Source: Candidatus Hydrogenedentota bacterium (lineage in GTDB: Bacteria > Hydrogenedentota > Hydrogenedentia > Hydrogenedentales > SLHB01). Taken from it: a DNA stretch of 51,041 bases. The DNA is taken from positions 1 through 51,041 of the forward strand of contig JACRLJ010000168.1 of NCBI GenBank assembly GCA_016215105.1, in the 5' to 3' direction. The first letter of the stretch is position 1; every line of letters starts with the position of its first letter. The notes below the pieces were generated by a model. The model had not been told where the DNA came from, did no database searches, and was given only the letters and a program-made list of their open reading frames with translations. The position numbers and the translations under genes are program-made. Below are positions 1 through 51,041 of this stretch, one piece after another.

Positions 1-6
1 GTCCAC

Positions 7-31
7 GGACGGCGGGGACGCCGTCCCTCCC
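7..31 (-). repeat. REP-like hairpin, family C
   Basis: Perfect 8-bp stem GGACGGCG/CGCCGTCC with loop GGGA, followed by CTCCC. It lies upstream of the first gene. On the minus strand it reads GGGAG followed by the hairpin, the layout of REP elements. It has the same loop and tail as the copies near 6.76, 11.6, 12.06, 13.5, 28.5, 28.6 and 29.66 kb, but a different stem. Confidence 0.7.
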
Positions 32-112
32 GTTCACTCCATCGGAGGTCTTGTTAGAAGCTCTTGGAATGCGGGGAGAGCGCCAGTGATCGCAAGAACG
101 GGGAGAAATCTT

Positions 113-3100
113 ATGTGTCTTAGAACTGTCCTGATGGTGGGCACTGTCGCGGGCGCTTGTCTGCTTCCCGCGGCCGCTGGCTATGGCGAGGAAATGTCAT
201 TCGACAAGATGCGCACTATGTTTCGCGAGACGCCGATGGACGCGCGGCGTTATGTGGGGCCGCTGTTCTGGCTGCACGGCGATGAGAGCAAAGAACGGCT
301 GGAGATGTACGTGGGCAAGGTAGCGGAAGGCGGCAATGGCTGCTTTACGACGGAATCGCGTCCCCATAACGATTGGCTGGGCGAGGGCTGGTTCCGCGAT
401 CTCGGTATTTGTCTGGACGCGGCGAAAAAGCACGACCTCGATGTGTGGATCTTTGACGAGAAATGGTGGCCGAGCGGGGAAGTTGGCGGCAAGGTCCCGC
501 CGGAATACCGGAACAAGAAACTGGTTGCGCAGAAGCGCGAAGTGCTCACTCCCGGCGCCGTGGAAGAGCCCGGTTGCGCCGGCCCGAATTTCATCGCCGT
601 TCTAGCGGGGAAACAGATCGAGAGCGGCATCGAAGGCAGCACGCTCGTTGATCTGGCGGACCACGTGCAGAACGGCGTGCTGCATTGGGCCGCGCCCGAG
701 GGTCACTGGGTCCTGATGCGCTTCACATGGGAAACGGGCGACCTGGTCTTGATTGACGGCGCGAGCAAGGACGCGGTGGACTGGTACCTCAAGACGGTCT
801 ATCAACCGCATTTTGCTCGCTTTGGCGAGGAGTTCGGCAAACGCATTCGCGGCTTCTTCTACGACGAACCCGAAACGCAAGGCGATTGGGGGACGGAAGT
901 AATCCCGGTGCTCAAGGAACGGGGCGTGGACTGGAAGAAGGCCCTCGTGGCGTGGAAGTTCGCGCTCGCGGGAGACGAACAGGCCGCGGCGAAGTATCAG
1001 TACCAGGATGCGCTGGCCGAGGCGTGGGGCCGGACGCTGTACGGCGGCGTCTCGAAGTGGTGCCGCGAGCATAGGGTCGAGTCCATTGGCCATTTCCTTG
1101 AACACCGGAAAGATTATCTTAACCAGAGTCTTTGCGCGGGCAATGTGTTTCAACTCATGAAGTACACGGACATGGGTGGCATAGACGCCGTGTTCGACCA
1201 GTTCGTGATGGGCAAACGGATTGCGCGGGACGCCCCGTGCTGGGAGACGCCGAAGCTGGGGAGTTCGATCTCGCACGCCTATGGCAAGCGCGACGATTTG
1301 GCGATGGTCGAGATTTTCGGCGCTCGCGGACAGAATCTCACCTACCCGGAGATGAAATGGTGGGCGGACCACATGTTTGTCTCGGGAGTCAATTTCCTGA
1401 TCCCGCATTCCTTCAACCCGCGCGCGCCGTTCGATTCGGATTGTCCTCCTTACTTCTACAACGGAGGATTTGAGCCGCGCTTCCCGTTGTACCGGGTATG
1501 GGCGGACTATGCGAGCCGGCTTAGTACGATGCTCCAAGGCGGCCGGCACGTGTGCCCCGTGGCGGTTCTCTTTCTTGGGGGTAGCGCGCACGTTGGCAAA
1601 GCCGTAACGCCTGAGGAGTTGACCGACGCCATCCAGGATTCGCTGTACGATTGCGACTGGATTCCGTATGAAGTGTTCGAGAAGGACATGCAGATTACGT
1701 CCGCCAGCCTGGCTTTGCGCGAAGAGCGCTACCAGGCGCTCATCGTGCCGCCGGTAGAGGTCATCCCGTATCAAACGATGGTGAAGGTACGCGAGTTTTT
1801 TGACAATGGCGGCGTGGTGCTGGGCTATGGCTTCCTGCCGTCAAAATCCGCGACGCCCGGTCATACGGCGGACGAGATCGCCGCATTGCGCGATGCGGTG
1901 TGGGGCAACGCGCAGCCCGGCACAGCGGTGTGCAAGACGAGCGCCAAGGGCGGACGTTCCTTCCTCTTGCCCGAGTCCCCCACTCCCGAGTTGTTTCAGG
2001 AAGTGCTGCAGGGCGCCGCTGGAATACCGCCGGTTGTCGAAACACTGGAGGGAAAGACCGACCATTGGGTTCATGTCCTGCACCGCGTGAAAGCTGGACG
2101 CGACATCTTCTTCATCACGAATCAGAATCACGAGGGGGAACCCCGGCATTTCCGTTTGCGCGTAACTGCGGACGGGGTTCCGGAATGTTGGGATCCGATG
2201 CGCAACGAGATGGCGCCGCTCGTCTTTGAACGTAAGGGCAAGCAAGTCGAATTTGCGCTCACGTTTGAGCCGCTGCAAAGCGCGCTGGTGGTGTTTCGTC
2301 CGGAATCGGCGGCAGGCGCCCAGCCGGTCCCCGGACAGAGGCCCGCTGCCACACTGCAAGTTGCGCGCGACGCCACACCGCCGCAACCACCGTCGCGCCC
2401 GGACGTCAAATCCGACGCCGCACAGAGTCTTGAAGGCGCGTCGTGGATATGGCACACCGAGTCTCTTCAGCCGCCCAACGCGCCGCCGGGCACACGCTAT
2501 TTCCGCAAGACGTTTTCCTTACCCGAAGGCCGCAGCGCGCTCAAGGCAACCTTCATGGGCGCCGCCGACAATGAAATGGTCCTGTTCGTGAACGGTAAGG
2601 AAGCCGGAAACTCCAATGGCTGGCAAACTCCGATCACGGTAGACCTCACCGCGCTCTTGAAAGCGGGAACGAACACGCTCGAGATCGTGGCTAAGAACGG
2701 CGCCGAGGCGCCCAATCCCGCCGGCGTTCTCGGACAGTTACGCGTGACCTTCGCGGAAGGCGCTCCGGTTGTTATCAATACGGACACCACGTGGAAAACG
2801 TTCGCCGTCGCGCCGGACAATTGGATGGCGGATACGTTCGACGATAATGCTTGGACGGCCGCCCGGGTCATGGCGCCGTTTGGCGAGGGGCCCTGGGGCC
2901 GCCCGGCGGACAAGGCTCTGACCTTGAGTCCGGCTGTGGCGGACCCGTTCTACGGCCATTGCGATGTGCCGGCCAATATTGACCTGGCTAAGGTACGCGT
3001 CTATGTTGAGATGGACGATCCGGCTCCGGAAAACGCCGCGCGCATCACCGTGAACGACCAGTATGCGGGCGGTTTCATTGGGCGTCCGTGCCGCGTCGAG

Positions 3101-3190
3101 GTGACTTCGCGACTGAAGTCTGGTACAAATACCTTGCGCATCGAACCATTTGCCCCGAAGTCCGCGCGCTTAGTCTGTTACGCGCCATGA
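113..3190 (+). CDS. Secreted GH106-like glycoside hydrolase (alpha-L-rhamnosidase type)
   Basis: Predicted exported hydrolase of about 1025 aa acting on rhamnose-containing or similar polysaccharide. I chose the ATG at 113 because GGGGAG lies seven bases upstream and a signal peptide follows at once, ending near LPAAAGYG; a GTG at 86 in the same frame is the alternative. The N-terminal half is a barrel-type catalytic region with DEKWWPSG at about residues 115-122 and a later GFFYDEPE motif, both resembling the GH106 group. The last 250 residues form beta-sandwich modules that look like galactose-binding domains, with a FVNGKEAG strand typical of rhamnosidases. Family assignment is from motif memory, and substrate is unproven. 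The next gene (HAD phosphatase) follows on the same strand after 73 bases. Confidence 0.75.
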   Translation: MCLRTVLMVGTVAGACLLPAAAGYGEEMSFDKMRTMFRETPMDARRYVGPLFWLHGDESKERLEMYVGKVAEGGNGCFTTESRPHNDWLGEGWFRDLGICLDAAKKHDLDVWIFDEKWWPSGEVGGKVPPEYRNKKLVAQKREVLTPGAVEEPGCAGPNFIAVLAGKQIESGIEGSTLVDLADHVQNGVLHWAAPEGHWVLMRFTWETGDLVLIDGASKDAVDWYLKTVYQPHFARFGEEFGKRIRGFFYDEPETQGDWGTEVIPVLKERGVDWKKALVAWKFALAGDEQAAAKYQYQDALAEAWGRTLYGGVSKWCREHRVESIGHFLEHRKDYLNQSLCAGNVFQLMKYTDMGGIDAVFDQFVMGKRIARDAPCWETPKLGSSISHAYGKRDDLAMVEIFGARGQNLTYPEMKWWADHMFVSGVNFLIPHSFNPRAPFDSDCPPYFYNGGFEPRFPLYRVWADYASRLSTMLQGGRHVCPVAVLFLGGSAHVGKAVTPEELTDAIQDSLYDCDWIPYEVFEKDMQITSASLALREERYQALIVPPVEVIPYQTMVKVREFFDNGGVVLGYGFLPSKSATPGHTADEIAALRDAVWGNAQPGTAVCKTSAKGGRSFLLPESPTPELFQEVLQGAAGIPPVVETLEGKTDHWVHVLHRVKAGRDIFFITNQNHEGEPRHFRLRVTADGVPECWDPMRNEMAPLVFERKGKQVEFALTFEPLQSALVVFRPESAAGAQPVPGQRPAATLQVARDATPPQPPSRPDVKSDAAQSLEGASWIWHTESLQPPNAPPGTRYFRKTFSLPEGRSALKATFMGAADNEMVLFVNGKEAGNSNGWQTPITVDLTALLKAGTNTLEIVAKNGAEAPNPAGVLGQLRVTFAEGAPVVINTDTTWKTFAVAPDNWMADTFDDNAWTAARVMAPFGEGPWGRPADKALTLSPAVADPFYGHCDVPANIDLAKVRVYVEMDDPAPENAARITVNDQYAGGFIGRPCRVEVTSRLKSGTNTLRIEPFAPKSARLVCYAP

Positions 3191-3263
3191 AGGATTCGTA
3201 ACGGCCGGACATCACATGCCCATGTCTTGCCGCCCATGGATTCGCCGACCGGAGAAGTTATAC

Positions 3264-4211
3264 ATGCCTGACAAGGGCCTCTTCTTACAGAACATCATTG
3301 CGATCATTTGGGACTTTGATCGCACGTTGTCGCCGTACTACATGCAGAAGCCGCTATTCGATGAGTACGGCATTGACGAGGCGGCGTTCTGGGCGGAAGT
3401 CAACGCGCTTCCGCAGTATTACGCGAAGGCGGGCATCCATGTCCCGCCCGATACCTGTTACCTCGGGCACCTGCTCTCCTATGTCCAAAGCGGACGTTTC
3501 CCCGGATTGACCAACGCGAAGCTTCGCGAGTTGGGGGCAAATATCGAATTCTTTCCCGGCGTGCCGGAGATTTTCGACCGCCTGAAGGCCATACTCGATG
3601 CGCCGCCGTTTCGGGAGGGCGATCTCCGCCTTGAACACTACGTCGTGAGCACGGGCTTGGCGGAGATGATTCGGGGATCGCGCATCGCGTCGCGGCTCGA
3701 TGGGATTTGGGCTTCGGAATTCATCGAGTGTCCCGCGCGTCCGCACACGGATCTTACCCGTACCCCGGAGCACGGCGTTATCACCCAGATCGCCAACTTC
3801 TCCGACAATACGACGAAGACTCGGGCGCTGTTCGAGATCAATAAGGGCGTGAATAAGACCGACATCTCGGTTAACGACATGATTCCGGAATCGGAGCGCC
3901 GCGTGCCGTTCAAGAACATGATCTACATCGCCGACGGCCCGAGTGACATACCTTCGTTTTCCGTCGTGCGCAAGTATGGCGGAATGGCCTATGCGGTTTA
4001 CGGCGGGGAGTCAAACGAGCAGTTCCGGCAAGTCGAGTCCCTGGCAGAGACGGATCGTGTCCAAGCGTTCGGCCCCGCCGATTACCATGAGGGCAGCCAC
4101 ACCGACAAATGGCTGCAACTGCAGGTTGAAAAGATGGCGCAACGGATCATGCGCGAACGGCAGAAGGCGCTGGAAAGCCGGCTAGGACGCGGGCCCATGC
4201 ACATCGAATAA
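3264..4211 (+). CDS. HAD-superfamily hydrolase (phosphatase)
   Basis: Cytoplasmic haloacid-dehalogenase-fold hydrolase of 315 aa, probably a phosphatase on an unknown phosphorylated metabolite. Motif I is DFDRT near the N-terminus (nucleophile and acid/base Asp). A VVST stretch fits motif II and YIADGPSD fits the metal-binding motif IV. The start at 3264 is preferred over the ATG at 3216 because GGAGAAG lies nine bases before it and the extra 16 residues do not look conserved. Its 3' end overlaps the convergent PfkB kinase gene by 30 bases, so the two messages are antisense at their ends. Family is clear; substrate is not. Confidence 0.85.
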   Translation: MPDKGLFLQNIIAIIWDFDRTLSPYYMQKPLFDEYGIDEAAFWAEVNALPQYYAKAGIHVPPDTCYLGHLLSYVQSGRFPGLTNAKLRELGANIEFFPGVPEIFDRLKAILDAPPFREGDLRLEHYVVSTGLAEMIRGSRIASRLDGIWASEFIECPARPHTDLTRTPEHGVITQIANFSDNTTKTRALFEINKGVNKTDISVNDMIPESERRVPFKNMIYIADGPSDIPSFSVVRKYGGMAYAVYGGESNEQFRQVESLAETDRVQAFGPADYHEGSHTDKWLQLQVEKMAQRIMRERQKALESRLGRGPMHIE

Positions 4212-5180
4212 GGGGTCGCCGGGCCATATTGGACCGCGCGCCGCGAGCGCTGGAAAATGCGAGCGCGGGTCAGCCAGATAGGCTTTCGCCTCGGCTAGCC
4301 GCCCTATCCCGGAGTAGCGCGCATTGACGCCCGCGACCGCGGCTCCGCAGGCCAACGCCGTCACGGGATCGTCGTAGGTCAACAGCCCCCACAAGAATCC
4401 CGCCGAAAAACTGTCTCCACATCCGGTGGTGTCCGCAATCTTGTCCTGTGGAAGCACGCCGAGGTCCACAGCATAGTAGGCGCCGTCTTTCCGGTGAACG
4501 AGCAACGCGCCGTCCGGTCCCAACGTGATCACCACGGCCCGCGGCCCCGCAGCGCATATCGTCCGCGCGGCGCGAAGGAAGTCGGTTCGGTTCGCGGGTT
4601 TCGGTTCGAGCATGGCGGCCACTTCGAATTCGTTGCATTGCAGGATGTCCACATGCGGCGCCCACTCCGCCCAATCGCGAAAACCGACGATCTCCCGTTT
4701 CCCTTCGGCGTCGAATCGGGAAATGATTTGGTGTACGTCCAGCGATATCACACCACGGTCGGCGTTCCGAAATGCCTTGAAGGCCGGCAAGTCGAATTCC
4801 GTCCCGTTAATGAAATTGATATGGACCGCGTCGCAATCCATCACCCCGGACAGCGCATCCAGGTCAAACGGCGGCATCCGATTCAGGATACGCTCGTCGC
4901 GCCACGATGCGGTTTTCCATGTGAGCTGCACATGCGTGAAGGGCTCCGGGCAGCGCGTCAGGCCAGTCGTATCCACATGCGGAAGGCGCCGGAACTGATT
5001 CAGTGCGGCCTGATACCGATCCGCGCCGAGCCTCGACACCGGCGCGAGGCAATCGGCGTCGTTCAAGATGCTAGAGAACGCCGAAGCGTTGTACAGGATA
5101 CCGCCGAAGCTCTCGCTTCGAGTCCCGTCCAACGCGATAATCTCGTCGAAACAAACTGCTCCAAGTAGGCCGATCTTCAT
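4182..5180 (-). CDS. PfkB-family carbohydrate kinase
   Basis: Sugar or nucleoside kinase of 332 aa in the ribokinase/PfkB superfamily, transferring phosphate from ATP to a sugar hydroxyl in the cytoplasm. The C-terminal PfkB signature DTTGCGDSFSAGF is intact, with the catalytic base expected at Asp256. An early FGGILYNAS stretch matches the N-terminal substrate-binding region, and VITLGPDGALL is the usual ATP-side strand. It is convergent with the HAD phosphatase gene, overlapping it by 30 bases, so kinase and phosphatase are not in one operon although both handle phosphorylated small molecules. The exact sugar cannot be told from sequence alone. Confidence 0.88.
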   Translation of the reverse strand: MKIGLLGAVCFDEIIALDGTRSESFGGILYNASAFSSILNDADCLAPVSRLGADRYQAALNQFRRLPHVDTTGLTRCPEPFTHVQLTWKTASWRDERILNRMPPFDLDALSGVMDCDAVHINFINGTEFDLPAFKAFRNADRGVISLDVHQIISRFDAEGKREIVGFRDWAEWAPHVDILQCNEFEVAAMLEPKPANRTDFLRAARTICAAGPRAVVITLGPDGALLVHRKDGAYYAVDLGVLPQDKIADTTGCGDSFSAGFLWGLLTYDDPVTALACGAAVAGVNARYSGIGRLAEAKAYLADPRSHFPALAARGPIWPGDPLFDVHGPAS

Positions 5181-5318
5181 GATGCGCGAGTGTAGCGTTT
5201 CGTGACTTGAAATCCAAACGGGCGAATTTGATGCCGCACGGGCCGACGACTAGAATGCTGCGATTGAGTCTTAGCTCGGGTAGACGAATCACACTGCCAT
5301 GATGGCGGAAGGCATGAC

Positions 5319-6380
5319 ATGGGAGTCGTACTGGTTACGGGGTCGGCCGGACTCATTGGCGGCGAGACCGTGCGCCGTTTTGCGCGCGAGGGGTATACGG
5401 TCGCAGGGGTGGACAACGATATGCGCGCGTACTTCTTTGGCGCGGAAGGCTCTACAAAGTGGGCACTCGAACGCCACATCGCCGATATCCCGAGCTATCG
5501 TCACCACGCTGCGGATATTCGTGATTTCGCGGCGCTCGGCCGAGTCTTCGAGGAGTACGCCGGCGAGATCGAGTTAGTGGTCCACACCGCGGCCCAACCG
5601 AGCCACGATTGGGCCGCGCGCGAACCCCTGACCGATTTCGGCGTCAACGCGGTGGGCACGCTCAACTTGCTCGAGCTCACGCGCCAGCACTGCCCGAATG
5701 CCCCGTTCATTTTCACGTCGACGAACAAGGTCTACGGCGACACACCGAACGCGCTCCCGCTCGTCGAACGCGACACCCGTTGGGAAGTGGCGGAGTCTCA
5801 TCCCTACGCCGCACACGGCATCGACGAAACGATGTCGATCGATCAGACCAAGCACTCCGTTTTCGGCGCGTCGAAGGTCGCCGCGGATGTGATGGTTCAG
5901 GAGTACGGGAAATACTTCGGTATGAAGACGGCGTTGTTCCGGGGCGGCTGCCTCACCGGCCCGGGGCATTCCGGAGCGGAGCTACACGGGTTCCTGTCGT
6001 ATCTCATGAAATGCGCCATGACAGGGCGCGAGTACCGCATCTTCGGATACAAGGGAAAGCAGGTGCGCGACAATATCCATTCGAGCGATTTAGTCGAATG
6101 CTTCTGGCAGGTCTTCAAGGCCCCCCGTTCCGGCGAGGTCTACAACATGGGCGGCAGCCGCCATAGCAACTGCTCGATGATGGAGGCTATCGCCCTCTGC
6201 GAAGAAATTGCCGGAAAGAAGATGAACACCACCTACGTCGACGACAACCGCGTCGGCGATCATATCTGGTGGATCAGCGACGTCCGCCGTTTCCAGTCCC
6301 ACTATCCCAACTGGAAATATCAATACGACCTGCGCGCGCTCATGGAAGAAATCTACCGCGGATTTGAAGGTCGGGTTTGA
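5319..6380 (+). CDS. NAD-dependent epimerase, CDP-paratose 2-epimerase-like SDR
   Basis: Extended short-chain dehydrogenase/reductase of 353 aa, most like CDP-paratose/CDP-tyvelose 2-epimerases, so probably acting on a nucleotide sugar for surface glycans. The NAD-binding glycine motif GSAGLIG is at residues 8-14 and STNKVYG at 134-140. The catalytic YxxxK position reads FGASK at 182-186: Lys is kept but Tyr is replaced by Phe. The downstream KQVRDNIHS stretch is typical of this subgroup. GGAAGG upstream supports the ATG at 5319. It is divergent from the PfkB kinase. From memory the Phe variant occurs in related sequences, so it may define a subfamily and not an inactive enzyme. Confidence 0.85.
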
Positions 6381-6413
6381 GCATTCGGATGCGTACGACG
6401 CACTGCGACGGAC

Positions 6414-6434
6414 GGCGGCCACGGTCGCCCTATC
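6414..6434 (-). repeat. Possible degenerate REP-like hairpin
   Basis: Weak 6-bp stem GGCGGC/GTCGCC with one wobble pair, loop CACG, followed by CTATC. It sits 33 bases after the epimerase stop. It may be a decayed member of the hairpin families but could be chance in GC-rich sequence. Confidence 0.25.
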
Positions 6435-6456
6435 ACTACTATTACAAAACCATGAC

Positions 6457-6485
6457 TTGACAATTCTTCTCCTCCATGCCAACAT
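6457..6485 (+). promoter_or_regulatory. Candidate sigma-70-type promoter for the 32-codon ORF
   Basis: A perfect -35 TTGACA at 6457-6462 is followed after 17 bases by CAACAT, which matches three of six -10 positions. It would start transcription about 45 bases before the small ORF at 6540. The -10 is poor, so this is only a candidate. Confidence 0.35.
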
Positions 6486-6539
6486 CAATCTCATCCGGAT
6501 AGTGCGCGAGGTTCAACCCAGAAATAGGAGGACCCAACG

Positions 6540-6638
6540 ATGACTTCCTGGAATCAGTTGTTTCAGAATTGGCATGCGTTTTTGGCGTTCCTGATAACTT
6601 TGTTGGATGCGTTCCTGCGTATTGGGTTGCGGTCGTAA
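6540..6638 (+). CDS. Small hydrophobic peptide, 32 aa
   Basis: Unrecognised small ORF with an ideal ribosome-binding site: AGGAGG at 6526-6531, eight bases before the ATG. The peptide starts MTSWNQLFQNW and continues with an amphipathic or membrane-inserting stretch rich in Leu, Phe, Ala and Ile (LAFLITLLDAFLRIG). It looks like a membrane-associated micropeptide or a leader peptide. A TTGACA box lies about 80 bases upstream. No homologue is recognised. Strong SD and hydrophobic pattern support it; the short length keeps confidence moderate. Confidence 0.5.
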   Translation: MTSWNQLFQNWHAFLAFLITLLDAFLRIGLRS

Positions 6639-6760
6639 GCGGATACACGTAGCCTCAGTTCAAGCCTGTAAAAGGCTGGTGTGGCGGGCGGCCTGTGTAT
6701 GAGCGTCTTTCTAATCGGGAAGAAATGAAGCCCACTAACAGGAACTTATGCTGTTGCCCC

Positions 6761-6785
6761 GGCGGCTGAGGACAGCCGCCCTCCC
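6761..6785 (-). repeat. REP-like hairpin, family B
   Basis: Perfect 8-bp stem GGCGGCTG/CAGCCGCC, loop AGGA, tail CTCCC. Compared with family A one base pair of the stem is exchanged on both sides (A-T to C-G), a compensatory change. It lies between the 32-codon ORF and the lipoprotein promoter. Confidence 0.75.
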
Positions 6786-6864
6786 ATTCGCCCCGACGTG
6801 CGTCTTGTGAGAGTTTCTACAGAGAATCATTCCAATTCTCTGACGCTGTCCAATTCCCTCGCAC

Positions 6865-6893
6865 TTGACAGTTTCCCTTCACGGGTCTATCAT
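6865..6893 (+). promoter_or_regulatory. Strong sigma-70-type promoter for the lipoprotein pair
   Basis: TTGACA at 6865-6870, a 17-base spacer, and TATCAT at 6888-6893 (five of six consensus bases). The expected transcript start near 6900 leaves an 84-base leader before the first lipoprotein. This is the best-looking promoter in the window. Confidence 0.7.
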
Positions 6894-6957
6894 TCTGCTA
6901 ACACGACCAAAGGGGGATCACAAAAACCCCACTTGCGTTCGAGACAACCACAGAACG

Positions 6958-7068
6958 GGTGTACTTAACATGAGGGGATCGTCATGACACAGCGTCTGAA
7001 TTACAGTTGTCGAGACCTTGCGTATGCGGCGGTGGGCTTGTTCGGAGTGTTAACCCTCGCGGGGTGCC
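6958..7068 (+). repeat. Conserved leader plus signal-peptide block, copy 1
   Basis: About 110 bases around the first lipoprotein start are nearly identical to 8209-8319. The block holds the ribosome-binding region, a five-codon mini-ORF (MRGSS) whose TGA overlaps the real ATG, and the signal peptide up to the lipobox. Similarity falls sharply beyond the lipobox Cys. Confidence 0.8.
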
Positions 7069-8192
7069 CGCAACCGCCCAATTCCGGATGGACCTATTCG
7101 CTGGGTGATTCTTGGTCCTACGCCATCGGTGTTGAACAGATGTCGGATGGTGGCTTTGTACTTGGCGGAACCTTGGTGGGCGGCGAATACGACAACCCAG
7201 TCGGCATGACGCTGACACGGACCGACGCGCACGGCGCACTGGTCTGGACCAAGTCCTACCCCGGTGACGGCTACGCGAAGGCCAACGCGATGCAACGCAC
7301 CTCGGACGGTGGATTTGTGCTTGCAGGATGGAGCGGCGACGTGCTAAAAACGGACGTGGACGGGGTTGTCGAGTGGAGCAAGCGTATCAATTCCAAAGCG
7401 GATTTGCACGCCGTACGCCAGACCGCCGATGGAGGCTACATTTTCGCGGGCAACATCAGCTCGGAGGGATTGTTTCAGGGTTGGTCCGGCGCGTACGCGG
7501 CCAAGACCGATGCCCAGGGAACTGTCGTTTGGGAGGAAACGTTCATCGACAGTGGTGGTCTTGGATGGGGCGACACCGTGGCCTACGCAGTAGTTGAAAT
7601 CAGCGGCGGAGGCTTTCTTCTTTGTGGCGATATCAATGACGGCGGCTATAGCGAAACTGGACAATTGATGTTTCTCGTTCGCATCGGCGCCAATGGCGAT
7701 CTCGTCTGGGACAAAACCCTTGGCCGGTGGGGTGAGGCCGCTTATGCGGCGGTGGAAAAGGACGACGGGACCTTCCTGATCGCGGGCGCCGGCAGCAAAT
7801 CCCGCAGGCTGAGAGACAGTGAAGAGTTGTACGTCATCTGTGTGGATTCGAATGGCAATCTGATATGGCAGACCTATGGCGACCAAGCGGAAGTCTCAGC
7901 GATTGTTCTTCTCCCGGACGGGAGCTTCGCGGTGTCCGGAGGCGGAAGCTACCTCGCACGGTTCGACACCCAAGGCACGGAGTTGTGGACTCGGGAGTAC
8001 CACAATGACGCTGGAATTCCTAGGCGCCTGTTACCGTTTCCAGGTGGCGGCAACGAGGCCCTCATCAGCACGGCCAACGGAGGTTTCGCCTTGGCGGGTT
8101 TCGTCTGGACAGATAATGACATCATGTCTCTGGACTTTCATAGGCGCGGTTATTTGGTCGTGACTGATTCTGCCGGAAATCCTGTCGATTAA
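6984..8192 (+). CDS. Lipoprotein with beta-propeller-like repeats, paralogue 1
   Basis: Exported lipoprotein of 402 aa. A signal peptide ends in the lipobox LAGC with Cys28 as lipid attachment site. The mature part consists of repeated blades of the form TSDGGFVLAG (variants TADGGYIFAG, DDGTFLIAG) alternating with DxxGxxxW strands. This resembles the delta-60 or WD-like repeat proteins seen in environmental bacteria and probably folds as a beta-propeller. Function is unknown; a surface binding or scaffold role is a guess. The next gene is a paralogue on the same strand 42 bases on, and a strong promoter lies at 6865. Confidence 0.8.
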   Translation: MTQRLNYSCRDLAYAAVGLFGVLTLAGCPQPPNSGWTYSLGDSWSYAIGVEQMSDGGFVLGGTLVGGEYDNPVGMTLTRTDAHGALVWTKSYPGDGYAKANAMQRTSDGGFVLAGWSGDVLKTDVDGVVEWSKRINSKADLHAVRQTADGGYIFAGNISSEGLFQGWSGAYAAKTDAQGTVVWEETFIDSGGLGWGDTVAYAVVEISGGGFLLCGDINDGGYSETGQLMFLVRIGANGDLVWDKTLGRWGEAAYAAVEKDDGTFLIAGAGSKSRRLRDSEELYVICVDSNGNLIWQTYGDQAEVSAIVLLPDGSFAVSGGGSYLARFDTQGTELWTREYHNDAGIPRRLLPFPGGGNEALISTANGGFALAGFVWTDNDIMSLDFHRRGYLVVTDSAGNPVD

Positions 8193-8208
8193 TCGCGCTG
8201 TTGAATCT

Positions 8209-8319
8209 GGTGTACTTAGCATGAGGGGCTTGTCATGACACATCGTCTGAATTACAGTTGTCGAATCCTTGCGTACGCGGCGGTGGGCTTGTTCGAGGTG
8301 TTAACCCTCGCGGGATGCC
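8209..8319 (+). repeat. Conserved leader plus signal-peptide block, copy 2
   Basis: Second copy of the block at 6958-7068, with the mini-ORF MRGLS ending in TGA that overlaps the ATG. Roughly nine of ten bases match, whereas the mature protein regions are much more diverged. Confidence 0.8.
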
Positions 8320-9437
8320 CAGACTTTTGGATAGATCCCCCGGATGGCAAGTTCTTCCGGCCCGGCGTCGACGCTTATGAAATGGATGCCCAGCCGACAC
8401 GTGACGGTGGGGTGATTCTGACCGGGTCTACCGACGACCTTCTTGCGAACGGCATATACGTAGTTCGTACCGATGACAAGGCCAATAGCCTTTGGCAGAA
8501 ACAATTCCCGGGATTGGGATCCACTATAGGTCAGGCCGTACGGGAAACCAGCGACGGGAGTTTTATCATCGTAGGAACTACCGGCGCGCCATCCACCGGC
8601 AACGAATGGGGACCTTCGGCGCTGTACCTCTTGCGTATCGACCGAGACGGCACCAAGGTTTGGGATAACACCCTCTTCGGCTTGGGTCAAGCCTGGGCCG
8701 TCTCTATGGACGCAGCCCCAGACGGAAGCTTCTTGGTAATTGGAGAAACGAGGGCGGGCGGTCCCGAATCGCCTATCAGCGCGTTGCTGGTGCGATTCCA
8801 AGCGGACGGGACTATAGTATCGCAGTCTGTTTTCGATCCGCCGGGACAATACGTCACCGCCGTCGTGTGTACTCCCGACGGCGGGTACGTCATCGGCGCG
8901 TCTCAAGCGGATTACACTGCGGGTCTGGCCCGATACGACGCTCGGGGACAAGAGGTCTGGCGCAAAACGTATTCCCCCATTCCAGGCATTGAATCCGAAT
9001 CTCTGTGTGTGGCGCCGGACGGTGGTTTTGTAGTAGCCGGGAATCAGCTCTTTGGAACCGAGGGACCAACAGTCTTTCTCCTAAAGGTGGATTCGAATGG
9101 CAATCAGGTCTGGACACGTACTTGGAGCATGATGTTTGGCGAATTGCATGACGTCCAGCCCGTGGACGGCGGTTTTGCAGTTACCGGAACAGTCTGGTAC
9201 GGGAAGTACTTTATGCCGTCCATCTACGTGGCAAAATTCGATACCGATGGAAATCGAGCGTGGGACACGGCGCTTGGCGGACAATTTAGTAACGGCTATT
9301 CTGTGGGAAAACTGTCTAACGGCAAGATCATGGTTGCGGGCAACGCGTCAAGCCGCAATGTCACTATCAATGGTTCTCAATACAGAGCTGGCATGTACTT
9401 GGCTATCGTTGACGCCAACGGTATCCCTGTCAAGTAG
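8235..9437 (+). CDS. Lipoprotein with beta-propeller-like repeats, paralogue 2
   Basis: Lipoprotein of 400 aa, paralogous to the preceding gene and probably co-transcribed with it. The signal peptide is almost identical and ends in LAGC. The mature part has the same kind of repeats (ETSDGSFIIVG, TPDGGYVIGA, APDGGFVVAG) but with different sequence, consistent with an old duplication whose 5' end was kept alike by conversion or strong selection. It ends in DANGIPVK, like the DSAGNPVD end of the first copy. Function unknown; likely at the outer membrane or cell surface. Confidence 0.8.
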   Translation: MTHRLNYSCRILAYAAVGLFEVLTLAGCPDFWIDPPDGKFFRPGVDAYEMDAQPTRDGGVILTGSTDDLLANGIYVVRTDDKANSLWQKQFPGLGSTIGQAVRETSDGSFIIVGTTGAPSTGNEWGPSALYLLRIDRDGTKVWDNTLFGLGQAWAVSMDAAPDGSFLVIGETRAGGPESPISALLVRFQADGTIVSQSVFDPPGQYVTAVVCTPDGGYVIGASQADYTAGLARYDARGQEVWRKTYSPIPGIESESLCVAPDGGFVVAGNQLFGTEGPTVFLLKVDSNGNQVWTRTWSMMFGELHDVQPVDGGFAVTGTVWYGKYFMPSIYVAKFDTDGNRAWDTALGGQFSNGYSVGKLSNGKIMVAGNASSRNVTINGSQYRAGMYLAIVDANGIPVK

Positions 9438-9462
9438 CCGCTGGAATGATTAGCCGCGCTGT

Positions 9463-9535
9463 TTGAATCTCGTGATCTTACGGTATGCGCCGCCAGATAA
9501 TACGGGAAGCGAGCTCTTACGCTCCTACGGGGCTG
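9463..9535 (+). repeat. 73-bp direct repeat, copy 1
   Basis: Matches 9968-10040 at about 63 of 73 positions. Its last third contains an imperfect hairpin AGCG/CGCT followed by CCTAC, weaker than the matching part of copy 2. It begins shortly after the second lipoprotein stop. Confidence 0.75.
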
Positions 9536-9615
9536 AACTGGGACCTCACACAGGTGATGCGTTGGTACGACGATGTCTCGCCGAACGAGGGTGATGGATA
9601 GATGGGGTATGGCGA

Positions 9616-9649
9616 GACGGTTACGCGCAGGCTAACTCGATCCTTGGCG
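9616..9649 (+). pseudogene. Possible remnant of a third lipoprotein paralogue (internal piece)
   Basis: Translation in one frame gives RDGYAQANSI, which closely resembles GDGYAKANAM of the first lipoprotein (near 7262). Flanking sequence does not continue the similarity, so this would be a short decayed fragment. A chance match over ten residues cannot be excluded. Confidence 0.35.
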
Positions 9650-9761
9650 CATTTGACAGGAGTCGGCGAAGTTGTTGCCGTTTCTTTTTGGACAGGCGCC
9701 TGAATAACGATTTGACCGGATCGAGTCTGCCGGTCCCACCGTTCCTCGAAAGGAGAATGCC

Positions 9762-9908
9762 ATGAAACGGATCACGCCGGTCTCCAAGCCCAACGTAATG
9801 CTGGCGGAAACCAAGTTGGTTCTGAAAGATAGCCGAAAGACTACGCTACTGGTACAGATGGCTGATGCCGGCAACCCAATAGCGCAGGCCAAGCTGTCCT
9901 TGCCTTGA
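9762..9908 (+). CDS. Hypothetical small protein, 48 aa
   Basis: Unrecognised short basic protein starting MKRITPVSKPNVMLAETK. It has a strong ribosome-binding site (GAAAGGAG, six-base gap to the ATG) and a clean TGA. It is rich in Lys, Leu, Val and Ala and has no signal peptide or obvious domain. The same reading frame, after the TGA, runs into the decayed lipoprotein tail at 9924-9975, so it may be a remnant or a young gene in this repeat-rich interval. The SD is the main support. Confidence 0.45.
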   Translation: MKRITPVSKPNVMLAETKLVLKDSRKTTLLVQMADAGNPIAQAKLSLP

Positions 9909-9923
9909 TATAGCGGCAATTGC

Positions 9924-9975
9924 ATGGGACGCGAGTCCGATGGCCAGATTATGGTCGCGGGTGACGCTTCAATCT
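9924..9975 (+). pseudogene. Remnant of lipoprotein paralogue C-terminus
   Basis: The translated sequence ESDGQIMVAGDAS matches LSNGKIMVAGNAS near the end of the second lipoprotein (9316-9354), with matching bases as well. The similarity stops where the 73-bp repeat copy 2 begins, suggesting that a third copy was disrupted by repeat insertion or deletion. Confidence 0.5.
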
Positions 9976-10040
9976 CATGTTCTTACGGTATGCGCCATCA
10001 GGTAATATGGGAAGGGCGCTCTTACGCCCCTACGGGGCTG
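9968..10040 (+). repeat. 73-bp direct repeat, copy 2, with REP-like hairpin
   Basis: Second copy of the element at 9463-9535. It contains hairpin GGGCG/CGCCC (10014-10029) with loop CTCTTA followed by CTAC. Where copy 1 has AGCG/CGCT, copy 2 has a paired change, so the stem is maintained. Confidence 0.75.
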
Positions 10041-10061
10041 GCTCTTTGGGTGCGGGCTGGC

Positions 10062-10085
10062 CCCACGGCTCGCGCCGTGGGCTAC
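10062..10085 (-). repeat. REP-like hairpin, family E
   Basis: Perfect 8-bp stem CCCACGGC/GCCGTGGG with loop TCGC, followed by CTAC. On the minus strand it reads GTAG plus hairpin. A smaller hairpin GCCCC/GGGGC follows at 10094-10108. Confidence 0.65.
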
Positions 10086-10148
10086 CGTCTGCCGCCCCTT
10101 GCCGGGGCTAAAGTTGCGGTCACGATGTAGCGTGGCGCCGGCGTTCGA

Positions 10149-10173
10149 GTAGTCCGGCTTTTCCAAAGCCGGA
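10149..10173 (+). repeat. REP-like hairpin, family F, forward
   Basis: GTAG at 10149-10152 followed by a perfect 9-bp stem TCCGGCTTT/AAAGCCGGA with loop TCC. This is the canonical REP layout. It faces an inverted partner at 10242-10266. Confidence 0.75.
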
Positions 10174-10241
10174 TGGGGTGTGAAGAATGACTTTGGGCGG
10201 GTTTGAGGACTTGACGAAGCGGAGCCGCTGGTGGGGGACGT

Positions 10242-10266
10242 TCCGGTTTTGGAAAAACCGGACTAC
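10242..10266 (-). repeat. REP-like hairpin, family F, inverted
   Basis: Perfect 9-bp stem TCCGGTTTT/AAAACCGGA with loop GGA, followed by CTAC. It is the reverse-oriented partner of 10149-10173, with one compensatory stem change. The end of this element (TTGGAAAA to ACT) is repeated directly at 10267-10284. Confidence 0.75.
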
Positions 10267-10287
10267 TTGGAAAACCGGATTACTCGA

Positions 10288-11370
10288 TCAGCGCGGTCTG
10301 CGGGCGTTGAGCATGTTCCGGATGGCGTCGAGGCGGGCTGTTCCTTCTTTGAGGGTGGGACAGAGCCAGCCGCCTTCGTCGTGTTCGTTCCAGGCGTACA
10401 CGAGGACGCTACGGGCGGGGACGGTCTTGAGATTGGCCTGGACCCAATCGAGCGCCTGGCCAATGGCGTTGGCGACTTCGCTAGGCGCGGCGTCTTCGTA
10501 CCAGGGGCCGGTGTACTTGCGTGGGCGTCCGTCCCATCCGGCGTTGACTGTGGGAATGATTTCGCGTCCGCTGGTTTTGTACTGGGCCCAATACCATTGG
10601 TTCGACACGACGAGCCTCGAATAGGGCTCCCCCTCCCCCGTGCTGCCTTGGGCGCTGTAGGCGCTCAGCGCGTCGAAATGGACCGCGTCCAGGAAGTCGG
10701 CGTGGAGCTGGCTGGGCCAAATCTGCGCGGCGATGTAGGGGTCGGCGAGTCCCGCTTTCTTGCTGGCTTCGCGCAACTGGCGGAACGCATCTCCGGCGGC
10801 TTGAATTGAGCCGAAATGGGGTATGAGCTTTTCGCAAGCAAACACGTACAGTAAGGGACGATTTCCGCAAACGCGTTGATAAGTAGGCTCCTTGAAGCGA
10901 CTGACGAGTTCATCGACGGTCGCGCTCCACTCACCGGGCGGGCCGAGGTGCGAGCCACCTTGGAGGATGAAACAGAAGTTGATGTCCTTCTTGTGCGCGC
11001 TGGCGAGGTAGCGCCGCCAGCCGTAGTTGTACGCGTCGGCTTGCGGCCAGGACTTTGGGTGGTAGTAACAAAACGCCCAGTAGGCGATGCCGCCCGCCTT
11101 TGCGTGGGCGATTTCGCGGTCCACGGTCTCCTGTGTATCCCCGCAGACTTGGACACCGTCGTTTGAGGTCGTCGCGTAAAAGGGCAAGCGGTAGCGCCAT
11201 TGTGCGGGAGCAAGGTTCTTCTCCCAGGGATTGTCGCGAAACCAACCGTCCCATCGGATCGCGCCGATGGTTGGCGGGGGTTGAGGGGATTCCGCAACTG
11301 TGGTCGGCGAAAGCAACAGGACGGTCGTGATTGCGAATACACTCAGAGTGAACAAACGTATTGGTCGCAT
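10288..11370 (-). CDS. Exported GH99-like / WbsX-type glycan protein
   Basis: Predicted exported protein of about 360 aa with a GH99-like or WbsX-like TIM-barrel domain, a group that includes mannan-active hydrolases and proteins of O-antigen clusters. Three consecutive ATG codons lie at 11368-11376; I use 11370, which has GAGG about nine bases upstream and gives a clean signal peptide (RPIRLFTLSVF to VAES). The frame is open further upstream to 11550 but that part looks noncoding. Characteristic stretches are AIRWDGWF near the mature N-terminus, GGIAYWAFCYY, and YAWNEHDEGGW near the end. Catalytic activity is inferred only from the fold family. Confidence 0.7.
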   Translation of the reverse strand: MRPIRLFTLSVFAITTVLLLSPTTVAESPQPPPTIGAIRWDGWFRDNPWEKNLAPAQWRYRLPFYATTSNDGVQVCGDTQETVDREIAHAKAGGIAYWAFCYYHPKSWPQADAYNYGWRRYLASAHKKDINFCFILQGGSHLGPPGEWSATVDELVSRFKEPTYQRVCGNRPLLYVFACEKLIPHFGSIQAAGDAFRQLREASKKAGLADPYIAAQIWPSQLHADFLDAVHFDALSAYSAQGSTGEGEPYSRLVVSNQWYWAQYKTSGREIIPTVNAGWDGRPRKYTGPWYEDAAPSEVANAIGQALDWVQANLKTVPARSVLVYAWNEHDEGGWLCPTLKEGTARLDAIRNMLNARRPR

Positions 11371-11608
11371 CATCATTAGCCTCACCACGGCAACAGAACG
11401 TAAACGGTGGCTTGGGCATCCCAGCCCGCAGACACCGGGCGCTACGCTTACGACGTAGATCGATCGCACGTTGGTAGGAGATTCTTCGCTACGCTCCAAA
11501 GAACACAATTGCGTTAATCGTCTATTCTCGGCCGGCGAAACTCTCGACAATAGACTTCTTCGAGCCTAGGATAGCTTACAAAACGGCACAGGTTGACGCG
11601 CACCGACC

Positions 11609-11633
11609 GGCGGATGAGGACATCCGCCCTCCC
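11609..11633 (-). repeat. REP-like hairpin, family A, copy 1
   Basis: Perfect 8-bp stem GGCGGATG/CATCCGCC, loop AGGA, tail CTCCC. The CGACC just before the stem is shared with copies at 28520, 28619 and 29656. Confidence 0.8.
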
Positions 11634-12060
11634 GGTCACGGCGCCTTGACTTGGTGTTCGTTTCACAAACAGCTCCGTCCCGGGGTTCTCCGCTTAGAAT
11701 GACACGGTGGCAGTAGTGTCTCCAAATGGGAAAACATAGGCTCATTCTAGGCGCTTCCATCAGCCACTGGCTTTGCCGGTGTCCAGTGATTGTGAACGCC
11801 AGTCTCTTGGTGAGGAAACTATAGCACGACTGGTCTTTCTCAGCCGCCTGTTGCGAGTTTGACGCAACCTTAACCACCCCGTTTCAGATAGGCGAGACGC
11901 AATCCATTGGTCACTGCCTTTCGGATAGCCCATCGGACGCAATGAGACGTCGCGTCTACCTTGGAAATCGCCTACACTTCATCTGTGTAAATGGGATATT
12001 ATCCTCCGGTTACGGTGAATCAAGCTGAGAATCCTTAATTGGATGTTGTGTCCGAACCCC

Positions 12061-12085
12061 GGCGGCTGGGGACAGCCGCCCTCCC
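12061..12085 (-). repeat. REP-like hairpin, family B, copy 2
   Basis: Stem GGCGGCTG/CAGCCGCC, loop GGGA, tail CTCCC. It differs from the family B copy at 6761 only in the first loop base. Confidence 0.75.
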
Positions 12086-12133
12086 GCTCGCGCCGACGCG
12101 GGTTTTACCAGAGGCCCCAAAGGATAGCCCCTT

Positions 12134-13426
12134 ATGATCAGCCGCGCGGAATTTCTTCGAATAGCCGGATTGGTTGGCGCCGCGAGCGCGTTTGGCGCGT
12201 CGGCGGTGGACGAGGATCAGATTCTCGCCCAGAGTGGGTCGAAGTCCGCCAAGTCGCCGTCTCGGCCGCCGCAGCGCGGGAAACGCCCTTCAACTCCGGC
12301 TAAGCCGCCCTCTGCCGGCTCCAGGAAACCCAGCGCTACGGACCAGCTTCCTCCGCTTGACCTGAACTTGTCCGGGCCGATTTCGGATCTGGTCGAGGCC
12401 AGCGCGCTTCCTGGCTTGTCCATCGCGGCTATTGAAGACAATCACGTTACTCAGGCGCAAGCCTTTGGATACGCTGACAAGGCCAAGAGCGTCAAGGTTA
12501 CTCAGGATACGCTTTTCCAGGTGGCGTCGCTCACCAAGCCGACGTTTGCGCACCTGGTCCTGAAGCTTTGTGAATCGGGACAGCTTTCGCTCGACATTCC
12601 GTTAAATGATTATTACCCGAAGGAGATTTCCACGGATATTCGGGGGCAGCGCATTACCGCGCGGGACGTACTGGCCCACATGTCGGGTCTGCCACTCACC
12701 CATTTTCCAAATTGGCCCGAGAAACTCGAGTTCGCGCCTGGCGAGCGGTTTGGTTATTCCGGCGCGGCGTACCTCTTCCTTCAGGAAGTGGTTGAGAATG
12801 CGCTTTCCCGGCCGCTCGACGATGTCATGGAGGAGCGTATTCTGCGTCCGTTGGGATTGCGGTCGAGCTCTTACATTTGGCGGAACGTCTACGAAGAGGA
12901 CGTGGCCCACTCCTACGACGCCGAAGGAAAGGTCACGCCGGAGAGGGGTCGCAGCCGGCCCAAGAAAGCCAACGCGGCCGGGTCACTGCATACGACGGCG
13001 CGCGGCTACGCGGCTTTCCTGATCGAGGCAATTTTGAAAGGCGACCAAGGGAAACTGGCGTTGGACCCCGTCTACCGGCGCATGATGTTGAGCCCGCAGA
13101 TCCGTTTGAACTCGCAATTGGGGTGGGGCCTGGGCTGGGGAATTGAAGTGAACGGAATCGGCGATCGCTTTTGGCACTGGGGAGACAGCCGGGGTTTCAT
13201 GGCCTATGCCGTTGGCTCCGTCACCGAACGCCGCGGAATCGTCATCCTGACCAACGGGACGAACGGGCTGCGCGTGTGCGAACAAATTGCCCGGCGCACG
13301 TTCGGGGAAGAACAGGCCAAAGTTTTCGCGTGGATTTACCGCGATTTCTACGGCAAGTACGACGTGGAGTTGCCGGAATTGCCGGAAGCGGCGCGGAAAC
13401 TTTGTTTGCCGCCGCGGACATTGTAA
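12134..13426 (+). CDS. Serine beta-lactamase-fold hydrolase (class C / esterase-like)
   Basis: Exported serine hydrolase of 430 aa in the beta-lactamase/penicillin-binding-protein superfamily, more likely an esterase or D,D-peptidase than a true lactamase. The nucleophile motif SLTK sits at residues 132-135. YSG follows in place of YxN, and HWG near the C-terminus fits the KTG-equivalent motif. The N-terminus (SRAEFLRIAG and a hydrophobic stretch) looks like a Tat signal whose second Arg has become Ala. A Pro/Ser/Lys-rich linker of about 50 residues precedes the domain. AAAGGA lies upstream of the ATG. Substrate unknown. Confidence 0.82.
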   Translation: MISRAEFLRIAGLVGAASAFGASAVDEDQILAQSGSKSAKSPSRPPQRGKRPSTPAKPPSAGSRKPSATDQLPPLDLNLSGPISDLVEASALPGLSIAAIEDNHVTQAQAFGYADKAKSVKVTQDTLFQVASLTKPTFAHLVLKLCESGQLSLDIPLNDYYPKEISTDIRGQRITARDVLAHMSGLPLTHFPNWPEKLEFAPGERFGYSGAAYLFLQEVVENALSRPLDDVMEERILRPLGLRSSSYIWRNVYEEDVAHSYDAEGKVTPERGRSRPKKANAAGSLHTTARGYAAFLIEAILKGDQGKLALDPVYRRMMLSPQIRLNSQLGWGLGWGIEVNGIGDRFWHWGDSRGFMAYAVGSVTERRGIVILTNGTNGLRVCEQIARRTFGEEQAKVFAWIYRDFYGKYDVELPELPEAARKLCLPPRTL

Positions 13427-13500
13427 TAATGCTTCGCATTTTGCGCTGAGTTCCCAGAACAGGCTCTAGAGCGCGTAACAGAATATTGTGCTGACGAACC

Positions 13501-13525
13501 GGCGGATGAGGACATCCGCCCTCCC
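13501..13525 (-). repeat. REP-like hairpin, family A, copy 2
   Basis: Stem GGCGGATG/CATCCGCC, loop AGGA, tail CTCCC, located between the serine hydrolase and the membrane protein gene, ending 38 bases before the latter's start. Confidence 0.8.
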
Positions 13526-13563
13526 ATTCGTTCCGTTGTGGGTTTTCAAGAGTAAGGAGTATC

Positions 13564-16068
13564 GTGTCCACTGCCTCGCCGTTGCCCGTTCCCGATTCGC
13601 GCGCGTCCATACGCCTGCGAGTCCTTGCCGTCACGTTGGTCTCGTTTTGCGGAATCGCGTACGAGGTCATGCTTACGCGCTACTTCGCAATCGCCAGCTA
13701 CACCGAATTCGGGTACTGGGTAATTTCCATGGCCATGGTCGGCTATGGCCTGAGCGGCGTGGCGCTTTCTATCTTTCGCGGGCCGCTGCTGAAGCGCTCG
13801 CGGGGGCTTTCATTGACGATCGCGCTGGCGCTGATGGTCATCGCGACCGCTGGATTCCATTACACCACCGTCAACCCATTCAACCCGCTCGCGCTCGAGA
13901 ACCCGAATCTCTGGCAGAGCGAACTCGTCAATATCGGGCTGTACTACCTTACGCTGTTTCCCTTCTTCTTTCTCGTAGGCAGTTTTCTTGGCCTGAGCTT
14001 CATGTCCCTGCAAGAGAGTGTCATGGGGCTCTACGCCGCCGACCTTATCGGGGCCGGCATCGGCGCGGTCTTCATGCTCGCGCTGATGTACTTTCTTCAC
14101 CCTTTCTATCTGGTTTGCGCGATCCTGCCCGTTCTTTTTCTCGCTGGTCTCAGCACGCTTCCCGGTACCGCAATTCGCGGTAAGGCCGTCATCGTATTTC
14201 TCAGCTTGGTGATGCTCGCAGGCTGTGAGTACTGGCTGATTTTCAACAATCTAGCCCATTTCTTCGAGTATAAGGCCGTATATACCGCCTTGCACGTCGA
14301 AGGCAATACCGTGCAAGACGAGATTCGTTCACCCAAGGGCTATTGCGTCACGCTCGACAATTTCACCGAACGCCGCGACCTGCCGCTCTCGAATAACTTG
14401 GGTTTGCTCAATGCGGAGGGGCCGCCCCAGGGCCTCGGTCTCTACCGCGACGGCAATCGGGTCACAAGTTTGCCCAAACCAGGTGAAACTACTGACCTCT
14501 CGTACGTCGATGGCGCGCTGTGTACGTTGCCCTATGTTCTGCGCCACGAACCGCGCACGCTTCTCGTTGGCGCCGGCGGCGGTTTCCGCCTTGCCGAAGT
14601 CACGCGCACGCCACTACCTTCCCTGGTCGTCCTCGAATCGGACGATGTCGTGTTCAAGAATCTGGGTAGTGCGTCGTGGCGCAACACTACCACTCCGGCC
14701 TCGACTCTCAACGCCGAAATCGTGTTTGGCGGTCCGCAGAGTTATCTCGCGGGACACAATCAGCCTTTTGACGTAATCGACCTCTCGGTTGAGTACCTCG
14801 ATGGCGGCCACGCCAACATCTATGCGTTCACACGCGACGCGATCCAGCAATACTACCGGGCGCTGTCCGACAATGGCCTGGTATCCATCCCGATTTCCAT
14901 ACGCCAGTTCCCTGGGTATGCGGTGAAGGAAGTCCAGACCGTCGTCGACGCGGTGACGCGTGAAGGCGTACGGGCTCCCCAGGACCATATCCTCGTCTAC
15001 CGTTCCGAGTGGATCGCCCGCATCCTTCTGAGCAGGGCGCCGTTTTCGTCCGAGGATCTGAAATTGGTCCGAGATTTCTGCGATGAGCGATCCTTCGACG
15101 TTTCATATTTTCCCGGTATCGTTCCGGAAAAGCAGGAAGTGTGGAACGAGTTGCCGCCCTTTTCCATCGACGACAACGCCGGCGCGCCATCTGAAACGAA
15201 GGACGCGCTTACGGTAGACTTGGTCAAGCTGTTCACGCCGCACGACGCGAACGCGCCCGAGGCATCGGCGGCAGCTTTTGATCTCGGCGCGGTCACCAAC
15301 GAGCGTCCCTTCCTCAATTCCATCGTGCGCCCGGCTAACTTCAACAACATTATGAAACACCTCGACCTGCTGCCTCAGTCGGAGGTCGGATTGTTGGTCA
15401 ATTACGCGGTCTTGTTTCAGGCCGTCATCTTCGCGGGCTTGGTATGCCTGCTGCCCATCGCAAAAAGCCGCAGCATCAAGACGGGTTTCTCGAATATCGC
15501 TCGCAGCGTCGTCTTCGCAGCGTCGCTCGGAATGGGGTTCTTGCTGGTCGAGATTACGCTGATCGAGCGCGTTTCGCTCATCCTGAACGACGCGGTTACG
15601 GCGTTTGCGGTCGTGCTGTCGGCGATGCTGGTGTGTTCTGGCCTCGGTAGCGCGTTCGGCGGACGAATGCGCAACGCATCGCAGAACGGCGCCCGTTTGG
15701 CCGTGCTGGCCGTCGCCGCGCTCACGGCCGTGTTTTGGCTCGCGCCCGGACAAGGCGTGCCGTGGTTAGCCAGCTTGCCCCTCGCCGCGCAATATGGTGT
15801 AATAGTGGCCGCTATCGCTCCCGTCGCCTTTGCCATGGGAATGCCGTTTCCGGCGGGTCTCCGCTCCTTGGAGGGGGAAGCGAAAGGACTGTTGCCCATA
15901 GTGTGGGGTGTCAATGGGGCCTTTTCGGTGATCGCCTCGCCCTTGGCGGCGATTTTGGCGTTCCGCTGGGGGTACACCTTGGTGCTGACGATGGCGTTGG
16001 GACTTTATGTGATTGTTTGGATGATGCAACCTTTGGGGCCGAAGCGCCCGTTTGAAGAAAGTAGGTAA
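13564..16068 (+). CDS. Membrane-embedded spermidine-synthase-like protein
   Basis: Polytopic inner-membrane protein of 834 aa that starts with GTG after an AGGAG box. About six membrane segments at the N-terminus are followed by a soluble region resembling the spermine/spermidine synthase Rossmann fold (LLVGAGGGFRLAEV, then VVLESDDVVFKN), and then about seven more membrane segments. This is the fused membrane spermidine-synthase-like architecture common in environmental bacteria. Whether it makes polyamines is unknown; these proteins often lack the residues for aminopropyl transfer. The methyltransferase-like gene begins three bases after its stop, so the two are surely one operon. Confidence 0.78.
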   Translation: MSTASPLPVPDSRASIRLRVLAVTLVSFCGIAYEVMLTRYFAIASYTEFGYWVISMAMVGYGLSGVALSIFRGPLLKRSRGLSLTIALALMVIATAGFHYTTVNPFNPLALENPNLWQSELVNIGLYYLTLFPFFFLVGSFLGLSFMSLQESVMGLYAADLIGAGIGAVFMLALMYFLHPFYLVCAILPVLFLAGLSTLPGTAIRGKAVIVFLSLVMLAGCEYWLIFNNLAHFFEYKAVYTALHVEGNTVQDEIRSPKGYCVTLDNFTERRDLPLSNNLGLLNAEGPPQGLGLYRDGNRVTSLPKPGETTDLSYVDGALCTLPYVLRHEPRTLLVGAGGGFRLAEVTRTPLPSLVVLESDDVVFKNLGSASWRNTTTPASTLNAEIVFGGPQSYLAGHNQPFDVIDLSVEYLDGGHANIYAFTRDAIQQYYRALSDNGLVSIPISIRQFPGYAVKEVQTVVDAVTREGVRAPQDHILVYRSEWIARILLSRAPFSSEDLKLVRDFCDERSFDVSYFPGIVPEKQEVWNELPPFSIDDNAGAPSETKDALTVDLVKLFTPHDANAPEASAAAFDLGAVTNERPFLNSIVRPANFNNIMKHLDLLPQSEVGLLVNYAVLFQAVIFAGLVCLLPIAKSRSIKTGFSNIARSVVFAASLGMGFLLVEITLIERVSLILNDAVTAFAVVLSAMLVCSGLGSAFGGRMRNASQNGARLAVLAVAALTAVFWLAPGQGVPWLASLPLAAQYGVIVAAIAPVAFAMGMPFPAGLRSLEGEAKGLLPIVWGVNGAFSVIASPLAAILAFRWGYTLVLTMALGLYVIVWMMQPLGPKRPFEESR

Positions 16069-16071
16069 TAC

Positions 16072-17157
16072 ATGAAAGCTCTAGTTACTCTTGTTTGGGT
16101 TTGCGCGGCCGCCGGGCTGTGTTTTGGAGAGGCCGCTCCGACAGTTCAAGCTCCGGCTCCTGCAGCGGCAGCGCCTGCCCCCGCTGCTCCTGCGCCTGCT
16201 CCCCCTGCAGCGCCTGCCCCGGCCCCACCCGCGGCGGCGACGGCGGAACCGGCGCCACACGCCGAATGGACGTTCGCGGCTTGCCAGGAGGCGTTCAAGG
16301 CGTCCAATCGCAATCTGAAAATAAACGAGACGGATTTCAAGAACGCCCAGGCTCGCAAAGCAAAAGTCGTGGCGGCAGTTGAAAAATACTTGACGGGAAA
16401 ATTCAAGGAAGCGGACCCCAACGTGGTGCGCGCATTCTGCGAAGTGCCCCGTGAGTATTTCCATTACAACTATGAACAGAAGGCAGCGACCATCAACAAC
16501 GCGTACGAAAGCGACGCCAAGCCGTGGGGTATCGGCTATGGTTCGGTCATGAGTGACTATTTGGGACAGGTCTACATGACCCAGTTGGCCAAGCCGCAAC
16601 CGAACCAAGTCGTTCTCGAAATCGGCACGGGCAGCGGATTTCAGGCGGCGCTGTTATCTCGTATGGTCAAGGAAGTGTATTCGATTGAAATCATCGAGCC
16701 CGTTGGAAAAGGCGTTCAACCGATTTTTGCGCCCATCCACTACGATAACGTACACACGAAGGTGGGCGACGGCTATTACGGCTGGCCGGAAGTGCAGGGC
16801 GGTTTCGATACCATCATGGTGACCTGCGCCGCCCGTTTCGTGCCCCCGGCGCTGCTCGAACAACTGAAGCCCGGCGGAAACCTGATTATCCCCGTTGGCT
16901 CGCCCATCCGCGGCGCACAGACGCTGTTCGTGTACTCGAAAGACGCGGATGGCAAGATCCATTCCCGCCGCGACGTGGGCGTGTATTTCATTCCGATGAC
17001 CGGCGCTGTGCAGAAAGCCAAGAAGCCTGAGGCGCCGGCAAAGGCGGCAGACAAGGCCGAAGTCAAGGACCAGGCGCCGAAACAGCCCGCCGCAGCGGCA
17101 ACGCCCGCGCCAGCGCCAGCACCACCTGCACAAGCGCCTGCGCCAGCCGCCAAATGA
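16072..17157 (+). CDS. Exported protein-L-isoaspartate O-methyltransferase-like protein
   Basis: Protein of 361 aa with a signal peptide (ends near CFGEA), a Pro/Ala-rich linker of about 40 residues, a PCMT-type methyltransferase domain and a second Pro/Ala/Lys tail. The SAM-binding motif LEIGTGSGFQAALLS and the later LKPGGNLIIPVG are intact. PCMTs normally repair isoaspartyl residues in the cytoplasm using SAM, so the signal peptide is odd: either the domain binds something else outside or the protein stays membrane-tethered. It forms an operon with the upstream membrane spermidine-synthase-like gene, another SAM-type Rossmann protein. A strong terminator follows. Confidence 0.8.
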   Translation: MKALVTLVWVCAAAGLCFGEAAPTVQAPAPAAAAPAPAAPAPAPPAAPAPAPPAAATAEPAPHAEWTFAACQEAFKASNRNLKINETDFKNAQARKAKVVAAVEKYLTGKFKEADPNVVRAFCEVPREYFHYNYEQKAATINNAYESDAKPWGIGYGSVMSDYLGQVYMTQLAKPQPNQVVLEIGTGSGFQAALLSRMVKEVYSIEIIEPVGKGVQPIFAPIHYDNVHTKVGDGYYGWPEVQGGFDTIMVTCAARFVPPALLEQLKPGGNLIIPVGSPIRGAQTLFVYSKDADGKIHSRRDVGVYFIPMTGAVQKAKKPEAPAKAADKAEVKDQAPKQPAAAATPAPAPAPPAQAPAPAAK

Positions 17158-17182
17158 ACGGTTAATATGGAACAGAAAAGTA

Positions 17183-17233
17183 CACCGGATTCTGCGCAAC
17201 TTATCGCGCAGAATCCGGTGTTTCTCTTGTGTT
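17183..17233 (+). terminator. Bidirectional rho-independent terminator
   Basis: Perfect 15-bp stem (17183-17197 with 17206-17220), 8-base loop, then TTTCTCTTGTGTT. On the other strand the stem is followed by a T-rich run as well, so it can serve both the methyltransferase-like gene and the convergent fucosidase gene. Confidence 0.9.
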
Positions 17234-17250
17234 AAGTCCCGACGCCGCCG

Positions 17251-18501
17251 TTACAGCACCACGTAGCCGGTTCCCAACTCCTGTCTGGGCGCGGACGCGA
17301 AATCCAGCTTGAACACTACGACGCCGGCTACTTTGTCCGGGCAATTCTCAGGCAGTCCCTGCAACAGGACGCGGAACTTCTCTTGGCGGAACTTGACGTT
17401 CGCGCCAGTGTCCAAACGAGTCACCTTGCGCAAGCTGCCTTTGAGGCCGCCGATGGCCAGTTCCTTGCCAGGCCACCGCGAGCACCAGTAGTACAGCGAG
17501 TTCTTCTTGAGAGTGTACGCCCCGGTGTTCATCCACTCGAACCGCCCGCCGCACCGGTCCACCGCGCCGTACATGGCCTCGCCGTTCTTGGCTATCCACT
17601 TGCCCACCGCGCTGAGCCGCTCGTTCGCCAGTTCCGGCACGGAGCCGTCCGGCTTCGGCCCGATGTTCAATAGCAGGTTCCCCTGCTCCGAAGAAACCTG
17701 ACGAAGCATGTCGAGCACCTTACGGACCGAATGCCAGTCCTCTGGAGGCGTCGGCAACCAGCCCCACGATCCGTTGAAGGTCATACACGCTTCCCACGCG
17801 CGGCCCGCGTCCTCGGCTCGAATATGTTCTTCTGGTGTGCCGAAATCCTCGGGAAGCCACGACCGGTTGTTGACGATGATGTCCGGCTGCAGCTTGCGCG
17901 CCATCGCGTTCATCTTCTTGCTTTCCCAGCCTTCCGGGGTAGAAAACGGCCACGCCACGTCGTACCACAGAATATCGATCTTTCCGTAGTTGCTCATCAG
18001 TTCGCGGACGCATCCGTGCGTGAAATCAAGGAAGCGGCGCCGGGCCTTCTCGTCCTTCGCGCAGCGCGCGCCGTCCGGGTGATGCCAGTCCATGAGCGAA
18101 TAGTAGAATCCGACTTTCAATCCGAATTCACGGCAGGCGTCAACATACTCGGCGACCAGGTCGCGGTGCGGACCGCGTTTCACCGCGTTGTATGCCGTCT
18201 GCTGGGTATCCCACAAGCAGAATCCCTCATGGTGCTTCGTGGTCATCACCATGTACTTCATGCCCGCTTTTTTCGCGAGCGCGGCCCACTCCCGCGCGGG
18301 CCGCGGCTTGACTTTCCACGAGTCCGCGAGCTTTTCATATTCGGAGATCGGAATTCGCTCGCGGTTCATCGCCCATTCGTGGCGGCCCAATTGCGAGTAC
18401 AATCCCCAATGCACAAACATTCCAAACCGCGCGTCGTGCCACCACTTCATGCGCCGCGCCCGGTCTTTCAGAACCGCCGCGCTCTCCTGCGTCTTCGCCA
18501 T
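17251..18501 (-). CDS. GH29 alpha-L-fucosidase
   Basis: Fucosidase of 416 aa hydrolysing terminal alpha-L-fucose. The domain begins almost at once: WWHDARFGMFVHWGLYS at about residues 20-36, then TTKHHEGFCLWD and GFYYSLMDWHHPD. The expected nucleophile is Asp181 in ILWYDVAWP. QGNLLLNIGPKPDG is the usual late GH29 motif. There is no signal peptide, so this copy seems cytoplasmic, unlike most polysaccharide-degrading fucosidases; it would work on imported oligosaccharides. A GGGAG-type site lies before the ATG. Family assignment is strong. Confidence 0.9.
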   Translation of the reverse strand: MAKTQESAAVLKDRARRMKWWHDARFGMFVHWGLYSQLGRHEWAMNRERIPISEYEKLADSWKVKPRPAREWAALAKKAGMKYMVMTTKHHEGFCLWDTQQTAYNAVKRGPHRDLVAEYVDACREFGLKVGFYYSLMDWHHPDGARCAKDEKARRRFLDFTHGCVRELMSNYGKIDILWYDVAWPFSTPEGWESKKMNAMARKLQPDIIVNNRSWLPEDFGTPEEHIRAEDAGRAWEACMTFNGSWGWLPTPPEDWHSVRKVLDMLRQVSSEQGNLLLNIGPKPDGSVPELANERLSAVGKWIAKNGEAMYGAVDRCGGRFEWMNTGAYTLKKNSLYYWCSRWPGKELAIGGLKGSLRKVTRLDTGANVKFRQEKFRVLLQGLPENCPDKVAGVVVFKLDFASAPRQELGTGYVVL

Positions 18502-18647
18502 GCTGCGTTCTCCCTTCCTCGTCTCTGATACGTATTGCGGGGACTACCCCATTCGTCGATCCGAAACAATAGTCGAATCGGGAGGGCGCTGCAAGAGAGT
18601 GGTAAGGCGAGTTGGGCCGATTGGCTTGTGTGGCTAGATGCAGCAGA

Positions 18648-18672
18648 ACGGTTCGGCGAACCGTCCCTACCC
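18648..18672 (-). repeat. REP-like hairpin, family D, copy 1
   Basis: Stem ACGGTTC/GAACCGT with loop GGC, followed by CCCTACCC. It lies between the fucosidase and the BLIP-like gene. The same core occurs at 22298. Confidence 0.7.
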
Positions 18673-18751
18673 GATCTCGATTTGCAATGATATGTGTCTC
18701 GACTGAGTAGCGACGTCTTTCTAAAATGTCCAACAAGATTGCTTGTAACGG

Positions 18752-19531
18752 TCAGCCGGTGGGTCCTTTCTTCCACGTCTTCGCGGTAACGCGACCGTTG
18801 TGAAAACGAATCTCGGCGTAGTCGCCACCGGGATTGACCCACTTATACGCTTCGTCAAGCGTATTGTTCCCGCGCGCTCGTCCGCTTAGTATGGCGTTAC
18901 GCTGGGCGGTATAGCCACGCGCCATGGGATTCTCTTCTCCGATGATCCGAACGCATTGGTCGTACGTCATCCCCGTCTGAATCTGTTGATACTCATCGGG
19001 AGTTACGGTCACGGCGCGTCCACTTCGCGCCGCTTTCTGCTGCAATCGGCTCACCTCGCTGGAATCAATGACCTTCGTTTGCGTGTCGATGTTGCGTAGT
19101 TGCTTCAACGCTTGCGCCTTTGCGCCGGACGTCATATTCATACCCTTGCCCATCAAGCGTCCATTCAGGAAAGAGAGCGTGTACTGATTACGCCCGTCGG
19201 CATCGAACCACGCATACGCCTCGTTGGCCCCCGGGGTGGGCGCCACTGCGATTCCTTCGCAACCAACCACTTGGACACACTGAGCGTAGGACATACCCGT
19301 GCGAACACGGAAGAACTGTGCCTGTGTCATCATCGGACGGGCGGGCGGTACAGCTTGGGCGGCAAGGGCGATCGGATCTGGCGCGGGCACGTTTTTCGCG
19401 GCCGGCTCTTCCGTGGTGATACCGGGCCCAGGCTGCGTACCCGCGTCCGGCGTTTTTGGACGGACAACCAGAGGAAGCGCAAGTACGAACACAATCAGGA
19501 TTCCTGCCCAAGCGATGATTCTTGTGTTCAT
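18752..19531 (-). CDS. Membrane-anchored protein with two BLIP/DUF3862-like domains
   Basis: Protein of 259 aa with an N-terminal membrane anchor (residues 5-22) and a Pro/Ala-rich linker. Two repeats follow, at about residues 70-132 and 178-258. Each has the pattern FxxxxxGMSYAQCVQVVG (second: YQQIQTGMTYDQCVRIIG), then an aromatic strand ending in FxNGRxxxK. This resembles the DUF3862/SmpA/beta-lactamase-inhibitor-like fold. It is the next gene after the sigma-factor fusion, 28 bases away in the same direction, so it may be part of that system. Function unknown; protein binding outside the membrane is a reasonable guess. Confidence 0.65.
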   Translation of the reverse strand: MNTRIIAWAGILIVFVLALPLVVRPKTPDAGTQPGPGITTEEPAAKNVPAPDPIALAAQAVPPARPMMTQAQFFRVRTGMSYAQCVQVVGCEGIAVAPTPGANEAYAWFDADGRNQYTLSFLNGRLMGKGMNMTSGAKAQALKQLRNIDTQTKVIDSSEVSRLQQKAARSGRAVTVTPDEYQQIQTGMTYDQCVRIIGEENPMARGYTAQRNAILSGRARGNNTLDEAYKWVNPGGDYAEIRFHNGRVTAKTWKKGPTG

Positions 19532-19559
19532 GACTCTACTCCGTTACCGGTCTTAGGTT

Positions 19560-22154
19560 TTATCCGCGTTCGTCAACGGTGAGGGGATGGACGGACACGG
19601 TCTCTTCGGCCCTACGCTCTCCGGCTTTGCCGCTGTAGAGAATACTTGCCCCACTTCCTTCCGGCGAATGGAACAGGCATTCAATTCTCGCATCGGGAAT
19701 CAGCCCGCTGACGAGGATGCGCCCGGCGGCGTCCGTGCGCTGTGGCCACGTCCAAACTCGGTACCCGTTTTCGAAACGCTCGCGCACCTCGGTAACGCAG
19801 CCGGCAAGGGGCCTCCCAGCGGCGTCGGTCACTCGAAACTCCCGCGCGCATGGTTCCGGGATGATGAAATCCATCGAACGGGCGGCGCCACCCGCCGTCA
19901 CGTCCACCGTGACCGTATACGCTTCTTCAGGAGTTGGGCGGCACAACGAGCCATCTCGCGTGTACAGCGGCGTGACGAGATACTTGCCAGGCTTGGAGTA
20001 GACGCGCAGTTCAAATCGTCCGTCCGCGTCCGTGGCCGCCTTCGTGAATTGTGGCGCCGCCATGGAACCAGCGTCCGCGTTTTCGCAATGAATCGTAATA
20101 CCCGAAAGCGGCCCGCCCAAGGTCTTGCCGCGAACCTGTCCGCGAACTACGGCGGGCTTCCCTATCCGGTAGTTCCAAGTAAACTTCTGCCCGGGATTCA
20201 GCCGGCCGATTTCGAGGCCTTCGCCGAGCGACGCGCCATCGGAAGCACTAATGGTCACGGCCACGTCCCGGTCCGGTTGCACATTGTCAATCTGGTATAC
20301 ACCCTTCGCATCAACGGTAGTCCGCGTAGATCCGAAAGCAGCCCCTCCCATACCTCCTCCGCCTCCAAAGGACGCGCCGTCCGCCGACACGATCTCGTTG
20401 TACTGAATGATTGGCGCGGTCACCATGACTACGGCGCCGGACGCCGGCGAACCGTCGTCCCACACGATACTTCCACTGATAGACGCCATGGCTGGCATTC
20501 GTAGCTCCAGCAAGTCCTTCGATTCGGTGCGCAGATCGGAGAAGACCGCATTCCCGCTCGAGGCCGCGTCCACCGATAGCGTAAGCAAGCCGTCGCCGCC
20601 AACGGTCAGGGCGAATTCGCCGCGCTCATTGGTTCGACGCCAGTCCCAGGGCATAGCGCCGCCCATCGTGCCGCCCGCGTTGTTCGGTCCAGACTGAAGC
20701 ATCGCCGTGACTCGAACCACCGCGCCAGCGATTGCGTCTCCCTTGGCGCTGAGGACACGTCCCCGAACCGGAATTCCACGGTCGAGAACTATCGTCTGCT
20801 TTTCATTGATATCCTTTAGCGATAGAGTCGCACATTTCGTCATATAGTTTTCGGCTTCGACCCGCAATACCGCGGCCCCGGTACGCGGCGCCTTTTCTAT
20901 CGCAAACTTCCCGTCAGCCCCGCTTAGAGCCGAGATAGCGCGTTGCGCGTCTTCCGCCTGCGGAGTAACCGCCGCGAGGATTGCGTAATCCTGGGCCGGG
21001 TCGTTTGCTTTAGGAAACGGGAGGCCGTCGGGGTCGTTTTCCGAAGAAACCATCCCCATAGAGATTCCGGCAACTGGCGCAGCCGCCTTGGCGGCGGAGA
21101 ACAGGGTCACCTTCGCTTGCGAGATGGGATTGCCCGCCTCATCAAGTACGATACCTTCGAGGCGCCCAGTGTCGACGTGCGCAGGGGCACTCGCGGTCAC
21201 GGCGTTCGTAGCGATGCTCGCGCCGGGAGACTCGGACAGGCGCGCCGTGTTGGTTTGTGCGGCGGCTACTGACGATGCACGATTCGACGTTGCGGCAGGC
21301 TGAGGAACTTGACCCGACGCGATGACGCCACTGTCCGAGTCGTCTGTCGACGCCTCGTTGCTCCCATTGCGGACTAGCAGGACCGTTCCCGCTACGACCA
21401 CAAGCACTCCGGCGACCGCCAGCAATTTCACCTTTGCAGTGGTAAGCGCCTTCACGACATCCGTGAGGCCGGTGGCGCCGGGTGTCTCACTGGAACCAGC
21501 CGCCACGGAGGCGGCCACCTTCCACGGCGGCGTTATTGTGGCGATTACACCGCCGATCCGAATAATCCTCGCGTCACGTCTAGCCGCCGCCTCGTTGTTC
21601 TTCGATGACGACTCCAAGCTCTCCAACAAACGATCACCAAGGGTCTCTCGGGCCCGCTGCAACCGTTTTGCCGCCGCGGCGGGTGAGACGTCCAGGATTT
21701 TCGCGACGTCCACCACGCTGTGTCCCGCGAAGTATCGCAGCATGAGAATCTCGCGCTGCTCGTCGTCCAGGGCATCCAGGTGACGCCGTAACAGTTCCTC
21801 CGTTTCCTTCTGCTCCAAGTCGGAAGCCGGAGCGGGCTCGCTCACTTCGGCGGACCGTTCGAGTTCCCGGCGGCGCTCCGCCCTCGCCCTCACCTGGGCG
21901 CACACGTTGCGGGCAATCACCGCCAGCCAAGCGCCGATTCGTTCGGTGTCGCGCAACGTGTGAAGCGACGTAAACGCTCTGACGAATGTTTCCTGTGCAA
22001 CGTCCTCGGCGTCCGCGTGGTTCCGCGATCGGGCGTATGCGACCGCTTCGACCATGCGCATGTACCGGCGCACGAGCGTATTGAACGACTCCCGTTGCCC
22101 TGACAAGACTTGGGCAACAAGCGACTGGTCGGTTGAAGTGTTTGCTGCGTTCAT
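19560..22154 (-). CDS. ECF sigma factor fused to a membrane segment and carboxypeptidase-regulatory-like domains
   Basis: An 864-aa fusion. Residues 1-180 are an ECF sigma factor: region 2 (NHADAEDVAQETFVRAF at about 45-61) and region 4 (LDALDDEQREILMLRYFAG onward, 127-170). A membrane segment follows at 243-261, then a Ser/Thr/Ala-rich linker and several carboxypeptidase-regulatory or CnaB-like beta-sandwich modules from about 332 to the end (RLEGIVLDEAGNPIS, then VRGRVLSAKGDAIAG, ISGSIVWDDGSPASG, VRGQVRGKTLGGPLSG). The sigma part would be cytoplasmic and the Ig-like part outside, giving a sigma factor tethered to its own sensor. Planctomycetal ECFs with long C-terminal extensions are known, but I do not recall this exact arrangement. 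No separate anti-sigma gene is adjacent. Confidence 0.85.
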   Translation of the reverse strand: MNAANTSTDQSLVAQVLSGQRESFNTLVRRYMRMVEAVAYARSRNHADAEDVAQETFVRAFTSLHTLRDTERIGAWLAVIARNVCAQVRARAERRRELERSAEVSEPAPASDLEQKETEELLRRHLDALDDEQREILMLRYFAGHSVVDVAKILDVSPAAAAKRLQRARETLGDRLLESLESSSKNNEAAARRDARIIRIGGVIATITPPWKVAASVAAGSSETPGATGLTDVVKALTTAKVKLLAVAGVLVVVAGTVLLVRNGSNEASTDDSDSGVIASGQVPQPAATSNRASSVAAAQTNTARLSESPGASIATNAVTASAPAHVDTGRLEGIVLDEAGNPISQAKVTLFSAAKAAAPVAGISMGMVSSENDPDGLPFPKANDPAQDYAILAAVTPQAEDAQRAISALSGADGKFAIEKAPRTGAAVLRVEAENYMTKCATLSLKDINEKQTIVLDRGIPVRGRVLSAKGDAIAGAVVRVTAMLQSGPNNAGGTMGGAMPWDWRRTNERGEFALTVGGDGLLTLSVDAASSGNAVFSDLRTESKDLLELRMPAMASISGSIVWDDGSPASGAVVMVTAPIIQYNEIVSADGASFGGGGGMGGAAFGSTRTTVDAKGVYQIDNVQPDRDVAVTISASDGASLGEGLEIGRLNPGQKFTWNYRIGKPAVVRGQVRGKTLGGPLSGITIHCENADAGSMAAPQFTKAATDADGRFELRVYSKPGKYLVTPLYTRDGSLCRPTPEEAYTVTVDVTAGGAARSMDFIIPEPCAREFRVTDAAGRPLAGCVTEVRERFENGYRVWTWPQRTDAAGRILVSGLIPDARIECLFHSPEGSGASILYSGKAGERRAEETVSVHPLTVDERG

Positions 22155-22297
22155 CGTTCTATCCCCTCCTCTACAGTATAGAGCGGTCTCGTCGCGATCT
22201 CATGACAGCGAATTGAAAACTTCGGCGGGCTAGAGGCGCGGCCAGAAAGCCTCCGTTTAACAAAACTCTGCAAAAGCGGGGGACACAGAGAAGGCCA

Positions 22298-22376
22298 GGA
22301 CGGTTCGGCGAACCGTCCCTACCCCACGCACACGGGTAGGGACGTTTTGCCAAAACTTCCCGGCGCCAAAACGTCC
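22298..22376. repeat. REPIN-like inverted pair of hairpins, family D
   Basis: First element 22298-22325: perfect 9-bp stem GGACGGTTC/GAACCGTCC, loop GGC, then CTACCCC. Second element from 22336: GTAG, then GGACGTTTT, loop GCC, AAAACTTCC (one mismatch); a perfect partner AAAACGTCC also occurs at 22368-22376. The two tetranucleotides face each other across ten bases, as in a head-to-head REP doublet. It lies in the gap between the sigma fusion and the GntR gene. Confidence 0.7.
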
Positions 22377-22447
22377 CGAATATCCCCGCATGCTCGTATC
22401 CTAACTCGTGTGACATGACCGATTTACCACCCCGCGAGACTTTCCCC

Positions 22448-22484
22448 TTGACAGAATACCTCTATCGTGTTAACGTATTAATAC
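22448..22484 (+). promoter_or_regulatory. Promoter and probable GntR operator
   Basis: TTGACA at 22448-22453, 17-base spacer, TAACGT at 22471-22476 as a weak -10. Overlapping its downstream edge is the perfect palindrome GTATTAATAC (22475-22484). YtrA-type GntR proteins often bind such A/T-rich palindromes and repress their own operon, so this is the likely autoregulatory operator. Confidence 0.6.
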
Positions 22485-22513
22485 AATCTTAACCGAAACG
22501 TCGGAACATAACC

Positions 22514-22921
22514 ATGCATATTCACATCTCACCGAAGAACGGCGTGCCGCTGTACTTGCAGATTGTGAATCAGGTGAAGTACCTCGTGGCGTCGGGGGTG
22601 CTCAAGTCCGGTGACGAAATCCTTCCTATTCGCGGCTTGGCCGAAAAGCTGCTCATTAATCCGAACACGGTCGCTCGTGCGTACCGGGAACTTGAGACGG
22701 CGGGTATACTGGTCAAACGCCTGGGCGCGGGGACGTATGTGTCGGCGGAGGGGTCGCCGTTGGCGTGGTCCGAGAGGCTCAAGATTCTCGGGGAGCGCGC
22801 CACCGGTTTACTCACTGAGGCGCATCAACTGGGCGTACCGGTCGAGCAACTCATCGAATTAATTCAAAAACGCAGCCAGGAATTGGCATGGAACGAAACG
22901 GAGGGGTCCAAACATGAGTGA
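22514..22921 (+). CDS. GntR-family regulator, YtrA subfamily
   Basis: Short transcriptional repressor of 135 aa. The N-terminal winged helix is typical (GVPLYLQIVNQVKYLV, ILPIRGLAEKLLINPNTVARAYREL, then GAGTYVS), and the effector domain is only about 50 residues, which marks the YtrA subfamily. YtrA-type regulators usually sit at the head of ABC-2 exporter operons responding to cell-wall-active compounds. Its 3' end overlaps the ATPase start by eight bases, so translation is coupled. The palindrome at 22475 is the likely operator. Confidence 0.9.
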   Translation: MHIHISPKNGVPLYLQIVNQVKYLVASGVLKSGDEILPIRGLAEKLLINPNTVARAYRELETAGILVKRLGAGTYVSAEGSPLAWSERLKILGERATGLLTEAHQLGVPVEQLIELIQKRSQELAWNETEGSKHE

Positions 22922-23840
22922 GCGTACGGTGGCGGATCACGAGACCGTGGCGGAAGTGGAAGGGCTGACGCGGCGGTTTGGGCGAACTACGCTGGCGTTG
23001 GACAACGTGTCGTTGCGCGTGCCGAAGGGCAGCGTGTTCGGGCTGGTGGGCGAGAATGGCGCGGGCAAGACGACGCTGATCAAGCACCTGCTTGGACAGT
23101 ACAAGCCACAATCGGGCACGGTGCGGGTGTTCGGGGAGTCGCCAATCGAGGCGCCGGAGAAGGTGCTGGCGGGGATCGGGTATCTGTCGGAAGACCACGA
23201 CCTGCCGGGGTGGATGCGGATTGACGAGCTGATCAACTACACGCAGGCGTTCTATCCGGACTGGGACGACACGTACGCCGAGCATCTGCTGAAGACCTTC
23301 GAGTTGCAGCCTGAGGCGAAGATCAAGACGTTATCGCGCGGGCAGCGGGCGCAAGCGGGGCTCCTGACCGCGCTGGCGCATCGTCCCCCACTCTTGTTGC
23401 TGGACGAGCCGTCGGCAGGCCTCGACGCGGTGGTGCGTCGCGACATCCTTGGCGCGGTCATTCGCACGGTGGCCGACGAAGGACGTACGGTGCTGTTTTC
23501 GTCGCACTTGCTCGATGAGGTGGAGCGCGTGGCCGATTACATCGCCATGATCAGCAAAGGCAAGCTGGTGTTGTGCGACAGCCTGGACGCGATCAAGGCA
23601 AAACATCATTCCCTTACGCTGCACGTGGAGCAACCCTGGACGAAGCCACCCACGGTACCGGGGGCGCTGGCGGTAACCGGAGGCGGCCGCGATTGGACGG
23701 TGGTGACGGACGGACGGATCGAAGAAGCGCGTACGGCGATCCGCACGCTGGGGGCAACAATTCTCGAAGAAACCACCCCCAGCCTTGAGGATATCTTCGT
23801 GGCGCGGTCGGGAAGACGTTCGATTCTGGAGGAGGGGTGA
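22914..23840 (+). CDS. ABC transporter ATP-binding protein
   Basis: ABC ATPase of 308 aa that powers the membrane proteins downstream. Walker A is GENGAGKT (residues 46-53), the signature is LSRGQ, Walker B is LLLLDEPSAGLD and the switch is SSHLLDEVERVADY. The last 80 residues form the extra C-terminal domain seen in exporters of the YhcH/CcmA/drug-resistance group. The gene overlaps the GntR gene by eight bases and abuts the permease. Likely substrate is an antibiotic, peptide or lipid, by analogy with YtrA operons; not proven. Confidence 0.92.
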   Translation: MSERTVADHETVAEVEGLTRRFGRTTLALDNVSLRVPKGSVFGLVGENGAGKTTLIKHLLGQYKPQSGTVRVFGESPIEAPEKVLAGIGYLSEDHDLPGWMRIDELINYTQAFYPDWDDTYAEHLLKTFELQPEAKIKTLSRGQRAQAGLLTALAHRPPLLLLDEPSAGLDAVVRRDILGAVIRTVADEGRTVLFSSHLLDEVERVADYIAMISKGKLVLCDSLDAIKAKHHSLTLHVEQPWTKPPTVPGALAVTGGGRDWTVVTDGRIEEARTAIRTLGATILEETTPSLEDIFVARSGRRSILEEG

Positions 23841-25478
23841 ATGGTGAGCCAGGCGATTAGAACGAGAGCGTTGCGGTCAATGTTCCGGGCCTCGCCGGTG
23901 TTTGCGTTGCTGTGGGAGCAGTGGCGAGTAACGCGGGGGGTGATGCTGTTTGCGGTGGCGGTAACGCTGGGGATTGCGTTGCCGCTGCATTTCGCGGCTG
24001 CGTACATACGATCACCTCTCTTGGATCCGTCGTTCGTGAGTCTAGGCGCGTACTTCTTCAGTCTGTTGGTCGTCGCAATTTTTTTCGCAGTGGATTACAG
24101 CAGCGTGGATGAAGTGCGCTTGGGAATCGCGGCGCGGCAGCAACTCCTGCCGATGCGCCGAGCTTGGTTGGTGTTGGGTCACTTTGCGTACCGTGTCGGT
24201 ATGATGGGCGCGTTGGCGGCGGCGTTAGGACTTGTGGTTAACGCTCTGTATTCACGTGAGGCCACGATTCCGTTCGAGGATGGCGTGACATTGGCGGTCT
24301 GCATTATGACCTACGTGCTGGCGATATCGTGGACCGTTGGCCGAAATGGATTGTCGGTTGGATTCGTTACTGCGCTGGTTTTGGTGTGGCCAATGTATTT
24401 CAGTTCGCTTTACGTGGCGCACGGAGTATTTGGTCAGGGACGCTATACTCCGCCGCTCCTTTTCATGGCGATTTGCAGTGTGATGGCGATTGGTGGCGCT
24501 TTGCAGTGTCATACGACGGGCGGCCGGACATCCGCCGCGTCGCGGTTCGTGGAACGCGAGGCCACTTCCCATACATCCAAGTTTACCTCCCCGGAACAGG
24601 CGCTCAGGTGGCTGGAGTGGCGGAGGCGTGGGCTGGTCTTCCCGGTGGTGACGATATTGCTGGGCGCTTCATATTTGTCGTTCATTCTCATCGTGATCTT
24701 GTTGGATCACTACGCGGGACTGACGCTTCGTGTTTCCCTGAGTACCCCGGACGCGCTGTTGGGCTGGATAGTACCGGGGGCAGCGATTATCACTGGGATG
24801 TATCACCTGTTCGACGATTGGCGCCGGAGTCAATCGGGCCAGGATTCTTTGGTTTACCTGAAACCGATACCCTTCAGCGAAATCCTGAGGAATCGGCTCC
24901 GCGTACGGATTACGAGCGTTCTAACGACGTTTGGGATGTTGAGTATTCTGTGCGCGAACCTGTTTTTGATCGCTTGGTCCGCGGGAATTCCACTTGAGAA
25001 GTGGCCGATAATCCACGAGGCAGTCTCGTCCATAGCAACGCCTATCGCTGGGATAATACTCTCGATCCTTGTGTTCGCAGGATTCGTGTCGGTTTGTTGG
25101 GCGTTGATGGGTCTTCCGCCCATCGTAGTTGGGGTTATTGTCCTCTGGTGCTGCCTCCGACTTGCGGGGCAATCCTATGGCCCGTCAATGGATTCAGTCT
25201 TCGTGGTATACGGCGTAGGACTCACCGTAGTGCTGGCGCTACTGTATTACGCTGTCGCGGCTTGGCGGAAACGAACCTTCACGAGAAAGACCGTGCTTGT
25301 CTGGTGCGGTCTGAGTGTGCCGTTCGCAATGCTCGCAGTCCCGTGGGCCTGGATGATACGCGGGTCCCTAGATCTTGACGATGTCTTCGTGACGGGGTCC
25401 GCTCTGGCGCTAGGCCTTGGTCCGGCGCTGGCGGTATTCCACTATGCGTCCTGGGTCAAGCGGCTGCGGTCTCGTTAA
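23841..25478 (+). CDS. ABC-2-type permease subunit
   Basis: Polytopic membrane protein of 545 aa with about a dozen hydrophobic segments, translated directly after the ATPase with no gap. It begins VSQAIRTRALRSMFRASPVFALLWEQWRVTRG in two parts, where a 39-base stretch (23904-23942) is identical to the start of the second permease at 26963-27001. It has no sequence motif beyond this, but position and topology make it the transmembrane partner of the ATPase. Residues 94-165 (from LGIAARQQLLP to AISW) serve as reference for the deletion in the second permease. Confidence 0.82.
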   Translation: MVSQAIRTRALRSMFRASPVFALLWEQWRVTRGVMLFAVAVTLGIALPLHFAAAYIRSPLLDPSFVSLGAYFFSLLVVAIFFAVDYSSVDEVRLGIAARQQLLPMRRAWLVLGHFAYRVGMMGALAAALGLVVNALYSREATIPFEDGVTLAVCIMTYVLAISWTVGRNGLSVGFVTALVLVWPMYFSSLYVAHGVFGQGRYTPPLLFMAICSVMAIGGALQCHTTGGRTSAASRFVEREATSHTSKFTSPEQALRWLEWRRRGLVFPVVTILLGASYLSFILIVILLDHYAGLTLRVSLSTPDALLGWIVPGAAIITGMYHLFDDWRRSQSGQDSLVYLKPIPFSEILRNRLRVRITSVLTTFGMLSILCANLFLIAWSAGIPLEKWPIIHEAVSSIATPIAGIILSILVFAGFVSVCWALMGLPPIVVGVIVLWCCLRLAGQSYGPSMDSVFVVYGVGLTVVLALLYYAVAAWRKRTFTRKTVLVWCGLSVPFAMLAVPWAWMIRGSLDLDDVFVTGSALALGLGPALAVFHYASWVKRLRSR

Positions 25479-25498
25479 TCGAGGGGAGTATCCTATGC

Positions 25499-26899
25499 AT
25501 GTTGTACAACGCTAATGCGAGGCGGTCCGGAATCGGTTTCGCGCCTCTTCGATTCCTCTTGTTCGTGGGTATAGTGACGGGGATTCCCACGCTGATGGTT
25601 TCGGGATGTTTGCTGAATGCGCGGCATACACTGGCGGCGCGGACTGATGCTATTCGTCTGAGCGGAGAACCAACGACTCCCGCAGAACTGGATCGGTGGT
25701 ACACGGCGGTTCCTGATGCGGAGAATGCGGCAATTCCGCTGGCGGATGCGCTCGCCATTCTTCATCGCATTGATGACCCAAAGAATGGCGATGATCCAAC
25801 GTCGCCGATCATGTTTCTTGCGAAACCGGCGATACGGAGCGGTGCCGAGGCAATTCCAATTGATCTGAGTCGCTCGTTCGCGCCGCTTCTATCGAAGCGG
25901 AAATCGTATGTCGCGAAGCTACGCGAGGCGTCCCAACGACCCTCATGCCGTTTTCCGGTGAGCTTTGAGCGGCATTCAGGATATTTTGCCAGTTCGGCGA
26001 CGTCCGACTTGCGGCAGGTTCAGGGCTTCATCACGCTCGCGGCCGCGCTTGAGGCGGACGAAGGACAACGCGATGCGGCCTTTGCCGATTTGATCGCGAC
26101 GATCCGGCTAAGTGATGTGTTGCGGAACGAACCCCTCTGGGCATCGCAGTACTTCCGTCTCAATGCGCGCAGGACTGCCTGTTGGGCCGTCGAATTCGCA
26201 GGCAACAGAGTGACCTTCGTTGACCAGCAGCTTTCAAGTCTGATTGAGACCATCGGCAGGCTGGAAGACCCCGACTTGGCCTACCGCGCGATTGTCGGTG
26301 AACGTTGTGAGGTGCTTTCATTCTATAGGCACCACGCCGTGACGGGGTCGCAGACTACGGCAGCCTTCGTGAGTTTACATGCGTATGTGGCGGCGTGGAA
26401 AGCGGTCCACTTCCTAGACACGACCGACAGACTCTTGCCGGCAAGCCGTCTGGATTCCGTTAGTCGACGCCATACAGCGAGTGTAGTGGATCGAGCGAAC
26501 CGTGAATACCAAGTACGTGCTTCTCCGTGGAAAGAATTCTCTGATACCTATACACAAGGATTCTTATCTAGTATTCGAATTTTGATTGAGTACCACGACC
26601 AAGATACTGCCCTTTGGGCCGTAACCCGTGTGGCGTTGGCCGCAGAACGCTACCGGCTGGCGCATGGAGATTGGCCGCGTGAACTCAGCGAATTGGTCCC
26701 AGCGTACCTGGAGAAGCTACCTGCGGACCCGTTTGACGGAGAGCCACTGCGGTATGTGCGCCATGACGATGGCATTACGGTATACAGCGTTGGTTATAAT
26801 CGTAAAGACGATGGTGGGAGTCCGTCGGTCAAAGAAGATTGGCGTACGGGCGACATCGCATTTACGCTCAGACGGACGCCAGCGGTCAGGGAGGGGTGA
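25499..26899 (+). CDS. Hypothetical membrane-anchored protein of the ABC operon
   Basis: Protein of 466 aa with one N-terminal membrane segment or lipoprotein signal (residues 17-37; VSGC could be a lipobox), the rest predicted extracytoplasmic and helical. Near the C-terminus it carries a pattern I recall from planctomycete hypothetical proteins: AAERYRLAHGDWPREL, LVPAYLEKLPADPFDG, LRYVRHDDG, then VYSVGYNRKDDGG. The start at 25499 follows GAGGGGAG by about eleven bases; an ATG four bases earlier opens only a six-codon frame. Lying between two permease genes, it is presumably part of the exporter or its sensor. Function unknown. Confidence 0.7.
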   Translation: MLYNANARRSGIGFAPLRFLLFVGIVTGIPTLMVSGCLLNARHTLAARTDAIRLSGEPTTPAELDRWYTAVPDAENAAIPLADALAILHRIDDPKNGDDPTSPIMFLAKPAIRSGAEAIPIDLSRSFAPLLSKRKSYVAKLREASQRPSCRFPVSFERHSGYFASSATSDLRQVQGFITLAAALEADEGQRDAAFADLIATIRLSDVLRNEPLWASQYFRLNARRTACWAVEFAGNRVTFVDQQLSSLIETIGRLEDPDLAYRAIVGERCEVLSFYRHHAVTGSQTTAAFVSLHAYVAAWKAVHFLDTTDRLLPASRLDSVSRRHTASVVDRANREYQVRASPWKEFSDTYTQGFLSSIRILIEYHDQDTALWAVTRVALAAERYRLAHGDWPRELSELVPAYLEKLPADPFDGEPLRYVRHDDGITVYSVGYNRKDDGGSPSVKEDWRTGDIAFTLRRTPAVREG

Positions 26900-26902
26900 A
26901 GC

Positions 26903-28452
26903 ATGAGTTACTCCATGAGTACCACGGCGCTGCGCTCCGCGTTCCGGGTCTCTCCCATCTTCGCGTTGCTGTGGGAGCAGTGGCGAGTAACGCGGGGGGT
27001 GGTGCTGACTACTGCTGCAATTGCAGTGGTTGTGGACGTTGCTCTCGCGGTTGGTTTCCAAGAACAGCCACTGAGATCGGCGGGAGAGATTTGCGGCGCA
27101 ACGGCGTTGGTTATGTTGATGGGCGCCGCAATTCTGTTTGTGCTGACGCGCCGGCGTCCCGGCGAAGAGATGTCCCTGGGTTTTCCCCGCCCTGCGGACA
27201 CTATCCCGCTCGGAAGAGGCGTTGTGATTTAGGCGTCTACTCATACCTAATGGCAATATCCTGGACGCTGGGAAGCCGCAGCTCAGCGCTCGCGATTGTT
27301 GTCATGGTCACGCTCGCATTTCCCATGGTCGTGGGATATGAGGAGCTCCGACGGACACTTGAACTTTCCCCATTGATGTTTTTCCTGCCCTATCTTTGCC
27401 TGTGCGCAGGTCTTTCGGCGTGGGGCGCCCGGCGCGAGGGCCGTACCGCAGCGCCATTGATTATCGCGCTCTCGGGTTTGGTAGCACGGCGCCGCTCTTC
27501 CCAAGTACAGCGGTTCGCAGACCCTAACGTGGCGCAATCTTGGTTTGAATGGCGGACTCGCGGTCTCCTTCTTCCGCTGACCATGCTCGCCATAGTCCTC
27601 ACACCGGCGCTCCTAGTCGGATCAACCTATCTGATTTCTCGTAACCCCTCGATATGGGCGATTGTCAACGTAGTTGCGTTGTATGTTTGCGACGCAATTC
27701 CCAAAGCCGTACCGGTTGCGTCGGGATTGACGGGCATCTTCTTCTTGTTTTCAGATTGGCGAGTCTTCCAATCCAGACGCGGTAGCGAATCGGCCTTGCG
27801 CCCTGTTTGTTCGAGGACGCTGGCACAAGCGCGGTTTCGGGCGATGGCGTGTTCCACCGTGGTGACGTATGGTATGAGCGGTATGACTTACGTGTGGGCG
27901 GCTAGCTGCCTGCAAGACAAGGGGCACAACTATACATTGACGTTCCTTTGCGCGCAGCCTCACGCGGCCATTCTGACTCCGATACTGATTTGCGCGTATT
28001 TCATCCTGGCGTGGTCGCTCCTCTGGACACCGTTGCCTGTTCTGGCCATGGGGTTCTGGACGTTCGTGATAGTGGCGCCCGTCGCTGCGCTGTACAGCGC
28101 ACTTGGTTCCGGAGACATCGATCGCGTAACCGGATTCTCCATTGCCGCGCTTGGCGCGCCGGCGTCGCTTCTGTTCTTGGGGACAATTGCGGGCGGCATC
28201 TGGTGTCGGAGAAGGAAACTGGTATCGCTACGAGCAGTGTGGATAGCTGTGGGGTTATGCGTGGTATTTTGGATCGGGCTGATGGACCTGGGACGTTGGG
28301 AAAGGGATCCACTCGTCTGGGACCGCGCAGTTCGATCGTTTGAACCGCAAGCCGTGCGGTACGCGATACTATCGGCGTTGGCGTCGTCGCTGCCGGCTTT
28401 TGCGGTGTTCAGTCAGGCGATTTGGGTGGACCGGTTGCGGTATCACCGATGA
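26903..28452 (+). pseudogene. Second ABC permease, broken by an internal deletion and frameshift
   Basis: Paralogue of the permease at 23841. The first 109 codons (26903-27232) run in one frame to an early TAG and match the paralogue's N-terminus. From about 27230 to 28452 the match continues in a different frame, starting at SYLMAISWTLG. Comparing fixed points (IPL at 27203 and AISW at 27253) with the intact copy, the distance is 50 instead of about 174 bases, so around 124 bases are missing, which is not a multiple of three. The remaining 400 codons still look well conserved, so the loss is recent or an assembly error. The ATG follows the previous stop by three bases. Confidence 0.75.
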
Positions 28453-28519
28453 TGGGGATGGACGGGTGTGTATCCATGGCGGGAAAAACGCGAAGAGGCC
28501 AGCTTCGTGCGCTCCGACC

Positions 28520-28544
28520 GGCGGATGAGGACATCCGCCCTCCC
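28520..28544 (-). repeat. REP-like hairpin, family A, copy 3
   Basis: Stem GGCGGATG/CATCCGCC, loop AGGA, tail CTCCC. First of two copies in direct orientation upstream of the pseudopilin gene, 99 bases apart. Confidence 0.8.
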
Positions 28545-28618
28545 GATTGTGATCCGGCGGTGGCTCCGAAAGTGTAAGATACACAGGAGCGAAGGGGTCG
28601 AGGTCGTGCGGAGCGACC

Positions 28619-28643
28619 GGCGGATGGGGACGTCCGCCCTCCC
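28619..28643 (-). repeat. REP-like hairpin, family A, copy 4
   Basis: Stem GGCGGATG/CGTCCGCC (one T-G wobble), loop GGGA, tail CTCCC. It ends 38 bases before the pseudopilin ATG, so it would lie within the leader or promoter. Confidence 0.8.
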
Positions 28644-28680
28644 GAGTGTCTGGTCCGCGGACCGGGGAAAGGACACCGTG

Positions 28681-29571
28681 ATGAAGCGGGGATTCACGCT
28701 GGTCGAATTGATGGTCGTTATCGCCATCATCGCCATCTTGGCGGCAATTGTCTTGCCGGCCTTGGCGCGCGCGCGTGAGCGGGCTCGCCAGACGACATGC
28801 GCGAGCCATCTCAAACAATTTGCGCTCGTGCATAAGATGTTCGCCGACGAGAACCGGGGCGGCCTCTGGGCTCTTCGGTACGTTCCCTACGACTTTCCGT
28901 ATAGCCCCACGCGGCAATGTTTCAGCAGTTTTGATAGCGCGTACCTGTGCCCTGACTATCTTACGGACCCGATGATTGCCTTGTGCCCGAGCGACAACGA
29001 GCCCTACCCTCGGCAAAAGCCGGAAGATTTCCTGCGAATTGTCGGACCGGGGTGGAACAGCGATCCCCGGGATAACCCCGTAAAGGGCAAGACGCAGTGG
29101 ACGGCGGTCATGGACCTCTCGTACGTTTATTGGGGTTATCTGGTGAAGCCCAGTTGGATGACCACCGGCGCGGATTCGTACGCGCTGGGCGCACTCCTGG
29201 ATTCCATCGACGCAAACCCGCCCACCCTGAATCGGACAAGCCGCTCCGGCGATCTGAGGATGACGCTTCCGAGCACCGGCGAAATCATTACGTTGACGCG
29301 GTATCGCGAGGGGGCGGAACGCTTCATGATTACAGACATCAACAATCCCGCCGCATCCGCGGCGGCGGCCTCTTCCGTGCCGGTCATGTGGGATACGTGG
29401 CGCACGGACAACGGAAGACCCATGCCCTACAACTTCAACCATAGCGCGGGCGCAAACGTGTTGTTCATGGACGGCCATGCCGAGCTCGGCAGGTATCCGC
29501 AGCCTGAAGGCGGACGTTTCTGGATGTTGACCAAGACGTCGGCAACCGACGGTATGGCGAATTGGCCGTAA
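28681..29571 (+). CDS. Type II secretion-like pseudopilin (DUF1559-type)
   Basis: Prepilin-like protein of 296 aa. The ATG at 28681 gives a classic class III signal: MKRG, then [19 protein letters not shown] with Glu at +5, to be cleaved after Gly4 by prepilin peptidase. The frame is open further upstream, but the family A repeats lie there and the ATG has AAAGGA before it. Near the end, [19 protein letters not shown] matches the HxxGxNxxFxDGH motif of DUF1559-type proteins that are numerous in planctomycetes and relatives. Probably a minor pseudopilin or surface protein; REP-like copies flank it on both sides. Confidence 0.88.
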
Positions 29572-29655
29572 AATAAAGAACGTTCAATGAAGACTACAGC
29601 GCCGCAATCCAAGTTTCGGGTATACCCGTATCAGTGCGGTTTGCACGCTCCGACC

Positions 29656-29680
29656 GGCGGATGAGGACATCCGCCCTCCC
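29656..29680 (-). repeat. REP-like hairpin, family A, copy 5
   Basis: Stem GGCGGATG/CATCCGCC, loop AGGA, tail CTCCC, with the CTCCGACC 5' flank shared with copy 3. It lies between the pseudopilin and ATPase genes. Confidence 0.8.
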
Positions 29681-29777
29681 GATCGCGAACTTCGGACTCA
29701 CCGTTAGGCCGTTCGAGGGGCTTGCAAATTGAATATTGAATATTCATACTGCAAGGAGGTCTAGGGAGGATCGACTC

Positions 29778-30974
29778 ATGATTCGGAGACACTTGGAACC
29801 GGCGCTGGCGGCAAGCGCCAAGAAGTATCCGATTGTTACGGTCACCGGCCCGCGTCAATCGGGCAAGACGACGATTGTCCGAAAGGTGTTCCGCAACTAT
29901 CGCTACGTGTCACTGGAGAATCCGGACGAGCGGAACTTTGCCCTGGAGGATCCCCGCGGATTCCTGAAGCAGTTTTCCGGGGGAGTGATTCTGGACGAAG
30001 CGCAGCGGGCGCCGGATCTGTTTTCATATCTCCAGGGAATCGTTGACGAAGACAAACGCGCGGGACGGTTTGTGCTGACGGGATCCCAGAACTTCCTGCT
30101 TTTGGATAGGGTTAGCCAGAGCTTGGCGGGCCGAACATCCGTGTTTCACTTGCTGCCGTTCTCCCGGAGCGAGCTGGCAGGCCACAAACTGGCGGATCTG
30201 GCAAGAGTCGGCCGCACCATCCCAAATCGCCGCGCGTCAAAAGAGGACCTCTTTGCGGCGCTGTACGCGGGATTCTATCCCCGCATTCACGACACTGGAG
30301 TAGCGCCCCAGGAATGGTTAAGAAACTATTACCAGACGTACGTCGAGCGCGACGTTCGCCAAATTGTGAACGTAGGAGATATTGAGGCGTTCGGACGATT
30401 TACGAGACTGTGCGCGGGCAGGTGCGGACAGTTGTTGAACCTGGCGTCCCTGGGCGCGGATTGCGGAGTTAGCCACGCGACGGCCGGGCGCTGGCTTTCG
30501 GCCCTGGAAGCGAGCTTCATCGTTTATTTGCTCCGGCCGCATCATGGAAACTTCGGCAAGCGGCTCATCAAGTCGCCAAAGCTCTATTTCCTCGATACGG
30601 GATTGCTTTGTTATTTGCTTCGGATTCGATCTGCGGACGAATTAAGGACTCATTCGGCGCGAGGCGCGGTATTCGAGGCGTTTGTATTGTCGGAAGTGTT
30701 GAAATCCTACCTGCACAGAGGCGCCGAGCCGGACGTGTATTTTTGGCGCGACTCGTCGGGTCACGAGGTGGATTTTCTCCTGGACCACGGGAACAGCCTA
30801 GTTCCCATAGAAGCCAAGTCCGGGGAGACCGTGGCTGGCGATTTCTTCAAGGGCATCGAGTATTGGCGTTCGCTGGCCGGTCAGAATGAGACAGCTGCGG
30901 CATTGGTCTATGGCGGGTCCGCTTCGGCGATGCGGAAAGGCGTCGCAGTGTATTCATGGAACGCGTGGCTGTGA
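29778..30974 (+). CDS. AAA_14 / DUF4143 ATPase
   Basis: P-loop ATPase of 398 aa of the common AAA_14 plus DUF4143 type. Walker A is GPRQSGKT (residues 24-31), Walker B is VILDEA (70-75), TGSQN follows as sensor, and the C-terminal part has the nuclease-like core VDFLLDHG, then PIEAKSG. The start at 29778 is set by GGAGG eight bases upstream; an in-frame ATG at 29736 lacks this. Such ATPases are widespread, often single genes with mobile distribution, and their role is unknown; a link to DNA or to defence has been proposed from fold. It has no partner gene here. Confidence 0.88.
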   Translation: MIRRHLEPALAASAKKYPIVTVTGPRQSGKTTIVRKVFRNYRYVSLENPDERNFALEDPRGFLKQFSGGVILDEAQRAPDLFSYLQGIVDEDKRAGRFVLTGSQNFLLLDRVSQSLAGRTSVFHLLPFSRSELAGHKLADLARVGRTIPNRRASKEDLFAALYAGFYPRIHDTGVAPQEWLRNYYQTYVERDVRQIVNVGDIEAFGRFTRLCAGRCGQLLNLASLGADCGVSHATAGRWLSALEASFIVYLLRPHHGNFGKRLIKSPKLYFLDTGLLCYLLRIRSADELRTHSARGAVFEAFVLSEVLKSYLHRGAEPDVYFWRDSSGHEVDFLLDHGNSLVPIEAKSGETVAGDFFKGIEYWRSLAGQNETAAALVYGGSASAMRKGVAVYSWNAWL

Positions 30975-30981
30975 CGATTCG

Positions 30982-31023
30982 GCGCGTGGAGCCTTTCGCC
31001 AGAGAGTGCATAGCTCCACGCGC
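30982..31023. repeat. Inverted repeat after the ATPase gene
   Basis: Perfect 11-bp arms GCGCGTGGAGC and GCTCCACGCGC separated by 20 bases, beginning seven bases after the ATPase stop. No T-run follows, so it is not a standard terminator; it may slow polymerase or protect the mRNA end. Confidence 0.55.
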
Positions 31024-31100
31024 TGCGCGGAAGGCTCGATGCCGACAATGTGCCGCCATGGGCAAGCGCGTCGCCAGGCAACGCGTTGGATACCCCGACT

Positions 31101-31124
31101 GACGCGGCGAGCCGCCGCGTCTAC
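31101..31124 (-). repeat. REP-like hairpin, family H
   Basis: Perfect 9-bp stem GACGCGGCG/CGCCGCGTC, loop AGC, with CTAC at the 3' edge (its C is the last stem base). Read on the minus strand it is GTAG plus hairpin. It lies in the gap between the ATPase gene and the convergent 1182-aa gene. Confidence 0.65.
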
Positions 31125-31219
31125 TATACAAGTACGCGCGCTAGGAACAGACGCAGGACTCCGGCGGCGCTTTGCCGTTGCGCGGCGGTCATGTGACCGT
31201 TCTATGGGACTTCAATTTC

Positions 31220-34200
31220 CTATCGCAGGCTAAAATCCAGGACTATATCGGCCCCTTCGGTGAGGTTGACGACCGATGAGGCGTGCCGCAGTTGCGGCAG
31301 GGCTTCCGCACTTTGGGACGGCGCGGAATAGGCCACGACGGTATATACGCCTGGGGGCACGCCGTCAAGATTGTAGGCGCCGTCGGGCGCAAGCGTCATC
31401 GAAGCCACGTCGATCTCCTGATAGTGCGCGTACAGTTCGGGCGTGACGGTTGCGGGGATGGCGACCTCGCCTTGCAGCACAGCGACACCGCTGTAGCCGC
31501 CGGTGGCGCCGGTAACCGTCCCGTGTATTCGCGCGGGCAAGGTGGTGACGATGTCCTGGCGAACGGCGCCGCCGCTTGGTATAACGACTTCAATGTTGAT
31601 CCGACCTTGCCGTTCTCCGTCGGAGGCGCTTCCTGTCAAAGTAGCCGTGCCTTGAGGCAGGGCGTCGAAGCGGTAGGACCCGTCAGATTGGATTTGGGCG
31701 TGTGAAGACTCGTCCCCGGAGGATGTGGTGACGGTAGCCTGGATGAATCCGCTGACGGCGGGCTTTCCCTGAACGGTGACAATACCGGAGAGGGCCGTCG
31801 AGTAGGGCGGGAAATTGAAGTCCACGACCACGTTTTGGCCCGCCGTAACCGTCACGGCGCGCTGCAACTGGCGGCTCGAGGTGTTGTTAATGGAGAATCC
31901 CGCAACCACGGTCACATCACCCGGCAATACGTTTTGGAACTCGTAAGTACCATCCGGCTTCACTTGGGTGGACTCCTGCGTCTGGCGGCCGGCGACTTGC
32001 AGGCTAATCCAGGTATGGCCGGCGCCGCCTGAGCCTGTAGTGACGCGGCCGGTAATCGATCCGCCCTGGTTCAGCACAATTTCGACCCGTGTGGTTCCCG
32101 AGGACGCGAGATTCGCAGTAACCGTGGCGGGCGCATATTGCGGATGATACGCGGTTAGCGTTACCGAGGCGCCGGAGGCGTTATTTACGGTGAACGATCC
32201 GTCCGCCGCGCTCTGAGCGATGCTCGAACGTTCACGTTCCCAGCGTTGCGGCAATTCGCCCAGGTAGATGAGCGCGCCGGACACAGGTTGACGAGTCGGA
32301 CTAAGGACGACGCCCTGCACGCCAGCCCCCGGTTGCAGCCGGATCACGACATTGCCGAGCGTTTGTCCCGGTCCGACCTGCCCGATTGACTGCACCACCT
32401 GGCTGTAGCCCTCGCCGCGGACCGCGAGGCTGGTATCGCCAGACTCGACATTGGGGAGGCGGAAATGGCCGGTCGAGTCATACACTCGAATGAAGCTCTG
32501 ATTCATATAGGGCTGCATGGCGGACTGGTTCCCCTGCAAAGCCTGAATTTCAAACGCGGCGACCGGAGCGCCGGTCCGCGCGTCGAGAACCTGTCCCTCG
32601 ACCGATCCGCGTTCCTGAAGCTGGAAGTCCACTTTCGTGTCGCCGGCGTTCGCGCTGCGCGATTGGCGGCTAAACTCGCCGTGCTGCACGTTAACCGTGT
32701 ACTCACCCTCTTTCAAGCCGGTCAGGGTGTAGGCGCCGGAGGGGTCGGTTCCGACATACGCGTACGACGGACCTTGCGCATTGATTTGCGCATTCTGGAC
32801 GGGGGCGCCTTTGGGATCTGTCACGGTTCCCGTGATGGATAAGCCCGTGTTCCCGGTATAGACCAGCCGTACGCCGGTCACCTGCGCGCCTGACGCGACC
32901 TCGATGTTTTCCGGGCTCTCACTGTTGGAGCTATATCCGGAGGGGCTAGATATATTGATTCGGTAGGAGCCCGGCGTGAGCCGGGTGAAGACGAATTTTC
33001 CCTGATCGTCGGCAAATGCCTCGTTGCTCATGGGCCTGCGGTTCGCCTGGTCGTACGCATACAACCGAACCTTCGGAACAGGTTTGTTGTCGGGATCTAC
33101 GACGATCCCCGAAATGCTTCCGTTACGTTCCTGGTCGAGGACCAGCTCGACGTTGTCAAGACCATTCTCCGTGAGCGTTAGCGGCCCCACCTGCTTGCTC
33201 ACCAGGTCCTGGTATTCGGCCCAGAGGCGCACCGGACTGGCCAAGGAAAAACCCTTGACTTCAAACTGGCCGTTCTCATCGGTGCTGCTCGAGCCTCCTC
33301 CCCAGCCGCTTTCCGACATGCCGCTCACTTGGGCCTTCGCAACGGGCTGTTTTTGGGTGTCTATGACGCGGCCACGAACGCTGACGCCGCCTTTGAGCGG
33401 GATATCCACGTTCGGGATTTCTTTGCCGAGGGGGACACTTACGATGATTCCGTTTCCATTACGGCCGTAGCCGGGGGCATCCTGGATCTGGATGTTGTAC
33501 ACGGCCTCGCTCAGACCCGCAAGGCGGTAGGCGCCATCGGCGTCCGTTGGCTCCGACTTCCGTGGATAGAATCCCTGGCTCTGACAGTACGCCATCAGTT
33601 TGACGCCTTGAATTCCGCGCTTTGTGTCGGAGTCGTACACGCGGCCCGTAATCACGCTTCCCGACGCCACGCGCACTTCGATCCCGGTTACCGGACGGCC
33701 TTCAGCCACGGTGATTTTCGGACTCTCCCCAGCTACAACAAGGAGAGGATCATCAAGGGAAACCCTGTAGTCCGCCGGCCGCAAGGCGGGGAAGTTGAAG
33801 CTCCCTTGCGCGTCGGAGGTGGCCTTCTGGAAGTCAGTGATATAGTCCTTCGGGTTGACTTGAACAGTAACGCCGGCTTTGGGTTCTCTGGTCTGGGCGT
33901 CGAGCACCTTTCCGGATACGCTGCCGCCGGCTTTGAGCACGAGGCGCGCGTCCGTGGCGCCGGTGCTCACGTAGTCGCTAATGAGCGTAGCGTGACCTTC
34001 CGCACGGACCATGATCTTCCATCGGCCCTTGGGAAGGGCGGAAAATGCGAATGCGCCCGTGGCGTCGGTCTCCACGCGAGCACCGGAAGAAAACGTGTAG
34101 CGCCGATTGCGATCCTGTCCTTCTTGTTCGAACGGAACGAGCAGCGCCTTGTCTACTGGCTTTTCGTCAGTATCGAATACGTGACCGGCCAAGGCTGCAG

Positions 34201-34768
34201 CGTGCTCCAGTTTCAGCGTTATGTCCGCGCGCGGGCGCTCACGAGCAATCCAAGCGAATTGGGCGCCTGCCGAGTCTTCCGTCGAAGCCGTGAGGAAATA
34301 CTGCCACATGCCCATCGGCAGGTGATCGAACTCGAATCGTCCGTTGGCGTCGCTCTGCGCCGTGGAGCGATCCGCTGCGGAAGGAGGTTGGAACGGCTTG
34401 TCGTACTCGAATTTCTCTAGAGTCACCGTGATTTGCGGAACGGGCTGATTATCAGGATTCAGCACAATGCCAAAGACTGCCCCATCGCCCCTTTCTTTCG
34501 GTCCGGCGCCGGCCTTGCGGGGCCCTTCTCCGCCACTGCTCCTCGCGATAACTTCGGGCTTGGATGGAGTGGCTGAGGTGGATGACGCGTTGGCAGAGGC
34601 CGATTCATCGTCGGCGCCATTGCGCGAGGTCCGCGTCGCAGAGGCGGCGGACTTGTTCGCCGCTGGTGACTCCTCGGTTGGGCTCGATTCTCGGAACAGA
34701 TACCAGACACCAAAGCCAAGCACGATAAACACCGCGGCGATAACCGCCGTACGCACGTTTTGATTCAT
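31220..34768 (-). CDS. Large membrane-anchored protein of carboxypeptidase-regulatory-like repeats
   Basis: Protein of 1182 aa with an N-terminal membrane anchor (residues 8-25), a Ser/Ala/Thr-rich linker to about 95, and then a string of roughly eleven Ig-like modules of the carboxypeptidase-regulatory type. Each starts like ISGIVVDPDNKPVPKVRLYAY or VSGKVLDAQTREPKAGV, followed by a DANGxFxFxxLPxGxY strand. This architecture suggests an extracytoplasmic adhesin, stalk or scaffold without enzymatic residues. It is read in the same direction as the histidine kinase gene, 80 bases downstream of it. The sigma fusion at 19560 uses the same module type. Exact module count is approximate. Confidence 0.82.
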   Translation of the reverse strand: MNQNVRTAVIAAVFIVLGFGVWYLFRESSPTEESPAANKSAASATRTSRNGADDESASANASSTSATPSKPEVIARSSGGEGPRKAGAGPKERGDGAVFGIVLNPDNQPVPQITVTLEKFEYDKPFQPPSAADRSTAQSDANGRFEFDHLPMGMWQYFLTASTEDSAGAQFAWIARERPRADITLKLEHAAALAGHVFDTDEKPVDKALLVPFEQEGQDRNRRYTFSSGARVETDATGAFAFSALPKGRWKIMVRAEGHATLISDYVSTGATDARLVLKAGGSVSGKVLDAQTREPKAGVTVQVNPKDYITDFQKATSDAQGSFNFPALRPADYRVSLDDPLLVVAGESPKITVAEGRPVTGIEVRVASGSVITGRVYDSDTKRGIQGVKLMAYCQSQGFYPRKSEPTDADGAYRLAGLSEAVYNIQIQDAPGYGRNGNGIIVSVPLGKEIPNVDIPLKGGVSVRGRVIDTQKQPVAKAQVSGMSESGWGGGSSSTDENGQFEVKGFSLASPVRLWAEYQDLVSKQVGPLTLTENGLDNVELVLDQERNGSISGIVVDPDNKPVPKVRLYAYDQANRRPMSNEAFADDQGKFVFTRLTPGSYRINISSPSGYSSNSESPENIEVASGAQVTGVRLVYTGNTGLSITGTVTDPKGAPVQNAQINAQGPSYAYVGTDPSGAYTLTGLKEGEYTVNVQHGEFSRQSRSANAGDTKVDFQLQERGSVEGQVLDARTGAPVAAFEIQALQGNQSAMQPYMNQSFIRVYDSTGHFRLPNVESGDTSLAVRGEGYSQVVQSIGQVGPGQTLGNVVIRLQPGAGVQGVVLSPTRQPVSGALIYLGELPQRWERERSSIAQSAADGSFTVNNASGASVTLTAYHPQYAPATVTANLASSGTTRVEIVLNQGGSITGRVTTGSGGAGHTWISLQVAGRQTQESTQVKPDGTYEFQNVLPGDVTVVAGFSINNTSSRQLQRAVTVTAGQNVVVDFNFPPYSTALSGIVTVQGKPAVSGFIQATVTTSSGDESSHAQIQSDGSYRFDALPQGTATLTGSASDGERQGRINIEVVIPSGGAVRQDIVTTLPARIHGTVTGATGGYSGVAVLQGEVAIPATVTPELYAHYQEIDVASMTLAPDGAYNLDGVPPGVYTVVAYSAPSQSAEALPQLRHASSVVNLTEGADIVLDFSLR

Positions 34769-34848
34769 GGTGGCTCTCCTCTACAAACGACCCCATTTCC
34801 CCCGAGCCGGCGCGATGTAGCCCCCCGAGGCAGTGAAACCCAAACACC

Positions 34849-36708
34849 TCAGCCGTCAGCCGGCGGCTTGGTGGGAAGAACAACCGTGAAACAGGCGCCT
34901 TGGCCCGGGGACGAGGTAAGGGTGATTCGGCCGCCGTGCGCGTTGATAATTCCGTACGACACGCTGAGGCCGAGACCGGTACCCTCGCCAATACCCTTGG
35001 TGGTGAAGAAGGGGTCAAACACGCGGGAAACTTTATCCTTCGGGACGCCTGGACCGTTGTCCTCGAAGCGGATATGGACGTCCTGGTCCTTGAGGAAGGT
35101 GCGAATTTGAAAGGTTCGCTTGCGATCCTCGACGTTCACGAGCGCCTGCTGCGCGTTATTGATTATGTTGAGGAAGACCCGTTGGATTTCATGAGGGTCT
35201 ACGCGAAGCATTGGCAACGTACGGTCAAGTTCAATGATCAGATCAATTCCATCCACCCGGAGCTGGTACTCGCGAAGGGAGAGCGTCTGTTCGAGAAGGT
35301 CATTGATTTGTTGCAGCGATTTCTCGGGTTCGTGATGACGCGAGAAACTCAACAGATTTTGCACGATGCGGCGGCAACGGGTGGCTTCTTCCGTAATGTG
35401 TTCGAGTTTGGACTTGAGATTGGCGTCAACCTTGGCGGAAATCAACAACTGGGAATACCCCAAGATGCCCGTCAAGGGGTTATTGAGCTCATGGGCGACC
35501 CCGGCCATGATCTCACCCAGGGATTGCAGTTTCTCGGATTGAATTAAGCTTTGCTCGAGCGCCATCTGATCCGAGATGTCCAACATGAGCGCCAGGACCC
35601 CGCCGGGCGCGTCGGCGTTCTCCCACAGCGGAACGACTAGCAGGTCGCAGTTGACAGTGGCGCCGAAGCGGGTCAGAAATGAGTAGCGGCGGCGAGTGCG
35701 GTAATGGCGTTGACTCGTTCCCTTAAGGACGGAAGTGAATTCAGGATCGGGCACGGCGTTGAGACCCGGAAGTGATTGCCCGACCATATCGTGCATGGAC
35801 GGCGCGCCGTAGAGCATAACGGAGGCGGTGTTGGCGTCAAGGATCACCAGATCGCTGTCGGTTGTAATGATGCCTATCGGCGCGTGCGCGATGATGCCCG
35901 CCAGATACGTTTGGGAGTAGCGGTACTCCTGCTGAAGGCGGAGTTCCTGGCGCAGGTCCCGCGCGACGAAGACCATCCCCGCACAACCGGTTTCGGTCAC
36001 GAGGGGACTGGCAGTAATTTCGACCGGAATCGCCTGTCCGTCCTTGACCAGCAGATCCACCCGGTCCAGGATATCAATGGGATATGGAAGGGCGTCAGGG
36101 CCGGCAAGCGCCTTGTAGCGGGCCGTGGCCACGGCGACATACTCTTCCGGCAGGAAATCACAGATGCTCAAGCCAGCGGTGACATCGTCGCAGGTGTAGT
36201 GTGTGGCGTGCTGGCCTTTCCGGTTCAGGTAGAGAACCGTCCCATCATCGTCACACAACAGCACGAGATCACGGGTCGCAGCAAGCACACCTTGCAGGAA
36301 CGAGACCAGTCCGCGGGTATCTTCCGAAGGGGTAGGGATCCACCCCTCGTTGAGTCGCCGCAGCAGAACGGCGATCTCGCTATTTAGCGCCGGACGGGCG
36401 AGGGTGTGACGGATGCAGCGACGTATGGCGCGTTCCGCGGCGGCGTAATTAGGATCGTCGGCTCGTTCGTTCAGCAAACACAGGCTTTCCGATTCGAGCG
36501 CGCGCACAAGGCGCTCGGTCATTGCGGGGCTCGCGCCAGCCGCGCGGAGCGGTTGAATATCAAGAGCCGAACCACTTTCGATGGCGCCGGCTACTTGCTT
36601 GGCGAGTTGGCCGATCTCGGGGCGAAACCGCCCCGCGCCGTCACCAGCCGCAACGGCGTCCGCCAGGCGCTCCCTACTCGACTCTAAGACTCTTAGGAGA
36701 TCGTCCAC
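34849..36708 (-). CDS. PAS-domain sensor histidine kinase
   Basis: Sensor kinase of about 619 aa. I prefer the GTG at 36708, with GAGGGG nine bases upstream; an ATG at 36807 extends the frame by 33 residues that look noncoding and lack an SD. There is no membrane segment, so it is cytoplasmic. After a helical N-terminal region come two PAS domains (about residues 137-257 and 264-382), the dimerisation helix with phospho-acceptor His406 (MAGVAHELNNPLTGILGYS), and the ATPase domain with N box (IINNAQQAL), DNGPG and GTGLGLS motifs. No response regulator is adjacent, so its partner is elsewhere. Confidence 0.9.
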   Translation of the reverse strand: MDDLLRVLESSRERLADAVAAGDGAGRFRPEIGQLAKQVAGAIESGSALDIQPLRAAGASPAMTERLVRALESESLCLLNERADDPNYAAAERAIRRCIRHTLARPALNSEIAVLLRRLNEGWIPTPSEDTRGLVSFLQGVLAATRDLVLLCDDDGTVLYLNRKGQHATHYTCDDVTAGLSICDFLPEEYVAVATARYKALAGPDALPYPIDILDRVDLLVKDGQAIPVEITASPLVTETGCAGMVFVARDLRQELRLQQEYRYSQTYLAGIIAHAPIGIITTDSDLVILDANTASVMLYGAPSMHDMVGQSLPGLNAVPDPEFTSVLKGTSQRHYRTRRRYSFLTRFGATVNCDLLVVPLWENADAPGGVLALMLDISDQMALEQSLIQSEKLQSLGEIMAGVAHELNNPLTGILGYSQLLISAKVDANLKSKLEHITEEATRCRRIVQNLLSFSRHHEPEKSLQQINDLLEQTLSLREYQLRVDGIDLIIELDRTLPMLRVDPHEIQRVFLNIINNAQQALVNVEDRKRTFQIRTFLKDQDVHIRFEDNGPGVPKDKVSRVFDPFFTTKGIGEGTGLGLSVSYGIINAHGGRITLTSSPGQGACFTVVLPTKPPADG

Positions 36709-36866
36709 CTGATATTTCCCCTCAAGACCTGTTTCCACTATACCAGAGCTGCCTTTCGTTTCAAAGCAAATCGCATGGAATTCTAGGCCGTTTGACTTCC
36801 CCCGCATGACATGGTTGAATGGCGCGTCTTGATTGTCACAGGGTTCTACGTTGAAAGGAAGAAACC

Positions 36867-37871
36867 ATGGCTCTGCGTGTAGCGGTTGTCGGTATGGGAG
36901 GTATCGGAAACCTCCATGCCCGCTGTTATGTAAATGATCCGTTGTCCGAAATTGTGGCCGTGTGCGACATCATCAAAGAGCGCGCGGACAAGGCGGCGGC
37001 GGCCTACGGTTGTCCCGCGTTTTACAGCGTGAAGGATATGCTGAAGAGCGGCATCAAAATTGACTGCGCGAGTGTATGTTCGGCCGGGAAGGAAAATGGG
37101 GGCGACCATTACAAGCCTACGATGGACCTGCTGCAAGGCGGAATTCCCACGCTCGGCGAGAAACCAATTTCCAACGAAGTACCATTAGCCAGGAAGATGG
37201 TTGCGCTGGCGAAGAAGAAGAAACTGCGTTACGGCGTTAACCTGAACCACCGTTTTACTCCGGCGGCATTGCGCGCGCGCGGGTGGATCGATTCAGGCCG
37301 CTTGGGACGCCTGCATATCATCAATATGACGATGTGGATCAACAATCCAAATGAGACGTCCCCCCACTTCCACATTCGCGCGCTGCACCCGCATTCAATC
37401 GACGTGATGCGGTATTTTTGCGGCGACGTAAAGAGCGTCCACGCGTTCTTCCTGCAAGGTGACACCATGGAAGGCAAGAAGCGGAAGTGCTGGTCCAATC
37501 TGCAGGTAAACATGTTGTTCAAGAGTGGCGTGGTGGGACACTTGACGGGCAGCTATGACGCGGGCGGCGCGTTTGGCCTCGAACGGTGCGAGGTGACGGG
37601 CAGCAAGGGGCGTTTCGTGATCGAGGAGGCCTGCGAACTCTTGACGTTCTACAGCCGCGCGAATACTGAACGCGAGAGCTATACGCACCTGGGCGGAATG
37701 ACCGGATTTGGAGAGACCTTCCCGAGCCGGATTCACCGGTGGCTCGAACAGAACCGGGACAAGGTCAAACCAAACGAGATCGACGGATCGGGCGAGGAGG
37801 CGCTTAAGGCCCAGACCATAATCGAGGCGGCGATTGAGTCCTGGGAAAAACACAAGGTCGTGGACCTGTAA
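36867..37871 (+). CDS. Gfo/Idh/MocA-family oxidoreductase
   Basis: NAD(P)-dependent sugar or inositol oxidoreductase of 334 aa. The dinucleotide-binding turn is GMGGIGN at the N-terminus and the family motif reads GEKPIS, with Lys as expected in catalysis. There is no signal peptide, so it is cytoplasmic. AAAGGAAG precedes the ATG. The next gene, a TIM-barrel isomerase-like protein, begins 18 bases after the stop; the pair is a typical operon for inositol or ketosugar breakdown. The substrate cannot be read from sequence. Confidence 0.88.
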   Translation: MALRVAVVGMGGIGNLHARCYVNDPLSEIVAVCDIIKERADKAAAAYGCPAFYSVKDMLKSGIKIDCASVCSAGKENGGDHYKPTMDLLQGGIPTLGEKPISNEVPLARKMVALAKKKKLRYGVNLNHRFTPAALRARGWIDSGRLGRLHIINMTMWINNPNETSPHFHIRALHPHSIDVMRYFCGDVKSVHAFFLQGDTMEGKKRKCWSNLQVNMLFKSGVVGHLTGSYDAGGAFGLERCEVTGSKGRFVIEEACELLTFYSRANTERESYTHLGGMTGFGETFPSRIHRWLEQNRDKVKPNEIDGSGEEALKAQTIIEAAIESWEKHKVVDL

Positions 37872-37889
37872 GCCGGAAAGGGCCTTGAT

Positions 37890-38690
37890 ATGATCAAGTT
37901 GGGCGTGAATACAGTGCTGTTCGGCGGGTTTGATTTCCGGACGGCGATGGAACACATCAAGTGGGCAGGCTACGACGCGGCGGAAGTCTCAGCCATCAAA
38001 GGAATGTGTGAACACCTTTGCCTGGACACGTGGAAGCGGGACGCGGCGGAAATCAAGTCCATCGTGTCGGATCTGCAGTTACCACTGACGGGGATGGAGG
38101 AAGCCGCGCTGGACGAAGAGCGCTTGATGATGGCGTTCGAGGCAGGCGCGGAAATCGGAATCCCGGTAGTGAACATTGGTCCCGGCGGTTCCAAGGACGT
38201 TCCAGACGATCTGGGGAAGTCCATAGAACTTATCGCGAAGATGGCGGAGAAGGCGGAGCCGTTTGGCGTGAAGTTGTGCGTGAAAGCGCACGTGGGCGCG
38301 GCAATTTGGAATACTCCGACTACCTTGAAGGCGCTGGCCCAGATAAAATCCCCGGCGTTTGGCGTGGACATGGACCCCAGCCACATTCATCGCGCCGGTG
38401 AGGTCCCGAAGGAAGCGTTGAAAGAAGTAATATCGCGGGTTAAGCACGTACACATCCGGGATTGCGTGGGCTTGGGACCGAGTCCGGGAACCCCCGAATT
38501 ACAGGCCTGCGGACGGGGCGATATCGATCTCCTGGGATACTGCCAGGTGATGGTCAAGGCCGGATATGACGGGCCGGTCAACCTGGAGGTGATCGGCGCG
38601 AAAGACTACGCGCTGAGCCGCTGCGCGATCATCGCGGCGGAGTCGTATGGCTACTTGAATGCTTGCCTGAAGGCGAGCGGCGGAAGATAG
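37890..38690 (+). CDS. Sugar phosphate isomerase/epimerase-like TIM-barrel protein
   Basis: Protein of 266 aa of the xylose-isomerase-like TIM-barrel group (AP endonuclease 2 family), which includes inosose dehydratases and sugar epimerases. The expected metal-binding residues occur in LCVKAHVGA, FGVDMDPSHIHRAG, VKHVHIRDC and PVNLEVIG. It follows the Gfo/Idh/MocA gene by 18 bases and probably acts on that enzyme's product. AAAGGG upstream gives a modest ribosome-binding site. Confidence 0.85.
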   Translation: MIKLGVNTVLFGGFDFRTAMEHIKWAGYDAAEVSAIKGMCEHLCLDTWKRDAAEIKSIVSDLQLPLTGMEEAALDEERLMMAFEAGAEIGIPVVNIGPGGSKDVPDDLGKSIELIAKMAEKAEPFGVKLCVKAHVGAAIWNTPTTLKALAQIKSPAFGVDMDPSHIHRAGEVPKEALKEVISRVKHVHIRDCVGLGPSPGTPELQACGRGDIDLLGYCQVMVKAGYDGPVNLEVIGAKDYALSRCAIIAAESYGYLNACLKASGGR

Positions 38691-38705
38691 GACGGCAATA
38701 GGACC

Positions 38706-38727
38706 TATAAGTCCGGTAGGACTTATA
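38706..38727. repeat. Hairpin between the isomerase-like and sulfatase-fold genes
   Basis: Perfect 9-bp stem TATAAGTCC/GGACTTATA with loop GGTA, no T-run after it. It is A/T-richer than the REP-like families. It may be an mRNA processing or stability element inside the operon, or an operator. Confidence 0.5.
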
Positions 38728-38751
38728 TCGGGAAAATAGCAAGGAGCCCCC

Positions 38752-40092
38752 ATGGCGAAACGCCCTCCGAATATTGTTATGTTTGCGATCGATAGCATCC
38801 GGCGCGACCACATGAGTTGCTACGGCTATCCGCGGTTGACGACTCCAAACATGGATCGCCTGGCGGCGAAGGGCGTGCTATTCGAGAACGCGTTCAGCGC
38901 GTACATTCCGACAACCCCGGCGTACTCGACCATCCTCACTGGCCGCGATGTCATGGGCCATCAGCAGCCCTCGCTTGGACCGAAGCATCCGCTTTACGAG
39001 GACCAGCCAACCATGCCGGAGATTCTGCGTAAGGTTGGGTATAAGAGTGTCTGCGTGGGATTTGACAAGGGGTTCTTTCGCGGCTTTGACGAATACTACA
39101 ATTTCGAGGGCTGGGTATCGTGGGAGGATAGGCCGGCGCGCAAGGCGGAGAATCTCAATGCCGTGGCGCTGCCCGCGCTCGAAAAACTGCACCAATCGAA
39201 GAAGCCATTCCTGCTATTCCTCCGCCATATGGACCCGCACTCCCCCTATCTCCCTCCGCCGCCCTTCGACACGATGTTTTATTCGAAGGACCCCTGCGAC
39301 AAGAAGAACAAGAGCATGAAACCCGTGTTCGCGTTCAAACCCTTCGCCGAATTCCTGGCCTCTTGGATGCCGCCGGGATGCACGGACAAGGACTACGTCG
39401 TCGCGCAGTACGATGGCGAGTTGGCCTACATGGACGCGTGCATTCAGCGGATCTTGACGCGCGTCGAAGAACTCGGCCTCGCTGAGGATACGCTGATTGT
39501 CATAACCGGAGACCACGGCGAGACGCTGTATGACCACGAAATCTTCTTTGACCACCACGGGTTGTACGAACCGACGCTGGTCGTGCCTTTGATCTTCTAC
39601 TGGCCGGGAAAGGTGCAGCAGGGAGTGCGCAGCAAGGCCTATACGCTCCACGAAGATTTGCTGCCCACGTTGCTCGATATTTGCGGAATCAAGTCCGCCG
39701 CGAAAGGGGTCAAATTCGACGGCAAGTCGAACACAGATTTCTTTGGTGGACGCGCCGGTACGCATCGGTCTGATTTCTACATTAGCGAATGCACCTGGAT
39801 GCGCAAACAGGGTTGGCGCACTCCCAACTGGAAGTTCTGGGAAGCGCTCGAGCCCGATTTCCACAACAAACCGCCCGTCGAACTGTACAATCTGCTGACC
39901 GACCCGGAAGAATCGGTAAACCTCGCCGACAAAGAACCCAAGCTGGTCGAATTCTTGCGCGGCCATATGAACCGATGGATCAAGAAGCGTGAAAGAGAGA
40001 CGGGCCGCGCCAATCCCATGCTGGAATATCAGCTGGGACTTGGCAAAAAGATCGGATCCATCGCGACGGCGAAAAAGCTGCAGTCCCGATAG
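38752..40092 (+). CDS. Sulfatase-fold hydrolase lacking the formylglycine Cys
   Basis: Alkaline-phosphatase-superfamily hydrolase of 446 aa, overall sulfatase-like (PNIVMFAIDSIRRDH, TPNMDRLAAKGVLFENAF, VITGDHGETLYDH). At the active-site signature the sequence is TTPAYSTILTG at residues 54-64, aligned to CxPSRxxxLTG: Thr replaces the Cys/Ser that becomes formylglycine and Tyr replaces Arg. Thr nucleophiles are used by phosphodiesterases of the same superfamily, so a phosphodiesterase or other hydrolase activity is more likely than sulfatase. No signal peptide, so cytoplasmic. AAGGAG precedes the ATG. It follows the isomerase gene by 61 bases. Confidence 0.85.
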   Translation: MAKRPPNIVMFAIDSIRRDHMSCYGYPRLTTPNMDRLAAKGVLFENAFSAYIPTTPAYSTILTGRDVMGHQQPSLGPKHPLYEDQPTMPEILRKVGYKSVCVGFDKGFFRGFDEYYNFEGWVSWEDRPARKAENLNAVALPALEKLHQSKKPFLLFLRHMDPHSPYLPPPPFDTMFYSKDPCDKKNKSMKPVFAFKPFAEFLASWMPPGCTDKDYVVAQYDGELAYMDACIQRILTRVEELGLAEDTLIVITGDHGETLYDHEIFFDHHGLYEPTLVVPLIFYWPGKVQQGVRSKAYTLHEDLLPTLLDICGIKSAAKGVKFDGKSNTDFFGGRAGTHRSDFYISECTWMRKQGWRTPNWKFWEALEPDFHNKPPVELYNLLTDPEESVNLADKEPKLVEFLRGHMNRWIKKRERETGRANPMLEYQLGLGKKIGSIATAKKLQSR

Positions 40093-40144
40093 GCGCTGCG
40101 ATGTGTTACGATTCGACCACGATGTCTTGGGACGGCAAAAGACG

Positions 40145-41185
40145 CTACATCGTCCCGCTTAGTGTGCCCTGGATGACACGTTCCGGCGTGGCCACGTAAA
40201 GAGACAACGAAACAGCGTTTCCAGTCACGCTCATGATCATGACGCCAACGGCGGGTTCGTTGGTGGTTCCTGCGTTGAACAATGACGTCGTGCCGCCCAC
40301 GACACCCACGATGTAATTCTCTACAGAGTAAACCTGAATGGCGCTCAGTCCAATGGCTTTGGTCTCGATGTGCCCTTCGTTGTTCAGTTCCTGCGATGTG
40401 GCGGAGATGGAAAAAGTTGTCCCGAAGGCCGAGTAGATCAATGCGGCCTCCGTGCTGCTAATGGCGTCCGTAGAAAGGTTCCCGTTGTTGCTAAGCACAA
40501 CGAAACTGCCCACCGGGCCGCCGGGGTCTGGAATGGGTACGGCGTCTGGTACTCCCGCAATGGAAAAGTGATTGACCGGAAACGTGACGTCTAGACCATT
40601 TGGATTCACGGCGGCGATTTCACCCGTACCTACCCACGAATTCAGGACAGTATCAAAGGTCAACACGGGCAACGAACGTGCAACCGTTGCTCCGGGCAGA
40701 GCAAGACTCACGGAGGCCGGAGAGCTGAATAACTGGCCATCGGGCCCAAAAACGGCGCCGACAAGGTTTACGCCACCGGGCACAGACACGGGCGCGTCGG
40801 CAGGCGCGAACTTCTTCATCGAAATCGTGACCGGACCCGCGACGGCGCCCGCGGGTATGTCAATCGAAATACCGCCCGTAGCCAATTGGAGCCCCGTACC
40901 GGGGTCGTATAGCCCGGTTACCGTTCCCGGGGGTGTGGTAGTGACGCCCAAAGCGGTATTGATGACAAGTTGGACATCCACAGCGTCAGTAGCGCCGCTC
41001 GAGTCCACGTCGGCGGGAAAGGCGACCGCTTCACCTAACGCGCTATTGATGACCAATTGCACGTCCACGGCATCCACCTGACTGGACCCGTCAATATCGC
41101 CGAACAGACCGCTGTTCGCAGGTAATGAACAAGGTATTGCGGCAAGGAAGGCAAAGTAAATTCTGGTAAGGCGGCCTTGAAACAT
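40145..41185 (-). CDS. Exported protein with two dockerin-type repeats
   Basis: Exported protein of about 346 aa. The start at 41185 has GGGGAGG about ten bases upstream and yields a signal peptide (RIYFAFLAAIPCSLPANS); the upstream ATG at 41242 adds residues of no pattern. Two dockerin-like calcium-binding repeats follow directly: GDIDGSSQVDAVDVQLVIN and ADVDSSGATDAVDVQLVIN (about residues 29-48 and 58-77). The rest contains beta-rich stretches (IDIPAGAVAGPVTISMK resembles a ZU5-like motif). In planctomycete-like bacteria such repeats need not mean a cellulosome. Role unknown; probably secreted. Confidence 0.75.
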   Translation of the reverse strand: MFQGRLTRIYFAFLAAIPCSLPANSGLFGDIDGSSQVDAVDVQLVINSALGEAVAFPADVDSSGATDAVDVQLVINTALGVTTTPPGTVTGLYDPGTGLQLATGGISIDIPAGAVAGPVTISMKKFAPADAPVSVPGGVNLVGAVFGPDGQLFSSPASVSLALPGATVARSLPVLTFDTVLNSWVGTGEIAAVNPNGLDVTFPVNHFSIAGVPDAVPIPDPGGPVGSFVVLSNNGNLSTDAISSTEAALIYSAFGTTFSISATSQELNNEGHIETKAIGLSAIQVYSVENYIVGVVGGTTSLFNAGTTNEPAVGVMIMSVTGNAVSLSLYVATPERVIQGTLSGTM

Positions 41186-41532
41186 GATACTTGACCTCCC
41201 CGGCGTCCTTCTCGTTTGCCGGTGTGTCATTGACCTGTCCATCTCAACGTGTCCTCCTGGCTCTCAAGAGGTTAGGGGCGCCAGTCCGGTCCGCGAAATG
41301 GCCTCAATTGCCCGTTTCGCTTGAGTAGTCATGACCAGACATCAAAGCGCCGTGCTCCACGTTCTCACGAACACGCGGCTACCGGGACTCTACGCCCCCC
41401 TGCCGAACGTATTGACCGGCAGGGGGGAGAATCCGCCATGAGTGGAACACACTTGAAATGCGATGCACGGAAGCCGACGCACTCGTACTACTTGACACTC
41501 AAGAACGGTAGTAAATGTGCCAAACGATTGAC
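41186..41532. other. Intergenic stretch with a long palindrome
   Basis: The gap holds an 11-bp perfect inverted repeat (41395-41405 and 41417-41427, CCCCCCTGCCG arms, 11-base loop). Just after it a 32-codon plus-strand frame (41438-41536) follows GGGGAGA. I see no clear promoter. Confidence 0.5.
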
Positions 41533-42990
41533 TTAGCGTTGTGCGTTTTCCACGCCCCGCTCCAGATCGACTCGATGTTTCTCGCGATGACTCGGCGCGG
41601 TGACCTGTTCGACTTTCTGCTCCGAGATTGACCAGCCTTTGCGGTAGTTGTTCTTGACCAGACTGTTGGCCTCGGGGAGGTTGGTGACTTTCATGTTCGG
41701 GCCGTCCCATTCGAGCTTCTTACCGGTTCGCAGCGCCAGGTTACCAAGCAGGACCACCTCGGTGAAGGGACCGGCGTAATCGAAATTGGAGCACGCCGGG
41801 GCGCCGCCTTTGCACGCCGCGATCCAATCCTGGTAGTGGTTCTGATTCGGGATGCGCGGCAGGGTCTGGGCTGGGCTCTTGTAGTCTTTGAAGCGGTCGG
41901 CCGGCAGCAAACGCGGCTCTCCGCTATACGTCCGACATGTGATGTAGCCTTTCTCGCCGACGAACAAGGTGCCGTTGTCGCCGCTACCCAGCTTCACGTC
42001 GGCGGGAATGTCTTTCGGGCGTTCGGGCAGGTTTCCGCCGTCGTGCCAATACAGAGTGACGGGAGGCATGGCGCCGCGCTTGGGAAATTCGTACTTGATG
42101 ACTGACTTCAGAGGGGCCTGTTCGTCCGTGGCGCCCTCTTGGCTGACCGCTTCGACGCTGGTCGGATAGCCCAGTTTCAAGGCCCAGTTCGACGCGTCCA
42201 TAACGTGGCAGGCCATGTCGCCCAGCGCGCCGCACCCGAAGTCCCACCAGCCGCGCCAGACAAACGGCAAGTAGCAATTCTTTCCGGTGGCAGGGTGGTT
42301 CGCCACATAGGGCCGTTCCGGAGCGACACCCAGCCACAGATCCCAGTCCAGGGTTGACGGAACCGGATCTGACCCGGCGGGACGTTTGAGGCCTTGCGGC
42401 CACGAGGGGCGGTTGGTCCAGGTATGCGCCTCGCGGACCGCTCCGATGGCGCCCGCATCGATCCATTCGCAGATCTGACGGACATCATCGCTGGAGTGAC
42501 CCTGGTTACCCATTTGTGTGGCAACTTTGTATTTGCGGGCCGCCAAGGTCAGCATGCGGGCTTCTTCGATGTTGTGGGTCATGGGCTTCTGCACGTAGAC
42601 ATGCTTACCCATCTGCATTGCGGTGAGCGCGATGAAGGCGTGCATGTGGTCTGGCGTCGAGATAGTCACGGCGTCGATGCTCTTTTCCTTCTCCAGCATG
42701 ACGCGGAAATCCTTGTACTGCGTGGCCTTAGGGAAATGCGCGAATGTCTTCTGGGTACCGTCATACCCCCAGTCCACATCGCATAGTGCAACGACGTTCT
42801 CTGTACCGCACGCGCTAATGTCGCCTCCCCCTTGGCCGCCTATACCGATTCCCGCGACGTTCAGCTTCTCATTGGGAGAGACCGTCCGCCGTTTGGCCGC
42901 GCGTTTGCCCTTGGTTCCAGTCGCACAGCCGGCGGCGGCCGCCAACGATCCCATCAGGAAAATACGTCGTGTCAACTTTGGCTCATTCAT
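41533..42990 (-). CDS. Tat-exported Gfo/Idh/MocA oxidoreductase
   Basis: Oxidoreductase of 485 aa in the group of large exported Gfo/Idh/MocA proteins typical of planctomycete-like bacteria. The ATG at 42990 gives the Tat signal LTRRIFLMGSLAAAAGC, whose AAGC could also be a lipobox; GAAAGG lies upstream. The dinucleotide-binding turn is GIGIGGQGGG and the catalytic motif VQKPMTH. Later stretches (WRGWWDFGCGALGDMACHVMD split as two motifs) match this exported subgroup. It likely carries a bound cofactor into the periplasm for sugar chemistry. Confidence 0.88.
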   Translation of the reverse strand: MNEPKLTRRIFLMGSLAAAAGCATGTKGKRAAKRRTVSPNEKLNVAGIGIGGQGGGDISACGTENVVALCDVDWGYDGTQKTFAHFPKATQYKDFRVMLEKEKSIDAVTISTPDHMHAFIALTAMQMGKHVYVQKPMTHNIEEARMLTLAARKYKVATQMGNQGHSSDDVRQICEWIDAGAIGAVREAHTWTNRPSWPQGLKRPAGSDPVPSTLDWDLWLGVAPERPYVANHPATGKNCYLPFVWRGWWDFGCGALGDMACHVMDASNWALKLGYPTSVEAVSQEGATDEQAPLKSVIKYEFPKRGAMPPVTLYWHDGGNLPERPKDIPADVKLGSGDNGTLFVGEKGYITCRTYSGEPRLLPADRFKDYKSPAQTLPRIPNQNHYQDWIAACKGGAPACSNFDYAGPFTEVVLLGNLALRTGKKLEWDGPNMKVTNLPEANSLVKNNYRKGWSISEQKVEQVTAPSHREKHRVDLERGVENAQR

Positions 42991-43241
42991 TGTAGTGCCT
43001 TTCTCATGATTGTTGGCGCACATCCCGTGACATAGATTATCAAGCTCTGCACCGAGGCCAGCCAGCCCATCGACTACACCACTACGACCGAACCGACTCG
43101 GGGTCAGGCAATCTTCGGAGCATAGCGAAATAGTCGTAACGCTTCAATGCCCGGATGTTCGGGAACGGGCGTGGCGGTGGCGGCAGCGTATAGGAAATCA
43201 CCGCACATTCCGTTGAACCAGGCGCCGCCGGGTATCAAGAA

Positions 43242-45065
43242 CTACCGCGTGGCAAACTCGAAAAGGCACACGCTGAACGGAGGGACCTGGAAGTCCTCGG
43301 CGGAGTCTTCGGTCAGGACTACCTGAGGCGCCTTGCCGGGCACGTTGGTGGCCATGGGGTCAGGACCTGTAATACGCCAGACACGCCCTTGTGCGGCAAG
43401 TGTCGCGCCGGAAACTTGGACAGGCACGCTGATCGCGTCCGGCGAGGGGTTCACAATGCCCACGGTCAGCGCCTTGCGGTCTGCGGTCCAGGCCGCGGCG
43501 ACGTCGAGGGGCTTCGGCGCGCCGGTCACCGCGATAGGCTCGACGCCGAAATGCCGACGGTACAACATTAGAACCAGGCCAGTAGTGTCGAAGCAGGCTG
43601 CGGTCTTACTGGTCTTGATGCAGCCGATTACGTTTACCGTCTGGGCGTAGTTGGCCATGTAGAATATATCGCTATTGCGGAACATCTCGTGAAGCCCGGC
43701 CGCAATCCCCAGGGCGTCTTTGAGATGGTACTGCACGCCAATCTCGCCGTACAGATCGGGACCATACCAGTAGTTCCATTCGTCGAGCGCAATGCGGATG
43801 TCCTTGCCTTTCAACGCGGCGATCTCGCGGGCGTAACGCAGATGGGCCTAAGCCTATCCCTTCACGTTCTCGGGAATCTGACGAACGTGCTCCACCACAT
43901 CGGGCTTGTCCTGGCAATAGAAATGCTCGCTGAGCAGGTTCATGTGGTCCGAACACTGGGCCAGCATGGCCTCGCTCCACTCCCCCGTCGCGCCGACACC
44001 GATCAACTTCATCTTCGGGTCAACGGCGCGCATAGCGTCAGCGAATTGATTGTGCTTCTTTACGTACTCCCCGAGCGGCATATGGCCCAATTGCCAATCG
44101 CCGTACATCTCATTGCCAACACCCCACCACTCCACACACCACGGGTCCGTGTGGCCATTGCGCGCGCGCAGCTTCCCCTGAGGCGTCGACGCAGCGCCAA
44201 CGACGTACTCGACCTCGTCCCGCGCCAGTTGCACGTCGCCCTGACCGCTATTGACCACGATGTAGGGATCGGTTCCGAGTATCGCGCAAAATCGAAGAAA
44301 CTCGTGCAGCCCGAAGTCATTGTGTTCGACACCACGCCACGCGGGATTCTTGCGCGGCGGTCTCAGGTCTGGATCGCCCAAGCCGTCACGCCAGTCGTAA
44401 CCACTGACGAAGTTTCCGCCCGGCCACCGATAGATGGGGGCGTCGAGTTCCTTCAGCAGCGCCAGCACATCCGCGCGCAAGCCCTCGACGTTGTCCGAAG
44501 GCATGAGCGAGACCGCGCCAATACGGAACGGCGCGGAACCGGTGATTTCGAAGCGAGCCGTGTCGGTGGACGCCTTCGCGGTAAAGCGCAGGTCATGCTT
44601 CTGAAACGCGTCCCTCAGACCGTCAATAGACACCGTCTGCCGGTCCTCGCTCGCCGATCCCCAAATCAAGCTCACCTTCACGTCGCCAGCCCCGGCCAAC
44701 ACGATTCGCCCGATGTAGTCTCGTCCCGCAAGCAGCCCCAGCCCCTCTTGGACTATCCCATGTCCAGCAGGGATGGCCGGCGAATGGGCGCCCACGTACG
44801 GATGACTCGTATCCATGACAATCGCCCCGTCCCCCACTACCTTCCAAAGAGACTCCTTGTCACCAACCGCGCAGTAGAACTTTCGGTCTTCAAGCATCTC
44901 GGCCCAAATCCCGTTGTAGATACAGTGTCCCAGGTGTTCGATGAACTGACCGTAGACATACTTCGAAATTGGCGTAGCGCTCTTCCCCGCGTCAATCGAC
45001 ATGACGGCGGCTTCGCCCGCGGCGTACGGTGTCACCGCCATTACCAACAGCGCAGAGATTGTCAT
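43242..45065 (-). pseudogene. GH51 alpha-L-arabinofuranosidase interrupted by two in-frame amber codons
   Basis: The reading frame runs from an ATG at 45065 (GAGGAG upstream, short signal peptide) to 43242, about 607 codons, and matches GH51 arabinofuranosidases throughout. Two TAG codons interrupt it at 43854-43856 and 43848-43850, one codon apart. The acid/base Glu (WWGVGNEMYGD) is upstream and the nucleophile Glu (IALDEWNYW) downstream of the stops, so the 403-aa product would lack catalysis. The 190 codons after the stops are intact. In homologues the two positions would read Lys and Glu, each one base from TAG. Other genes here end in TAG, so general amber recoding is unlikely. Confidence 0.8.
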
Positions 45066-45421
45066 TACTTCTCCTCTTGGCCCGATAAATGAAGTCTATA
45101 ACCGGCAGTTGGACTATTCGTACCTGCGGAAAAGTATACAACAAGAGGTGCGAACTACACTGTCGCCCATCAGCAAGCACCGGCGCAGCCCGTGGCATGA
45201 CGAAGGCCTCCAAAAAGTGCCTATGCCTTCCGCAGACCTTGCGCCATATCGCTCGAATGAAAGTGTCTCGACGCTGGGGTGCATAGGACGCACCGAGACA
45301 CGGGCAAAGATACAGGGCGCTGCGGCGAGACAAGTTGACCGCCCTCCATTCTGTGCCTGCTCTCAGGATAGACCGCAAGATCCGTCATGAAGCTAAGATG
45401 TAGTCATGCTACACTTTGGCC
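45066..45421. other. Divergent intergenic region
   Basis: Gap between the GH51 gene (minus) and the AraC-type gene (plus). A short inverted repeat GTAG/CTAC with a 5-base centre lies at 45400-45412, just before the AraC-type start, and could be an operator. I see no gene and no convincing promoter. Confidence 0.4.
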
Positions 45422-46141
45422 ATGAGCTGTGAGCCGGTCATGGAAAAGGCACTCACCGAAGCGTGCGCCTTCGTCGACGCGCACTTTCGGGAGCCACTCA
45501 GCCTGGGCAGAATCGCGGGCCACGCGGGGTACTCCGTCTACCATTTTCACCGCGCGTTTCGCGACCGGATGGGAATGACGCTGGGCGAGTACGTTCTGGA
45601 AACTCGGCTGGCGGCGGCGCGCGACTTGCTCCTGCACAGTTCTTCCAGAATCATTGACGTCGCGCTGGATGTGGGTTTCGACTGTCCTGAAACATTCGCG
45701 AGGGCGTTTCGCCGTCTATATTGCGTAACCCCGTCCGAATTTCGAAAACTCACCGGTCCGGGCCTCAAACGCGCCCGCGCGGATTTCGAGTGGAGGCGCA
45801 ATCAAAGGAGCTACACAATGCCGTACGAAATGGTGCATCTGCTCAGCGTCGCCGTTGATCGCAGGGCGTCTGACCTCACCGTCGCGCCGGGCGTTCCGCC
45901 CTATGTGTGTGTCAACGGAAGCCTGGATGTCGTCGGCGGCAACGAGATCACACCGCCAGAAGCGCAACGTATGTTTGAATCAATTACATCCGAGGAAGAT
46001 CAGCAGTGTCTGCGGGAGTCGGGGAAAGCCGACTACGCCTTCTGGTTTGAGAACGTCGCCCGGTTTCGTGTGTCCGTAGTTCGCAGTGACGCCGTCAATG
46101 CGCCAATCATGCGCCTCTTCATGACCGACAGGGACCTCTAA
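45422..46141 (+). CDS. AraC-type HTH fused to a PilT N-terminal-like domain
   Basis: Protein of 239 aa. Residues 8-110 form a complete AraC double helix-turn-helix (LSLGRIAGHAGYSVYHFHRAF; IIDVALDVGFDCPETFARAFRRLY, then TPSEFRK). From residue 133 the sequence resembles the N-terminal PAS-like domain of twitching-motility ATPase PilT: LLSVAVDRRASDLTVAPGVPP, YVCVNGSL, then FENVARFRVSVVRS. The ATPase part of PilT is absent. At the junction, in frame, AAAGGAG lies seven bases before an ATG at 45818, a better start signal than the one for the whole protein, so a separate 107-aa product may be made. The ATG at 45422 is preferred; TTG at 45416 is possible. The stop overlaps the convergent antitoxin gene by four bases. 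Confidence 0.75.
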   Translation: MSCEPVMEKALTEACAFVDAHFREPLSLGRIAGHAGYSVYHFHRAFRDRMGMTLGEYVLETRLAAARDLLLHSSSRIIDVALDVGFDCPETFARAFRRLYCVTPSEFRKLTGPGLKRARADFEWRRNQRSYTMPYEMVHLLSVAVDRRASDLTVAPGVPPYVCVNGSLDVVGGNEITPPEAQRMFESITSEEDQQCLRESGKADYAFWFENVARFRVSVVRSDAVNAPIMRLFMTDRDL

Positions 46142-46383
46142 CGCAGTTCCTTCTTCACGTCTTCCCAGGGCGTGTCCTTTCCGCGCTCGCGCTTGGACTT
46201 GCCGATGGCCGCACGATCAGTGCGGTCATCGAGTTCACGGAGCCGGGCCAAGTCTTCCATCGAGACGAGGGCTACGACGTCCTTGTTATTACGGCGGACT
46301 ACGATGCGTTCGCCCCCAAAAGCGACGCGGTTGACCGCGGACGCGAAATCGTCGCGTAGCTCACTGGCGGTAAGGGTCGTCAT
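46138..46383 (-). CDS. Phd/YefM-type antitoxin (orphan)
   Basis: Antitoxin-like DNA-binding protein of 81 aa. The N-terminus LTASELRDDFASAVNRVAFGGERIVVRRNN followed by VALVSMEDLARL (given here in pieces) is the Phd/YefM pattern. The ATG at 46383 has AGGAGG seven bases upstream; an in-frame TTG two codons earlier is less likely. No toxin gene lies downstream: instead the next sequence is the convergent AraC-type gene, overlapping by four bases. Repeated CGTACG sites upstream fit autoregulation. Either the toxin is lost or encoded elsewhere. Confidence 0.85.
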   Translation of the reverse strand: MTTLTASELRDDFASAVNRVAFGGERIVVRRNNKDVVALVSMEDLARLRELDDRTDRAAIGKSKRERGKDTPWEDVKKELR

Positions 46384-46400
46384 ATACAAACCTCCTGAAT

Positions 46401-46433
46401 CGTACGTTTCGTACTAAATATACGCTCCGTACG
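46401..46433 (-). promoter_or_regulatory. Operator sites for the Phd/YefM antitoxin
   Basis: Three near-identical hexamers upstream of the antitoxin: CGTACG at 46401-46406, CGTACT at 46410-46415 and CGTACG at 46428-46433. The first two form the 13-base palindrome GTACGTTTCGTAC. Phd/YefM proteins bind palindromes with a GTAC core, so these are likely autoregulatory sites. Confidence 0.6.
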
Positions 46434-46526
46434 ACCCAATTTCAAGGCGCCCGTGAGCGTGCTTTCGAGGCTACTTGGGGCGCCGTTCAAACGCGCAGTG
46501 ACAAATTCGAGTACAAGGGATGTGCG

Positions 46527-47567
46527 CTAGTTGTAAAACCACTGCGCCGGTATGATCTTGAGTTGCAGCGAAAGGCCGCCAGTGTAGTTGAAGTAGGTCA
46601 AGAGCGCTTGGCCGTTGGCCCACGTTACTGCGGGATAGGCCCAGGCGTCATTGGGATCGTTTTCGATGTCGCGAAAGTGTTCCCAGGTTTCGCCTTCGTC
46701 CTTGGAGATGGCGGACGTGAACGGATTCCGCTTTGAGGCGCCGGGGTTGTGGTTCCAGATAGCCAGGAGATCGCCTGTACTTGGAATGCGGCTGATGGAA
46801 ACCGGCGCCGCCGTGCCCTTCAACGGAGTAGCGACCGGTTCACTCCAAGTTTGGCCGCCGTCTTTGGAAATGCTCCTGTATTGTCCGCCCAGCCCCGTGC
46901 GCATCAGCATGAGCACCGTGCCATTCTTGAGTTCGATACAGGCCGGTTCCCAGGAACCGTCTCCTGGTTTTACGCGCTGAGACTCCCGCCACGTCGTGCC
47001 GTCGTCGTCGGAAAGATAGCAGTAGCTGTCGCCGCCTTCCCACGCTTCGAGGAGGATTCGCCCGGATGCTAAGCGAATCGCGCGCCCGTTGGTCAGGCCG
47101 GTGTACTTATTGGCGGGGCTGATCTGCTTGGCCGCTTCCCAAGTCACGCCTTCGTCCTTGGAAATACGCATCATCACGCGGCAGTCCCTATCCTCGGCGT
47201 TTTTCTGACAGTAGAACAACGCGATCTGGCCATCCTTGGTACGCAGAAAGTTCACTTCCATTACGTTGCAGCCGCCGTCGTTCTCGATGAGTGTGCGCTT
47301 CTCGCCCCAGGTCTTTCCGCCGTCTTTCGACAGCTTTCCGGAGATGCGCGCAGGACCGTGGTCGGCCCCGTTGCCGGCATAGAACTCCGTCCAGCCCAGG
47401 AGCAGGGAGCCGTCCTTGAGCGGAATAATGGCGGCTTCGCTGTTTCGAGGATTCTCGGGCCCGACCGGCGCCACCACGATGTGATATGGTTCGTCGGACT
47501 TCGCGGGACTGGGGTTTCCCGCTTCGGCCCCGGCGGTGAGAATAAAGGACAAGAGTGAAACAAACAT
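46527..47567 (-). CDS. Exported sialidase-like (BNR/Asp-box) protein
   Basis: Exported six-bladed-propeller-type protein of 346 aa with five Asp-box motifs: SKDGGKTW, SKDEGVTW, SDDDGTTW, SKDGGQTW and SKDEGETW. A short signal peptide ends near AGAEAG. AAGGAG precedes the ATG. Members of this group include exo-sialidases and many related glycosidases of unknown specificity, so the product should be called sialidase-like only. It sits next to the esterase gene and near GH51, in line with polysaccharide breakdown. Confidence 0.85.
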   Translation of the reverse strand: MFVSLLSFILTAGAEAGNPSPAKSDEPYHIVVAPVGPENPRNSEAAIIPLKDGSLLLGWTEFYAGNGADHGPARISGKLSKDGGKTWGEKRTLIENDGGCNVMEVNFLRTKDGQIALFYCQKNAEDRDCRVMMRISKDEGVTWEAAKQISPANKYTGLTNGRAIRLASGRILLEAWEGGDSYCYLSDDDGTTWRESQRVKPGDGSWEPACIELKNGTVLMLMRTGLGGQYRSISKDGGQTWSEPVATPLKGTAAPVSISRIPSTGDLLAIWNHNPGASKRNPFTSAISKDEGETWEHFRDIENDPNDAWAYPAVTWANGQALLTYFNYTGGLSLQLKIIPAQWFYN

Positions 47568-47709
47568 GGCTCCTACTCCTTCTCTCGTACGACGAGTTCA
47601 TCCTGCACGTCCTCTCACTCCATCCACTTTTGTCTGGACGGGGTAACGAGACTATCAGCATATCTTCCGCGGATAACGGTCTTTATGCTATACGAATATC
47701 GCTTATCTC

Positions 47710-48630
47710 TTACTGGGCGGAGAACCACTTTGCGACCTCGTCGTATTGTTTCTCAATGCCGTCCCAGTAGGTGTGACCGCCGCCGGGCTGGACAATCAGT
47801 TTGACCTTTAGTCCGACTTCCTCGTATTTGGCTTTCATGATCTCGGACTGCTGGACCGGCACGGTCTTGTCCTGGTCACCATGAATCAGGAGCAATGGCG
47901 GATCCTCGGGCGTGACGTGGTAGATAGGCGAGATCGCCTTGAGTTGCTCCGGCAAATTCGTGACCTTCCCGAAAATGTTTCCGAAGAAGCCCGGCCGGCC
48001 CGCCTCGATCATCTTGTACCCGTCCGTGGCGCCCCAATTGATCATGTCGGCGGGAGCAAACCACGCCACGATCGCTTGGACGCGGCTGCTGACCCGTTCG
48101 ACGGGGTCTTTGGATTGGGGGTTGCCGTGCTCGCCGGTCACGCCGACCATCATAGCTAAATGTCCGCCGGAGGCCCCGCTCGTGATTCCGATCCAGTTGG
48201 GAGCAATGCCGTAGTCTTTTGCCTTCATACGAACGAAACGCACCGAACGACGAATGTCTTCAATCATTTCGGGAACGTAGAAACGCGGACCGTTGCCGTG
48301 GCGCACGACGAACACCGTGAACCCGCCATGCAGCAGCCCCATCGCCCAATGGTCGCGGCGGAATTCGGCGACTTCTTCCGGCAGGTTCGACTTGTTTGAT
48401 TTCCAACCGCCGCTCGATACGGCGATGATTCCGCGGCCATTGCCGTTCTTTTCGGGCTTCAGGACGTCGAGCGTCAATCCCATGCCCTCTTTCTGGCCAT
48501 AGACGACGTCTTCGATGGCCTTATAGGGAACGACCAAGGTCTCGATGCCGGCGTAGCTGGCGCCGGACGCAATGAGGCATGCGATGAAGAGGACTGCGAA
48601 GGCCGCACTCCGCGTAGGACTGGGTTTCAT
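47710..48630 (-). CDS. Exported alpha/beta-hydrolase (BD-FAE / carboxylesterase type)
   Basis: Exported esterase of 306 aa. Signal peptide ends near SGASYAG; AAGGAG lies upstream of the ATG. The nucleophile motif is GASGG with Ser154, the acid is in LLLIHGDQDKTVP and the base in GGGHTYW, all in the expected order. This is the acyl- or feruloyl-esterase-like group that removes acetyl or feruloyl groups from polysaccharides, which suits the neighbouring sialidase-like and arabinofuranosidase genes. Exact substrate unknown. Confidence 0.85.
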   Translation of the reverse strand: MKPSPTRSAAFAVLFIACLIASGASYAGIETLVVPYKAIEDVVYGQKEGMGLTLDVLKPEKNGNGRGIIAVSSGGWKSNKSNLPEEVAEFRRDHWAMGLLHGGFTVFVVRHGNGPRFYVPEMIEDIRRSVRFVRMKAKDYGIAPNWIGITSGASGGHLAMMVGVTGEHGNPQSKDPVERVSSRVQAIVAWFAPADMINWGATDGYKMIEAGRPGFFGNIFGKVTNLPEQLKAISPIYHVTPEDPPLLLIHGDQDKTVPVQQSEIMKAKYEEVGLKVKLIVQPGGGHTYWDGIEKQYDEVAKWFSAQ

Positions 48631-49139
48631 GTCTGCTCCTTAAGGGGATTCTGAGTGTGTTAGCGTCGCGCCCCCGTCCAGGTTTTCGGGATAGCGTGCG
48701 ACGAAAGTAGCATGGGCGGATGCAAAACGCAACCACACGCGTGGGCATTAGCGGCGGCGCTGGACTTCGCGGGGGCGGGAACCCTCCGTCCGCATGCTCC
48801 ACAAAGGTCTCTGTCAGCGGAATGTGCGAATTCCACGAAAGCAAGGGGGAGTCGGTCGTGCGGAAATCATTCAACGTGTTGGAAATACCCATGCGTACGC
48901 GTTCGGAACCGTGAGTCGGGTTATCGGCAGTCGCTATTTCGGCTTCGCCTGGACACGCTGGTGGAGTTCGGCGCGAACCGAGGGGAAGAGCTGCGCAGTA
49001 ACGCTCACTATGCTCAAATGTACAGTATCGTATTGAGACTCGCGCTGGCAGGCTGTCTCGAAGCGTTCGGGCGCGGAGTGTTTTTCCAGCGGGAGTCTTA
49101 TTCTCGTGGCAGATGAGTGCGTTAACGCGGTAAAACATT
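48631..49139. other. Gene-free stretch
   Basis: Several open frames exist on both strands, but none has a ribosome-binding site, a recognised motif or protein-like composition. I see no hairpin of the REP-like families. The right end must hold the promoter of the 54-codon gene but I cannot choose one. Confidence 0.5.
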
Positions 49140-49151
49140 GGAGGAGTACCT

Positions 49152-49316
49152 ATGATTCACATCAAGAGAGTTAGCGTAGCGAAAGCGGACCACGGTGAGG
49201 ACAATGGCAACAATGCCTTTGACCCGAACGCCATCCTCGCGGTACTGGGTGGCACGGTCCAGCAAGTGCTTCTCAGCCTTACGACCGCGAAGGGCAAGGG
49301 GTCGGGGACGACGTAG
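49152..49316 (+). CDS. Hypothetical small protein, 54 aa, with own terminator
   Basis: Unrecognised short protein beginning MIHIKRVSVAKADHGED, with a Gly/Asn-rich middle, a hydrophobic stretch (AILAVLGGTVQQVLLSL) and a Lys/Gly/Thr-rich tail. GGAGGAG lies about six bases before the ATG, a very strong site. A textbook terminator follows 26 bases after the stop. The pairing of strong SD and terminator marks a monocistronic, well-translated gene. The pattern of a charged leader and a Gly-containing hydrophobic segment could fit a modified-peptide precursor or a small membrane protein; neither can be shown. Confidence 0.7.
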   Translation: MIHIKRVSVAKADHGEDNGNNAFDPNAILAVLGGTVQQVLLSLTTAKGKGSGTT

Positions 49317-49342
49317 TTGACCCGCGAACCGATTTTGACCGG

Positions 49343-49384
49343 CCCTGGAATTTGGATTGTCCGAATTCCAGGGCTTTCCTTTTC
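49343..49384 (+). terminator. Rho-independent terminator of the 54-codon gene
   Basis: Perfect 10-bp stem CCCTGGAATT/AATTCCAGGG, extended by four more pairs (one wobble) to a 3-base loop, followed by CTTTCCTTTT. Confidence 0.9.
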
Positions 49385-49812
49385 GGCTAGATTAGCGAAG
49401 AGAATTGGCTGATGATGAGCCGCGTCGCGGCTTGTGTGCGCTAATGCCGATCCCATCTATCTCCGTCCCTGCGGCTTGCACTCCGCACCGGCTGCGGGAC
49501 CGGAAAGAGTCCCCTATTATGAGGGGTGTCTGTTTCGGGTTTTGGGACGGCGCTGGGGGCCTGAAAACGGGCGAGGACCGGACGTGGTGCGGGTTTTCGA
49601 AACAAGGGGTAAGCCAGGATAAGTGGTTATGGCCCATTAAGTTGCGCAATAACTGCGGGAGGCATCCAAGTCGGGAATGGCTAGTTTCCCCGAGGTTTCT
49701 TGCGCGTTCCGAAATACAACTCGTAACGAAACCCCAGAGTAGATACGCACGTCTCGCCGCATTCTGGCCGCCGGGGTGGACCGTCGAACGCGCCGGTACG
49801 GACGCGTCTACA
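49385..49812. other. Stretch of uncertain coding status
   Basis: A frame opens at a TTG at 49405 and continues into the ribbon-helix-helix sequence downstream, but this first part has no ribosome-binding site and no recognisable motif. I treat it as noncoding or decayed. Confidence 0.4.
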
Positions 49813-49992
49813 TTGGATACCCGGTTCACGTCAGCCAAGTCCGGCGCCACGTTCAACCTGCCCGTGTATGTCGGTAGAAAGAATCGCTCGAAAGCCGAGA
49901 AGGTGGCGCAGGCCGAAAACGTGGACGTGTCAACGGTTGTGAACGAGTTGGTCCGGCGCGCATCTGCCGTGAAGAAATCGTCCTCGGGCTAA
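49813..49992 (+). CDS. Probable ribbon-helix-helix protein, start uncertain
   Basis: The last 45 residues look like a ribbon-helix-helix DNA-binding domain of the CopG/antitoxin kind: NLPVYVG as the beta strand, KNRSKAEKVAQAENVDVS as first helix and turn, TVVNELVRRA as second helix. No ATG with an SD precedes it; I use the TTG at 49813 as a minimal start, but the frame is open to 49405 and the 5' part may be lost. Its 3' third is repeated at 50789-50878. A 7-bp hairpin TTCGGCG/CGCCGAA follows the stop. May be a decayed antitoxin gene. Confidence 0.45.
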   Translation: MDTRFTSAKSGATFNLPVYVGRKNRSKAEKVAQAENVDVSTVVNELVRRASAVKKSSSG

Positions 49993-50154
49993 TTCGGCGC
50001 GAAACGCCGAAGAACACAAAGCACAGCTTTTCAGGCAGGCGCGTTTTCGAGTGCAATTTGGGAACGAGTGCAAAGACAGTAATTCGCAACAATCCCCCGA
50101 ATTCCAGTAGTCTTGGAGGGTCGAGGCGTAGTTTCTCACATGAAGGAGGGTGGA

Positions 50155-50811
50155 ATGGAAACGAAGTATCACGCAGCAAGACGATGGCCGTGGGGAACGA
50201 GCTTCGGATTTGCCGTCGTCGGGCTTTACATTTCCTTTACCGTTCTCGCCATAGCCCGATTCCCAGCAACGGTCTCTCCACTTACTACCTATCTCAGCGC
50301 GCTCGGTAACGCCGAAATCAGTCCAAGGGGGGCAATCTTCTATGATCTGGCCGTAATTCTGGCCGGCCTCGCCGGGATCCCATTCTATGTCGCGATATCG
50401 GCGCATTATTCACAATACGGTCGCCGATGGTTGCTGGCAATCGGGCTGGTAGCCGGTGTCATCAACGGGGTATCGGTGTTCATGTCCGGCGTCTATGCCG
50501 AACACGTCAACATGGACGCGCATGTCGCCTGGAGTTACACCATATTCTTCTCCTTGATCGCCGTGTTGCTCACCTACAGTGTAGCCTTCTTGGGAGCGCC
50601 GCGGGGTTCGAGCGTTGTCAGTTGGTTTGGATTCATAGTGTGTGCAATAGACGTCGTCGCGCTGGCGACGATCCTGATCGGTGGACGGGGCCCCGGTCTG
50701 GGTTCGATCTTGGAGTGGGTAACGGTCTTCACGCTTCTGGCCTGGGTGGCGCTTGTATCGCTGGACGTGCTCAGGAGGTCACGCGCCGAAGGCGCACGCC
50801 AAGAACGATGA
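50155..50811 (+). CDS. DUF998 membrane protein
   Basis: Polytopic membrane protein of 218 aa with six hydrophobic segments, matching the DUF998 group (FPATVSPLTTYLSALGN; GVINGVSVFMSGVYAE). The ATG at 50155 has AAGGAGG five bases upstream and is chosen over a TTG at 50113 and an ATG at 50140. Function of the family is unknown. Its last codons run into a repeated fragment of the ribbon-helix-helix gene, so the true C-terminus may have been altered by that duplication. Confidence 0.8.
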   Translation: METKYHAARRWPWGTSFGFAVVGLYISFTVLAIARFPATVSPLTTYLSALGNAEISPRGAIFYDLAVILAGLAGIPFYVAISAHYSQYGRRWLLAIGLVAGVINGVSVFMSGVYAEHVNMDAHVAWSYTIFFSLIAVLLTYSVAFLGAPRGSSVVSWFGFIVCAIDVVALATILIGGRGPGLGSILEWVTVFTLLAWVALVSLDVLRRSRAEGARQER

Positions 50812-50878
50812 CGCGTCAACGGTCGTGAACGAGTTGGTTGGGCGCGCGTCTGCCGTGAACAGGACGTTCTCGCGGTGA
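50789..50878 (+). pseudogene. Repeated 3' fragment of the ribbon-helix-helix gene
   Basis: The frame DDASTVVNELVGRASAV to TGA at 50876 copies VDVSTVVNELVRRASAV of 49921-49992; base identity is high from 50811 to 50859. Only the 3' third of the domain is present, and its first bases overlap the DUF998 gene end. With 49813-49992 it brackets the DUF998 gene as a direct repeat. Confidence 0.65.
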
Positions 50879-50938
50879 TGGGGAATTAAATAATTGGTTA
50901 CTGTGGAGCCGTTGAAAAACCCCGTGCAGGATTTTTTC

Positions 50939-50967
50939 TTGACAGATCCGCGGATGTAGTTTAGCTA
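50939..50967 (+). promoter_or_regulatory. Candidate promoter of the last gene
   Basis: TTGACA at 50939-50944, 17-base spacer, TAGCTA at 50962-50967 as a weak -10. The palindrome ATCCGCGGAT (50946-50955) lies in the spacer and could bind a regulator. Confidence 0.45.
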
Positions 50968-50990
50968 AGGGCTTAGGAGGAAAGAGCCCG

Positions 50991-51041
50991 ATGCAGACTC
51001 GACGAGAACGCCATCAGGACGATTTATTTGTCGGCGGGTCG
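50991..51041 (+). CDS. Partial gene, possibly IS transposase N-terminus
   Basis: The frame starts at an ATG with AGGAGG eleven bases upstream and runs off the window after 17 codons (MQTRRERHQDDLFVGGS). The RRERHQDDLFV pattern reminds me of N-termini of IS1182- or ISNCY-like transposases that continue with a LVPxDHxLxRV motif; this is from memory and only a suggestion. The preceding CCGTTGAAAAACCCC sequence could belong to an insertion-sequence end. The SD lies in the loop of a small hairpin, GGGCT/AGCCC at 50969-50989. Confidence 0.5.
   Translation, partial: MQTRRERHQDDLFVGGS

Follow-up and report, generated by a model that had tools for sequence, protein, structure and literature searches.

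The window, that is, the whole stretch of 51,041 nucleotides analysed, contains on its minus strand the gene for a one-piece protein at positions 19560 to 22154, delineated by a single open reading frame, Pfam matches and family-wide homologues. The frame runs from an ATG at 22154 to 19560 and encodes 864 amino acids without an internal stop, a GGAGGGG-type ribosome site precedes the start codon, and the plus-strand frame over the same positions carries many stops. The coordinates put forward in an earlier sequence-only reading were thus correct, and the strand, which that reading had left unstated, is minus. Upstream of the start codon lies a weak promoter-like site of the housekeeping type (ATGAGA-17-TATACT, 22175 to 22203, minus strand, 9/12 matches), which by itself is no evidence, since the region holds three such sites with 1.3 expected. 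The encoded protein consists, in this order, of an ECF sigma factor, a juxtamembrane element, one helix, a linker and five carboxypeptidase-regulatory-like (Ig/transthyretin-type) modules. Sigma-70 region 2 (residues 27-94, positions 21873 to 22076, minus strand) was assigned by PF04542 (Sigma70_r2; 1.2e-13, 51.1 bits, cut-off 24) together with the alignment to the sigma-E structure 1or7, and region 4 (residues 121-172, positions 21639 to 21794, minus strand) by PF08281 (Sigma70_r4_2; 1.8e-11, 43.9 bits, cut-off 25.7), each Pfam family named in this protein scoring above its curated cut-off. The presence of regions 2 and 4 places it among the ECF (sigma-70 group 4) factors, and Pfam found no match to regions 1.1 and 3. 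A PDB search aligned residues 6-176 with E. coli sigma-E (1or7, 3e-14) and the sigma half with further chains, such as SigW, CnrH, SigH and other ECFs; the structure search returned no solved homologue for the sensor half. Single-sequence AlphaFold models of residues 1-275 and 323-864 reached pLDDT values of 44 and 36, a poor quality that makes them unusable for a fold search.

The only strong membrane segment is a single transmembrane helix at residues 242-260 (21375 to 21431, minus strand; mean Kyte-Doolittle value 2.55), placed by hydropathy and by the charges in 59 fused proteins. It is followed by a linker of about 67 residues (residues 263-329, 21168 to 21368, minus strand), defined from the sequence and from the composition across the same 59 proteins, which is rich in Ser, Ala, Thr and Pro and free of Cys. 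The modules start near residues 330, 462, 557, 668 and 770 and comprise, all on the minus strand, module 1 (residues 330-461, 20772 to 21167), module 2 (462-556, 20487 to 20771), module 3 (557-667, 20154 to 20486), module 4 (668-769, 19848 to 20153) and module 5 (770-864, 19563 to 19847). The first four were defined by PF13620, alignment A2 and motif positions, with the best PF13620 match at residues 670-728 in module 4, and the fifth by alignment A2 and comparison with partner-bearing members; CarboxypepD_reg matches at 5e-25 in four stretches. About 600 residues lie past the helix, and some 535 of them belong to modules, close to the approximately 530 claimed by the sequence-only reading, whose central observation of ECF regions 2 and 4, a membrane segment and modules in one frame is borne out by Pfam scores above the cut-offs and by the hydropathy of the helix.

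Between region 4 and the helix lies a conserved juxtamembrane element, RIIRIGGVIATITPPWK (residues 196-212, 21519 to 21569, minus strand), recognised in an alignment of 26 class I members with the consensus [RK]-I-M-x-A-[IV]-[LA]-A-x-P-V-x-W. Position 197 is I or V in 25/26 and position 211 is W in 21/26 of these members, a conservation above that of the flanking columns. The corresponding element of class II differs (RRGV...L.ALL....AEAAP..L...LGRLALSG), and class III carries a segment of the type KRF..GA.LGPV. In a tree of 106 sigma domains, which contains many weakly supported forks, the fused proteins, with classes I-III assigned by eye from these juxtamembrane segments, mostly cluster according to class and are separated from the majority of short ECFs. 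The class-specific juxtamembrane elements are, by inference, candidates for intramolecular inhibitors.

The sigma gene is followed, 28 nt past its stop, by a gene for a partner protein of 259 residues (18752 to 19531, minus strand; Pfam BLIP, 3.3e-8 in two stretches), which contains an N-terminal hydrophobic signal or anchor at residues 5-23, a Pro-rich linker and two BLIP/BamE-like repeats. The genome holds one copy of the partner gene. Among the 60 relatives, the two best homologues of the partner (7e-21 and 2e-16, the remainder 2e-11 or weaker) are located at G031:C533 and G004:C332, 11 and 24 nt downstream of fused genes, and these fused genes encode the two top-ranked sensor relatives of the 864-residue protein. 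Since the partner homologues follow the closest sensor relatives, whose sigmas are of class III, the partner is associated with the sensor rather than with the sigma factor. Most aligned relatives possess a sixth module, which is absent from the 864-residue protein and two other partner-bearing members; a C-terminal truncation of the former was considered and rejected, as two partner-bearing relatives also end after module 5. Besides this secreted BLIP/BamE-like protein, the neighbourhood contains an alpha-L-fucosidase gene and a divergent GntR regulator with an ABC transporter, which confirms that no anti-sigma gene is adjacent, as had been read from the sequence.

Copies of a palindromic intergenic repeat of the GGGACGGTTCGCCGAACCGTCC type are found at 18646-18667, 22298-22319 and 22339-22360, with none expected by chance, and border the two-gene unit of sigma and partner on both sides; similar words occur upstream of the fused sigma genes L090 and L054. 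The word GACGTTTTGCCAAA was rejected as a promoter word, being part of a dispersed palindromic repeat. Elsewhere in the window, positions 10062-10109 of the plus strand match the Acido-Lenti-1 RNA family with 43 bits, above the gathering score.

When used as a query against its own genome, a draft of 6.68 Mb in 171 contigs, the 864-residue protein matched 41 places, whose frames correspond to 39 ECF-like ORFs. Fourteen of the encoded proteins, the query included, are single-pass proteins of 602-1213 residues with the order sigma2-sigma4-helix-long outer part; in addition, L003 (322 residues) combines a helix with a short tail, L006 is a polytopic protein, and helix-less extensions of other kinds occur in a few ECF-like ORFs. 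Sigma regions 2 and 4 were both present in 20/20 long ECF paralogues scanned, and carboxypeptidase-regulatory-like modules in 14/20 by Pfam. A search of 60 genomes (own included; 43 genera, one order) gave matches in all 60, many of them in open frames of 700-1400 residues, and alignment A2 contains homologues from other genera and families that align end to end with the 864-residue protein at 22-28% identity. The collection of homologues with the same order of parts, which the sequence-only reading had proposed as a check, hence yielded the 14 single-pass proteins at home and more in relatives. Some proteins with the same plan (L138-L142) were also found in a Planctomycetota sample, and the architecture is therefore not limited to one order; a further example from this phylum, L144, combines a class II-like juxtamembrane segment with a helix. 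A scan of the genome contig collection returned one short Planctomycetota ECF and no other, and in the viral collection 14 contigs gave ECF-like matches, with the fused plan in none of their ORFs of at least 300 residues. When the charges flanking the helix were compared in 59 distinct fused proteins, the sigma side was the more positive in 41 and the less positive in 10 (p 6e-7, the proteins being non-independent samples), a bias consistent with sigma inside and sensor outside; hydropathy and charge favour this topology.

Several further arrangements were observed in the course of these searches. Adjoining fused sigma genes occur as tandem pairs in L070:1569-6707 and L074:4327-10097 and as a convergent pair in L054:1356-7653, which suggests local duplication. 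Other ECF fusions include a 451-residue protein (L015:1372-2727), in which a class II tRNA-synthetase core domain of the PheS type (7e-29) continues the frame of the ECF. The same genome also encodes an ECF fusion with DUF3738 (L007:1369-2751), a protein-kinase-like sequence after sigma (L008:1492-3117), an ECF probably joined to DUF6596 (L066:1308-2747; ECF42 type, as judged from a pooled Pfam scan) and an ECF with eight hydrophobic helices (L006:1474-3198). Within the window, the minus-strand frame at 31220-34768 encodes a protein of 1182 residues in which a helix (residues 7-25) is accompanied by a linker rich in Ser and Ala and by many carboxypeptidase-regulatory-like modules; it has no sigma part and resembles the sigma device reduced to its outer half. 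It is preceded on the same strand by a PAS histidine kinase gene (34849-36807, minus strand).

The two halves of the 864-residue protein differ in their relatives. By its sigma half it belongs to class I, the best sigma relatives being class I proteins of approximately 42-53% identity, and those checked (L081, L083) gave no match to its sensor half. The closest relatives of the sensor half likewise carry sigma and helix, apart from one truncated at a contig end, which allows no judgement; their sigma halves are of classes II and III, and the 864-residue protein is the only class I member among them. The best sensor relatives L158, L171 (a partial sequence) and L022 hold ranks 68, 126 and 49 in the ordering by sigma half. 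Class II forms a clade in the sigma tree (support 100/100); on the sensor tree several class changes are required, and forcing class II together was rejected (AU p 0.015, to be read with caution given the long branches). As its sigma half belongs to one class and its sensor half to another, natural chimerism is the most likely origin of the 864-residue protein, and the sequences suggest that fused proteins have swapped sigma and sensor halves during evolution.

In E. coli, the sigma-E pathway employs separate genes for the sigma factor, its anti-sigma factor RseA and a modulator, and in the RpoE-RseA-RseB system an envelope signal leads to site-1 and then site-2 proteolysis with release of sigma, a working principle that the mechanism proposed for the 864-residue protein would share. 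The 864-residue protein differs in that RseA has no recognised counterpart, and its partner, judged by co-inheritance and predicted location, may play an RseB-like part in sensing. No fused anti-sigma fold was recognised in the protein; a genome-wide search with the zf-HC2 model gave five anti-sigma matches, all beside helix-less ECFs (C92, C50, C85, C87, C47) and none beside any fused ECF. The fused genes are mostly solitary, without a recurrent neighbour. The promoter motif that the sequence-only reading had hoped to find shared was not recovered: the upstream regions of the fused genes contain no common autoregulatory motif beyond that of shuffles, and a TCTATACTGTAGAAT-like box, considered as a family motif, was rejected as probably the housekeeping -10 element.

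ECF factors held at the membrane by fusion are known in principle. In Pseudomonas putida, Prc and then RseP release the sigma/anti-sigma hybrid IutY (ECF243; PMC5411451, PMC8999054), which like the 864-residue protein unites an ECF sigma inside, one helix and an envelope-side regulatory domain. The outer part of IutY, however, is an anti-sigma domain that works with a neighbouring TonB-dependent receptor, whereas here it is a carboxypeptidase-regulatory-like array; Pfam at E up to 0.1 found no FecR-type anti-sigma domain in the protein, and no TonB-dependent receptor gene is adjacent. ECF52 (SCO4117 of Streptomyces) shares the union of sigma, membrane segment, linker (proline-rich in its case) and outer, extracytoplasmic binding domain in one protein, for which proteolytic release has been proposed; in ECF52 a zinc-finger anti-sigma domain precedes the helix and the outer part carries a carbohydrate-binding module, and the group is described as exclusive to Actinobacteria, with a single member in S. 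coelicolor (PMC5826349) as compared with about 14 fused sigma copies in the Hydrogenedentota genome. By Pfam and the genome-wide zf-HC2 matches, no zf-HC2 domain lies between sigma4 and helix of the 864-residue protein, and Pfam recognised in its outer part only carboxypeptidase-regulatory-like modules above the cut-off and no carbohydrate-binding module. ECF57 of Planctomycetes resembles it in being an ECF with a long C-terminal extension, made of WD40, and its sigma2 and sigma4 are linked by a conserved pair of cysteines (PMC8999054); Pfam gave no WD40 match in the 864-residue protein, and the cysteine pair is absent, its sigma part having a single Cys at residue 85. The literature searched describes no ECF fused to carboxypeptidase-regulatory-like arrays; the principal re-classification of ECFs (2021) and the surveys of planctomycetes, which may contain one, lie outside its scope.

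What the sequence itself shows is the arrangement of parts in a single frame, its recurrence, the lack of an anti-sigma that is adjacent or recognisably fused, the different ancestry of the halves and the co-inherited partner. The interpretation to which we give somewhat better than even credence is one-component transmembrane signalling, with a tethered silent sigma, outer sensing, two-step proteolysis and sigma release. A cytoplasmic ECF sigma would be tied via the juxtamembrane element and one helix to five modules arrayed on the envelope side, and in the intact protein the tether and the element would bar sigma from RNA polymerase, replacing an anti-sigma factor. As no anti-sigma fold was recognised, this silent state would rest on tethering and on the uncharacterised juxtamembrane element. 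An envelope or extracellular condition would be read by the modules, probably together with the BLIP/BamE-like partner; engagement of the array would expose the linker to a site-1 protease, an RseP-like site-2 protease would then cut in the membrane, and the freed sigma would direct RNA polymerase to its regulon. The genome encodes M50 site-2 proteases, one of them RseP-like with a PDZ domain, one S41 (Prc-like) protease and 12 trypsin-like matches above the cut-off; these are general proteases, hence candidates and no proof of use on the tethered sigma. The one-piece membrane-tethered design that the sequence-only reading had envisaged is well supported by dozens of homologues, the charge pattern and the missing adjacent anti-sigma, and the regulated proteolytic release it had suggested is plausible by analogy with IutY.

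Among other explanations, switching by conformation without proteolysis survives best, although we consider it unlikely: the juxtamembrane element would clamp sigma, the sensor would open it through the helix and the still tethered sigma would recruit RNA polymerase. The conserved, class-dependent motif between region 4 and helix would suit such a clamp, and ECF41 and ECF238 are switched by extensions without cleavage (PMC8999054), but a single-pass helix with a long linker fits cleavage better than transmitted torque, and IutY, the known envelope-sensing fused sigma, is cleaved. That an anti-sigma encoded elsewhere holds sigma, with the fused outer part merely localising it, is improbable; anti-sigmas are too divergent for one Pfam model and the genome-wide search covered zf-HC2 only, yet all five matches adjoin other ECFs, and the solitary fused genes offer no recurrent neighbour for the role. 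Similarly improbable is a sigma permanently active at the membrane, so that envelope genes would be transcribed locally and sigma would undergo no regulated release: this draws on the tether, the one feature directly visible, but would leave the co-inherited partner and the sensor arrays, large and exchanged as they are, without a signalling role. We give very little weight to a transcriptionally inactive sigma half in a mainly envelope-structural protein with a cytoplasmic anchor, for which the sigma-less 31220-34768 protein of the same helix-linker-module plan could be cited, since retention of both sigma regions would be unexpected in a degenerate anchor, and regions 2 and 4 score above the cut-offs here and are both present in every long ECF paralogue scanned. 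An assembly chimera, in which a sigma gene was misjoined to an envelope-protein gene, can be practically dismissed despite the differing closest relatives of the two halves and the draft state of the genome, because the frame is open across the junction, GC content is even over the gene and the junction matches nothing else among the fused ECFs compared, leaving no shared repeat to misjoin, while recurrence of the plan in dozens of proteins from many assemblies, together with the single open frame, shows that the fusion is not an artefact; the outcome that the sequence-only reading had named as fatal, namely halves encoded as separate genes and an error at their junction, was accordingly not encountered, and an assembly or split-gene artefact was rejected.

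Beyond signalling by the single protein, a wider proposal is advanced tentatively and at less than even confidence: a large receptor-sigma family, the sigma counterpart of one-component receptors, may exist in these lineages, in which class-specific juxtamembrane elements replace anti-sigmas, and in which sensors and partner genes are exchanged, so that old inputs would be rewired to new regulons. In the literature covered, fused membrane-sensor sigmas are single cases such as IutY or actinobacterial groups such as ECF52 and its kin. Here they constitute a common format, with about 14 per genome, no recognisable anti-sigma and a conserved juxtamembrane element as a testable candidate inhibitor. 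The fused family makes it testable whether a tether alone silences a sigma factor, the natural chimera suggests that sensor and sigma are interchangeable, and such a modular design offers itself for membrane-to-promoter switches.
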